Positions 1 through 64,000 of a stretch of 64,000 nucleotides of DNA are shown piece by piece. Source of the stretch: Tetradesmus obliquus (lineage: Eukaryota; Chlorophyta; Chlorophyceae; Sphaeropleales; Scenedesmaceae); assembly GCA_030272155.1 (NCBI GenBank), contig CP126191.1:7524501-7588500 (forward strand), read 5' to 3'. Numbering within the stretch: the first letter of the stretch is position 1; every line of letters begins with the position of its first letter. The notes below the pieces were generated by a model, which had not been told where the DNA came from, did not search any database, and saw only the letters and a list, made by a program, of their open reading frames with translations. The translations under genes and the position numbers were made by a program.

Positions 1-800
1 GCTGATCGCTATACATGTACTACATGTGTGTTGGTAACACTATCACTACCAATGTTACACTCAGACAGTGTATCAACTGCCTCTGGCATATTGTGTGACA
101 CTGCGCAAAGCAAAGACCCTCTGCGAACGATCCAGGGCACCATGGCTGCATGGAGGCTCACAACCAGTGGATGACTGTACCCAATAATCTCAGCTTTGAG
201 TACAGCTGGTATCCTGCTGATAGTATCCTGCCGCCATATGTTTGTCAAGCACATTGGATACTGTGGCATCCATGTAAATGCGGCCATACTATAGTATGAC
301 TGATAGTATACTATAGTATGACTCAATTCAGATGCATCGCATGCATCAGCCAGGGCACGTGCACATCACTTTACTGCAGCCAATACCATGCGCAACACAT
401 CCGCAAAGCTGCATCCACTTTAGATGGAATGTATGGACTCAACATTAAAGCCGGTTACTGCTGAGGATGATTGACTGTACAAGTGACTTGATGAGGTCGA
501 AGAGCATGTGCTCTTGAAGTGGGACTGCAGTGGCAATGCAGCTGACTCTGCGATCGGACAAAAAATGTATGCATGCCTGTGCCTTGCATCAACAGTGTGC
601 CACCTTTTATAAAGCAACGGTGGCTAGATGCTGCAAGTCCAACTCAGCCGCGTAGACTGCATGCACCCAGCAATGCTCAAACTGCCAGCGACTTTGCTCA
701 ACATGTGGCTGCACCAGCTTGCAGGCCTGCAACGCACATTGCCTGAAACAACCCGCAGTGTCATGACCTGCAAGTACTCTGCACCTGCCTTTGCAAGCAG
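1..800. other. No supported gene; two copies of a 12-bp palindrome
   Basis: No reading frame here has recognisable domains or convincing splice structure. The one ordered feature is a perfect 12-bp palindrome, ATACTATAGTAT, present at 286-297 and again at 308-319, each followed by the same GACT. The rest looks like ordinary intergenic DNA downstream of the ankyrin gene. Confidence 0.5.
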
Positions 801-2647
801 TCAGTGCACTAGAGCAACGTGTGCCACAGCTGACATGGTGGCAGCAGCTGCATGGCTATGCGACGGCTTCCCTGTGTTGACAGATGCACCAGGCCTGCGA
901 ATGGGCTGGCCAGGCTCCTGCTTGGAGAGCTGGTGGTGGTGCTGCTGCTGGCGCGGTGGCTGCCCACGCTGCTTCTGCCGTTGTTGCTGCTGCTGCTGCT
1001 GCTGGTCATGAAGCATTTGACCACTACTACTGTGTTCTTGCACTTGCTGCTGCTGTTGCTCCTGTGACTGCTGCTGCAGCTGCTGCTGCTGCTGGTGTCG
1101 GCACGTTGCCAGGTGTGCAGCCAGGAGAGAGGCCACGCCTGCATGTCCGGCTGCCTGTGCCGCCTGCAGTGGCGATGTACCGCTGATGAAGTGCTGTATG
1201 TGTTTGATGCGTGGCTGCCTGAGCAGCAGCCGCACCACCTCGATGTGGCCACCCCTGCCACCGCAGCAAAGCAAACAGCAGCAACAGGCATTGGCAAGTC
1301 AGGCCACAGCACATGCCCCGTTGCATTCACGTACATGCATTTTTCATAGTAGGCGTCATTTGTCACAACATACAACGCAGGAGAAGACGAGACTATGTGA
1401 TCTCTTTCAACCGGCAAGGCTTACACTGCAGGGCAGGCGAGGCGCTGCGCCTGGCAGCAGCGCCAGCATACCATCAATGTGATATCACGTAGCGATGCCT
1501 GTAAACTACAGCTGAAACATCGAATCACTTGCTCACCTGCTTGCTACCCACAGCGCCGTGCGCCCCTCTTTGTCAGCCCTGTTGACCCGTGCACCACCTG
1601 CCAGCAGCAGCTGCACACACTGCACCCAGCCGCCAGCAGCAGCAGCCAGCAGCGCATGCTCGCCAGCCCCAAGGTCGCTGTTGTGATAGTCTGCATCCAC
1701 ACCTTCTGCCAGCAGCTGCTGCACGCAGCCGGCGCTGCCACAGCTTGCTGCCAGCAGCAGTGCATTTGTGCCGCCCTCATCCACTGCAAAGGCGTCGGCG
1801 CCAGCACCCAGCAGCACCTGCACCAGCAGCAGCAAGTGGATGAGTTGCACCATGTTTAGCAGCACACAGTGCCAGCAGCAGCCAGGAAGCTGGGACGCAG
1901 TGCAGTGCTGGGGTGCACAGCACGGCGCAAACAGCACTTGCAGGAACTGCACCTGGCAAAACTGACAATGCAATCATCAGGAGTGCAGACACTTCTCACA
2001 GGACAAAACACCGCCTGGGCATTAGCCTAGTCGGCAACAACTCAGTTATGGTGAGGCAGCAGCTGCATACCTGCACCACTCGCTCGTGGCCATGCATGGC
2101 AGCCAGCATCAGCGCTGACACCTGCCGCTCATCATACATATAGCTGTCAGCGCCCAGCTCCAGCAGCACACTGCAGCAGCTGCACTGGCCGTGCTCTGCT
2201 GCGGCGTGCAGCGCGGTGCGCCCCTGGGGCCCGCATGGCTGGTTGACGTCCACGCCTTGCTGCTGCACCAGCTGCCGCAACTGCCAACAGGGAGCAACAG
2301 AGCAAGAAGCACGCAGACATTTGTGAGAAGGTGCTGCTGAAAGAGCCAAGGAGGTACAGCAGGCATGAACAAGATGGTTTTGCGGTTGTGCTTTTCATTG
2401 AATTGAGTGCCGATGACTCAGAGCAGGCTTGGCTGATGGCAACATGAAAAGACAAGTGATGACCAGGGCAATTGCTGCTCATGTCATTCTGTCAGGGGGA
2501 CAAGCTGCTCTGCTACTGCTGCTGTGGCGTAGCGCACCTTGCTCACGTCCCCATGTGCCGCGGCATGCAGCAGCTGCTGCTGCAGTGACACCTGCAAAGT
2601 TGCTGCATCCGAGTCTGCCTGTTGCCAGCTCCCCTGCTTGCCTTGTG
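801..2647 (-). CDS. Ankyrin-repeat protein with a Gln-rich C-terminus (5' end unresolved)
   Basis: Four exons join in one frame: 2647-2538, 2280-2071, 1817-1537 and 1254-801 (stop TGA at 803-801). All junctions are GT-AG and phases agree (the 281-nt exon ends in phase 2 and the next supplies one base). The joined protein has about six ankyrin repeats, seen as LLHAAAHGDVSK, GRTALHAAAEHGQ, SALMLAAMHGHERVVQ, TNALLLAASCGSAGCVQQLL, EHALLAAAAGGWVQ and GGHIEVVRLLL, then a roughly 100-residue Gln/His/Ser-rich tail with no domain. Ankyrin arrays act in protein-protein contacts; no catalytic partner domain is visible, so the role is unknown. The first listed exon opens with an acceptor (ctgtttgcag) and has no in-frame ATG, so at least one upstream exon in about 2650-2950 is missing. 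Confidence 0.75.
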
Positions 2648-4009
2648 CTGCAAACAGTCAACAAACAATTGCAACGGCAAACAGATCAGCGGCAGCATGT
2701 ATGTGCAACACAGTGCACCACACGGCCAAGGTGACTGCAAAACACAAGAAAGCATCGCTGTGCTGTAGGCAAGTTGTGTCAAGCCTGTGCTGGAAGCCCG
2801 CCTTAACTGCAGCCTGCACAGTGCTGGATGGCGCAACCACAGCACCCACCTCGTGCTCTCTTGTTATTGCCACTGCTCAGCCGATATCTTCCTTTGCTGC
2901 TCTTCTGTGACCTGTGAAGCATGTGCAACAGGTATTATCGCTGCATGTGGGCTGCACACACTGCACGATGCCGAAAACGCGCCGACCTTGAAACAAGCAG
3001 TACGCCTTCAAGAACGCTCAAAGTGTATAGAAACATCCAACTGAATGATAAGCACGAGTACGAACAGCATGAGGTGCCCGCTTGGTGTGTTGCCTTGTGG
3101 TGAGGACCACCAGGGGCAGGTCGGCCCACCCCTGCAAATTATAATCCCGAACCTGGCATGCAAGGTCATTCTTCACCACTGCTGACACAAACTAACAGTT
3201 AAAAATTACAGGTGCACGCTATGGTTGAGCGTGGTGGCTGTGCACACATGCATTTCAACAAGCCGCTTGTGTTTCCTGCTTGTGTGCAAGTGAATGCCTG
3301 CAAGGTCATCCATGGCTGCATGTAATTAAATCTTTGAACTATTGCTGCAGTCAGTGGTGTGAGTACAACTATGGTGTCTCTGAAGAATGCTTGTGTACGC
3401 AACAGCAACCCAGACATCAGTTCCCTGCTCAAGCTGCTGGCACTGAACTGCTGATGCCTTTTGCGGTTGCTGGAAAGCATGAGGTGCAAGGTAGCTCCTC
3501 ACCTGCTGGTGATGTGCAGCAGATGCTGCTGTAGGGCTTTGCGAAGGCGGCAGCTCACATGATTGCTGCTGCAGAACAGCCCACACCATGAGACACTAGC
3601 ATGCCTACAGGCCCGTCTAGCTATAGTGTCTGTTATGCTGTCTACATCCATGCTGAGACACTTGGTGGCACTCTGAAAGCGCAGTTCATGCAAGCATGCT
3701 CCAACGTGCTGCAGTGTTCTGAAGAAGTTGCCCAGTCCAAGACGCGCTGAAACGTAGCATGAGTGATTTAGTCCGAAGAATTGTTTCTGTTCGGCGAGAC
3801 TGCGCATTCTTGTTCCATGGCGTGCTTAAGCTGTACTTCAGGACAACAGTCAGCCAGGGTTTGGTGTGCGGCTTGCCGTCTCAGGGTCCGCTGTGCGTGC
3901 GATATTCGCCAACAACACCACAACTGAGGGATTTTGGGATCGATTTTGTGTTTGCTTATGAGGCTCGACACAGCTGACGGGGAATCATACACATGGCGCC
4001 CATCTTGCC
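2648..4009. other. Intergenic; no supported gene
   Basis: This stretch must hold the missing first exon and promoter of the ankyrin gene (probably 2650-2950). Beyond that I see only short frames without domains or matching splice phases. Confidence 0.4.
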
Positions 4010-4218
4010 TCATGACGGCACTGTGTTGTGCTGTGACTTGTGCTGGATGCAAGAATGGGTAAGAAAGACCCACTGACGCCACCATCAGCCACGGCATCAG
4101 CGTGAACATAATCTACATCCACAGAGGTCACCCTTGCCTTCGTATGTGATCAAGAAGAGCCTTTCTTACCCATTTTTGCATCCAGCATAAGTCACAGCAC
4201 AACACAGTGCCGTCATGA
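4010..4218. repeat. 58-bp inverted repeat (long hairpin) at the 3' end of the TWINKLE-helicase gene
   Basis: The arm at 4010-4067 is the reverse complement of 4161-4218 over 58 bases with two mismatches, separated by a 93-base loop. The right arm overlaps the stop codon of the minus-strand helicase gene (4215-4213), so the gene's last codons and 3' UTR would fold into a stem of about 58 bp. It could be a small hairpin element or MITE, or a source of small RNA. I see no clear target-site duplication. Confidence 0.8.
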
Positions 4219-7200
4219 GCTGCTGGCAAACTCTGCACTCTCCGCTGCCTGCGCCATTGCTGGCTCCTTGCCAACCTCCTCCTGCTGCTTGTGCCCCTCC
4301 CACAGCTCAGCACCATAAACAGATTGCACCTGCTGCCCCTGCTCCCCAGCACCAGCTGCACCCAAATCTACCACCTCCAGGCTGCCAGGGCTGTCTGTAT
4401 ACACTGGAGCATCATCCAGCAGCCCCCTCCTGTCAGGCGCCTCATCAGGCTCGTGATACCTGCCAGTCGCTCGGTCATACACCAGCACACACTGGCCCCT
4501 GCTGCCCGTGGTCTTGTTGCGCACCTTCTCCACTATCACCTGCACCTCAAACTCCGCGTTATGCAGCGCCTGCTGCTGCTGCTCCTCGCTCACTGCAGCC
4601 TGCCCATCCCCTGCTGCCGCTGCTGCATCGCTGCTGTTGCCGTTGCTGGTGTGCGGCAGTGCAGGCCGCCGCTTGCCGCTGCTGCTGCCGGCCGCCTTGT
4701 CAGCTGCCGCGCGCTGCTGCAGCTCCTTCAGCTTGGCCCAATTCCTGTGCACGATGATCCCGTTGTCTGTCTTGTTCATGAAGTTGGCGCCGCCTGACAC
4801 GTCCTGCAGGCCGGGGCGCTCCCCGCGCCACATGTTGCCCATCTGCCGCGGGTGCGCCACCAGCCAGCAGTGCACGCCGTTCTCGCGCGCGAAGCGGCGC
4901 AGCAGGCCCATGAGCTCGTTCACGTGCTCGTGCTCCTTGGCGCTGCCTGAGCTGCGGGTGGGGTCCAGCTCATTGTAGGGGTCGATGATGAGCCCGCTGA
5001 TGCCAAACCTGCAGCGGTGAGTGCGGCACAAGTGGCGGGTGAGACTGGTGTGTAAGGTGCTCAGCAAACATCAGCCTGTGCCTGTGCAGGTCAGGTAGTC
5101 TGCATGCAGCAGCAGCTTCCTACTGCGCAGCGTGGTGGTCACTGCACAATAGGCTGCCGGGCAACGGAGCGCAAGTTCCAGCACACTGTTGACTGAGAGG
5201 TTGCAGATGGCATGTGCACAATAGGCTGCCTGAAGGCACGTGAATGCAGTCATCACATCAGGGCAGTCCATGGCCCTGGAACTCATCAGCCAGCCGCAGT
5301 CATCTCGGCACACAAAAGTAAGCTCTGCTGCATGCTATATGCTGCTGCTCACTGTATCTTGGCTGCCTTGGCCTTCTCCAGCAGCCAGGCCATGCTGGGC
5401 ATGCTGTCCTCGCCGCTGGCAATCACGAAGAAGTGGTCACACAGCTGCTTGTAGGCCAGGTCCAGCTCCTGCGCATGACACAACACACACACAGCAGGAG
5501 GAGGCATAAGTTGCTGTTGCACCATTGCAGTCAATAGCAAACGTGGACAACAGCAAGCAGACAATGCTTTGCATGACTTCACGCTACATGCAGCAAGTCC
5601 TGCGCTACCTGCGTGGAGCCCCACACGCCCTGCTGAGCCAACGTTTCAACACGCAGGCATCCAGCACGCCAGCCCGCACCAGCGCTTCAACCGTCGTCAA
5701 CTATCAATCTGCTGCTTAACACCAACAGCAAACGTGAAACCTACATACATGCGCGCTCCATGCTGTTGCCACTGCCGCCGCACCTGCAAGCTCATGCGCG
5801 GCACCTCGCCAGCATACCCAGCAGACAGCAGCGGCCGCCGCGCAATCTTCTCCAGCAGCTGCCGTGCATGATCCCGCGGGCGCTTCTCCATGCTGCACAC
5901 CGCAAAGCGCCAGCCGTGGTCCAGCGCTAGGTTGACCGCCAATGCGTCCAGCCACTCGGACTTGCCGCTGTTGGGTACGCCCGTCACCAGCGTCACCTCG
6001 CCCGGCGCAACCTGTGAGGGGTTTGAACAGCAGAGTGGGGGAGTGCAAGTGGCGAGGGCGGCAGTAGTTGATGATAAGGCAGCACGGCAGCGTGGTGTGG
6101 CCAGCGTAAGCAGTAAGCAGATCATGCATGAGGGTGAGATCTGCTGGTCTAACAGGTTGTGTGACGGTTGCCAACTCCAGCAAGTCGTGCACAACCAGGC
6201 AAGTGCATTGACCTGTGCATGGAAATTGACCTCAGGCGCAACCAGCAAGGTACAACTGCAGGGAACGGCACGTCTGCTGCGCTGCCGCTGCTGTTGCTAA
6301 TCGTTCCCCACCCGTTTATGATTCGCTCCTTGCCTGTGTCACCCCGTCCACATACGCCCGCAAACCCACCTTGTAGTACTCGTCCAGGCTGGGCCAGCCA
6401 GTGGACAGGGCGATCTCGTCCATGCTGGGGATCTGGTAGTAGGTGAGCAGGTCGTACGCATAGTCGGAGAAGCGCTCCAGCCCCGCAATGGGCCACACGT
6501 ATGCGCCCTCCACAGCAGCAGCAACACCCTGCAGCCCCTGCAGCTCCGCCAGCAGCAGCACATCCCAGCCGGTGCCCTGGCCAGGCGGCGCAGTGGGGTC
6601 AGCCAGCAGCTCCGACTGCAGCGCTGACAGCTGCTGCTGCAGCAGCTGGTGCGGGTCTAGCTGCTCCTGGTCTAGCGCAGCCTCAGCTGCTGCTGCTGCC
6701 GCCGCCGCAGCTACGTCAGCTGGGTATGCATCAGGCCACTGCATGTGCCTGCAATGCACCTCACCCAGCAGTCCTGCAAGGTGGCTGGCGACCAAGCTGC
6801 TGCAGCTGCGCTCATGCCCCTGCGGCATCGCGATCACAGCTGTGCTCACAGACGGCAGCAGCAGCGACAGCCCCGATGGCGCCGGCTGAGCCACATTGCT
6901 GACCATCAAGCCCTCTACCTCAAACCCTGGACTGCTGCTGCTGCTACTTCTGCTGCTGGCCTGTGATTTAGCTGCTCCTGCTTCGTACTGCCGCCTAAGC
7001 TTCTCTAGTTCAGCTGCTAAGCCAGACAGCCGCAACCTGGGGTCCTCAGGTATGTGGCGGTGCTGCTGCTGCTGGCGCTGCCACTGCTGCCGCTGCAGGT
7101 GGGCCATCTGCTGCCGCTGCCGCAGCTGCAACACTTGCTGCAGGGGCGACAGCTGTCCTATACTCTGCTGCTGCTGCTGCGGCTGCTGCGGCTGCTGCAC

Positions 7201-9115
7201 ACTGCCTGTGTCGAGCCAGACAGGCGTCTGCTGTGTGACAGCGATGGCTGCACAGCCAGCTGCAGACAGCAGCAGCGCGTCCAGCTCACAGGTGACAAAC
7301 ACCACGCTGGACGCATCCTGCACACGCGCCACGGCGATGTACAGATCCATCGTTGTACATGGAGTAGCTTGAATTTTATTGATCAGGGGTTGTGACGCAC
7401 AGGCAAGCAGGCCAGCGGCTGTCCATGCACGCTCCTGCAGCAGCTGGGGCACCAGCGCACACACCCAATAAGTGATCACACGTAAGATGATGCATGACAT
7501 GTCACCCCAAGCTTCTCCACTGGACACAGAATATGCAACCACTGGACCCAGAATCTGCTGCCTGGCCTGCGCAAAACACACCTGCAGGCCGCGTGGCATG
7601 TACAGCTCCCTCGCCCCCACCGCCAGCCAGCTGCCGGCCAGCTGCCCGCCCTGCAGCAGCAGGCAGCGCATGTCCACCAGCGCACCCCGCCGATAGTAGG
7701 GCAGCGCCAGCACCTCCACCTGGCAGTAGCAGCAGCAGCAGCAGCAGGGACATGAGGAGCAGGGTATCAAGCATTGTTTGCGCTGTGGCGTCCGCGACCT
7801 TTAGGGCTGCACTCGAGGCGCTACACTTGCGCACTGCAGCCCCAGCATGCTGTGATGCGGCGGCTCAAAGTACGGCGCATATGGCACAGCCAGCAGCCTG
7901 ACAGCAGCCAGGACAAGGCACCCTGCATGACAACATGCTGCTGCTTTCTGTACTAGTACGGCCAGCGCCTTCCTGCAAGCCACCAAGCCCGGCAGCTCAC
8001 CAGCTGCTTGGTCTCAGGGTGTGGCACAGTAGCCATGCCTGCACCCCACTGCTGCAGCACTGCGGTGCTGATGCCCAGCTGCCCGCACCAGGCTGCAGCT
8101 GCAGCAGAAGGCGGCTGGCTGGGCGGCTGCAGCGCTGCTTGCGGCCTACTGCTGAACTTGTTGCGCACAGCGATGTCAAACTCACTGCTGCTGGCTGCTG
8201 CTGCTGCTGCTGCCGCTGCGGCAGCCGCAGTGGCAGGCTGCTGCTGGCCAGCTGCTGCTTGCTGGGGGCCTAAAGTTGCAGCAGTGGGTCCTGCGTATGC
8301 AAAGCAGCGTGTGTTTCAGTAACCGGTGCACCGGACTGGGATTGCAGTGCCACGCAAACGCTTCTGCAAAGTCACGAAAAAAGGACTGCACACCACTGGC
8401 ACTGAACATGCAAAGGCTCACCTAGTGTCGTCCCTGATGTTGGTGGTGACTCTCCCGGCGCACTATACATGTCTTTCCGTGCTGTTGACGCCCCTGCAGA
8501 CGGCGTGCTGCTGCTGCTGCTGGCCTGGCTGTCACCAGCTGAGGTGGTGCTGGAGCGCCTGGGGCGCGGCCTGGCCCTGGCGGGCTGGGGCGGCAACAAA
8601 GGCGCTGCATATTGCTGTTGCTGAAGCTGCTGCGGCAGCGGCGGCGGCTGCTGCTGCTGCTGCTGCTGAAACAGTGGCTGCTGCAGCGGACTCTGTTGCG
8701 GGTACGACTGCTGCTGCTGCTGAAACAGTTGTGACACAAGCTGCGGGTTGCTGCTAGTGGCGGTGCTGCTTTGAGCAGCTGGCTGCAAGAGTCCAGCCAC
8801 AGCTGCATCCTGCTGCGTTTGCTTGCTGCTGCTACTGGTCCTGGTCGGTTTGGGCTTTCTGGCTGGTGCGGCAGTGCCGTTGGGGCTGGCTGGCACCGCT
8901 GCCGGGACTGAAACATCATTCTGCTGTGCTGCTGAGAATGTTGACAGCATGCGCCCTCTCCGCAAGTGCCCAGCTGCTGCATGCGCATACAGTTTGCTGG
9001 CCTGCAGCCACCTGGCAGCAACAACAGGCACAACACACAGCAGAGGATGGTTGCACGCCGCCAGCATCAGCCAACATGCATGGCTACCGCCAGACCACGA
9101 AGGGCAAGCTGTCAA
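4213..9115 (-). CDS. TWINKLE-type organellar DNA helicase with a degenerate TOPRIM primase domain
   Basis: Seven exons: 9115-8422, 8290-8001, 7719-7582, 7317-6370, 6011-5784, 5468-5353, 5008-4213; about 1069 aa, all phases consistent. Residues 1-60 are Ala/Arg/Ser-rich, like an organelle transit peptide (start at 9115, or a later in-frame ATG at 9067). A long Gln/Ser/Pro-rich region follows. Near residue 300 a segment (GISTAVLQQWGAG) and EVLALPYYRRGALVDM match the primase core of plant TWINKLE. The TOPRIM is eroded: the VEGE motif is VTCE (about residue 383), and the DxD site reads AVIAMPQG (about 535-541). The RecA-like helicase is intact: Walker A GVPNSGKS (about 701-708), CSMEKRPRDHARQLLEK, Walker B GLIIDPYNELD, HCWLVAHPRQMG, and TDNGIIVHRN. 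No CxxC zinc finger is present. Role inferred: replicative helicase of mitochondria and/or chloroplasts, unable to prime by itself. It is divergent from the primase-only paralogue at 9816. Confidence 0.88.
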
Positions 9116-9815
9116 ATGTTGATTTGTGCCAGTGCATGCACAATCAACGGCTTGACAGACGCAGACCTTGATGATGCTCCTGCTGCTTCAGCTGCTGAAG
9201 CTGCATGGCCAGCTTGGTTGCAGGCGCCTCTAGTGATCGGCAGGCCAAGCATGAACCTAGAGATGGACCCAACTAGAAAGCTCCTTATGCAAACAACGTG
9301 CATACTGCTGATGCATGTCCAAAGTGCATGGTGCTGCTGTGGCTGTGTGCTAAGAACTGCAGTGTTGTGCTGATGACAGGGCTATGAAGGCTGCTGATGC
9401 TACAGCTTCACAAAATGATGTGAGTAAACGGTGTACTTCACTAGCAGCCTTGTGCGTATGCAGAGCTTGTCCTGTAGCAGTTGCGAGACGACTGACATGT
9501 AACACGGCAGTCAAGCTCACGAAGAGTGTGTACACTCCGCGGAAACAGCTGCGAAATCTTATGTTCAAGAACTGGGCTGCCGTTTATGCGCACTCGATCT
9601 ACCGCTTGTGGACACCGACCATTGAACTCCCCGCCTTTTTGTCATTTGTTTGCAAGCAAGCAGCAGCTCGACATCAGGCCAGCGCAGCTCCCATCACTGC
9701 GCTACCAGCCCATGATCATACGCTTGAAGCTCCTTGACCCACTTTAGCAAGGCTTCAGTGCTCTTGCAGCCACTGGCAGGGGGCAGCCTGCTGCTGTGCG
9801 CCAGCAGCACTGCCC
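9116..9815. promoter_or_regulatory. Shared upstream region of the divergent TWINKLE-helicase and TWINKLE-primase genes
   Basis: About 700 bp lies between the two start codons (9115 on minus, 9816 or 9915 on plus). No third gene is supported. It must contain both 5' UTRs and both promoters. I cannot point to a specific TATA box or operator, so co-regulation is inferred only from geometry. Confidence 0.55.
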
Positions 9816-12800
9816 ATGCCAGTAAGCATAACACAACTGCCCACCCAACCGTGGCCATTGCTGAAACAGCAGCAACAGGTTCAACAAGTTAAGAGACAGA
9901 CGCTTTGTTGCATCATGGTTACCAGCCTGCACAGTCAAGCGCATCACTTGCAAGCTGCACTGCGGCGCCAGTTTTGCAGCAGGCCGCTCATTGTGGCACA
10001 AGCAACAAGCACAGCTTGCTACCAGCGGTGCCTGCTACAGCCGTATACAGTGCAGCCGCACAGGGAGGCCCGTTATGCTTGCAGGACAGCGTCAGGTGTC
10101 TTCCTTGCACACCGACAGCAGGCAAGGTGTGTATGCAGCCGTGCCACCTCTGGGCCTGCAGCCAGCAGCAGCGGCAGCACCAGTAGCAGCAGCACACGTG
10201 GCAGGTACCGCAGAAGCAGCAGGATGACAGTGAGCACTGCACCTGCAGAGAGCAGTTCCAGCACAGCACAGCAGCTGCCGGCCCAGCAGGAGGTCTTCAA
10301 TGTGCCTACAGGCACAGCAGCACAGCAGCAGCAAGTCGGCGGTTACGCAGCCGGCCCTCTGCCGCTCGGCACGCTGCTGCTGCAGCAAGAACAGCAGCAG
10401 CAGAAGCAGCTGCAGCAGTTAGGTTGCTTGCTCTTGAGCCAGCCAGCACCTGCTGCTCACCCAACTGGTGCAGAAGCCGACATATGGCAAATGCAGCAAC
10501 AAGCAGCGCCTCAATCACCGCCGCCGCCGCAGCAGCAGCAGCAGCAGCGGCAGCAACAGAGCAGCACGCAACCCCCGGCACTGACAGCACAGCGGGCCCG
10601 CACCCGTATGGTACCTGTTGCGCCTCCCGCTGCTGCCGACCTGCCTCGCCGGTTGCGCTACAGCGACTATGCGGTGCAAGCGTCTGCAACCTCTGATGCA
10701 GCAGTTGCGTTCGGCGCAGACCAAGCAGACAGACTGCAGGCATTGGCTGCTGCTGCAGCAGCTGACAACGTGGCAGCAGCCGCTGCAGCTAGGGCCCGCA
10801 ATGTGGTAGCAGCAGCGTCCACAGATGTGGCAGTGCTGGAGGTTGCTGCGCCACGCACTAGGCGGCGGCGCACCTCAACAGCAGTATCCGCTGATGTAGC
10901 AGTGCTGGAGGTTGCTGCTGCACGCACCAGGCGGCGGCGCACCTCAACAGCCAGCAGCAGCAGCAGCGACAATAGTGAAAGCGTGAGCAGCAGCAAGTCC
11001 AGCGGCAGCAGCAAAAAGGGCCCCATAGCTGGAAGCAGCAGCAGCAGCAGCAGCAGCAGTGGGAGCAGGAAGCAGCAAGGCGCCGGCAGCAAGCCGGCTG
11101 CCTGTAGCAGCCTTGCAGGCGCAGCTGTCACGCTGCCACCTGTGCACTCTGGCTCAGAACCAGGCAAGTCTGCCACAGCAGATGCTGGCGGCAGCATGGC
11201 CCGGAGTGACGCGCATGCGCTCAGCCCATATACTGGTGCTGCGCCTGCTTCTGCACCTCGCCAACAGCAGCAGCGACAGCCGCCGCATGCACCTGTGCCC
11301 TCCTGTGAACAGCAGCAGCAGCAGCAGCAGGTTGCGCAGCATGACACAGAGCAGGGTGAAGAACAGCTGCTGCTGGAGCTGCAGGAGCTGCTTGCAGCCA
11401 GGGATATCCAGCTGCCTGAGCTGCGCTTTGGCCAGCAGCGAACCCTGTGCCCTCATTGCCAGGGCGGCAGCAGCCGTGAGGACGGCTTTGCGATCAAGCT
11501 AGATGATGCCGGCACTGCCATGTGGATATGCCACAGGGCTACCTGCGGCGAATCGGGAGGGGTGACAGTGCGCAGCAGGCAGCGCAGGTCCAGCAGCAGC
11601 AGCAGCAGCAGCGGTGGCGGAGGGGTTGGTGGCAGCAGCAGCGGCTGCGGCTGCTACAGTGCAACTGCTGTGGTGAAGCAGCAGCAGGTGAGGCGGGGCG
11701 GCCTGCTTGCTGCAGCGTTCATGCTTTGTTGAGTGCGTACACCGTGGGTGATTTGCCCAGCATGTTCAAGCATCTTGCTGCAAAATGCGAACCTGCAGTA
11801 CCTGAGTACCCAGCACATTCCTTGCTCTTGAGGATCCTCAAACCGCTGGCTGCCATCTGGTCATGCATACATGCGTGGGTGCACGGTGCAGGCTGCTGCT
11901 GTGCCGCCAGACACGAGCCGGCTGCAGCCACTGAGCAGGCAGCTGCTGGACTGGCTGGGCTCGCGCGGCATCAGCCAGGCTGTGCTGCACCGCAACCAGG
12001 TCATGATGGAGAGCAGATACTGCAGGTGAGCGCGGCTGTGTTTATTTGTGGCGGCTTGCCTGTGAGGCCGATGTCTGCCAGCCGTGCTCGCCTCAACTGG
12101 CACGCTTGCTGTGCAATACTGTCTATGGGGCACTTGCCAGCAGACGGCAGCAGCACAGCATGCTGCGTGTCTGCTGGTGTTATATCTGCATCTGGCACCT
12201 GCCTGCTTTGCCTGCATTGCATAACAAGGCAGCAAGCGTCTCAGCACACGGTGTCCTGGTCCCTCACCGCGCACCCACCACTGCCTGTCATCTGCCCCCT
12301 GCCGTCTTGGCCAGGTCGCTGGGCGCCTGGGTGGATCACATTGCCTTCCCCTTCTTCAGTGGCGGCCGCGTCGTCAACATCAAGTACCGCGCACTGCCCA
12401 AGCACTTCCAGCAGTCCCCCAAGGGCCAGCAGGTCTTCTATGGCCTGCATGACATAAGGGTGAGCCTGCTGCTGCTGCTGCTGCTGCTGTGACACACAAA
12501 GGATAGAGGGCACACCAGCATCTTGTGGATCCACATGGTGGCGCCACGGCTTCAAGAAGTGCAGCGTCATCGTGTACTCTGAGCGCGGTGCTGCAGGCAG
12601 TGCAGCAGGTCCCCAATCCCTTTAAGTGGCGCAGCTGCATCGGCTGTATCTTGTCCAGTTCAGCGCGTGCAGGCGTCAACGCCGGGCCCCACCGCCGCAT
12701 TTCAGCACCCTGTGGACCCAGTTGCAGCACACCTTGGCTGTGTCTCCGCCATAAACGAGCCGTAGCATCGCTGCGGTGCAGCAGCCGCACCAACTGTGGC

Positions 12801-13396
12801 TTGCTGCTGTGCCCCTGCTGTCCTGCCTGCCTGTCCTGCAGGGGGACGCTCCGGCAGTGCTCATTGTGGAGGGAGAGCTGGACAAACTGTCAGTGGAGGA
12901 GGCCACGGGCGCAACAGCCGTCCTTAGCGTGCCCGCAGGAGCATCAGCACCCCCAGCATCCCGCCAGCAGCAGCAGCAGCCGGACGCCGCACAGGCATCC
13001 ACCGCCAGCGCCGCCAGTAGCAGCAGCAGCAGCAGCCAGTCCCTTGCTTGGGGTGACCGGAAGTATGCCTATGTGCAGCATGCCCTGCCGCTGCTGCAGC
13101 ACTGCTCACATATAGTAATTGGCGTGGATGCTGACGCTGCAGGCTGGCACACCGCGCAGCAGCTGGCAGACAGGCTGGGCAGGGGCCGCTGCTGGTACCT
13201 TGCCTGGCCAGCTGCAGGGCCGGCAGGGGCAGCAGCGCTGCAGCGGGTTGCCGCTGCTGCTGCTGCCGAGGGCATTCAGATGGATGTTGCTGCGGGGCTC
13301 GGCTGCAAGGATGCAAATGACCTGCTGCTGTGCTACGGCAAGCGGGTGCTGGCACTGTATGTGCATGAAGCGCCTGTGCCTTTTCCGCTGCAATGA
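9816..13396 (+). CDS. TWINKLE-derived primase without helicase (zinc finger plus intact TOPRIM)
   Basis: Exons 9816-11687, 11892-12025, 12315-12459 and 12842-13396 join in frame (about 901 aa; 868 if translation starts at the ATG at 9915, whose product MVTSLHSQAHHLQAALRR looks more like a transit peptide). Residues 35-520 are low complexity (Gln, Ser, Ala). Near 545-577 a primase zinc finger is clear: CPHC, 20-odd residues, then CHRATC. After it come RQLLDWLGSRGISQAVLHRN and HIAFPFFSGGRVVNIKYRA, typical of the T7-like and TWINKLE primase core. The TOPRIM has both catalytic sites: LIVEGELDKLSVEEA (about 724-738) and IVIGVDADAAG (aspartates about 813 and 815), followed by CKDANDLL. The protein ends 40 residues later with no helicase domain, like Arabidopsis TWINKY. 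Inferred role: organellar RNA primase working with the helicase-only paralogue encoded head-to-head. Confidence 0.88.
10822..10959 (+). repeat. 69-bp in-frame tandem duplication within the primase gene
   Basis: Two adjacent 69-bp units encode near-identical 23-residue blocks, DVAVLEVAAPRTRRRRTSTA and DVAVLEVAAARTRRRRTSTA plus three residues each. They lie in the low-complexity linker before the zinc finger. The repeated Arg-rich patch could contact nucleic acid or be a second basic targeting signal; that is inference. Confidence 0.85.
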
Positions 13397-15577
13397 ATGA
13401 TGATGGCAGCTGCGCTTGAGTAGCACAGAATCACCACGTTGGGGGATGGTTTGGCAGTTGATTGGTGGATGTTTGCAGTGTGCATGGCTTGCGCCTGCGC
13501 AACTGCTGAGGCATCAAGGTTGCAGTAGCACGGGTGCACACATTATGTGAATGTTGCTGAAGGCGCTAGTGTATAGAGGCTAAGATATGCATGAATGTGT
13601 AGTTTATTCTGCTGTGAGTACAGTGCAGTTGAACGCAGGCAGTTGAATGCTGATAAATCTTGACGCTTGTGCAGTATTGTTGTACGCTGTGAGCTTGTAC
13701 AAGAGAGGTATTGCACCTCATGCCACTACATCAGAGGGGTGCAGCGGGGGGACACCAGCCACTTGCAGGAGAGGCTGGCTGGTTGCATCACTCATGTTCG
13801 GCCAGTCGATTCAATGCTGCCTGAAGAGAGGCAGCTTCAGAGAATGTGCGGTCAGGAGTATCTTTATGCACGGTGTTCTGCATTGCCAGAGTTGCAGAGG
13901 TTTGCTTGCTGATGGCATACCATGCTGTTACACATGCGGCACAGTGCTGGTGCGCGTGGCGCCACGCCGACAGGGGTTTCAACCACTGTGGTTCAGGTTC
14001 AGCCAAGCAAAGGCCAGCGCAAGGTTTTTCTGGGCGCAAGGTTCATCTGGGCGAAGGTGCACATCAGCAACGTACTCCTCAGACACCACAATGCATTGCG
14101 GGCATGCTGGCTGTGGAAAATGTCGGGTTTGGCTGGCTTGCAAGCTAATTGGGTAGGGGCAGAGACGGTGTCTGTTGCTGCTGCGCATGGTTGTTGGCGC
14201 TGCATGGGTGCGGGTTCAGCTGCCAGGGGGTTTGCTACTAGCTGCTGGGTTGCAGGGGACGTTAAATTATGGTGTGGCGGCAACCTGTGCCCTGCCTGCG
14301 GCGCATCATTTGTGAAATCAGCGACGGCCGCAGCCGCAGTGCTGCACAGGGCTGATGCATGGCTGCTGAGCTGGGCCCTCAAAGACCCTCTGCGAGAGCG
14401 CCAGCTGCAGCTACTGCTGCCCTGTGTGATGGTCAAGCCTTGTGGGCATTTTTGCCATTGCAATTGTGCTCACGGTATCTTGAGCCAGGCAGCAGTGCAC
14501 CTGCCACGAGGTTTACGTGTGCTCCACTGTATGTACTATTTACATCCACAAGCTGTGGCATACATGCAGCATGGTTGTATGCAGGAATCAAACCACATGC
14601 CATTGCACCTCTTGACCACGCTTGACTATAATGCGTGAAATGCATTGTGCAACGGTCGCCGCCATTCAACTCGCGCTGCGGCATCTGCCCAAACACCCCA
14701 ATGCAGCGAGCAAACATGTACGGCAGCGCTGCTGTACGCGCTAGCTGCTCACTTGAGCAGCACGAGGGCATGGTGCCCCACCAATTGGCTTGCAAGCCTG
14801 CATACACCTCGCAGCCCTGCTATAGCAGCGGTTCTGCTACTAGCAGGGAACAGGCAAATTCTCTTTGAGGATGCGTGGCTTATGACCACCAACACCACCA
14901 CACTGTGAGCGCCCAGACAGACACCACGTCTCACAAGCAATTAATCCGCTGCTGGCAGCTCTGCTGAGCGCACACTGCCGGGGCAGCGATGCAGCAACTG
15001 CGTGTGCAAGTGCCTGAGTCACTACGCGTGCATCCTTCCTTCTGCCGTTGCAGCACACGCGGCAGGCACAACACAGCACGGGCTGCCACACACTGCTACT
15101 TCATTGCTGCTGCAGAAACCCCACAGGGGTGCACCAGGTCAGCCATAAAAAGCCAGGCATTGGACACAGGCACCCTACAAAGCATGAAATACACAATGGG
15201 CGATCCAACACACTCTCTACTCTGCTGTCACGCAGAGCATGCATAACGTCACTGCACGCAGTCCTACTGCACACTACCCACAAGCAAGGGAGGCACATGC
15301 AGCTGCAAGCACACGCCTCCCCTTCTGCCGCATGCAGCCCCCCCTCTCTGCCTTCTCTCCACACGCGCTCACGGAGTAGTGACGTCTTACTCCACCAAAC
15401 TCTTCAGATGAATTGGACCCAGCCCCGTCCTACACCAGCTACGCTACAACCAAAGCAAGCAAACACCCCGGCAATACTCACGCCCCGACACACACCGCTC
15501 ACATAGCACACACACTCCGCCGCAATTGCAGCAGCACATCATCAGCAGCTACACAACGTGTCACACCGCATACTGCC
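13397..15577. other. Intergenic, with an unproven zinc-ribbon-like reading frame
   Basis: Most of this is unassigned. On the plus strand, 13870-13960 encodes CQSCRGLLADGIPCCYTCG, which has CxxC spacing like a zinc ribbon. At 14255-14490, after a possible acceptor, there is LCPACGASF and later KPCGHFCHCNC. TGC (Cys) codons are abundant in every frame of this genome, so chance is a serious alternative. I could not assemble a spliced gene. Confidence 0.25.
14135..14798. repeat. Imperfect inverted repeat of about 25 bp, arms 615 bp apart
   Basis: The 26 bases at 14135-14160 (starting GGCTTGCAAGC) match the reverse complement of 14775-14798 with one substitution and a small indel. The interval could be a small non-autonomous element, but no target-site duplication is evident. 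Confidence 0.4.
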
Positions 15578-16474
15578 TCAGCCCAGGGTGTATGACTCCT
15601 TGTCCAGGTTGATGACTGTGCTCTTGATCTTGGTCATCATCGCCAGGCTGTTCTTGATGCCCTGGCTGCCAATGCCGCTGTCCCTGAACCCCTGGAAAGG
15701 GAAGTGGTCCGGCCCGCGCGCAGGCGCCGCATTCACCTGCACCGTACCCGTCTGCATTGCGTCGCTCACGCGCATGGCAGTGTTGATGTCACGAGTGAAC
15801 ACGCAGCCCTGCAGGCCCAGGTTGCTGCTGTTGCAGTGGTGCACGGCCTCATCAATGCTGCCCACACGCAGCACAGGCAGCACAGGGCCAAACGGCTCCT
15901 CCCATGCGATGCGCATGTCTGGCGTCACGTGGTCGAGCAGCACGGGCGCAATGAGGTTGTTCTCGCGGCGCCACTCGGTGAGGAACTGTGCGCCCTTCTC
16001 GCGCGCATCCTCCACCAGGCCCTGCGGCAGCGCACAACAGCGCAGAATAGAAAAGGAGGATATTAGTTCACAGCCGCGCTACGGTAATGTTCACGGCTGC
16101 GCTTCACAGCACAACCAGAAGGTGAAGCAGCCGCGCAATTGCTGCTGCTCACCATCCCCGCTGCTTCAGGTTATTGGCGTTATGCTTGCATCGCTCACCG
16201 CTGGCAACCCTGCTGATCCGCGTCCCTGCTAAAGCCTATATAACTGTCTCCTTTTGCTGATGTTGATACCCTTGCCATCAACAGCACCGCTGCTGCTGCT
16301 GCTGTTGCTGCTGCTGCGCACCTGGATGAAGTTAGCGCTGGCCTCGCTGACCACTGGCGTGATGTCTGCGTTGTCCTCCGGCCGCCCCACACTCAGCTTG
16401 GCCACGCCCGCATGCACCTTGGCCACCAGCTCATCAGCAATGTCCTGCATCGCCAGCACCACCTGCCAGCCCCC

Positions 16475-16516
<42 letters not shown>

Positions 16517-18744
16517 ACACCACTATCGTTTCCAGTCTTGCAAGCACCACCATATTGCACTTGCAGGACCTCATGCTGCCAGCGCAATTACAGCTGCTGT
16601 CGCTGTCTGTACACATGCACGCCACCAACACAAACAGCGCATCCCAGCCACAACCACAGCCATCCAGCTGTCATCAACACCAGCAAGCAACATCCTCACC
16701 CCCGCAGTCCCTGCGCACCTTGACTGCCGTGCAGCGCTGCCCGCTGTAGCTGAAGCCTCCCTTCACAATGTGGCTAGCCGCCAAGTCCAGGTCAGCATCG
16801 CTGCACACGATGCATGCATCCTTGCCGCCCAGCTCCATCTGCAGCGGCACCATGCCGGCCTTGTGGCTGATGGAGATGCCTGTGTCGCCGCCGGTGAAGC
16901 TGATGCAGTTCACGGCAGGGTGCGTGGTGAGGAAGTCGCCGATCTCGCTGCCCTTGCCTGCGGCAGCAGCAGCAGCAGCAGCGAAGTGGGGACACAGCAG
17001 AGAGGGCCGCACAGTGAGCAACCGGTCTGGTAACAGCAACGCAACATGGCTTGGAAGTGTAAATTAGCAACAAAGTGGCTGATGAGCTCACAGCTACACA
17101 GCACGGCAGCCTCTCCTGTAAGCAAGCAAGCAAGCAGCACAGTTCGACCACATCCCGCACATCAGCTGCACCCCTCGCCCATCGTGCTGCATGCACCTGC
17201 CCTGCTGCCACACCCTCGCCCATCGTGCTGCATGCACCTGCCCTGCTGCCACACCCTTACTCCCACGCACCTGTGATCACGTTCACCACGCCAGCTGGCA
17301 GCCCCGCTGCCGCAAAGCAGGCCAGCATGTGTATGCCCGCCACCACTCCCTGGCTAGGCGGCTTGAGCACCACTGCATTGCCAGCCATCAGCGACGGCGC
17401 CAGCTTGCTCACTGCCAGGTTCACCGGATAGTTGAAGGGCGGGATGCACAGCACCACACCCAGCGGCACCTTGGACACCAGGCACAGCTTGTTGCGCGGC
17501 TGGCCTGGGAAGCTGTCTGAGGTGAGCAGCTGGCCCTCGCCCAGGGAGCGCAGGCCCTCCTCGGCAGTGTAGTCGATGAGGTCGGCGGAGCGGATGACCT
17601 CTGCAGTAGAAACATTTGAACATGTGGAGACGGGTGAAACGCTTGAGGTGTGTGTGAGGAGGCGGCAGAGCCGAGCACAAGGTTGCACACTGGTGGTGTG
17701 GCTGAAACCTTACAAGCGTGCGAGTAAGGTGCATCACAGCAGCAGCTATGGACAGCTGCTAAGCCATGCACCTGCTAGGACTGCCGCTGTTGCTGTTGTT
17801 TGTGAAGCACCAGCTGCCACTGCTGCTCTTGCTGTTCACTCAGATACGGTGCATGCCCTACTGCCTTTGATTTCAAAGCCCGACAGGCCATGGCATTGCC
17901 ATGCCGAAGCCACTGGTATTGTCACTGCTGCTGCTCCAAGCATCGTTCGCGCGTGATACCGTCGCGCTCATGATATACCAAGCATCTGTGATGCAAACAA
18001 CAGCAGCCTGCTGCTGCTGCTGAGCTGCTGCACGCACCTGTGAGTGCATCCTTGGCTGGCTTTGCAATCTCCTTCACCAGGCAATCAGCCATGGGCTGCG
18101 CGTTCTGCCGCATCAGCACCGCCACCTTGTGCAGGTACTCTGCACGCTTCCACAGCGGCGTCTTCGCCCATGACAGCTGCGCGGCCTTCGCTGCTGCAAA
18201 CACATTGTTGACCTCCTCCTGCGTGCAGGCCTGCACCTGGTAGTCCTTCTGCAGGGTGGAAGGGTTTGTCACTGGCACTGTCTTGCCTGAGGAGGACTCC
18301 AGCCACTGTCCATTGCAGAAGTATTTGTAAGCTCCGCTGGAGGCCTTGATGTGTGCTGCAGGTACACAGATGTGCAAGTGAAGCCGCGCAAGGCCCAGGG
18401 CAGGGGAAAGTTGCAGCACAAGGTCAGATGCAAGATGAGCTGCGAAAAGAGGCGCAGAACGTGGCTTGATGCCTTGTACATGGTATTGTGAACACAATTG
18501 TCCGCAAAAAGCGTGCAGCACGGGATGAGAGTGTGTGCAGTGCGAGCTGCCGGCAAAAACTTGTGCAGAAGCAGCAGCAGCCTGGCTGCCACCGGCAAGT
18601 CAGCTCATTGGTGAATTGCCTGAACAGAGCGGTGTGTACAGTTATTTGTGCAGTAACTATGCTCTGATCTTCACATGCATGCGTTTAAGTTGTAAGCGCC
18701 CACCACCGCGCAGGAACTACCCACGCACCGTAGAACTCCGCCAT
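15578..18744 (-). CDS. GAPN: NADP-dependent non-phosphorylating glyceraldehyde-3-phosphate dehydrogenase
   Basis: Six exons: 18744-18729 (only 16 coding nt), 18355-18038, 17600-17271, 16957-16719, 16462-16322, 16021-15578. They give 495 aa, the normal length of the family, with every phase matching. The enzyme is an ALDH-superfamily member that oxidises glyceraldehyde-3-phosphate directly to 3-phosphoglycerate, making NADPH in the cytosol and bypassing GAPDH/PGK. Diagnostic stretches: [83 protein letters not shown], the catalytic Glu in [10 protein letters not shown], the catalytic Cys in SGQRCTAVK, and [13 protein letters not shown]. The start MAEFY is chosen because its phase-1 donor (G|GTGCGT) fits the next exon and no transit peptide is expected. 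Nothing looks broken. Confidence 0.95.
16478..16514. repeat. (CAG)n microsatellite in a GAPN intron
   Basis: About eleven uninterrupted CAG/GCA triplets lie just upstream (in gene sense) of the fifth coding exon. Such runs are common throughout this window in exons and introns alike. Confidence 0.9.
17174..17255. repeat. 41-bp perfect tandem duplication in a GAPN intron
   Basis: The unit beginning CTCGCCCATCGTGCTGCATG occurs twice back to back (17174-17214 and 17215-17255), 15 bp from the donor of the third coding exon. It is a simple recent duplication in intron sequence. Confidence 0.9.
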
Positions 18745-20189
18745 GTTGGAGCGAGCGCTGCTGAAGCTTCTGATTTGAGCAGCAGCTGCTGCTCCTGGTA
18801 AAATTATGTGACTAAGCGTGGGTCCACTAAGTCCAGCGAGCTGCGAACTAAAAATCGAAGCAGCAGCAGACAACATGCGTGCACAGGCCCCTGCAGGCCA
18901 AACAACTGTACAAAGATTGCACAAAGCAGTAATTGAAGCTGATGTTGAGCCTGCAACGGTTATCCAGGCTCCTTGGCACCTCGCCAGAAACCCTGCTTGC
19001 TAGCTGACATCTGATCCTGGTGACCTATTGCGCTACTTAGCCTGATGACCTTGTCTGGTATGTCGTGCATACTGACACCGTTCCTGCGCGTGTTTTATGC
19101 ACCTGGTTATCCCGATAGCAGACGGCATGCTGCACCATGGTGCCCGGCAGTACTGCCTACTAGCAGGTGGATGTGACCATGTAGCCAGGAACATCTCCAT
19201 CGGCCGTATCACTAAGACGGAAGCATGCAGGCAGAGCTGCTACATTCTGCTGGCAAGCACTGTGATAATTTTAGGGATGCACAAGCCTGTGAGAAAACCC
19301 TGGCAGCCACTCTGCACTGCAGGTTGATGCATGCACGTTCTCAACGTGGTAAGTTACCAGCATAGGTCAACCAGCGTGCCTGAACACAGGATCATGCCTT
19401 AAGTGTGGTGCCAGCAACAACACTGTATGCCTGCAGGTGCTGTGCTGTTGAGAAGTAAATGCCATGCCACGGCGGGCTGCAGGAATTTCAGCCGCTTCAG
19501 TGCATCGAAGCTGCTTGATGATGGCATGTGCTCTGAATAAAACGATTCAAAACGGTCAGTCACCAAAAGAATATCAGTCATAACTTAAAACTGCGACATG
19601 TGCATCCAATGAAATCGGGGTATGCAGCACCAGCGCGCAGAATCCGCAGCATCATTGCTAGCAGTGAGAGCGATCTGCCCACCGGTCGCAGCACTGAGAG
19701 CAAACCTTGTGCACACATACAAGGCACTGGCACACAATGACAGCATCCCATCTGCAAGTAGTTTAGTGACTACACCATTCCTTCTGCTGTCGTACCAGCG
19801 TCCTGCAGCGCCTGCGCCAGTCTAGGCATACAGCCTGCCTGCACAGATGCCTACCTACTCATCTGGCAAAGGTCATCTGGCAAAGGTCTTCTGAAGTCAA
19901 CACATAAGCTGCTCCACACCGTATACACACAGAAACATACATAAACCGCCGACCCCCTGGCATGCAGAGAGGCCTCGCAGATCCGGACGCCCACCTGCTG
20001 ACATTTTCTGCACTGCAGCGCCATAACAAAAGAGGCTACCCTGCACATTACCCCTCCCAGTATCTTCAAAGCACACTGCATAGCAAGCCAAAACCTCTCT
20101 GCATTGTGCAGCCTGTCCTACGCGCCCACCCTGCGACCCTGCCTACCCACCCGCCTGAACTACAGCCTCCACCCCACCCCACCCAGCTG
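18745..20189. other. Intergenic; no supported gene
   Basis: It holds the 5' side of GAPN and the 3' side of the SEC14 gene. Short frames exist on both strands but none shows a domain, a transit peptide or matched splice sites. Composition is less triplet-rich than the genes. Confidence 0.4.
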
Positions 20190-23100
20190 CTAGCAGATCA
20201 CGCATCCGCGGCAGCACCTGTCGCGCTTCTTCGCCTCATCCGCCTGCCAGCTGAGCTCCTGCGCGCGCAGCAGCAGCTCCATGCCCTCCTCCAGCACCTC
20301 CAGCCGCTGCAGCACACCACCGCCGCTGGTGCGCGGCGGCGCCAGGCGGCCCTGCAGGCGCGCTGTGGCGTTGGCGGGCATGTAGCCCTTGAGCCGCTGC
20401 ATCTGCTGCCCGTACAGCCCCTCCAGCGACGACAGCCGCTCCAGAAGCGAGCTCTGCCTGCTCATCCAAAGCGACAAGAGACAAGGCGGGACACATTGGC
20501 AGATAGGCAGGATGGTTGCTATTTCACGAAGCAGCAGCAAATGAGCTGTTCAAGCTGAGTTGAGCAGCTTCATGACGTTCTGGAAATCCCAAAACTTGGC
20601 CTCTGCCTGTACAGCCCATGCAGTACAAAACTTGTTTTGCTATTTGCTGTGCACAACAATCTGATTTGTATGTGCGTTTTGTTTGTACGTTGCAATGCGC
20701 TTTCATGCAGCCAGCCAGACACACTCACTTGTGTGCATTGATGGCTGCAATGGTGAGCATGCTGCCGTGCTGCTGCACGCTGCTGCTGGCTTCGCCTGGC
20801 GTGGCATCCCCCACGCCCGCCTCCTCCGCTGCTGACAGGCTGGAGCGCGCTGGCCCACTGCCAGGCACCCACGCGCCCGAGCCTGCATGCGACAGCAGCG
20901 GCTCAGAGGGAGCCGTGCTGCTGCTGATGGACACAAAGGACGCCTCAGACCTGCAGCACAACACAAGCAGCAGCAGCAGCAGCAGCAGCAGCCAATGTCA
21001 AACTCAGCAGCAGCGCCCAAGCCTCAGAGGTACCAGCAGTGCGCAAGTTACAACCCGCCACCAACCCTGCAAGCAGCTTGCACTCCTGCCAGCTGTCATC
21101 AACAAAGCGCCCCGAAGCACCACCGCCGCGGCCCCTCACCGTGGCGAGTGGTAGCCCTCGCCGTCCTCCAGCTGCAGCACCACCTCGCCCATGCCGGACA
21201 GCGTGGCCATGCGCTTGAGCGCCTTGCACGCCACCGGCAGGCTGCCCTCCATGCGCCGCAGCACCTCGGGGTCGCTCCACGGCCCGCAGTCGTCCAGCAG
21301 CGTGCCCTTGCTGGTGCCGCCCAGCCACTCCGGCAGGTTCTCTGGCGCCACCCACTCCAGCAGGTCCTTCTGGTAGTTGGTCTGGCAGATCTGCGCCCAG
21401 GCAGTGAAGAGAGGGGCTGAATACAATACGCATAAGTGGCATTGGCAGCTCATAGCTACACCTGCAGCACTGTCTGGGGTGATGTGCTACGATGGCAGCA
21501 GCTGTCACGCAGAAGCTGCATGCTGCCACAGTTCACAGCTTAAATGCAGACAGAGCAACTGTCACCAGCTTCGTGAATTGTGTCACAACACAGCACAGCT
21601 TGACATGTCATAAACCAACATCCGACCCCCAAACCACGCACCTGGATCTTGGACAGCGTGCGCGGGTTGAGCAGCGGCTTGACCAGGCCCCAGATGGCCT
21701 TGAACACGAAGGGCGCGTTGATGATGCAGATGCGGCCCAGCATCTCCGGGTAGTTGTCCTGGTCATACTTGGTCAGCGTGGACATCAGCCGCTTCACCTC
21801 GCCAGACAGGTGGCTCATGCCCACGCCTGCACACGGCAACGCACACATGCACCAGATTTGGAAGGGGCAAGTGGCGATAAAGATGCAAATGGACGCACCG
21901 CTCTGGACACATAAGCAAGCAGCTGATATGGTGAAAATGTATCCGGTCTTCCACACATCACCAGCACAACGGAATCTGCACTGAAGTACGTATCGCTCCG
22001 GCAAGTGATACACCTGCTCACCACACATTCTGCTTCCTGCAATCCTGTTGTGTAGTTAAGCAGTCCATCCTGTACATCACCAGGCGTTCCCCAAGCAGCA
22101 CAGCAGTCGGCGCAACACCCTGCTCACCCTTTACGTCCATGATGCCAAACGTCTGGTCTATCTGCCGCCCCTGCAGCTTGCTGCAGATGGGCATGATGAC
22201 CTTGCCGCAGCGCTCATATTCCTGGATGTGAAACTTGATCATGCGCTCCTCCGTGGTGATCTGCTTCAGGGTGCCGATGTCGATCTTGCCCAGCAGCTGG
22301 ATGTAGATTGGCCGACCCTGCAGGACATGCAGTGGGGGCGTCACAGAGCAGGTGATTGCGATGTTTACAATGGCTGGCATGCTCAGAAGTGCAGTACACA
22401 TGCGCTGCATGCTGCACTAAATGGTTTTGGCAACTCCCTGTGTCCAAAGGTGTCCTGCAAGGCCTGCTTGCCTACAGCTGCACAATGTTCATGCCAACTA
22501 CCCCACATCTGTTTGCTAAAGCGTAGCACAGCGTAGCCCATACGGCTCCGCAGCTGCGACCATGCAGCTGCCAGCTGCTGTTCTGCCTCCATGCCTAGCG
22601 AAACCGGCAGCTCTGTGCAAGTCATTGTATGACCACAGCTGCTTTCCGAAGCTACAGTGGCTGCCTTTCAAGCTGTCCTGCAAGCGCTGCCAGCTGCTGC
22701 ATGGCTGTCGGTGGCAGCTGCCGCCCTGTGCACACACCAATTTGTCCGTCTTATGATAGCCCTGAGGGTACGCCATGAGGAACTGCTCCCGCTCATGGAA
22801 CACAAAGTTCTCCAGGATGTTGTCCACATCATATTCCTTCCGCCACTCTATTGTGTCCAGCCACATCTTGACAGCCTTGTCATAGATGTAGTTGCGTGCT
22901 CGCAGGAACCGCAGCAGCGTGTAGTAATCTGCACAACGTAGCGGGACACAAAGCAGCCAGGCTGTGTTGCTCAGGCATGACGGACTTGGCTGAAAAATGC
23001 ATGGCGCATGAGCAACAGCCATGGGAGTGCCTGCCGTTTGCTGAGGTGCAAGTCACTGTTGCCCAAGAAGATGGGTGTCAAGGTCTGCTGGAAGCAGCAA

Positions 23101-23781
23101 ATAACTGCTACTGTACAAACTTGGATGGCGTGGCAGGCTGTGACTGCAATTCAACGTAGCCTGCACTGCATGTTTCTGCTCTCTGGCGAGCTTGGTGCTT
23201 ATGTTCCTCCCCACGTGGCAGTCGCTGTCTTCATGAATCACGACACAGCTGCTGTGCCGCTGCCAACGACTGCCACAGTGTATTATGCTTGCCGTTGCTG
23301 TGTAGCCAGCCTGCCACATATACTGTCTCAGCGGCGGCGCAACAACACAAACGCATGCTGGCGGTGGCCTGCCAACACTGTGCTTGTTCAAGACAGCTAA
23401 GCACTCACCATGGTCCTCTCTGCGCCAAGCATTGTGTTCTACCAGGATGCGCCTGAAGTGCTCCACATGATTCTCCTACAGGTACCAGCAGCAGAACACA
23501 CCTCTTCATGAGCAACTGTACATCTGACACGTGTGCAGCATAAGCAGCAGCACCAGGCCAACTGTCAGGTGCAACTGTTGGCCTAGCGTGCATGCTGCTG
23601 ACTCTTTATGCTCTGTGGCCGCTCAAGAGCAACATCACTGCACCATCCAGCCTGTGAGTGTTGAGCCAGCATCCCTGCTTGCCTGCTCAACGGCGTTCAG
23701 GCCCCAGTCGTCTATGCCCTCCTTGGGTGGGTAGGGCATGTACCCCTGGAACTTCAAGGGACCCTCCTCGTCTTTCGTCAT
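20190..23781 (-). CDS. SEC14-like phosphatidylinositol-transfer protein (CRAL-TRIO) with C-terminal coil and CaaX-like end
   Basis: Eight exons: 23781-23683, 23475-23409, 22928-22738, 22317-22128, 21826-21642, 21390-21140, 20950-20729, 20457-20190; 490 aa, phases consistent. The N-terminus MTKDEEGPLKFQGYMPYPPK is followed by a CRAL-TRIO-N helix region (DYYTLLRFLRARNYIYDKAV). The lipid-binding domain has GRPIYIQLLGKIDIG, FGIMDVKGVGMSHLSG, YPEMLGRICIINAPFVFKAI, NPRTLSKIQ, and LPEWLGGTSKG. Such proteins bind and present phosphatidylinositol or phosphatidylcholine. After the domain comes a Ser-rich linker, then a coiled segment (SLLERLSSLEGLYGQQMQRL). The protein ends CCRGCVIC, a plausible prenylation CaaX box with extra cysteines, suggesting membrane anchoring (inference). 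The first intron seems to use a GC donor (CAG|GCAAGC), since no GT nearby keeps the frame. Confidence 0.9.
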
Positions 23782-25371
23782 CCTGAGCAGTCAGTTCGTC
23801 TCTCCAGTGCTGCAAGATAGTCGTGTCAAAGCTGCATGCTGCCTCGTGCTCCCTCCTACTAATTGGAGCGCTTCTGTGTGAGCACCAACAGGAGCAACCG
23901 CTGGCGAGAGTGCAAAGTCTTATTAAATTGAAAGATTGCAGCCGCCTTGGTCACAAACCTCAGCGAGTACAGGCCTGGGCGTGGTGGTTTGCCGGTTCAC
24001 GTCGTGCGTCATGAAGCAAGCAATGGTCACAGCGGCAGATCAGCAACATAGTACTGTAAAGGGAATGCTAGACGCAGCGAGAAACCGTAGCGAGACAGTT
24101 GTAGACTTCGGCTTGCAAACCCTGGTGAGTGGTGACCTAACTGTCATGGTTCACCACTTTCTCTTTGCCCCAGAAATACAGGTATGTCTCAAACACTGCC
24201 ACGCTGCTGGTTATTGATAGTACAGGACCTTCTGCCTGTCGAGTTTCTGAGGCATGACATGTGCTTGGTTATGCGTTTGGCCACTGCCACTGCACTGCAG
24301 TAGTACCTGTACGGAACGTCACTGCATGCAGTACGTCACTACTGCAACGGGAGTGCTGCACTGCTGCTTCACCAGCTGACATGATGAGGGTGGCTCATTG
24401 CAAACGCTCAATTGTTCATGGCCAGGACACTAGTGTCTCCGAACCATGACATGATGTCAGATGTATGCTAATCAGCAAAGGCGTCGCTTTTCAATCTGCT
24501 GATGGCCAGCGAGCAACGTCTGCATGTTTGTTCCTGGTGTTCGTTGTATTGTAATACTGACACGGGACATAAAATCACTTTCATTTTAAAATTGCTGCGC
24601 ACCGTTAACTGGCTGAAAAGACGCTGCCAGAGGTGACCTCAGCCATTTTTGCTTCTTTCAGTAGCCTGATGGCATGGTGTCTTACATCCAGTGTACCTGC
24701 ATGGGGATGTGATGCCCGCTGATTACCACAAACAGGTCGCCACACCAGGGAGCAGGGCAGAACCTGCAACCTCTTACTCAATCTGTCTCCGCCTCCTGCA
24801 ATGCTGTGTGGCAATTGCGGTCAGGCAGATGCTGATTCAACAAAAGTTTTTTGGTGCGGATGCTGGGCACCTCCTGTATAAGGGGTGTTTGAGGGTCTTG
24901 CTGGTGATGGCAGTGCCGTAGGGCTCCGGCCGTCAGGTTCGCTTGATTGCTGTGTATGGCCAGCCAGTAGGGTTTCGCTCCCCCTGGTCAGGCTGACAGC
25001 CTTGCCGCCGCTATAGACTTGGCCATGTAGTCACTGTTGCGATGTGCCAACGTTTGGAGAATCAAAAAAGTCAATGTTGTTGCCTTATGGACTGTCTCCA
25101 GCCTGTCTGTTGCTGTTGCGTGGCAGCAAGCTCGGCACTTTGAATCCCAGCCATGTGGTGCACCGCTGGTGCCCTGCATGCTGTAACCAAGCAACTGCTC
25201 TTGAACAAACCCCAGCATGTTCATCCATCGTCATATGTCTGCTGTTGTAGTAAAGCAAAAGCATCTGCTGGTTTTTGAAGCAGCCAGTTGCTGAAACTGA
25301 CTCAAGCAGCGGTAGAGCTCTGCTTCAAGGCTGCCAACAAACAGCCAACAAACAACCAGTTGAGCTGCACC
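23782..25371. other. Intergenic between the SEC14 and recombinase-helicase genes
   Basis: No gene is supported. The only recognisable item is a dispersed repeat at 24846-24995 that is related to a SINE-like insertion near 62.4 kb. No continuation of the helicase (motifs IV-VI) is visible between 25000 and 25371. Confidence 0.45.
24846..24995 (+). mobile_element. Diverged copy of the SINE-like repeat found at 62228-62526
   Basis: It shares ordered blocks with the 62-kb copy: TTTTTTGGT, GCTGGGCACCTCC, GTATA, TGCTGGTGA, AGCCAGTAGG and CCCCCTGGT, with similar spacing. The region just upstream has a weak B-box-like GATTCAAC in the place where the other copy has GGTTCAACTCC. It is clearly an older or more decayed copy; 5' and 3' limits are uncertain. 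Confidence 0.6.
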
Positions 25372-27834
25372 TCAATACGTACAGAGCATGCGGCCAAGTA
25401 ACTCTGTGTAAGAAAGTATGAAGACTTGTGCAGGGGATGCAGAGCCAAAACGCCAGTTGTGTGTCAAACGCACATACTGGAAATCCAGCGCTGCCCACAC
25501 TGAACTTTCAAATGCATACTTAGTTGGATGCTTCACATAGGATGCATCACGACCCTTGAAGTTCATGTCTTGCACTGGCGGCAGCTGCAGGAAATCTGGC
25601 ACAGTTATGAAACGAACTTCACGTTGCCTAATCTCGCGTTTAGCTATTAAGCCATCGCACAAGTTGGAAAGGAACTCTCCATTTGCCAAACCAGCTTCAT
25701 CAACAAGCATGCATTGCACACCGCCATCACCGCGTACACCCCATCTTTTTTGCATCAGGCGCCATGCGCCGCCACAGCGTCGCAGGTTCACCCTGTCCTC
25801 TGCCAATGCCTGACGCACTGTAAACTGTTGTCCCATTTCTCAGCAATTGTGCTGCAGCACCAGTCATGGCCGTGTTCCAAAAACCACGCACACCATACTT
25901 GGCAACCATGATTATGTATATCACTTTGTTGATCACCTGTGTTTTGCCATTTCCTGCATCCCCAGATACGCACAGGTTTCCGTCACCCTGTAAGAAACCA
26001 ACTAGTCTCTCCAACTCCGCACGGCTCTGTGCATTTGGAAAAGTGACACCCTCAGCTTCTAAGGCTGCTATGCACGCAGCTGACACACTACGCGCAGCAT
26101 GTGCGCCGTTGCCGTTCTCCAAACCACCACCGCCATCACCACTATCTGCTACATCACTGTCTATCATGTGCGCAGCACCTGCAGCACCGGCCTCCATGTC
26201 ATTGCTTTGCAAGCTGTCAGAAACAACAATTGCAGCAGAGGCCGGCTCCGCCTGCAAATTGCACAAGCGGCCCCCACACACACCGGCAGCAGCACTGATG
26301 CCATCACCCGACACACCACCATCCCTGGGTGCATTCACGGCATCATCAACAGTTGCACCACAGCATGGCTGACTGTCGAGAATTTCACAAACCTCAGGCG
26401 CAGGTCTAGGCTGGCTAGCGCCACCAGCCGCAGCACTGACGCCCTTACCAGACACACCACCACCCCTTGATGCATTCAAAGCAGCATCAGCAGTTGCACC
26501 ACAGCATGGCTGACTGTCGAGAATTTCACAAACGTCAGGCGCAGGTCTAGGCTGGCGAGCGCCACCAGCCACCACATCACTGCCAAGTAAGCAGTCAAGA
26601 TTCAAATCTGCATCTGTGAGCAGCCCTGGCAGCACATGGCACATACCGCCATCACCTGCATCAGCAAAGACTCCACCGTCAAACCCTGACATACATGCCC
26701 TTGCATTGTCAAGCAGTGCATCAAGCTCATCATCTGTTGCAATACAAGAAGGCTGGCTATCAGGAATGACACATACTTCCGGCGCTTGCCTCTGCTGGCT
26801 GATGGCAGCACTACACACAGCCTTTGTTATAACAACATCGCTGCCATCACTAGGTAGCGAGCAAGTGTCACTAGCAGAACCACCACGTTGTGAAGAAAGC
26901 TTCACGCCCATTGGCGACACACCACCAAATTTATCAACCACCAACTGGGCTGCCTGCCTAACAGCTGCAATGGCAGGACTCAGCACTTGAGCAATGAGAT
27001 CCCCCATGAACATGTGTGTACTCAGCACGTTTAACCCCTGCAAACACACATCAAGACGTTGCCACGCAGCCACCACAACAGAAGGCTCCAAGCAGCTCAG
27101 AACGCCATCCTCTGCATGCAAAAGCAGATGGTCATTAACAGCTTTCACACAAACGCTCATGACCATGCTAAATCGTCCATGTGCAAGCTTTCTCTCGCTT
27201 GTGCTTACACCACTAGTTGCAAACTCTACCAACACACGCAGCGCACAACTCATGAAGGCAGAACCATTGTCTAAGTGCTGCATGACGTCATGCGAAAGCA
27301 GTGCTGACATAAGCCGTTGCATGCGACTCAGCACTAGCTGGTCCACCATCACAGTTTCCTTGGCATGATTGCTGCTACCAGCAAGAGCACAGCATGAAAG
27401 TGCAGCCCCACGCCAACCAAACTTCAGCTTTTTCAAATTGAACGGACCTGCTAAAGTGAAAGTGTATGTGCCGCCTTTGAAACGACCATGTTGCCGCACC
27501 TGGCCATGATCAACCAGACATGACTTGATGCGTGCAAGAACACCCCACATCGTCAGCTGCTCCGTGTTTGGCTCCCATGCATCATGCCAGGCTGCAGGGC
27601 GCACTCCATCTTCAAACAGGTACGCATCTGGAATCTTGCCACGACTCAGCCACAACTGGAAGAACTTTCCAGCGTCACTAACGCCAGTATCACTCTTACC
27701 AAAAATCGCCGGCACACACACATCCGCAAACACTGGCTGCTGCATAGGGTCATCGCTGAAAGTGGCATCGATCCGCACATGCATGCGATTTTTGCCATTG
27801 AGGCGCCGCAGGGACACACGCTTGGACGCAGGTT
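25372..27834 (-). CDS. PIF1-type helicase module of the large recombinase-helicase gene (frameshifted, C-terminally short)
   Basis: This is the last exon (acceptor ...ggtgcag at 27835) of the long minus-strand gene. Its first 370 residues are unrecognised helical sequence. Next come repeats of about 47 residues built around VCEILDSQPCCGAT (26330-26570). The helicase follows: Walker A SGDAGNGKTQVINK, SASGIGRG, Walker B MLVDEAGLANG, motif III PDFLQLPPV, and RLTHNW. Two frames must be joined across a run of six A (plus-strand T at 25746-25751), where one base too many breaks the frame. The protein stops soon after LTHNW, so helicase motifs V and VI are missing. With an intact frame it would resemble PIF1-family 5'-3' helicases that accompany eukaryotic mobile elements. 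Decay or a sequencing error are both possible for the frameshift; the short C-terminus favours decay. Confidence 0.7.
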
Positions 27835-27989
27835 CTGCACCACAGCAGCAGCAGCATCACATGTTTAGTTGAAAAGGCGCAGCAGCAAGCAAGCACACAG
27901 CAAGCATCGCACACACTCAGCTAGACAACAGTTATACCAGCTTCACATGTATCTATATGCACAACCACCAGACCCCTCATGGTCTGAAC

Positions 27990-30073
27990 CCATCCAGCAG
28001 TCCCACAAGCACTGCAAATCCTGCCCACCCGCAAGTGCAACTGCACGAGCAGCGTGAATATTGTCTACATGAATGGGCACATCAATCAGCCGTGGCAGCA
28101 GCGCCTCTACAGATTTATTGTAACCCATGCGCCCAAAGAACACAGGTGGCTGCAACTGCGCTGCAGCCTCCACACCAGCCTCATAGGCTTGGCCCTCTTG
28201 TTCAGCCCATGAACGCCGCACAGACCCAACATACATGTCACCCAACAACGAGAGTCGTTGCACCAGTGCTTGTTGCTCATGCATAGCAGAAGGAAGCGTG
28301 AAATAAGTAACAGCATCATTCAACAATGTGCGAGGTGCCTGGTATCTATCGACAGGCACAAGCTCAGAGCAACAGTTAGCAGCCTTCAACAGCGCACACA
28401 CACTAGCATTGTATAGTGCACGCACATCGCCAGCAGCCTGCAGAGCACGCATGCGACATAACCAAGGCAATCGCATCGGCCGAGGGCCTCCTGGATTGGG
28501 ATCAGTTATAGCCTTTTTGGGCAACGGCAGCTGCACACCCATGAACGTATTTAGACGAGCCGCCCAAATGTCAGCATCGTCGCACTCACCAAAGGCCAAG
28601 GCAGTGACGTTCAAGTACTCATCGAGTGCAAGTGACTCGTACACAGTCCGCAAGGTCACTGTTCCGTCCTTCACAGACCAGCCACCCCACCGCACAGCAA
28701 CATTTTCAACACCACCATCAATTCGCTTGCCACGATTTTCCAGCAAGTTAGTTATTAACACACGGGAGACGCCGCCAGACCGGTGAGCCCTGTGCCCTCT
28801 GGGTGGACTGCCCATGCGAGTCAAGAGCCGCCGTGTACTATCAGAAACATGGCTGGGAGCCAAGGGCATGCAATCCAATGGAACATCCCCTTCAGTTTCA
28901 CAAAAGAGATAGTAATCAAAGCACTCTTCCTTTATTGGGAGGCAGTCACCTGCCTTAGCAGACAACAGTGGGTTGCCGCCCACATACGCATCGCGGTACA
29001 CCAACAAACTATACAAGTATGTTGACGCTGTCAGCCCAGCATGCACCCAAAAGTTGGTCCAACCTTCAAAAGACTCTCGCACACGCCGCAAGCCGCGCTC
29101 ATCCATGTACTTTTCATCAGCAAACTCTATGCAAAACTTGGAACAAGAACAGGTTGGCCACTGGCATCCACCACTTCTTGCACTGTCACATCAACAATGT
29201 CACACAGCCGGATGCCAGCATATGTGCGGGCCCTGCGACCTCCAAATATGCAAGACAGGTTCCACAAGGCAGCATCCTGCAGACCCCGCAGACTGTTTGT
29301 GTCCACAAACCTGTGACCGTTGCGGGCTTCCTGCATTGTGACAAATGCCACCTTTTTCACAGCTTTTTTGTATTGTTTGGCCATGATCAACCGCATACGA
29401 CGATCAACACATCTGTGTAGCACACTGGGATCCAATGACTGCGCAACCATCAACACACCGTGGTGGCTGCACTCAACAGACAGCTTGTGTCTGCCGATGC
29501 ACGCCACAGAGTTCAGGATAGACGCATATGCACTGTAACTGCTCACCCAGTCACGCACAAAGTGGTGGAAGCCCAGCCACACCTGCATCGAAGGTGGCCA
29601 GTGTTGCACTAACACCTTGCCCTGCATCTGCATGCCACAGTGGCCCTTTGCAGCCTGCTCTTCAACAATAGAGCTACAACCCAGGAACTCCAGCCACATC
29701 CCCCACGCACGATCATGGTTGTGTTGCCCAGCCTTGGTGCACGCCTTGTTTGCAGAAAGAGCCATCTCCACAAAGTGCATCGCAACACGCTCCTTGCCAG
29801 CAGCCTTGTATGCACCCATGCGAGCACCCGTTGCATCACCTGCTAGCGACACTGCAGGTGGTCCCACATTCCCACTAGACGGGGCGTCTGGGGTGCCAGA
29901 AGACGATGCCGGGCATGACAGCAGCACCACAGGGCCATCTGCACCCGCATCATGCAGACCAGCAGCAGCGCTGCTAGCTGCTTTGCACGCAGAGCGCTGC
30001 ACGCCAGTGCCCTTGCCACCTTTTGAGCCAGTACCAAAAATTGCAGCAGCAGCTTGCTGTCCTTGGCTCAAAC
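27990..30073 (-). CDS. Tyrosine-recombinase-like (Crypton-like?) module of the large gene, with a one-base frameshift
   Basis: One long exon follows an acceptor (gtcgctgcag) and a phase-1 intron. It has a possible N-terminal DNA-binding part (RAWGMWLEFLG) and a helical core. A catalytic-domain-like region includes GGRRARTYAGIRLCDI (candidate first Arg), VSRVLITNLLENRG (second Arg, with the usual His of HxxR replaced) and GGWSVKDGTVTLRTVY (candidate nucleophile Tyr). That order and spacing fit tyrosine recombinases such as Cryptons, but my assignment is by eye and moderate. The frame breaks at 29137-29143: the upstream frame stops at VLVPSFA, while the next frame reads KFCIEFADEKYMDERG. One missing A in CCAAG would restore continuity. 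The donor is probably ATGG|GTTCAG at 27990 (phase 1), which joins the helicase exon. Confidence 0.55.
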
Positions 30074-30301
30074 CTGCAGCGACGGCACAACAACCAAGCC
30101 CACAACGTATCAGCAATTACTACTGAACTACACTGAGCAGCAATTGTGTGCTTGCAAGCACCAGCAAAATCCCACCAGACTGCAGATGATGCACACATGC
30201 ACATCTGCATCAAACACAACAAACAACAGCAGAGTTGCGCAATTGACATTCCAATAAAAAAACTTCACCAAATTCATGTCAATATATATGCCGCAGCCCA
30301 C

Positions 30302-33300
30302 CTGTGTCAAATGCGACAGCACCAGTGTTGGCGGCAGCAGCAGCAGCAGCCCCAGGACTTGGGACACCAAGGCCACCAGAGCTCTCATTGGAATGCTTGG
30401 TGCCCGCAGGTGACTGCCGCTGCACACCTGCACACACAGCCACCACAAGTACAGCAGCGACATCAAAGAAGCACAAGCGCACTGCACGACAGCTGCTGAG
30501 TAATGTGCATTCGAGCCCTCATGAGCGCCCCTCGCAACTGTTATACAGTAGCATACATGCATGAAACATTGAACAGCACATGTTACTTTTGTACACGGTG
30601 GAGACGCGATGTGCCCCAGAACTTACCAAGGTTGCCAGGACGCAGGATATTAGCCACTTCAGCATCAACTTGTTCCACAACCTGGGCTGCAAACATATTG
30701 GGATGGGTAGCAAGCCGTATGTTGCTGCACAGCTTCTTCTGTGGTAACGCTGCAGAGCAAAAAGAAGCACAAGGCAAACACAGTTTTATTACAAAGTGTG
30801 CCGAATCATCCCTCAGTGCAGCACAGCATACAGAATGGAGGCTCGTGTTACATACAGCAGCAGCACATAGCCTGCATGTGCCAACTATGCTGCGCTCACC
30901 AGCAGCACCGCCAGCAGCCGCCACCCGTGCCACGCCACGCGCATCAGCAGCAACAGAAGCTGCTGCGGCCAAGCCAGCAGAGTCCACAGCAGCAGTATTG
31001 CCACCACACCCTGACAGCTTCAGCAAGCGCTGGTTGGCACCTGCAAGCAGCACCATGCACATGATATCAGCGCACAGGACACCAGCATGCATTGTTTAAA
31101 CTGTACAGCTGCAACAGTACCCAGCAAAGCATGCGACAAGGTTCAAACATGCCATCATCAATTGCCACACAGTCGATGTGCAAGTCGCAACAACAGATGT
31201 AGCAATGGCCTCACCTGCTAACATTGCAGCATTGCTGGGCATTCCCGGCAAGTTGAAGTCCTGCACAGCATCAAGACGCCGCTTGGTGCCTGCGCTAGCG
31301 CCACTGCCGCCATCGCCAGCTGCGCCATTTGTGTCAGCAGCAGGGACAGCAGTAGCAGCAGCAGCAGCACCTGCAACAGCGGGGGTGAGCAGCACCCAGG
31401 TCAACAACAAAGAACAGCACAAGGCACCATTGCAGGCCAGCATTGCAGTGCGCCAGAACAGCGCCAAATAAGCAGGACAAAGCATTCCTGTGCAAGCAAA
31501 CGGAGCACAGCACAGTTGCTGTGAGCAGAAAGCAGCAATTCTGCAAGCACCGACCAGCACACGACATGAACGCACTGGACACCAGCATGCAACAGAATTC
31601 AGACATGCTTCACATCCAATGCCACCAGGAGATGCTGCCATCTTTCTAAATCGAAAAACATATGCAATGGCCCCACCTGCTAACACTGCAGCATAGCTGC
31701 GCATGCCCGGCAAGTTGAAGTCATGCACAGCATCAAGACGCCGCTTGGTGCCAGCGCTAGCGCCGCTGCTGCAAGCGCCAGCTCCGCCGTTTGCATCACC
31801 AGCAGCCCTCTTTGGGGCCGCCGCTGTGCCAGTAGCAGCAGCAATGGCAACAGCAGCACCTGCCACAGCATGGTTTAGCGACAAATACACAGGTCAGCAA
31901 ACCAAGCAAACACAAGGCACCATTTCAAGCCAGCTCTGCAGTGCGCCAGCAGCTTGCCCAATGAGCAGCAACCAGCATTTCTGCGCATCAGGACAATACG
32001 CAGCATATAACCAAACAGCAGCATTACAGCAAATCGCAGTGCAGCACAAATACATTGTAAAACACCGGCAACCAAACAATGCTTCATACAGCAAGGGCAC
32101 TTTACAGCCCAAACACGCACCGTTGCAAGCCGGCATTGCAGCACGCCAGTGCCGCGCCACAACGCCCGCCACCACCGTCCGCCCTTCAGACGAGCCGAAC
32201 AGATCCTTGCGCTGATGGTGATCTTCAGGCAGCAGCTGCAGTTTGAGGTCCACTGGCAGGGGCACCGCGGCAAAGTGGTCTCCAACGTTTAAGCAGGCGA
32301 TGACCTCGTTGTTGGGGATGACCATTGCGCGTTGCAGGTCAATCTCCTTGCCAGGCGGGGCAAAGATCTGCCCATGACACGTTGCCACAAAGCCATGGTA
32401 ACCATCAGGCGCTCCCGCCACAGCCGGCGTCAGAACCACTACGAATAGCTGGTGCGCCACCGCCATGCAGCGCCCAACCATGTCAGGCAGCATATACTCT
32501 TTGGCCTGGATGTCAGCACGAGTGCTGCGCACCTCGAGCAGCTCAGCAGTTGCTGCAGCAGCGCGATCAGCAGACCCGCCACCACACAGCACCTGCACAC
32601 AAAACAGCATTGCAGGAAAAACAGTGCGTCAGCAGTTCAACAAGCACAGCCAGGTAGCGCAGCAGGCCAGGTCACACACAAGCAAGCTACCGTAACAGCA
32701 AAGCATGACGCCCGCCCGCTAGTCAGAGGCTGTAAAGCAAAGTTACAAAACTGCCAGGTATCAGTTGCAAACCAAGCACAACCACCAAGCAGCCACAGCA
32801 CACAACCGCACCTGCTTCAGCTGTTCCTCCCTGAAATCCAGGTGCTTGCACATCTCCCCGACAAGCATATCACTGTACAGTTCCAGCACGGTTGCGGGGT
32901 CTGTTGGCCAGCTCTGCTGCACAGCAGCACCATCTGCCTGTGCAAGCACCGCCACCAACGTTGCATTCGCCAAGCACTGGAAGTTCCTGGTTGAAGCGCT
33001 GAATGCATTGAGCTTAAGTGCCGCCAGCGACTGAGGATATGCAGCCATCTGATCTGTAGCATAGGTTGCGAACTCAGCGTTGGCATCAAACACAGCGTTC
33101 ATTGTCATCTCTTTAGCTGACACGAGCCCGTAGTAGTCATTATCCTGCAAGCAAGACAGCCAGCAAAAAGGATAAGCGTCGCATTTCACTCAGTACATGA
33201 CTGCAAAAGCCAAAGCAGTTATCATACACCGAATTGCATTATTTGCATGAGCATGTTGTTGCTGCTGGCATACAGTGCACACATCTGCGTCATGACAGCA

Positions 33301-33631
33301 GCAACAGCATGCTTTGCAGCTGCGCAGCTGCCAGCCTGTCAGGTAGCACCCCTCTGGACAGCAGCTGCACCAGGCAATACACTATCAAAGCACATGCACC
33401 AAAAGCTGCAACAAACGAGGCGCTATGCACAAACCAATGCACGCCCACAGCCCACCTTCGTGCAGTCAAGTCAGCAGGCTGCACCAGAACGTTGCCTTTG
33501 AGCCCGGCGCGGCACTGGAGTATCAGGCTTGCGTCCACGGAGTCATACTCAAAGTACTTTCCTCCTTCGGAAGGCAAGCGAGGCACTTCTGTCCTCAATC
33601 GGTTCCACGAGAAAGGATTGGGCGCTGCCAT
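30302..33631 (-). CDS. N-terminal exons of the large recombinase-helicase gene
   Basis: Exons 33631-33456, 33144-32812, 32592-32121, 31859-31677, 31370-31215, 31040-30900, 30749-30627 and 30427-30302 lead into the recombinase exon at 30073. The start is MAAPNPFSWNRLRTEV. Exons two and three carry an unrecognised alpha/beta region ending ...IACLNVGDHFAAVPL; a His in such a setting recalls OTU-type peptidases, but I see no matching Cys motif, so this is only a suggestion. From the third exon on, every intron is phase 1 and the small exons are multiples of three (183, 156, 141, 123, 126 nt). Two of them (31859-31677 and 31370-31215) are duplicates encoding GTKRRLDAVHDFNLPGM and GTKRRLDAVQDFNLPGM. 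The junction between exons one and two does not fit phase if donor 33456 is used; a donor at CTG|GTGCAG or a missed microexon would solve it. Confidence 0.55.
31199..32160 (-). repeat. Tandem duplication of an exon-intron unit (about 460 bp)
   Basis: The segment holding the GTKRRLDAV exon and its following intron occurs at about 31200-31660 and again at about 31665-32130. A sequence like the end of the upstream exon (plus-strand GCAGTGCGCCAG, or GCAGCACGCCAG in the exon itself) recurs near 31445, 31940 and 32138, so each unit also carries a relic of the preceding exon. The duplication has kept both exon copies open and in phase. Confidence 0.75.
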
Positions 33632-34875
33632 GACAGCAACACAAGAAAAGACCACTGCGCAACAAGTTAAACGCTTTTAAGCTTCAAAATTTTTTTTAAA
33701 CAATACTCAACAGCCGTTTACTTGCTACACTAGTTACGAGCTTGATATTTCAGGTCAACAAACCACCTGTGCTACACCCTGACAGCTACAGCCACGCACG
33801 TCACGCGGCCAGGAGCACACCCCACCCAAACCTTTATGGATAAATAGTAATAAACTAATCTCAAGCGATTTCAGCAAGATACCAGCTCAGCACACAGCAA
33901 CAGCGACAGCTCGGCGCACACAGGCCAGGACCGCCCAGCGATCGCGAGCGCCCGACACGCAACAAGTAACACACGGTTACACTCCCAGACGCTTTAGGAG
34001 ACGTGTTGGTTTGCGTGATATTGGCCTCGCGGGGCACACCGCGCCCACACCCCGCATTAAAGTAAGAGCTGCTACAGCAGCGTTTCTCATCAGCCATGCG
34101 ACCATGGCCATGCATGTCACTGTATCACCTGATCATAACCAGCATCACCAAGTTACATGCCTGGTGCTCAGAGCAACTCAATGCATGCAGTAGAAGGAGG
34201 AGTTGCCGACTCTTTCAAAGTGTGTGTCCTAGAACGGCAGCGTCGCCACTGCGCGATTCATGCGCGATCGCCAAGGATCGCCCCCTGCCAGATTTTACGA
34301 GCTGCAACTGTGTCCTCAGCGAAGGACTTGGGCGACCGCGAAACACCAGCTACAAACAATTAAATTTGCCTTATCATTGACGACATCCTGATGCTCACGC
34401 CTGTTCTTTTGAAGATGGGCGCGCAGTTGGGATGTGAAATACCATGGCTGTACCACTCATCACGGGCCAGAAGTACGCAGCATGGCTCTGTATATAGGGT
34501 GTTGTAGCCACCAACAAGTCATCAGCGCGCCTCACTGTACATATTCGGGAGACCCTTGCCCCTGTAAGGCTCCCACAATCCCACGCCTCACGCATCTGCC
34601 ACACCCAGGACATCCTAGCACCTCTTCAAAAATAGCTTATCAATAGGCTTGAACATCTTTTCCGTCCCACAAAAATAGCGTGTGAGTGTCGCGGCCACAT
34701 CCGCTTGCTGTGCCTGGCAGCTGAAGCTGGACCCTACTCGCTTCCGATTAGCATGGCAACTACCAGCTCCTCGGCCGCATTGAAGCCAGCATTTAACCTA
34801 TGTAAAGCTCACCTAGGAAACCTCTGGCCATTTCTTTTGCAGAACACCTGAACTCCCACAACTGCGCGCCAAAAC
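33632..34875. other. Intergenic between two divergent genes
   Basis: No coding region is supported. It should contain the promoter of the recombinase-helicase gene (leftward) and of the gene at 34876 (rightward). An AT-rich patch (TTTTTTT near 33691-33697) lies 60 bp upstream of the leftward start. Confidence 0.4.
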
Positions 34876-36814
34876 ATGTCTGAGCAGCACCGCACCATTT
34901 CCGGCTCGCGCGCCACAATCGGTAAGCATAGCTTTAGCGTACCTAAGTCATAGCATAATAGTAGCCTGAGTACAGCATGGCTTCCGTGCTTCGCAGCCAA
35001 TATTTGCTCGTGGTAGCAGCTGTCGAGCTGGCTCAGCTCTGCTCATGTGAAACACGTCTTCACCTCAGCAGCTGAGCGCCTGCTGCTTTCTTCTTTGCAG
35101 ACATGGGTCGTGGTACCTCCGACAGGCAAGTGAGCAAGAAATACATCTGCTACTTGCATGAGTGGGACCGCCGCCTCAAGAAGACAGTGAACACGCCTCG
35201 GGAGAACAGCCTAGGCCATCGTGAGTATGATGCATTGCATTTGGCTGGGCACTGCAAAAGAAGCAGCAGTCAATGCAGCAGTCAATGCAGCAAAGGCTAG
35301 CAGCCAGCTCAAACTCAGCCAGCAGGACCGTCTGGCGGTGCTGCACAGCAGCAGCGGCTCTGCAGCTCATGGCAGCAGGCATGCAGCTTCCCAGCGCATG
35401 CCTTGCATAAGCTTCCCCTCATGCTCATGCTTATGCTGCTTAGTACATGTTGCTCAAAACCAGCAAGACTGAGGCACCATTGTGTGTGCATGTGTGCCCT
35501 GCTGCCACGCGTGCCCTTGCAGCCGCTGAGATCAACGGCATCAGGGTGACCCGCAAGGGCAAGGGCGCTCCCCCAGCAGATGCACAGGAGCAGCTCTGGG
35601 CCACACGCGGCAAGCGTGAGGTGCCAGGCAGGAGCCGTGCCACCAAGTGAGTGTCGGGAGTTGCAGGAATTGAAGCAGGCGTTGTGTGCTGCAGCCGTCT
35701 CACGCCACTTGGCTCTCTGCGTGACAAACACTGTGAAGCAACAGAAGCACAGCAGCACTGCTCTTGGTTCAATGCAAGTTGTGCGTTGCAAGTGCTCCTA
35801 AGCGCACTGAAGTAGATCACACTTTGGCTTGCAAAGCACTCACAACCACACCTGCTGCCGTTGCTGCTGTCTCCTGCAGCCCCAACCTGCTGACCACCGC
35901 CCCGCTGTCTGCTGAGGAGCAGCGAATGCTGACAGCAGATGAGCACCGTGGGCACTTCACGCGCAGGATCACCAACCGCTTCAACGAGTCCAGCCTGTCT
36001 GGTGCAGGAGCAGTGCCCACGGAGGTACGCAGCAAGCGCACTTCCACTTGCCTGCTTGCGCTGTTCTGTGTGGCTGCTGCTGCTGTTGCCAGATTGCTCT
36101 AGCACCTTGTGTGCGTACTCCAGCACATTATTGAAAACCGACTGACCCTCTGTCGCACCGTGTTGCCACCTCATTGTTGCGCAATGCAGGGCAATCACAT
36201 CGAGCACAGGCCGTTCAAGGGCCACGGCGTGAACAACCCCGGCTGGGGCCTGAGCGACAACATGACCAAGATCATGAGCCACAGCGCGCAGCCGGATGAG
36301 CCCAGCCTGCGCGCCAGCAGGAGCCTCGTGTGGGCTGTGGCACCGCGCCCCAACACCGCAGACAGCATCATCCGCCACCGTTACGATGACCCCAAGACCG
36401 TAGCGGAGCCTGCCAAGGTGAGCGCGCGTGCCGGAAGACAGCTGAGGGATGCTGCGCACTGCTACCAGCAGCACCCATGCGGCAGCTGCAATGCGGAACC
36501 GCTGCGCCGCCGCCCTGCATTGTGGACGTGCATTCCACGCGACCTGACATGTGTGCATGGCAGCTCTGAAAACTTACTTGCTGCTGCCAAACGTACCTGT
36601 TTCACGCACTAAAGCTCCTTTTGCTGCTGCTGCCGCCGCACTGCAGCTGGGTGAGCGCACGCTGACGCCCGCCAGCCGTGCAGTGAACCTGGAGGAGAGC
36701 CGCAGCTGCTTCATGAGCAGCCTCAACGAGTATGCTGCCAACAAGGTGCGCGGCCACTACGGCGACCACCTGCGCAGGAGCACCAACAGCCTGGCATCCC
36801 TGGCCGGGTATTGA
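34876..36814 (+). CDS. Conserved-looking basic protein of unknown function
   Basis: Six exons join cleanly: 34876-34921, 35101-35220, 35523-35646, 35880-36024, 36190-36417, 36647-36814; 276 aa. All borders are GT-AG and all phases agree, which argues for a real gene. The protein is rich in Arg/Lys and has no transit peptide, membrane segment or domain I recognise. Distinct stretches are MGRGTSDRQVSKKYICYLHE, ADEHRGHFTRRITNRFNESS, HGVNNPGWGLSDNMTKIM and NEYAANKVRGHYGDHLRR. The high content of short Trp/Tyr/Pro motifs between basic segments recalls small microtubule-associated ciliary proteins, and a dynein light chain lies 2 kb away, but this is only a guess. Confidence 0.72.
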
Positions 36815-38829
36815 GCGCGGTGTGGGCAGCCATGCGCGCTGCTGCCTTCTGCATAGATGGCAGCAAGTGTTCTGCAGCTGTTCATGCAGCTGCAAGCGCT
36901 AGGTGTGCGAGCTGTGACAGGCGCTGCATCTTCTGGCAGTGCTCTTGTTGGTGAGAGGGAGTCGGGATTTGTCTGTGCATGGCTGGGCCGCTGCTGTAGT
37001 ATAGGGCATCGTGAAACTCTGAAAACGTCTTGTGACAGTAGGTTAGGCATGTTCATGTGTCTGCTTGTTGAGTCGGGTGTGTGAACGCAAGGCTGTACAT
37101 CTAGTCATCGGCACAAACCAGAGTGCAAGCTTCCTTGTGCTGCGTGGTGTACCAAGCAGCATGATGTACATGTGGTGAACTGAACATACGCGGGTTGGAC
37201 GGACCATAAGCATATAAAATCCTGCACGTGCATGTGCTGCATCAATGTTCAAGTGACGTTTTCCTGAGGTCTTTGGCCAAGCTTCTGCTGCACACCAAGC
37301 AGAAGCAAGGCAGTCAAAACTATATTGTACTGCTGGTCTGTGCTGCAACTCAGCCACCAGCCACCATGCAGTGGCTGGCTGGTGCGCTTGGTTGGTGACA
37401 GACTGCAGTAAGGTACATGGCTGGTGTGATCTGTGCAATAGAACTGCTTTGCGAGCAGACTCGCTGATGTTGACGGCTGGCATATACTGCCACAACCTAC
37501 ATGTGTTTGAGGGAAGCAACTTCAACAATGACGCGCGCGTTACTTTTGAGCGCTGGGCGCTTGAGCGCCTGCTGGCTCTTGATGCGTATGTGTGCCGACA
37601 AACAGGGTCTAACAGCAGTTGCGTTGAGTACACTCTGGCTGTTCAGTTGTATATATCACTCTATCACACTGTGCAAAATCAAGAGCAGCTAGCTACTGTA
37701 CATGTCTGTGGCTATACCTCATTGGTTACTGGTGCGCTAAGCAGGGAGTAAGTTGTGGTGCGAGTGTATGTGATGTGGCGTGGGACGCCACAAGCTCTGT
37801 GTAGCACAAGATTGGTGGCACAGGCGTGTGACTGCTCAACGTTGTGTACATACAATGATGCAGGTGCACTGTAATCGTGCCGCCCCGTGGCGTTGATGAT
37901 CTGCCCAGTTGTTGGCATGTGTGTACGTGCAATTTATTTGATGAACTCCGGAACGTGCTTGTGTTACAGCACGACATTCCTAACTGTTGTTTACAAACAG
38001 TCTCACAATGACGACTGCTGATGCTGCAGTACACAGCTTGTACATGAATGATGGTGAGTTATGCTGACAGGCGGCTGAGTCTTGTTTGCTCCTGCTTATG
38101 AGCCATGTAACCGCACAGACCCATGCCTTGACAGTATCATGTATGTCCTGCCTGCTGGATGCCTGTTGCTCGCGTCAGCTGTGCACGCACTGGAGGCTAT
38201 GCCATCACATCCAAAGTAGTAAGTAGGCAACGCGTTGCCTACTTAATACTTCCAAAGCTGCTGAAACCTTGGCTGTCCATTTCCACTTATAGACAGACTT
38301 CCTGTTAAGCCAAGATCCAGCACCTATGTAGTGCTGCCAACAGTGTAACACAACTCTACGTCTACAACCACCTTGACACCTACTCGTCTGGCCTTGCTGT
38401 TCAGAAGAAATGTGAACCGTGTGCACGCTGCAGACATGTGCAACCTGCCATGCAGTGCATGCAAGCAGCACAAAGGCAATCATTGCTGTCAATAGCAGCA
38501 TCCTTCTTGCGACTGCTCCCACTGTGCAGCCGAACCGCCGTCACCACTGTGAACATTGCTCACTAAACATCTCTGACCGCAGCAAATACATGGAGCGAAG
38601 CAGCAGCCTCACACGCAACCTCGGTTGCAACCAATCCATCATTAGCGCGCTCCAGCGCTGGAGCTGGAAGATTACCAATGGTTGGCGTAGCTTGGCGATG
38701 AGTTCCAAGGTCACATTGTAACAGGCTGCCAGCCGCACTGTGCTCCTGCAAGCCTGCAAGCCAAGGCTGCTGAATAGCAGGTGCCACCAGCAGGGCTCGT
38801 CGACACCCTCCCCTGCCATGGCCCTGCCC
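36815..38829. other. Intergenic; no supported gene
   Basis: It lies between the 3' ends of two convergent genes. Frames of 60-140 codons occur on both strands, but none has domains or splice logic. Confidence 0.45.
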
Positions 38830-40271
38830 TCATTTCTTCTTTGCTGACTTGTGCTTGTCAGGGCCCTTTGAGCCATCCTTGCTTGCATTCTTAGACAGGT
38901 AGAATGGGTTCTCCTGCAAGCATGCATGGCAAACAGGCATGTCATGGCACAGCCACAAGCTTGCATCATGCCTGATGACTAGGGGAACATCAGAACGTCC
39001 ATGGTATGCTGCCAGAATTCCTGCTGCTACTACTGCTTTTGTTGCAAGCTGTGGCAATGCTGCACGACGCTGCATGAGGTTCGCAGCACACGTGCTAGCA
39101 TTCACAGCTGCCTGTATGTGTGCTGCATGTACGTAGCTACAGCCTGTGCGCTGCATGTGCTTGCAGGCTGCCCTCACCTCCAGCTCGTCAATCTCTGCAT
39201 TGGCTGGTGTGAGCTCGTAGATGCTGCTGGCCAGCAGGGGCACATTTGCGCCGTTTACCTTGGCCTTCAGCTGGCCATTCTGTAGGCACGAGGCAACGGC
39301 AGGTTGCTCCCTTGCAAGAGTTATCAAAGCTATCGGAGCTACTGCTGTGTCCTTCGCTTGATATAGCAAGCTGCTCCCACAATGATGCAATGATTGCACA
39401 GGTATGGAAGCTTGTCCGACCAAGCTGCAGCATCTGCACATGTTTCAAGCTGCCTCAAATGTGCACATCTATGATTGCAGTCACTGACCGGCAGCATATA
39501 TACCTGCCAGTTGCATGGTACTGCAATGGCATGTTTGCTGTACCTGAGTGCGCTGCTGCTGCTGCTGCTGCTGCATGCCTGAAGTCATGTCTGCAATTGC
39601 ACATCCTGCCATGCAAGACAGGTCTCCAGTAACACTGCTCATGGCTGCATGTGAATTTCTTTCATGAGAAACTGCAGCTTACCCGGTAAAGGAGGAATAG
39701 CGGCTCTGACTTCCCCTGGTGCTCCCTTGCTGGGTCAACCTGCTGGCACTTGTCTGCTGCTATCTGCATGCACCAACCGCAGCTACCACGGCATGAGCTG
39801 GCTGATGCATGCAGCGCACCATCGAGAACAGGGCTGTGTAAAGCAAGCACGGCTTGCTACCCGCCAATAATAATGCATCAGGCATCAACTAGGAGGTAGC
39901 GGTGATACAGTGCTGTCTGCATGGCACCGTGTGACACTTGTGCAGGTGTCGGATGGTCAATACCGTCAGGAATGTCAGTGCAGCCTCATCATCCTTCTCT
40001 ATCCGGATCTTCTTGCACATGGGCAGCACGCTTTTGCAGGTCCCACACCATGTGCTGAACACTTCCAGCACTGCAGTGGCAGAGCAGCATGCACATGCAA
40101 CATGTCACATCAGCTGTGCCAGCTGCTGCTGCTTTGAAGGGCAGCATCAGCCTGGATACGCTGGAGCAGTGGCAGCAGTCCTCCAGTACCTTTTAGTCTC
40201 TTTGTTGATAATCTGCTGACAAGTTCGTCTTCTGTGTCTAGGTTGTACTGGAGCGGGATGTGCACTGCCAT
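38830..40271 (-). CDS. Thioredoxin-like axonemal dynein light chain (LC3/LC5 or NME8-thioredoxin type)
   Basis: Five exons: 40271-40190, 40070-39964, 39763-39683, 39279-39178, 38913-38830; 151 aa, all phases correct. The protein opens MAVHIPLQYNLDTEDEL. It contains a thioredoxin fold with active site STWCGTCKSVLPM (about residues 33-45), EDDEAAL-like acidic helix residues, then GKSEPLFLLYRNGQLKAKVN (the GKSEPLFL...NG.L....G strand typical of ciliary thioredoxins) and GANVPLL. It ends in a Lys-rich tail, GPDKHKSAKKK. The outer-arm dynein light chains of Chlamydomonas and the thioredoxin domain of NME8/TXNDC3 share this pattern, so a redox-sensitive role on the axonemal outer arm is inferred. 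Length fits LC3 (about 156 aa). The conserved cis-Pro region is partly replaced, as is common in these ciliary members. Confidence 0.85.
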
Positions 40272-40879
40272 CTTTGCCCAGCACCAGGCCCAACTACGCT
40301 GGTGTGTTTTAAGTTAAGCTTGGAATAATAACAACGTGTGCGCTGAGTCGTTCAATGCCTTTATGCACGTCCGGCGATGCCACGACCTGGGGTTGTTTGA
40401 CCGTGACCTTTCAGCACGACAGCTGTGTGATCCTGCGTATCAAGGCAGTTGATGACCAACAGGAAGCTCTAACGAGCGGAATCTCCACAGCCAGGTCACT
40501 GACAAGCGTCATAACTGTACCTGACATTTAGGTCCTGCCCAGCACCACTCACTGGCAGTGGTGCTGGTGCTGCACCAGGTCCTGACTAGCACATCCAGTG
40601 CCAGTACGCTGGATTCCTCAAGCTTGTGACAAGCTGTGACAACTGGCCATTTTCTTGTGAGGTTGGGGTCGATGGTTGCCCAACGAGCCTGTCAGTGGCT
40701 CAAAAACGGCTGTGTCACGTTGTGAACACAAATTGTAGACCCTGAGGCGTGATTCAGCAGTGTTTTTGGTTAACACACTGCCAGGAAGCCACAACAGCGC
40801 AAAATTACTATCCAGCATAGAGTACACCAGATTATGTGCAGTACTATACAAGCTGCAAGTGGCAGCAACAGCAGCAGCA
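40272..40879. other. Intergenic; no supported gene
   Basis: It combines the promoter side of the dynein light-chain gene and the 3' flank of PUM3. Nothing coding is supported. Confidence 0.45.
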
Positions 40880-43800
40880 TTACTGCTGACGCTTTTTCTT
40901 TGTGGCTGACGGTGCCGGTGTACCATTCTGCTGCTGCTGCTGCTGCTGCTCTTGCCCCTGTTCCGTGCGGGACTTGGCCTTTTTCTTCTCCTTTGTCTTG
41001 CTGTGATGCTGCTGCTCCTGGCCGCCTGCAGGGCCCCAAAACTTGCCTGCCCATGCCTCCACATCGCCAACCAGCGGTTTCAGCTCTGCAGCTGCTTGCT
41101 GCTCCACTGTCGGCACGCCACAGTGCAGCAGTCCTGCAAGGACCTTTTCGGCATGGCTGCCCACCAGCTGCTTGCACTGCCCCTGCAGTGCCTGCTGCCA
41201 GAGCTGCTGTGCAAATGCACGCGCGCCCGCTCCATCTGGCCCTTCGCCGCCACCTGCCAGAAGCAGTCTCCGCAGCGCACGGCTGGCAAACCACTGCGTC
41301 AGCAGCGGCTCCTGCTGCTGCTCAGCCTCCTCTGCATCCTGCTCAGCAGCATCTGCTGCTGCACCCTTGTTTCCTTTCTGCTTCTTCCCCGCTGCTGCTG
41401 GTGCCGGCTGGCTGCTAACTCTGCTGCAGTCTGCAGCAACCTGCTGCACTACTGCTGCGTGCACTGCCTCCACTGCCTGCTGCTGCAGCTCCCACAGCAG
41501 CCCACCTGCTGCACCCCTGGCCACCTCAACCACTACATCTGCAGCAATTTGGCTGCACAGCAGCTGCCCAGCTTGCTCGCCACACAGCGCCAGCAGCGCA
41601 GCAGCAAGGCTGTCCTTGCCGCCAGCAGAGAGCAGCTCTCTCCGCCGCTGCGTGGGGTCTTTTCGGCTCTCGCCCAGCTGCCGCTCCACTAGCTGGCTGC
41701 TGCTGCTACCACCTGCTGCTTCACCTTCACCGTCGGCTGCTGCATCGCCCTCATCTGCCTCTTCTTGCTGCTGCTCCTCTGCCTCATCCAGCATCTCTTC
41801 ATCCTCATCCATGCCTGCTGCTGCAGCGCTGCCGCCACCTGCTGCTGCTGCCGCTGCTGACACCATCATGCTCTTGGCAGGCGGGTGCATCATCTCGTAC
41901 GAGGACTGCGGCAGGTAGCGGTGGCTGTCCGGTGCCAGCAGCTGCAGCAGCACGCGGGCAGCGTGCTTGTTGGTGACCCACTCCTCCAGCTTTGACTGCA
42001 AAGGGAACAGAGGTAGCAGCCAAAAGGAGACACAGAGCAGAGGTAAGTCCATAGGCCTTATTCAATAAGTGGCTGACTCTGAGACCAGTGTACCTTACGT
42101 ATGCAACAGCCAAACACCAAGATGTTAATTGACTGCAGAAGATTACTGGCATATCTGCATACACACAACAGGCAGCTGTGTGGCTCTCAGCGGTGCTCGC
42201 AAGGAGCGACGACATTCAACATTGCGTCTTCTGTCCGCCCGTCGTTATTTGTCATCACAGAGCCACATCAACGCTGCACAACACACCTGTCTAAGCAACA
42301 AACGATCCACCATCCACAACATCGTTAGCACAGGCTCGTCTCTGCCAAGCACAACAAGGTAAGAACCCACAACCTGCTGCTGCTGCACTATGTAACACTG
42401 GTGAAAGCAGCGCACATGCTTCATTCTCAGCACGCACCTTGAGCTCAGGCAGCAGCGTCTTGCCGGTGAGAGCAGTGTCGTCAACAACCGTCAGCGCCGT
42501 GGCCACCACTGCATGGCCCCACTCGTTCTCCGCTGTCTGCCACACGTAACCTGCAGCAGCAGCAGCAGCAGCAGCACATGGCTGTGAGCGCATGCACTGC
42601 AGGAGTGGTGGTGTGAGCAGGCGCATGCCAGATGCCTGAAGCCTGTGTGCTGGAACCTCTTGCAGAACTGACCGCCTGCCCTGTGCAGCGGAGCTCCCCG
42701 TGCCTGCCAAATGTTATAGCGTTCATAAGTGCACTCCCTTGCAAGCGCACCCTTGCAACCTTTCCCGGACCCACACCCTCAAAGCTGCAGAGCTGATTCA
42801 CATTCATGGGGGGTGCAACAGGAACCTTCAACATCATGCAAAGCCCGCTGCCCTCACCCTTCATGCCCTTCATCAGGCGCTTGCGGTCCTTGGGGGTGCC
42901 GTAGGCCAGCGCCATGCAGGCAGCAGCAGCGCCGTCGTGCGTGTGCACCAGCTTCAGCGCGTTGCCGCCAGCCGCCGCCAGCGTGTCAACAGCGTCAGCC
43001 ACAATGGACCTGCCAGCAGCAGCAGCAGAGCAACGGCAGTGACACCTGAGTCAGGCACTGTGACATGCACTACATGTGAAGTGTTCGAATGTCCAGCAAA
43101 GTATTTGTTGCTATCACCGACAAGCCAGTGCACAGCATGCCAGCGGCCCGCCCCCAAACCCAGGGAACCATCCAGTGCTCTCAGTAGTGCTCGCAAGGAG
43201 CGACGACACTCAACATTGCGTCTTCTGTCCGCCCGTCGTCATTTGTCATCACAGAGCAGCAACCATACCAGCAGACACACCCTGCCACCGGCAAGCACTC
43301 AACCAGGAAACATGCCATACGCACACGCACGTCGGCCAGGCACACATACACAACCAGCCGCCGCCTTTACACCCGTCACGCCAGTACACAAGCCACGCAA
43401 CCCTGCACATAAGGTATACAACCCGCAAACAGCTTAGTAGATCAGCATCCATCCAGCAGCGCTCACCCTGGCGCCTCAGCCAGCAGCTCCCGCAGCAGCC
43501 GGTGCGTCAGCGCGGGGTGCAGCAGCGCCTTCTCCAGCACAGGCGCCAGGCCCTTGTACAGGCTTGCCACCACAGCCTGCCTCTTCTTCGCATCCACACC
43601 TGCCAGCAGCTGTGGCAGATGGCTGATGGAGTCGCTCTGCGCGGACACGCCGCCAAACAGCGTGAACTCGCGGCCATAGAGCTCGCAGCACAGCGTGTTG
43701 CGGCAGGCTGGCGGGCACACGCTGTACAGGTCATCCAGCACGTCAGCGCCTGCAGGGTGGCGCAGCAGCTCAGCCACGTGGCCCCTGAAGAGCTTGGCCA

Positions 43801-45564
43801 GGCCTGGCCGCGGCGCAGGGTAGGTATGAAAAGGTAGAGGGAAGCACCGAGCGGAGATGGGCGGGACGGCGGCACACACGCCACGGCAGCAGCAGCACCG
43901 CAGCAGGTCAGGCGTGCATCTAGAGGGGTGATGGGGGTCGAAGCGACTCCAACATGATGTGCGTATGTGGATGCCAGTATGTGGTTGTATTGACAGAGCT
44001 TGTGCAGGATCGAAAGGACCAAACGCCCACTGCCCACGGCGCGTGTGGTGTGACATTCCTGCTACTTCGCTGTGAGCAGAGTCATGACCGAAAAGGGCAC
44101 TGGCACAGCCCCCGCCGGTTTTCACATCTCTGCTGGCTGGCATGCAATGAGGAGATGACAAGCTTATGAAAGCTCAACATTTGCTGGTGCACGCACACAA
44201 AGCTGCAAACAGGTATGGACACCAATGCAACTACAAAGACACAGGTACATTGTACGAACGAGCTGCTTGCCTTGCTTCAGCACATGATGTGGCTTCAGTA
44301 GTCCAACACCCGCAGGTGGAGGCTTCGAGAAAGATAACGCAGTTGTGTACAAATCACTAGCGAGGCAGCAGCCCAACACCACACACCACTCAAAACCACT
44401 CACACCCACACTGCAATGTGTCACACATCAAACCCAGCCACCCTTGATATATTTGTACACCGCCCACCCTCCAGCCACCTCACACCCAACTCCACCAAAT
44501 TCCACCAAAACACCGCCGTTGCAGTAGCAGCCGCCGAGACACAAGCACACCCAGCCACCCAGCACAGCACTCACCAGGCACGTCCTCCTTCTTGGCGAGG
44601 CTGATGACCTTCTGCACCACGTGCCGCCCGTACTTGCTCTTGCTCAGCTCCACGATGTGTGCACGCACCTCAGCCAGCAGCCGCGCCTTGTCTGCTTCCG
44701 AGCCCTCGCGCAGGCACCACTGCAGCACGCGCGAGGCGCTGTGGTGGTTGGCCAGCTCAGCTGTGTTGCCTTGCAGCTGCGGTGAGCAGACCGGCAAACA
44801 GAGGGAAGCCAACGTGGTGTGGGCTGAGTGAGAGTAGGAGTCCAGAAAGCGGCCCTGCAACTCAAAGCTGCCTTATGTATCCTTTGCTGAAAGCAAATAG
44901 AGCTGCAGTGCAGATAACGGAAGAGTGAATGATTCTAAAAGAATATCTACACAAGAATATCTACACAAGCTGCGCCAATCTGCTGCAGATTGCAGGCTGC
45001 TCACCTTCTTCAAGATGTTGGCCACCAGCTGCTCCTTCTCCTCCTTGGTGGTCTGCTTGGGGCGCAGCTGCTCCCACAGCAACACTGTCTCCTGCAGACA
45101 GGTAACAAGCGCGTTCAGTATCAGCACAGGCATATGTTGCGGATGCTGCTGCTGCTGGTGGTGGGCTGCTGGCACAACACTGCTGCTGGAGAGTGCTGCT
45201 TGCTGTGCTGCAGCAGCGGGCACCTACCGCACCTGGATGGTAGCATAGTTCTTCTTGAACTTCAGCTTTTTGCTCTTGGAAGCCTCTTTCTGCTCCTTCC
45301 TGCAAAACAACAACTAGTCAAGCCTGCAGGGAACAGTGCCTTCACCGTGGCAGCAGCAGCGATGGCCATAGCAGCTCCTCACCTGCTCAGAATCTTGGGG
45401 GCTGCCTTCTCTGGCTTCCCCTGAAAAGCTGCCCTCTCAGGCTTGCCTTTGAACGAAGGCTTGCCCTGTGGCTTTCCAGAGGGCTTTTGTCGCTTTGCTG
45501 GCGATGCATCACCGCCTGCAGGACGCTTGCGTCCTGCAGCTGCTGCCTCCTTTGTCTTGGCCAT
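40880..45564 (-). CDS. PUM3: PUM3/PUF6-type Pumilio ribosome-biogenesis protein
   Basis: Eight exons: 45564-45383, 45299-45233, 45091-45005, 44776-44575, 43803-43467, 43009-42858, 42550-42438, 41995-40880; 751 aa with consistent phases. The N-terminus is a Lys-rich nucleolar-type tail (MAKTKEAAAAGRKRPAGGDA). L-shaped Puf repeats follow: ELANHHSASRVLQWCLREGS, LSKSKYGRHVVQKVISLAKK, HVAELLRHPAGADVLDDLYS, ENEWGHAVVATALTVVDDT and TNKHAARVLLQLLAP. The CPL-type C-terminal half carries acidic, Gln- and Ala-rich insertions and ends in Lys-rich sequence. Yeast Puf6, human PUM3 and Arabidopsis APUM24 bind rRNA precursors without base specificity and act in 60S assembly and ITS2 processing in the nucleolus. 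Two introns host box C/D snoRNAs. It is head-to-head with NIP7, another 60S factor. Confidence 0.92.
42180..42266 (-). ncRNA. Box C/D snoRNA, U43/snR70 type, copy 1 (intron of PUM3)
   Basis: On the minus strand (same sense as PUM3) this intronic segment has C box GTGATGA (42258-42252), D box CTGA (42090-based: 42190-42187 read on minus) and an 8-bp terminal stem, GTGGCTCT paired with AGAGCCAC. Between the boxes lies ACGACGGGCGGACAGA. Its ACGGGCGG core is complementary to the invariant CCGCCCGT of the 18S rRNA 3' region and matches the guide of U43/snR70, which directs 2'-O-methylation of that cytidine (human C1703, yeast C1639). CAGA would serve as box D'. Release from the spliced intron is expected. 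Confidence 0.85.
43176..43258 (-). ncRNA. Box C/D snoRNA, U43/snR70 type, copy 2 (next PUM3 intron)
   Basis: It is a paralogue of the 42180 RNA in the adjacent upstream intron, about 70 bases nearly identical. C box GTGATGA (43252-43246), D box CTGA (43184-43181) and the guide ACGACGGGCGGACAGA are conserved. The terminal stem differs but still pairs (TGCTCT with AGAGCA instead of GTGGCTCT with AGAGCCAC). This compensatory change supports a functional RNA rather than a chance intron repeat. Confidence 0.85.
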
Positions 45565-45973
45565 GTCAAGCGTGAGACAGGCTGTGCATGCTGCTCAGTG
45601 GTGTCGAGCTGATTGGACAGAACAATGAACAGCGAGTGAAGTGGCGTGCGGCTTTGCGTCGAGCGAACTGTCGGCGACATAACATAACAGTCACTGCGGC
45701 CACTAGCCTTCAGAAGACTGCTGGTTTACGTTTGCACCCTGTTCGCTGCCTACGTGCCAAGAAACCTCTTTTCAGTGCAGCACCGCTAGTCTAGTTCACC
45801 CTAGCACCCAGGAAGTTAGTTCTGTTGTGCTGTCAGCTGCTACGCCGTTCTTCTCGTTTCCAGCGTCTATCTGTGCACGCATTGGCTGCTCCAGGGAGTA
45901 GGCACAAGTAGATTTGCTTTTTGTTGCGCCAGCAAGCTGCCACCCGAGCCAGGCAGCACCCCACAGCATCATC
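45565..45973. promoter_or_regulatory. Bidirectional upstream region of PUM3 and NIP7
   Basis: Only 409 bp separates the start codons of two ribosome-biogenesis genes transcribed away from each other. Both 5' UTRs and both promoters must fit here. I cannot identify a specific motif by eye; a shared promoter is inferred from distance and common function. Confidence 0.6.
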
Positions 45974-47706
45974 ATGAGGCCCCTCACTGAGGAGGTAAGC
46001 AAAGGCACCTCTGCTTCGTACAAGGGCTTGCCTTAGTTACAAGCTGAAGCAATTGTATACATGTACGGTAGTTTATCTCCTGTTGAACGCGTCCGACCGT
46101 GTTTTGCCCATGTGGTGTCAGAGCTGGGGCCCTAGGCCTGCTGCTCACAGAACTGGACGTTTGTTGTGTTGCGGGTCCACTGCTGTCTTGCAGGAGACCA
46201 AGATGGTGTTCGAGAAACTATATAAGTTCATTGGCAAGGACATCAAGAGCATGATTGAGCGGCCTGACGGCCGCTACTGCCTGCGCCTGCACAAGAACAA
46301 GGTGTTCTATGTCAGCGAGGCCCTCATGAAGAAAGCCACAAACGTGAGCAGCAGCCATGTGTACAAAGCTGTACACATGCCACGCTATCTTACTTCTAGC
46401 GCAGCTCTGGGGCTACCAGATGCTGGTCATTTGAAGCAGCAGATGTAGGATTGCCCGAGCCTGACAGCACCTCTGCCACAAGCAGTTGCTGCAACCAAGG
46501 TGTCTGTGCAGTTTTAAGCTGCAGTAACATAGCGCCATAGCTATCACAGTGATGCAGTGCTGAGCGGGCCTGCCAGCAATGGCAAGACTGCAAGATCGTC
46601 TATCAATCAATAACATTTGTCATCTGCCTTTGCCTGCCTGCTCTGCGTCTGCCTGCTTTGCCTGCTCTGCCCGTCTGCGCTGCCCTGCCTGCCAGATTGC
46701 GCGTGACAAGCTGGTGAGCCTGGGCACGCCAGTGGGCAAGCTCACGCACTCTGGCAAGTTCAGGCTGACCATCGGCGCACTGGAGCTGCTCAGCCGCTAC
46801 GCTAAGCACAAGGTGAGGAGGCTGCAGGCGTTTAGCTACGGTACGGCTGCCAAGGGCTTGAAGTTGGTGTGCTGGAACATTGCACCGTATGTTTGCGGAT
46901 CTGTTTGTGGCTGGACGTGATCGTGAAGATGGGGGGATGACATGTTGATTGTCCATCTACAGAGTGCGGCAGCTCTCACAGCTCATCAAGTACGTGCAGT
47001 ACAGTTGATGGCAGCTGTGCCTGTTGTCATTGGGACAGCTTGTGTTTGCTGGGTCAAGGACGACACACTACTGCACTTGATACCTGAGAGTGCACACATC
47101 TTTTCATCTTTCCACTGAGGCCCAGGTAGCTAGCTTGTGTTGCAGACATCTGTTGTGCTTTATTTTGCTCCGTCCTATGATGAAAGAAAGATAGTCTTCA
47201 GTCTTCAACCTGAATCATAAATGAAGAACTACATCTTTCTCCAGCTGAGGACCGCTATCTGTGTGGGCCTGTGTGTGCAGTTGTCTGGTGTCTTAGTTCT
47301 CGTTGGGCGATGTACGTGCCATGTTCAGCCCCTTGTGCTGCACTGTACTGGTGCTGGCTATGCAGTGGTCCTGCAGCCATCAACTTCCTGTGATGCTGAC
47401 ACTTGTGCAAAAATTGCTGCTGCTTGCCTTGCCCCTTCTCTCTCCCCGCTGCAGGTGTGGCTCAAGCCCTCTGCAGAGATGCAGTACCTGTACGGCAACC
47501 ATGTGGTCAAGTCAGGCCTGGGCCGCATCACAGAGAACACGCCTGCCTACACTGGCGTGGTGGTGTACAGCATGTCTGACATCCCCCTGGGCTTTGGCCT
47601 GAGCGCGAAATCCACCAATGAGTGCAGGAGCATGGAGCCAAGCGGGATTGTGGTGCTGCACCAGGCAGATGTGGGAGAGTACCTGCGCAATGAGGACGAG
47701 CTGTGA
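45974..47706 (+). CDS. NIP7: 60S ribosome subunit biogenesis protein NIP7
   Basis: Four exons: 45974-45994 (seven codons), 46194-46343, 46696-46812, 47455-47706; 179 aa, the family length, with phase-0 introns throughout. The N-terminal domain reads [66 protein letters not shown]. The C-terminal PUA domain contains [40 protein letters not shown] and [14 protein letters not shown]7 binds pre-rRNA and joins Nop8/FtsJ3-type factors in 27S/ITS2 processing in the nucleolus. The ATG at 45974 is chosen because MRPLTEEE is the conserved start. The last intron holds a candidate C/D snoRNA, and PUM3 is divergent at 409 bp. Confidence 0.95.
47172..47252 (+). ncRNA. Candidate box C/D snoRNA in the last NIP7 intron
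   Basis: In the sense of NIP7 the segment has C box ATGATGA (47177-47183), D box CTGA (47245-47248), an internal CTGA as possible D' (47210-47213) followed by AATGAAG as a weak C', and a terminal stem GTCC/GGAC directly outside the boxes. The size (about 80 nt) and the host gene are right. I could not match either guide segment to an rRNA site from memory, so the target is unknown and chance remains possible. Confidence 0.5.
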
Positions 47707-49071
47707 GGGACGCGCAATGTGTAGGCATGGTGTTATTTGGTGTTGAAAGTGCCATATGTGGTATGGCAGCCGGCTGTTTGCACGCTGTTTGCTGCTGCTG
47801 CTTGTTGCGCTGCAGCTGATGGCTGTGTGCTACACAGCGTTGGGCCTGGTTTTGGTGGACACAACTCTCTGTCGCGCTGTGCAGCAGCAAATGCTGCCAT
47901 GCCTGCGACATGATCACCATCTTCCTCCAAGCATGTGGCAACTGCTGCTGCAATGTCTGTGCAGCAGCCTGTCATGTCATTGTACATCACTTTAATCCAT
48001 CATCATGCCGCGTAGCCAGTCGCAGCCTGGCTGCGGCGCCTCTCCCTTGTGCTGCTTGGCCAACAGCCAACAGCATTGCATCGGGGTGTGCTCCTAGCGT
48101 GCCAAGTAGGTATGAATGCACAAGTACACAGCATACTCTTCTTTGCATTGTTTCTGGACTGACTTGGGCATGTTGCAGTATGCTGTATGCCCTACTGCCA
48201 GCATGCCATGCCGCAGCGGCACATCCGTGTGTGTCCTGTCCTGCTGCAGCGACTAGGTTTCCGCGTTGTCTGTGGTTCACAATATTTATGGCCAGGTGTT
48301 GTGTGCATGTCGTCGCAAGGGATGGGCAACTTGGCTGTGTCCTGTTGATCAGCAATCATTTACTGCTGTAGCAGGAGAATGGGCATGTGCAGTGGCACGC
48401 GCCCTTGTCAGCGTGCAACATGATGCCATTGGACATTGGTTCCCAGGTGCATCTTGTAACAGTCAATCATCATTGCAACCCTGTTCGCGACGTCCTCACT
48501 GGCAGGTTTAACTAAAAGTATCAGATATGATCCACGTACAACGGTGCGTGTCTGCCTAGGGCGAGCAGTGGCTGTGGTGGATGTCAGCGCACTCTGCATG
48601 CAGAGGTGCGCACAGCCGTAACACCCCCCCCCCCCGCCCCCCTTCTTGAAGGTTCCCAAGGACTGCAATTGGTTGGAACACCAAAGGAACAGCTTTTCCG
48701 GCAAGCCCTTCCTTCCTATACACCAGCCTGGGCATGCTACCAGATGAGGTCCGGTCTCTGCCTCTGGCAGCGGCTGCAGTTTCCAACCCAGTATCCTTGC
48801 AAAGGCTACACAGGATGCCGCATCCACAGCGGCTGTGAGCTTACCAAACTATCTATTGACTATCATGCTCAAAGCATCCAGTTATGCACCTTGCTTCATT
48901 GCTGCACCCGTAACCATCAGTGCGTCGAAAACATCAGCCAAATCAGTGCTCACATCACACAGGTGTTATGTACAACACAGCCCACCATGGAGCTGCCTAC
49001 AAGCGTTTGTGGTGCGTTGCAAACAGACTGCTTATACCACTTGTGCACATCCGCCGACGCCGCTGCAGTTC
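47707..49071. other. Intergenic; contains a poly-C run
   Basis: No gene is supported between the NIP7 stop and the 3' end of the DHHC gene. A nearly pure cytosine run of about 20 bases lies at 48623-48642. Confidence 0.45.
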
Positions 49072-50094
49072 TCAGCAGCAGCTGTACATGCTGTTGTCCC
49101 ACCAGTTGCCGCCGTCACCGCCTGCCACACCTTGCAGCTGCCAGCTCTCTACTAATGTCTCGTAAAGCTGCCTATCACACACGAAATTGTACAGGTTCTG
49201 CACCACACCCCTGTCAAAGGGCGACCTGTGCGTCACAGGGCGCCCCATGTCCTGCAAGCTGGCTGGGTGATGCCTGCAGCCAGACAGCACCTCATACGTC
49301 TTCCAGTTGCCCAAAATCAGAAACGTGTGGAATGCCAGCAAGCTGAACATCAGCAATGCTGCGAACAGCACCAGCACTGCAAATCCTGCAACTGCTACAT
49401 GCTGCTGCCAGCTCCAGGCGGAGTGTGCTGCATGGCGCACCGCAGTTAAGGCATGGTGCATGCCGTACAGGCACACGCTGGTTTGGGATACCAGGTACAA
49501 GTAGAACCAGCCATGGTTGTGTTGGCCCACATCGCCGCCAAGCCAGTAACAGTGGTGGTCAAAGCCCCTGACACAGATACCACAGGTGCGACAGTGATGC
49601 ACCCTGATTGTGTGCCTGTTGAGACAGGCACACTGCCTGCTGCTGTGTTGGCTTTGGCTGGTGCTGCCTGCTAGTGAGCACAGGGTGGGTCGATCCTCTG
49701 TGTTGGTCTCTATGTCATCAGTGCTGGATGCCAGTACTGTCACGCACACCACGCCACGCCCGCTGCTCAGCTGTTTGCCGATGGATGAGGGTGTAAGGCG
49801 CCTGTTGCCAACAGGCATCAACAGAGGGGAGCTGAAGATGGTGTCTGTGCCGAGCGCTGCATCGTGCAACTTGCTGCGGTGTCTAGCTGTGAAGTTGAAC
49901 AACGTGGTGTAGAGTACTGCGTTGACTGCCAGCAGCGCCAGCAGATGCTGCACTGCCGCCCATCCGCTCTGCTGCCACGCCCTTGCGATGTCTGTGTCCA
50001 GCAGGCTCACTATGGTGTAGGCGCTGCAGCCATGGATGCCATACCATGCAAGTAAGAGCACGTACTTGTCTGTTGCAGTTGTGATGCGCTGCAT
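49072..50094 (-). CDS. DHHC-type palmitoyltransferase-like membrane protein (intronless)
   Basis: A single open frame of 340 codons. Two membrane segments lie near residues 11-32 and 44-67. A cytosolic DHHC cysteine-rich region follows (HHCRTCGICVRGFDHHCYWL, with DHHC at about 179-182), then two further membrane segments (WFYLYLVSQTSVCLYGMHHA and FAVLVLFAALLMFSLLAFHT). The protein ends MYSCC. The family S-acylates proteins at Golgi, ER or plasma membrane through the DHHC cysteine. Oddities: the usual DHHCPWVxNCVG reads DHHCYWLGGDVG, so the Pro and one zinc-binding Cys are replaced; the first CxxC pair is also irregular (CAC). It may be a divergent but active enzyme, or a pseudo-enzyme. It is the only multi-membrane gene here without introns. 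Confidence 0.8.
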   Translation of the reverse strand: MQRITTATDKYVLLLAWYGIHGCSAYTIVSLLDTDIARAWQQSGWAAVQHLLALLAVNAVLYTTLFNFTARHRSKLHDAALGTDTIFSSPLLMPVGNRRLTPSSIGKQLSSGRGVVCVTVLASSTDDIETNTEDRPTLCSLAGSTSQSQHSSRQCACLNRHTIRVHHCRTCGICVRGFDHHCYWLGGDVGQHNHGWFYLYLVSQTSVCLYGMHHALTAVRHAAHSAWSWQQHVAVAGFAVLVLFAALLMFSLLAFHTFLILGNWKTYEVLSGCRHHPASLQDMGRPVTHRSPFDRGVVQNLYNFVCDRQLYETLVESWQLQGVAGGDGGNWWDNSMYSCC

Positions 50095-50608
50095 GGCAAC
50101 TGCTCTGCTGGCTGCTTCCCTGGATGATTAGTGTTGCTGATGTGTCCTGTACTCATTCAACGTCAGCTGAACGAGAGAAGCATCTTCAAGTGAAGCTCGC
50201 TTGTGAAAGCTGGCAGAGAACTTGGAAAGATGGTCCTGTGTAGTGTATGTATCAGTATGACATATGTCTGGCCAGGTCGGACAAGGTCAAACTTCTGTGT
50301 GCTGTTGTCCTTCAGCTGCTTCCATGGCGCAAACCAGGTACCGTCAGGGTCTGGCTGCAAACACCCAAACAAAAGGACCACACTCCGTGACGTACAAGCA
50401 GAGGCATCAAAGACGAGGACAGTGCCTGGTCAGCAGTGCTGGTTAAGGGCCTGACGAGACGTGACATGACAGGCACTACGATCAAGCTTGCTTTTGTACC
50501 CACTGATGCAGCAGTGGTATCAGTACAACATACAGATTTAGATGCACTGCGACGAACACGATTGGCGCTGTCAAATCAGATAAACTTTTGTGTCGCAACC
50601 GGACTGCA
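50095..50608. other. Upstream region between divergent DHHC and lumen-protein genes
   Basis: About 514 bp lies between the two start codons. A minus-strand frame at 50265-50355 (PDPDGTWFAPWKQLKDNS) follows a good acceptor, tgtttgcag, and might be an isolated exon, but I could not place it in a gene. Confidence 0.35.
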
Positions 50609-52207
50609 ATGCGTTGTCTGGCTCCTCTAAACAGCAGATCCTGCTCGAGGTGCGCATTTTAGTGCTTTAAATCTGGCACGGACGTAGGTAGTTCTGTATG
50701 TTTATCTACCAATTGGTGGTGGTGGTCATGCTGCTGCTCTTGCTGCAGAACGGCCTGTGCAAGGCAGCCATACATTGTGGCCTGGACCACACCACGTTGC
50801 AAGCAGCAGCAACATCAGCAGCTTGGAGTAGCATGCGCAGCTAGCAGAAGAGCAGGCTGGGCCGACTTGCAGAGCCCGGCAGCAGTTGCAGCTGCAGCAC
50901 TTGCAGCGTTGGCGTTGCAGGCATCAGCAGCAGCTGGTGTGCTGGCACAACCCATCAGCAGCTCATTGGCACAGCAGGTATGGTGTTTTGTGTCAGCGAC
51001 TGGCGGTGGCTTCTTGCCTGCATACTACATGCTGGTGGGCATCATGCATGGCAGTGACATCCGCACATTGCCATGCCTGGCACTGAGCACCTCTTGCTGT
51101 GCACTCCACTGGCAGCGCGCCTGCTGAGCAGCATCGACAATCTACACCTTTGCGGGACACAAAGTCGACAAACCAACTTATCATCATTGGTTTGCTTGCT
51201 TGCAGGAACCCCAAACGCAGCAAACATGCAGCCTGCAGTCTCAGCCGCTGGCTGACCTAGCTGGGCTGTTTGAATCACAGAAAGATGACATAGACCCCTT
51301 CACCCTGTACGGGACCAACTTGTGAGTCGCGGGGGTACAGAACCACTAGCAGCTTGTGTGGGATGAACTTGAGCACCTGGTTAATCCCTGCGGCAGCGCT
51401 ATGGCTGTGTGTGCGGCAACATCAAAGCAAGCACCACTGCCAGCAACTATCAGCATGCAGTGCCGCTCTGCGCAAGCATGCAAGTCTTCATTTCTTATCT
51501 CTCACCGCTGCTGCTGCTGTGTGTGTGTGGTGCGCTGCAGCAAGAAGTACCAGATAGAGCAGATGGAGGGCGAGAAGGTGGTCAGCAGGAGCCGCGGCTT
51601 CACCGTGGACAGCTGCGTGTCTGCAGTGCTGGCCAGCCAGGAGACGCCAGAGTTCAACGGCCTGCCCACAGGAGAAAAGGTGCGCAGCACCAGCACAAGC
51701 AGCAGCGCGTGCAGCAGCTGTGGTGTGACACCCTTGGACGGCACTAGCAAACAGTTGTGTTTGTGTGCAGACTGCATGTGCTGAGTGAGAGCAAACGCAG
51801 CTGTCAGCAGCTGGACATGCGTTGATTGTGACTCTACCCCCGCAACACACACATGCGTGCATACTTCGCGCTGACAAAACAGCACCCAATTCACGACTCT
51901 TCTGGCGCCCTGCCACATTATTGCATGCCCTGCACCCGTGCATACGCACCCGCAGGTGCAGGCTGGCGACGGCCTGCTGTGCAAGCGCGCCACAGGCCCA
52001 GACCTAAACAAGGCCTGCAAGCAGTCCTGCGCCAGTGCTTGCGGCGATGCGCTGGCGCGTTACGAGGAGCGCATGTTTGCAGAGACTGGCTTTAAGCTGG
52101 AGCCGAAGGAGAGGGAGAGGGTGCTGCGCAACTGCAGGCACTCCTGCAGCTACGAGTGCACCAAGTCAGGCAAGGCGCACGACTTTGTGGTGCCCTACAG
52201 GCGGTGA
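50609..52207 (+). CDS. Probable thylakoid-lumen Cys-rich protein, function unknown
   Basis: Five exons: 50609-50649, 50749-50977, 51206-51321, 51541-51679, 51956-52207; 258 aa, all phases agreeing. The N-terminus MRCLAPLNSRSCSR is Arg/Ser-rich with few acids, as in chloroplast transit peptides. It is followed by ASRRAGW and a hydrophobic Ala-rich stretch ending in VLA, which together look like a twin-arginine (Tat) thylakoid-lumen signal. The mature part has DDIDPFTLYGTNFKKYQIEQ, SRGFTVDSCVSAVLASQE and a cysteine cluster, LLCKRATGPDLNKACKQSCA plus NCRHSCSYEC. The regular cysteines suggest disulfides. I do not recognise a named family. A TGTAA motif, the usual green-algal polyadenylation signal, occurs at 52214 and again near 52297. 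Confidence 0.75.
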
Positions 52208-54498
52208 GGCGGCTGTAATGGTCAGGTGCTGCCTGCAGCGTTGCTGCCTGGTTGTGGTGAGTTGTGCTGTTGGCGTGGCCTGTGCGATGCAGCTGGCTGT
52301 AATCATCTGCAGCGGCAGCGTCGTGTGCTGATGATGTGGTGTTGCTGATGCTTGTCGCGCAAGAGCTGCTCTCCTTGTGAAGAGCATGGCACGGTGCGCA
52401 TGGGCCACACTGCGGAGGTTACTGCTATTCAGCCTGCTGAGTGGCAGAGCACACATCCATGCACTCAACACAGGCAGCTCTGCAAGAAGGAGCTTGCATG
52501 CATGCTGCAAAGATGCATGCAGCTAGCAGAGCTGCTCAGCAGATGTACATTGCTTGCATGTTGCAGGCATGCCAGTTGCTACGTTTGCCTGGGTTGTGCA
52601 CTGTCGAGGGAGTTCTGCTGTGTGTGCTGCAGAAAGAGAGGTTGCCTTAAAGTCCTGTTCAAAGCCAGGTGCTGTACTTGGGCGTAAGGTTCATCTTTGC
52701 ATTGCCATGTTCATGGTGATTCACCCATGACAGCAGCACAGCTGTAAGTACTCATGGCCGATGTGTTTTTCTGTTGGACAAAGCGGTCGTCTGGGCGACG
52801 CATGTGTTTCGTGCTTGTGGCAGCAGCAACATGGTGCTCTTGGTATTTACTGCTTCTGCATTGCTAGTGCAATGCAATGGGATGGAGTTGATTGGAGTTT
52901 TTAAACAGGCTGCTGTGTCCCTACTCAGCAGTGCAACCCTATTCCACATGACAGCCGCATGCCCCTTGACCATGGCCGCGTTTCGAACCAATGGTTCATT
53001 GCACTGCCATTCAAGACAACTTCATATGTGTATGGCAGCTGCATAAATGCAAGGTCGGGCCTTGCCAGGCGTATGACAGCATGTGCTTATGCATGCTGGC
53101 TTTTCATGGCGGCAGTCACAAGCTGCGAAGACAGCTCTGCAACGTTGGTGCCAGCTCCCGGCCCAGCGACAGCAGCCGTTGCAGAGATGGTTGCATGGCT
53201 GCGCCGAAGTACAACACTGTAAATGAGCGCTGTTACATCGCTGCAGAGGTACCACTGCATGCACCTGAGAGCTGTTACCACGTTGAACGCGATGCAATAA
53301 TGCGGCACCAGCAGCACACTGTGGCATGCCACAGCATTTGCCGAGCGCAGATGGTGTTGAATGCATTTGGCTGCCATTGGGCAGCCCATCTGCACCATGC
53401 ATCGCTGCCAAGCCAGCCAGTGGCTGACTTCCTGCAGCTGTTGTAAAATACCAAACAGAAGAACATTTTGACCACCGTCATACTTGCAGTGGACAAGCTC
53501 AGAAAAGACATGTGCTGCAGACACAGCCGCCGCAACTTTGTGCACAGTGCCGCTTCCTGATGCAAAGTGGCAACAGCATGAGCCGTGCATGGTACACAGC
53601 TGCTTGCCATGAAACTAACGTCAGCGTAACTGTGTCGCTGTGTTCAACCAGCAGTTCAAGTACGCTGAAACTAATTGTGTGGATGGCAGCCATGAGCCCC
53701 ACCAGTGAGTGAGCACACATATGTGCTTACAGAGTCATGCTGTTGCAGGGCCTGACACATATCCTCAACACTGCTGCTGCTCAGGGCTGGCGCTCCATCA
53801 TTTAAGGTCCCCACCAACTCATCCACGCTCAACCAGGATGCCATACGACAGCTGAGAAGTGCATGCCAATCAGCCGTCTTGTAGACGCTGACATATCCAC
53901 TGCACCACTGTGCAAGCAGCACGACCCGCATGTGGAATAGCTGCGTGCACAGAAGCTCTGACACACACAGCAATGGCAACTCATCCATCGGACCCAAAGC
54001 TGCACTGCTGTTGAGATTGCACAACACAAACCAGAGGGGCAAGTTGCATGGTAAGGCGCCACTTGTGCAGTGGCCAGCAACCCATGCGGTAGACACATGC
54101 TGGCATCAGAACAGCTGCTGGGTATCCTCTGTGGCTGTGCCTGACACTTGCAGCACTGGCAAGGCCCAAAGCACCTTCAACAGGCACAACATGCTCTTGG
54201 TGTGAGGCACCAGCAGCTGCAACTACTGTCAACAGCACAGCTACAGACACTTCCCTGCCTGCTGAGCCAGCTTCCTGGCACGCGTTAGTATGCCCTGTAC
54301 TGCAGGTGCAGCTGACGGTGGCGCGGCTGTGATTCTCCCGCTGCTGCCCGGCGCAAGCACTGACACAGCAGCTACGCCTCCCTGCAGAGCACGTATTGCC
54401 ATCTAACTGGCTGCGCTGCAGTGGTGCTGCTGCCCTATGTGACAGATCAGCCTCCGCCGCACATGGTCAAGCATGCTGTCAACACACAATCGAGACCA
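52208..54498. other. No resolved gene; possible helical coding segments on the minus strand
   Basis: Minus-strand frames at 53087-53590 and 53671-54096 encode hydrophobic helical-looking sequence (for example MAAKCIQHHLRSANAVACHS and LPLLCVSELLCTQLFHMRVV). They could be exons of a HEAT-like protein, but I found no donor-acceptor pair that joins them in phase. I leave them uncalled. Confidence 0.25.
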
Positions 54499-54867
54499 TC
54501 AATCAAGGTCCAGAAAGTCCATGCGTGCCCGCATCGTGCCTTTGAGCCGCGCCTCCTCCTTCTCTGCTTTGATGGCTGTTCGAATCTCTGCCTCGCTGAC
54601 CTGCTGCAGCCCTGGCGGCACCTCCCTGCCTGGATCCACCTGGCCCATTAGCACCAGGTTCTCTCCCCGCAACAGATAGATGCCCAGGGGTATATCACTG
54701 TACAGGCTGCCCACAATGATGCGCTCCACAGCGTGCTCCAGCACCATGTTTGCAAACTGGTCGAAGGAGCGCAGCACGCCGATGATCTTGCGGCCGTCGC
54801 GCAGCTGGATGAGCAGCTTCTGGTCCAGCTCCTCCACCAGGGCGGTGCCTGGCGGCGGGTAGTCCAT
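54499..54867 (-). CDS. LSM1: LSM1, mRNA-decay Sm-like protein
   Basis: A single exon encodes 122 aa from MDYPPPGTALVEEL. The Sm1 motif is LDQKLLIQLRDGRKIIGVLR followed by SFDQFANMVLEHAVERI; the Sm2 motif is IYLLRGENLVLMGQVD. A short helical tail ends RMDFLDLD. This is the LSM1 subunit that sets the cytoplasmic LSm1-7 ring apart from the nuclear LSm2-8 ring; it binds deadenylated mRNA with Pat1 and promotes decapping. The frame stays open for another 46 codons upstream (from 55005), but that part is low-complexity Ser and LSM1 proteins normally start at MDYPPPG-like sequence, so I chose 54867. Confidence 0.93.
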   Translation of the reverse strand: MDYPPPGTALVEELDQKLLIQLRDGRKIIGVLRSFDQFANMVLEHAVERIIVGSLYSDIPLGIYLLRGENLVLMGQVDPGREVPPGLQQVSEAEIRTAIKAEKEEARLKGTMRARMDFLDLD

Positions 54868-55480
54868 GCTGCTGCTGCTGCTACTGCTACTGCTAATGCC
54901 CCAAGGATGGGATTCGAATGAGTTTGACTTGTGCTCAAGGTAGTTGTGTGACCTCAAGCTGCTGGTGCTGGGTTGTGTGAAGGGTGCGGCAGCAACAGCT
55001 GCCAATGTGCTGGAGGAACAGGTGGGTTGGGATGCTGCAAGTGGCGCAGCTGCAGGTTTGGAGAAAGGTATGATGTGGTGACTATCAGACGTGTGACGTG
55101 AGTATCCAGGCTAGTACAGACAAGTAGCAACGGCACCCACAGAGCTGCAGCTGAAAGTGCTGTACTGCTGCGAAGTTGAAGGGCCCGCAAAGCAGCAACA
55201 AACAACACTCGTTGATCAAAAGCAACGCATCTGAGCAGGTTGCATTGGACAAGGGAACGCCACCAGGACGAACACAGCCAAGGTAGGGTGCGAGTGTTAG
55301 CTTGGTGTTAGTAGCAACCAACTGCATCCCGTGTATGCAATTGTGCTTCAGTCGACGCTTATACAAGCTCTCAGTACAGCTGTTTAGCTTGCTATCGTGG
55401 TCCTCCTGACACGCGTCCTGAGCTTGCAGTGTTGCTTGATCTCCTGCTGCAGAGGCGCCAGTGCTTGATCATTCACTGCA
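54868..55480. promoter_or_regulatory. Divergent upstream region of LSM1 and the flavodiiron gene
   Basis: About 613 bp lies between the LSM1 and FLVA start codons. It holds both 5' UTRs and promoters. No particular element can be named. Confidence 0.4.
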
Positions 55481-58400
55481 ATGACGCCTCTGAGGCAGCT
55501 CAGGGCGCAGGGGCAGGCCCAGTGCCCTGCTCGGGCACAAACTTACGTCGTCCTGCCCCGAAACCTACCCCCTTGCACGAACAGGCAGTCCGGCAGCGTG
55601 GTGCAGCGCACACAGGCGCCTCAAAACGTCTCAATTCGCCAGCATGTCCGCAGCGTTGCCGCTACTGCTGTCGAGGCCCCAGTAGCCGTGGCACCAGAGG
55701 TGGGTGGAGGGTCACCAACAGTGGATGGTAGCAGTTTGATGGTGACGTGTCTACCAAAGTTTGTAAGTACGCTTTACTGCATATAAACTCTCGAGTATTT
55801 GATCTGCAGCAGTTGCTGCTCAGGCAGCAGTACAGCACCCATGCAGCCAGCAGTAGGGCAAAGCAACAGCAGCGCACCCCAGGCGCGTGCTCCTGGCAAA
55901 CCACCAACCCAACTTACACAACCAACTACGGCTTTATCCCTCTGCAGATGCCCCCCGAGCCTAAGGTCCCAACCGAGGGCGTGGTGTGCCTGCCGGTCAC
56001 CAAGAACATCAAGTGCCTGCGCGGCGTGTGCAATGAGCGGCTCAAGTACGAAGTGGAGTACAGCCTCAAGAAGGGCACCAGCGAGAACTCCTACCTGCTC
56101 AAGGTGAGCCCGCTGCAGTTGTTATTGGTTAATTCACTGCAGAAGCCACACCTTGCACCGTGGTTGGAATGAATGCTGTGGTAATGGCCCAGCTGAGGGC
56201 AGGTAGCAAGCTGCAGTTGCACCCTGTGCAGCTCGCTCTGCCGTATAGTAGGGTTTACTTGCATTATGTGCATGCATTGTGAAGTTGCTACCTTGCATGT
56301 GCATTTTGCATACGCCCGGCTGCTGCATGCGCACCCTGGTCTGCAGGCATCTTGGCAGCAGCAGCAGCAGCATGGGCTGTTGTAACATGGTGTGCTGTGT
56401 GTGCTGCAGGGTGGCAACGGCAAGTTCACTGTGCTGGTGGATGTGCCTTTCAAGGCCTTCGCTGAGGATTTCAGTGAGTGGCAGCAGCAGCAAAGCATTG
56501 AACCGCACAGAAGCCTAGTGCTTGCAGGATGCATCTGGTGATGTTGAGTGCTCTTCAGCTGCCAGTCACCTGACCAAGTGGACTGTCGCCGCGTGCAAGG
56601 ATAACAACCATGTGTGTAACACACTTTGTACGGTGCTGACGTATGCTGCGAACATGCCACTGTGCTCTGTGGTGCAGCGCTGTCTGTGTCACGGCTGTTG
56701 CATGCAGCACCTGAAACCGCGCTGAAGACATCTTGCAAGACAGCACATCCAGTCAGCACTGCATTGATGCATCAGCAACGCAGCTCGCCCCCAGCCACCT
56801 AACCTACCACCCTGCTGCCTCTGTCCCTGCTGCCGCGCAGTGTCTGCGCTGTCGCAAGAGGTGGCCCCGACCGATCTGAGCCACGTCATCATCACACACG
56901 TGGGGCCCAACCGCATCCCTACACTGAAGCTGCTGCTGGTGGCGGCGCTAGCGGGCAGGCCTGCGGAGCGGCCCCTCAAGATCGTGGTGTCAAACCCCGC
57001 ACAGGCGGCGCTGCAGAAGGGGCTGGCAGGTACGGCGACACCCCATCATAAGGCACAGCGCGTTTTCAAGTAACGGATTGGCCGGTAACCTGCTCTTTCT
57101 GTCACCTTGAACAAGGGTCGTGTGTCTCACCTTATCCTTGTTCTGCCCGCTGCGTGTATTGCTGCTGCTGCATTGCCTTCAACCGCCTGACACACTCTCA
57201 GACATGCTGACGGACACCTGCCCCATCGAATGGGTCAAGGTGAAGGGCGCGGGTGAGGCCTCCATCCCCATCACAGAAGCCTACAGCCTCACCGCCATGC
57301 TCACGCCCACACCCCGCTGGCCCGACCACATGTGCGTGGTGGACCCAGTTTCCAAGGTGGTGTTCAGCGGCAAGCTCTTCTCGGCACACGTGGCGCCTGG
57401 CCTGCTCAACAGCAAGGTGGGTGTGTGGTGAAGCTTGCTGCACTGAGGGGTGCTGCTGGGGGTCAACACTGTTGGAGGGGATTGAGAGAGGCCTCACAGT
57501 ACTGGCTGCTGCTGCTGCTGCTGCTATTGCACAATATGCATTGAGGTGCACACTGCTTGCGTTGACCTGCGCACCACCCGTGCACACCCTAACCCTGCCT
57601 CAAACCTGCCACGTCCTGCTGCTGCCTTTGCCAAACCCACACCAGGCCGGCACCAGCGCCTTCGACTCGGGCGGCTGGGAGGCCTACAGCGACCACTGGC
57701 GCTACTTCTTCGACTGCATGCTCGCGCCCATGGCCCCGCAGGCGCAGTCCGCGCTCGACAGGCTGCCCGCAACAGCCACGCCCCGTGCCAGCCTGGACAC
57801 CCCCAACCAGTTCTTCAACGCGCTGCTGACCAGCTGGGGTGCCATGGTGGGGGAGATCACGCGCGGCAGCAAGGCTGCTGCCAAGGCCTCCTGGCAGCCG
57901 CAGGTGGCGAGCATGTTTGCGTACGCGCTGGCGCCGCAGCACGGCCCCGTGATCCGCACCAGCCTGTCGCGCCTGGTGGTGGAGTACCGCAAGTGGACGG
58001 AGGAGCAGGTGAGGGGCTGGTGTGAAGGAGCGGAGCAGGCGGATTGGTGGCAGCAGTAGTAAGGCAGCAGCTGGCTGCTGATGTGCAGGCACACAGCAAG
58101 CGGTGCAGACCAGCAGCAGATCAAGTACAACTGGTCGACCCGGGCAACTGTGGCGCAGGATGCGTCAACGTGGTGGACCAGCCAGCAACAGCTGGCATGC
58201 GTTTGATGCCAGGCTGGTGTGCAGCTAGCAACGCCCTGCGTACGCTCTGCCCACTTCCCCTGCCGCCGTCCCCTCTCCCTCAGCCCGCTTCGTCCTGATG
58301 CTGCCTTGCCCATCCGCAGGTGGCTGCGCTGTCTCGCAGCAACGTGGTGGTCATGTACGCCAGCGCGTACGGCAACACCGCCGCGCTGGCACAGGCCATC

Positions 58401-60656
58401 AGCCGCGGGCTCACCAAGAGTGGCATGGGCGTGAGCACAGTCAACCTGGAGCTGACCCCGCTGGATGAGGTGGTGGCAGCCATCAAGGATGCTGATGGCT
58501 TCACCATTGGCAGCCCCACGCTGGGCGGGCACATGCCCACGCCTGTGCAGGTGAGGAGTGAGCTTGTTGCATGGGGTTTTGGCGGCTTTGTTATCCATGC
58601 TTTGATTCTGTCTACAGGCAGGGGTTTGCTGGCTTTGCACATTGCCGCACTGCTGCTGCTGCTGCTGCTGTTGTTGCACCAATGGTGATTGCCTGCAACG
58701 GCTGGCGCTTGGCCGTATTCTTTGCACAACTGCACCTGCGTCTCACCATGCACACCGTGCTGCTGCTGCCGTCACTGCTGGCTACATTTATTCGCTGCCA
58801 CAACACAACAGCTGGCGCTGGGCTCCATCTTGCGTGAGTCCAAGGCGCGCGAGCTGCCGTGCGGCGTGTTTGGCAGCTTTGGCTGGTCTGGCGAGGCTGT
58901 GGATGAGATGGAGGCCAAGCTCACGGATGGAGGCTATGGCTTTGCCTTCAAGCCCATCAAGGTCAAGTTCAAGCCCACAGCCACGGTGAGTGAGGGGGCA
59001 GTTGAATCCCAGCGCGGCATGTGTGTTTGACTGTTTGGTTGTGGCCAGGGCTTCGCCTTCAAGCCCATCAAGGTCAAGTTCAACCCCACAGCCACGGTGA
59101 GCTGCGCAGAGGATGAGGGCAGTGCTTGCAGATATGCGGCATGCTGAAAGCGTGTTGGGTCTGAGTAGGTGCCAGCTTCTTGTGCTTCCCTGCAGCATCG
59201 GCTTGCACATGGATTACAGCTGCAAACGCAGGGTAGGTCAACCGCACCACACAGGTGGCTGACGCTGCAGTGCCGCATCTGCCTTCCTTATGCTTGCAGG
59301 ACCTGTCCGTGTGCGAGCAGTCTGGGCGCGACCTGGCCATCCAGGTCAAGCGCAAGCTCAAGAACCGCGAGAAGGGCAGCACCAGCAGCATGGCGGCTGT
59401 GGCGGCCAACAGCAGCCAGCTGGCCATGGGCCGCGTGGTGGGCAGCCTGTGCGTGGTCACCAGCAGGGACGAGGAGGCGGTCAGTGCCATGCTGGCCAGC
59501 TGGGTGTCGCAGGTGGGTCAGACTGGACATGCCTGACAGCACCAAGGCTGTGCAGAATGTCGTGTGTGCTGTGCTGTCTGTATGCGACAGGGGTAACAGT
59601 GGTGGTGCTGCTGCGTGGTGGGCGTCGCCGCATGTGGCTGCATGTGACACTGCTGGGCTGGCTGAGGCAACGCATGGTCAGCTAGCTGGTGGCGGGCAGA
59701 ATCCGATCATGCCCTGTGCCGCATCTGTGTGGCGCTGCATGCGCAGGCCTCGTTCGACCCGCCCGGCATCACCATTGCTGTGAAGAAGGACCGCGGCATG
59801 GAGACCATGCTGCAGCCCGGCAACACCTTTGCAGTGAGCATGGTGCCGGAGCGCCTGGAGAAGCCCATCATGAAGGTGAGGGGGCGGGCTGGCTGGTGGC
59901 GGGCAGGTGTGGCCAATTAAGTGCATGTTGGCCTGTGGGTGCTTGCAAAGACAGTATATGGCGAGCTGGTTGGCTGTGGTCCCACTGTGTGCAGTCACAG
60001 ACACCAGTGCTGCTGCTGCTTCTGATACATGTCGCACAACAAGCTGGCATTTCACAGACACTGACACTGCTGCGTCTGGTGCTGCCGCTTGCTGCTGCGC
60101 AGGCCATGACGCAGCCGTTTGAGCCTGGGGCAGACCGCCTGGCCAAGGTGGCACACAAGGACAGTGAGGTCAGCGGCTGCCCGATCATTGAGGGAGCCAA
60201 TGCAGTGCTGGACTGCTCAGTGGTGAGTAACAGCGCAGCGTTTGCAGGGTGGCGGCTGGCGTATGTTAAGACATGGGCTGCTTTCACATAATGCTGATGG
60301 TATGGCAGCCTTGCAATGTGTGTGCAGTGTGCTGCTGTAGGGCGCGCTGCAGCATCTGTGGGGAGCGTGGCATGCAGTATGCAGTACGCTGCCAGGGCCT
60401 GTAATGTGGCTCCCTGCCGGACAGCTCCAGCACAGGCACCTGCTGTCACCCGAAATCAACGTTGCATCCCTATCACATCGCATATTCCTTCCACATCCTG
60501 ACGTGTGAGCATGTGCCGCGTGGCTGCCGCTGTGTGCAGGTGAGCCGCATGGAGGCGGGCGACCACTGGATTGTGTACGGCAAGGTGGAGGCAGGCAAGC
60601 TCAACAGTGAGGAGCTGACTGCAGTGCACCACCGCAAGGTCGGCAACCACTACTGA
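55481..60656 (+). CDS. FLVA: Chloroplast flavodiiron protein A (FLVA type)
   Basis: Twelve exons: 55481-55762, 55948-56103, 56410-56473, 56841-57029, 57202-57416, 57646-58008, 58320-58550, 58812-58985, 59300-59512, 59747-59875, 60103-60222, 60540-60656; 750 aa, phases consistent. Residues 1-70 form an Arg/Gln/Ser-rich transit peptide. Domains in order: metallo-beta-lactamase-like (VTKNIKCLRGVCNERLKYEV to GGWEAYSDHWRYFFDCMLAP), flavodoxin (VVVMYASAYGNTAALAQAIS, DGFTIGSPTLGGHMP), and flavin reductase (AMGRVVGSLCVVTSRDEEA, ASFDPPGITIAVKKDR, SGCPIIEGANAVLDC). In photosynthetic organisms FLVA and FLVB reduce O2 to water downstream of photosystem I, protecting it under fluctuating light. The usual HxExDH iron ligands read HVGPNR, and the SGD site reads SGKLF; this loss is the mark of FLVA rather than FLVB. 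A duplicated mini-exon follows exon eight (59049). Confidence 0.93.
59049..59096 (+). repeat. In-frame duplicated 48-bp mini-exon in FLVA
   Basis: These 48 bases encode GFAFKPIKVKFNPTAT, a near copy of the last 16 codons of exon eight (GFAFKPIKVKFKPTAT). The copy is preceded by a possible acceptor (gtggccag) and followed by a donor (GTGAGC). Its length is a multiple of three, so it could be skipped or included without changing frame. Confidence 0.8.
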
Positions 60657-62030
60657 GGCGGCCCAGGCACTGGCGAGCTCACCGTGGAGTGAAGTGAAGG
60701 TGCTCAGTGCTGCAGATGAACTGCCAGGTGCAGTGATGGGTCAACTTTTTGGCAAGCAGCATCACCGGTGCCGCCGCTGGCAGACTATTGTTCGAGTTGT
60801 TTGCACGGTCGCGCTGGTTGAGAGTTACAGCCTATGGGTCTGTTGTACGGTGCTCGAGGCTGTTTGGCCGCAGCGCGTGTGTGTGTTGGTACCTTTTTTT
60901 AGGCACACTGCAGTACAATGCGTATGTGGTGCTTGCTTTAGTCGTCTGGGTGGAGCAGCTGTGTTGTTTCTCTTGCTGCGCGTTGAGCATCACTTGTGTT
61001 GAGGAACAGGGGTAGGTCACACCCTCTTCGACCTGTATGGTAGTTACAGCTGCTGCATCTAATTGCAGCTGCAGTTTTGCTGTCATGTCAGGCGCGGTAC
61101 CATCACACGTCATGGTGTGCTTTAGCTGTCAACTGGGATGGGAAACTGTGGCAAGTCATGCTCTGAAAGTTGTACCACTGCGGGCAGTACCCCGATTGTA
61201 TCTCAGAAGATAGATTCTGAATTGCTACTTCCAGATCAACAATGGCCCGAGCACCGCTGTTGCTTGCAAGAGAGAGGCGCAGCGCAATGCTCCTGAGTTT
61301 TGTCCCAAGCGCTTGTGCCGCTATGCTGTGCTCCAGTGCTTTGTAACAAGGAGTGTGAGTGCTGCAACAGGGGCAGTGTGGTGCATTGCGCCATGCCAAA
61401 CTGCCATCACTTGTGCTTTGCAGCAGACGTTGTGCATGCGTGTGGAGTGTTGTGGTGAATTTTTGCAGTGTTCCGCTTTCACAAACGCGCTGTTGAGAGT
61501 TGTCGAGAGCATCACTGATACTGGCAGGGATAGTTCCTGGCCTTTGATGCACGCTTGGGAGCTTCCCGTATTGAGTTGTGAAAGGAACTGATTGAGGTGC
61601 AGATCTGGCGCAGCAATGTTTTGTTGCCGCAGTTGTGGCCGAGTCCGGTGACGGCGTGCTGCTGTACAACAGCACACTTATGTGCTGTGTGTGCCTGGGG
61701 CAGAAGCAGCTGCAGATTGTGCTGTGCGTGCTGATAAGCTGTTGATCTCCCCGAATGCTATTGATGCGTTAAAGGATAAGTCACCTGTGTGCTGCACTGC
61801 ACTGCACGTGTGCATCGATGCAGGGCCCTGTCAATCGGCTCAGCTATGTTGGCCTTTGAAAGGTTTTTGACCAGGATGTTTTGACAGTGGCCTTCGTTTT
61901 CAGGGCGACAGCGGCTGCAGGTTGTGCTGTGTCAGCTTTTGTAATATATACGACAATAATAGTCGTAGTTTCCGCTCTGTACGGGGCGCGGTTGCCGATG
62001 CCGGTGACAAGGTATGGCTTACAAGAAGAC
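60657..62030. other. Intergenic downstream of FLVA; no supported gene
   Basis: It begins with the FLVA 3' UTR; a TGTAA motif occurs near 61338. A pair of similar phrases (CAGCTGCAG with TTGTGCTGTG) near 61710 and 61912 hints at a local duplication. No coding region is supported. Confidence 0.4.

Positions 62031-62102
<72 letters not shown>
62031..62102. repeat. (TAT)n microsatellite, about 24 units
   Basis: An uninterrupted TTA/TAT/ATT triplet array of about 72 bp. Reading frames that cross it encode only poly-Tyr, poly-Leu or poly-Asn and are artefacts. It is the only long AT-rich triplet array in a window dominated by CAG/CTG repeats. Confidence 0.97.
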
Positions 62103-62227
62103 ACGACAAGATTACATGCCGGCGACGGCTGCCATGTCGTATCTTTTGCGGCGGTGCCCTGTGCAGCCAGTAGCCTGCTTCAACACGCAAATGAAAGCAA
62201 TAGTCTGGCAAATGAAAGCAATAGTAT

Positions 62228-62526
62228 GGCTTTTTCCATGTCCAAGATACTACCTTGATTATAGACTCCTTTATTGGGGCGGCTGGCACTGAGTGTTGGT
62301 CGGGTGTGTGCGGCATGCAATTGAGCTGTAGCACACCAAGGGGGTGTGGGGGTTCAACTCCCCCGCTTATTTTTTGGTCCGGGCGCTGGGCACCTCCGGT
62401 ATAGGGTGTTGTGACGTGTTCTGCTGGTGAGGCATTGCCTCCCGCTCCCGGCAGTTGGGCTTGCCCAATTGTGCTGTGGTAGCGAGCCAGTAGGATTCCG
62501 TCCCCCCTGGTAACCACAAAAAAAAT
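62228..62526 (+). mobile_element. tRNA-derived SINE-like retroposon with A-tail and target-site duplication
   Basis: The element holds a possible Pol III A box (TGGCACTGAGTG near 62285) and a strong B box (GGTTCAACTCC at 62351-62361) in a GGGGG/CCCCC stem like a tRNA T-arm. Its tail region is shared with the repeat at 24.85 kb and it ends in an A-rich tail (ACCACAAAAAAAA). It is flanked by TGAAAGCAATAGTAT (about 62214-62228) and TGAAAGCAATAATAT (about 62527-62541), a 15-bp direct repeat with one mismatch, as expected of LINE-mediated insertion. Confidence 0.65.
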
Positions 62527-62541
62527 TGAAAGCAATAATAT

Positions 62542-64000
62542 ACCGATGTAGCTATCAAGACTTGATCATGACCGTTACAAAACATGGAGGCCAGCAATCG
62601 GCCACGTGGCATGCATGTACCCAGGCATTGAGACTTACACAAGCCCTCAGCACTGATGAATTTGAAAAAGAAACAGTCAAACATTGAACAGCAGACAGCG
62701 CACTCATCATGTACAGCTAGCATACAACAGAACGTCGCCCCTGCTGGAAGAAAGCATGCACTGGATGCACACGGTCAACAGACATGCAGCTGCTACTGCT
62801 GGGGGTCAGTAACAGTCAGCGGCGGGATTTCACAGTAAGAAAGGAGCTAAGTTGGCGACAAAATCTGACATCACACGCAACCCCTCATGTACACTGGCAG
62901 CGCGCAGGAGGTCCTGCCCACCCACCACCCACCCGACCACCCCTCATGCCTCAAAATTCCACCTGCTGCTGCACCAACTCAAACCAAAACCGCACGCAAG
63001 GCCCCAAGGCCAGCAAGAACTCTCTCTGTCTCTCGCGCAAGCGTGCCAAGCATGCACCTGCTGCCACCTCCTGTGCACCTCTGCACGTGGCGGCCACCTT
63101 TGTAGCACCAGCAGCCGCCACACAACCCATCCCAGCACCAAAAACCAGGTGCACCGCCAGCAGCACCAAGCAGCGCTGTGCTGCCAAGCTGCAGCAGCTA
63201 CACTGCAGCGCAAGCACCTTGGCAGACCTCTGTGAGGTCAGATTAATTAGTGCGAGATGGTTGCGAGATTCATTGTCAAGCCTCTGTGAGATAACCGATC
63301 CAAAGCCAGCAGCCCTAGAGCACCTGCGCTAGCTCAAACAGCTAAGCCTGAAACACCGCCTTCCCTCACAGGTGTGCTAGCCAGCAGCACAAAACGCTGC
63401 CTACAACACGGCACAGAAAGACACGGCTAGCACATGCGGCATGCAGCACAAACTCCTGTTGCACATGTTTGGCTGCAGCAGAAGCATATGGCCACATGCC
63501 GCTCCAACTCTTGGCAGCCTCATGCCGCCTCACACCTGCTGCGCAGGCTGCCAGCTGCAAGGCAGAGTGGTGTGTAATGCACACGCATCGTGCCAGGCAG
63601 CAGGCAACATCAGGCGCAGCAACACTACTCCGGCACAGTGTCCGAGCACGATACTGTGCTTGTACAAAGTAACACTCTCCAACACTGCGTGGCTAACTCT
63701 GCTCGCGGCATACTATAATATTAGCAACCTCACACAGCACACAGCACACACCACCCAACACAGGCTTCCACAACACGCTGGACAACACAGCAGTGCATGC
63801 ACAGTTTGGTGGTCTTCTCAGTTGTGGCTATGTCAGGCAAGTGCTGTACGCAGCTACACGCAGACAACTATGCATACACATGATGCAACGCGCGCAGCAC
63901 GCAGCGCTACTGCTTTGGTGCTGCCCACATCATCCGCTGCCAACAGCAGCAGTTGCCCCGGTCAGCAGGGCAAGCCACTCTCTGAACAATATGCACAGTA
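62542..64000. other. Intergenic; no supported gene
   Basis: The plus strand carries long A/C-rich stretches (62880-63200) that give open frames without domains. Nothing else is recognisable up to the window end. Confidence 0.45.

Follow-up and report, generated by a model that had tools for sequence, protein, structure and literature searches.

Can the two activities of a TWINKLE-type primase-helicase, which joins three domains in one protein, be divided between neighbouring genes, and does such a division replace the fused enzyme or accompany it? A first-pass annotation of a locus in the green alga Tetradesmus obliquus proposed that TWINKLE had been split there into a helicase-only gene and a primase-only gene, with a complete division of labour between the two. 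We followed up this proposal in a window of 64,000 nucleotides, the whole stretch of DNA that was analysed (C1:7,524,501-7,588,500, on contig CP126191.1), and in the complete assembly (104.7 Mb in 17 contigs). The divergent pair is indeed present: H on the minus strand (4213-9067) and P on the plus strand (9915-13396) are neighbouring, divergently oriented members of the TWINKLE family. The anatomy is real and unusual; its reading as a replacement of TWINKLE is wrong, as a third gene, T, shows. The features of the pair, in positions of the window, are as follows.

4213..9067, minus strand: H, a TWINKLE-like helicase with a decayed primase half (1053 aa predicted; splice model without internal stop)
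9067-8422, 8290-8001, 7719-7582, 7317-6370, 6011-5784, 5468-5353 and 5008-4213, minus strand: the seven predicted exons of H
4455..6410, ends approximate, minus strand: helicase core of H (28/32 invariant columns kept; 51% identity to T)
6520..8102, ends approximate, minus strand: remnant of the H primase RNA-polymerase domain (RPD)/TOPRIM, with a Gln-rich insert (5/22 invariant columns kept)
9068..9914, no strand: spacer of 847 bp, from predicted start codon to predicted start codon
9915..13396, plus strand: P, a primase-only TWINKLE paralogue (868 aa predicted; splice model with four exons)
9915-11687, 11892-12025, 12315-12459 and 12842-13396, plus strand: the predicted exons of P
11430..11575, ends approximate, plus strand: zinc finger of P, CPHC...CHRATC, found by tblastn from T and aligned with the zinc fingers of T and of viruses
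12842..13396, plus strand: TOPRIM exon of P, with VEGELD, DADAAG and KDAND, stopping at the linker (AlphaFold2 mean pLDDT 84)

Both gene models are predictions, in which all nine introns were placed by hand at GT-AG sites, keeping the frame and following homology; the GT-AG ends thus hold by construction. The start of H was set at the ATG at 9067 (in-frame alternative at 8950) and its stop at 4213, and exon 5 was ended at 5784 rather than 5745, with which the similarity of H to T runs on continuously, free of a 13-aa insert. For P, the ATG at 9915 was chosen (alternatives at 9816 and 10224), with the stop at 13396. By the coordinates of the predicted starts, the spacer is a possible shared divergent promoter.

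The helicase motifs that had been read in H all survive in the splice model. Walker A (GVPNSGKS) lies in the exon at 6011-5784, Walker B (IIDPYNELD) and the Arg-finger (KVRNK) lie in that at 5008-4213, and the motif table adds the catalytic Glu and the His, giving H the full set expected of a TWINKLE helicase. Pfam AAA_25 matched H above the family cut-off (E 1.8e-6, for the H model with the earlier exon-5 end), and the helicase matched one DnaB entry in the PDB (E 3.6e-4). The primase half is in a different state. As the first-pass annotation had recognized, the TOPRIM active site appears to be destroyed, with VTCE in place of VEGE (the first Glu being Thr) and the DxD lost; KDAN, a third primase motif that was absent from the earlier list, is missing as well. 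The absence of a zinc finger was likewise borne out, in that no zinc-finger residues were found in H and none upstream by tblastn of the window. H therefore has neither the intact zinc finger nor the intact TOPRIM site of a bifunctional primase-helicase. That the decayed region is nonetheless a primase remnant is indicated by a profile made from the RPD of T, P and 28 viral rows, with H left out, which scored it at 21.8 bits, as against at most 1.4 bits in 200 shuffles of H. Foldseek with the H TOPRIM exon returned nothing better than E 1.0.

P presents the converse. Its zinc finger (CPHC...CHRATC) and its TOPRIM (VEGELD, VDADAAG, KDAND) are intact, and the protein ends ahead of any helicase, at the linker, with EAPVPFPLQ followed by the stop; both points had been made before. 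Window-wide tblastn with T, H and P as queries (E 0.05) found neither a helicase exon beyond the 3' end of P nor a zinc-finger exon on the 5' side of H. P thus lacks the helicase domain of a bifunctional enzyme and has the make-up of a TWINKY-like, primase-only protein. Pfam Toprim_2 matched it above the family cut-off (E 1.3e-4), and a P query trimmed of low-complexity stretches matched the T7 primase fragment 1nui (E 4.4e-6). Foldseek with the P TOPRIM exon yielded no match at or below E 0.001; its best row was T7 gp4 (E 0.019, probability 1.00), and Lates and human Twinkle were also among the rows. From domain content and motifs, H would be capable only of helicase activity and P only of primase activity, in agreement with the assignment of one paralogue to each function.

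The claim of a split TWINKLE with a complete division of labour fails on a gene outside the window. Whole-genome searches, one querying the helicase of H and one P, located T at C1:8,098,165-8,102,647, on the minus strand of the same contig and approximately 560 kb from P. Its predicted protein of 767 aa carries a zinc finger, a TOPRIM and a helicase whose motifs, as far as they were checked, are all intact (CPAC...CHRATC, VEGEMD, AGDSDGPG, RKDANE, GLPNSGKS, VIDPYNELD), and its match to the PHROG primase/helicase family has E 1.4e-88. T has all three domains of a TWINKLE or T7 gp4-like primase-helicase in one protein and is, as predicted, a full-length TWINKLE. The first-pass annotation had itself named such a gene elsewhere in the genome as a refutation of its proposal, and one was found.

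The H helicase query gave 11 genome matches, four in H/P and three in T, and the P query gave 10, six in H/P and three in T. Together, the two queries left five matches outside the three genes; the two with E < 0.001 (C1:4.85 Mb and C4:3.01 Mb) were read and are of low complexity and without helicase motifs, and the other three have E from 0.03 to 0.64. Searched exon-wise over the genome, Pfam AAA_25 gave no match despite the presence of T and H, and DnaB_C reached one T exon below the cut-off (E 0.17) and one other weak place. DnaG_N also had no exon-wise match in the genome, but because family searches of this kind are insensitive here, its absence is weak evidence. A phmmer search of T against the PDB returned nothing.

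How strongly each half has been held by selection was gauged against 28 viral primase-helicases. The best 80 of 577 relatives, together with a second scan, gave 83 loci (L018-L100), from which L020 was excluded beforehand; 42 of the 82 remaining loci passed an open reading frame filter (at least 450 aa with GK[ST], IDP[YF]N, EGExD and DAN), and thinning at 80% identity left the 28. The filter fixes the viral EGExD, DAN, Walker A GK and Walker B columns, while the DxD and the zinc cysteines are unfiltered. Among the RPD columns invariant in the 28 viral rows, T keeps 21/22, P 20/22 and H 5/22; among the helicase columns, T keeps 31/32 and H 28/32. Identities run in the same domains at 46% (T-P), 26% (P-H) and 24% (T-H) for the RPD and 51% (T-H) for the helicase. 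In LG+G4 trees, the terminal branches of the RPD are 0.52 for T, 0.60 for P and 3.67 for H, with an extra 0.33 common to P and H (bootstrap 40); the zinc finger plus RPD gives 0.60 for T and 1.00 for P, and the helicase 0.39 for T and 0.95 for H, which is thus about 2.4 times faster. The primase of P is clearly constrained, yet faster than that of T, and the helicase of H is under constraint, though faster than that of T, with the primase half of H released. Such a distribution is what selection acting on a single half of each protein would leave, and it argues against simple decay. Some doubt stays, because H and P both evolve faster than T and relaxed constraint is possible for both.

The origin of the pair was examined through introns, by hand counts and our own reading of the H, P and T models. 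The first-pass annotation had noted a phase-0 intron just before the TOPRIM at the same place in both genes and had taken it as support for an inverted duplication. The intron is there in P (R|GDAP) and in H (Q|DASS); it is also in T (K|GADD), so it is not specific to the pair, and the support that it was to give falls away. It was probably inherited from the common ancestor of T, P and H, and, being common to all three, it is no evidence for a direct descent of P and H from one another. Another phase-0 intron lies slightly before the RPD in P and T, within a stretch that is not exactly alignable. H and T have in common an intron at YK|V (phase 0) and a phase-2 intron before FGI/YGI, and the KY|V intron of T is missing from P and H, an absence compatible with either loss or gain. 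Within the RPD, P and H have one intron apiece that T lacks; because the two are 16 bp apart and differ in phase, they are not counted as shared.

The branching order does not favour one pairing either, as the AU test retains every order: (P,H) with p 0.66, (T,P) with p 0.42 and (T,H) with p 0.12. At the DNA level, exon similarity is found between T and P and between T and H. P and H share short DNA matches, and the strongest among those read coincide with triplet-repeat stretches; 51 pairs of inverted repeats were found, and among the 25 of these 51 that were listed, the P-H pairs given with their sequence are triplet-rich. Inverted duplication followed by complementary loss is possible. A plain inversion of the 5' half of a gene, cutting it in two, was also considered and is unlikely, as H retains a primase remnant of its own.

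Single-activity relatives of TWINKLE are known from other lineages. In Arabidopsis, a full-length TWINKLE (At1g30680) is accompanied by a nearby truncated, primase-only TWINKY (At1g30660) (PMC3610141, PMC6554949), which is described as lacking the helicase domain and ending near the linker (PMC3610141). The alga resembles Arabidopsis in having, besides a full-length bifunctional gene, a primase-only one truncated near the linker. Unlike Arabidopsis, it adds a helicase-only gene, H, head-to-head with the primase-only P, and T is not a nearby copy, lying some 560 kb away from a P with which it shares less than half of its RPD residues. According to one 2019 review, the zinc finger together with the RNA-polymerase domain forms a module that works in vitro (PMC6963530); another of the same year states that TWINKY activity in the plant is unconfirmed, with no published work, and that the gene may be a pseudogene (PMC6843274).

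Metazoan Twinkle is reported to have helicase activity only, because its primase domain has changed in sequence (PMC3610141). H, compared with it by description, is alike in being helicase-only with a decayed primase region, and unlike it in coexisting with a full-length T and a primase-only P. T has the same domain set as T7 gp4, and P aligns to its fragment 1nui; the phage has one bifunctional protein, whereas the alga has two single-activity paralogues besides T. Phage relatives occur in 249 records. For Chlamydomonas reinhardtii, two TWINKLE genes are given, Cre12.g503150 and Cre12.g514950 (PMC4166229, Table 1). Both names point to chromosome 12, just as T and H/P share one contig, and the part of PMC4166229 that covers these genes mentions no primase-only label or divergent neighbour. 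The Chlamydomonas genes may include relatives of H. A helicase-only TWINKLE of a green alga was not found described in the titles and abstracts listed from a mainly open-access literature.

The reading that we favour, and hold with moderate confidence, is a three-gene TWINKLE family composed of a bifunctional T, a primase-only P and a helicase-only H, in which H and P supplement T. The predicted sequences demonstrate its foundation: T exists, T, P and H differ in domain content, motifs have been lost and constraint is uneven. In such a family, T would be the ordinary organellar bifunctional primase-helicase. P, with a zinc finger and an RNA-polymerase domain ending at the linker, would make RNA primers in trans for an organellar polymerase, and H would unwind DNA, either in a hexamer of its own or in mixture with T. 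Both H and P would be imported into an organelle; the sole sign of this is the basic, acid-free character of their first 40 residues, which hold no acidic residue in either protein and four (P) or five (H) basic ones. The 847-bp spacer may co-regulate the two genes.

One variant would have H and P act as a dedicated two-subunit primosome for one organelle or life stage, with T serving the other; the phage-type fused enzyme would then have been split into a DnaB/DnaG-like pair encoded by co-regulated divergent genes, beside T. The complementary losses in H and P and their head-to-head arrangement over a short spacer fit such a pair. The family-A polymerases, with 27 exon-level matches in about six clusters of the genome, would be compatible with more than a single organellar replisome, and the zinc finger and RPD of Arabidopsis are described as priming even when physically separated (PMC10557236). 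T alone could give both activities everywhere, however, and in the AU test a P-H sister pair is one of three retained orders; we consider a dedicated primosome unlikely, if conceivable. It is a special form of the three-gene family, and the confidences in the two overlap. At the other extreme, H and P could be decaying leftovers of former full-length TWINKLE copies, now functionless. Even the helicase of H evolves fast, P outpaces T, long stretches of low complexity occur in both genes, the predicted stop of H is overlapped by an inverted-repeat hairpin, and TWINKY mutants of Arabidopsis are said, from unpublished data, to have no discernible growth defect (PMC6554949). Frames of 1053 codons (H) and 868 codons (P) nevertheless stay open across the predicted exons, and the losses follow domains, sparing the RPD of P and the helicase of H and striking the RPD of H; functionless remnants are thus quite improbable.

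Rings of the T7 gp4 type assemble through the helicase core. As H has kept this core, at 51% identity to T, it could enter T rings as a non-priming subunit that leaves fewer primase sites active per ring, acting mainly as a regulator and less as a replicase of its own. The interface may have diverged over much of its extent, and we give such a role only a slim chance. It overlaps in content with the three-gene family. The least credible possibility, and a very remote one, is an artefact of the gene models, whereby a helicase exon of P or a zinc finger of H was missed. Indeed, tblastn with T as query also missed the H primase remnant and one H helicase exon; the window searches do, however, recover the P zinc finger and most of the H helicase.

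As far as the predicted proteins tell, the TWINKLE family of T. obliquus has expanded to include the fused enzyme and, beside it, one form for each single activity; replacement of TWINKLE by two genes is not what H and P represent. Should H and P both prove active, the alga would have separated the two functions of an organellar fusion enzyme and still have retained that enzyme. One cell could then be used to test whether priming and unwinding need to be coupled, and it would become testable whether the two organelles use different primosomes. The pair also bears on whether TWINKY is functional in plants.

Several viral contigs from IMG/VR encode primase-helicases related to T, the full-length TWINKLE gene located outside the window. 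Among the matches listed, the highest identity to the helicase segment of T (56%) belongs to L021, a 4.3-kb contig, and exceeds that of H, the predicted helicase-only paralogue within the window (51%). The predicted stop codon of H falls inside the right arm of an inverted repeat, for which a genome search returned no other copies, the sole match being the repeat itself, on both strands.

Features in the window
4009-4067 and 4161-4219, arms of the inverted repeat (59 nt each, 97% complementary, spacing 93 nt)
25727-31893, minus strand, large ORFs in a stretch of skewed composition (ORF and composition scan)
40880-42061, minus strand, CPL (NUC119) domain protein (domain match, E 1.2e-7)
49072-50127, minus strand, DHHC palmitoyltransferase (domain match, E 3.4e-23)

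One of the large ORFs in 25727-31893 matches a PIF1-like helicase (E 2e-5, narrowly below the Pfam cut-off), and this minus-strand stretch is possibly a mobile element.

Elsewhere in the genome, Herpes_UL52 (PF03121), a family that covers PrimPol, gave one match over the cut-off (C3:7223488-7223610, E 4.9e-4), a possible further primase. Family-A DNA polymerase gave 27 exon-level matches in approximately six clusters (C1:4.62 Mb, C1:7.94 Mb, C3:3.84 Mb, C4:2.77 Mb, C9:0.08 Mb and C9:2.09 Mb). The expected set comprises the organellar polymerases and Pol theta, which these clusters exceed in number; organellar replication genes may thus be expanded in this genome.
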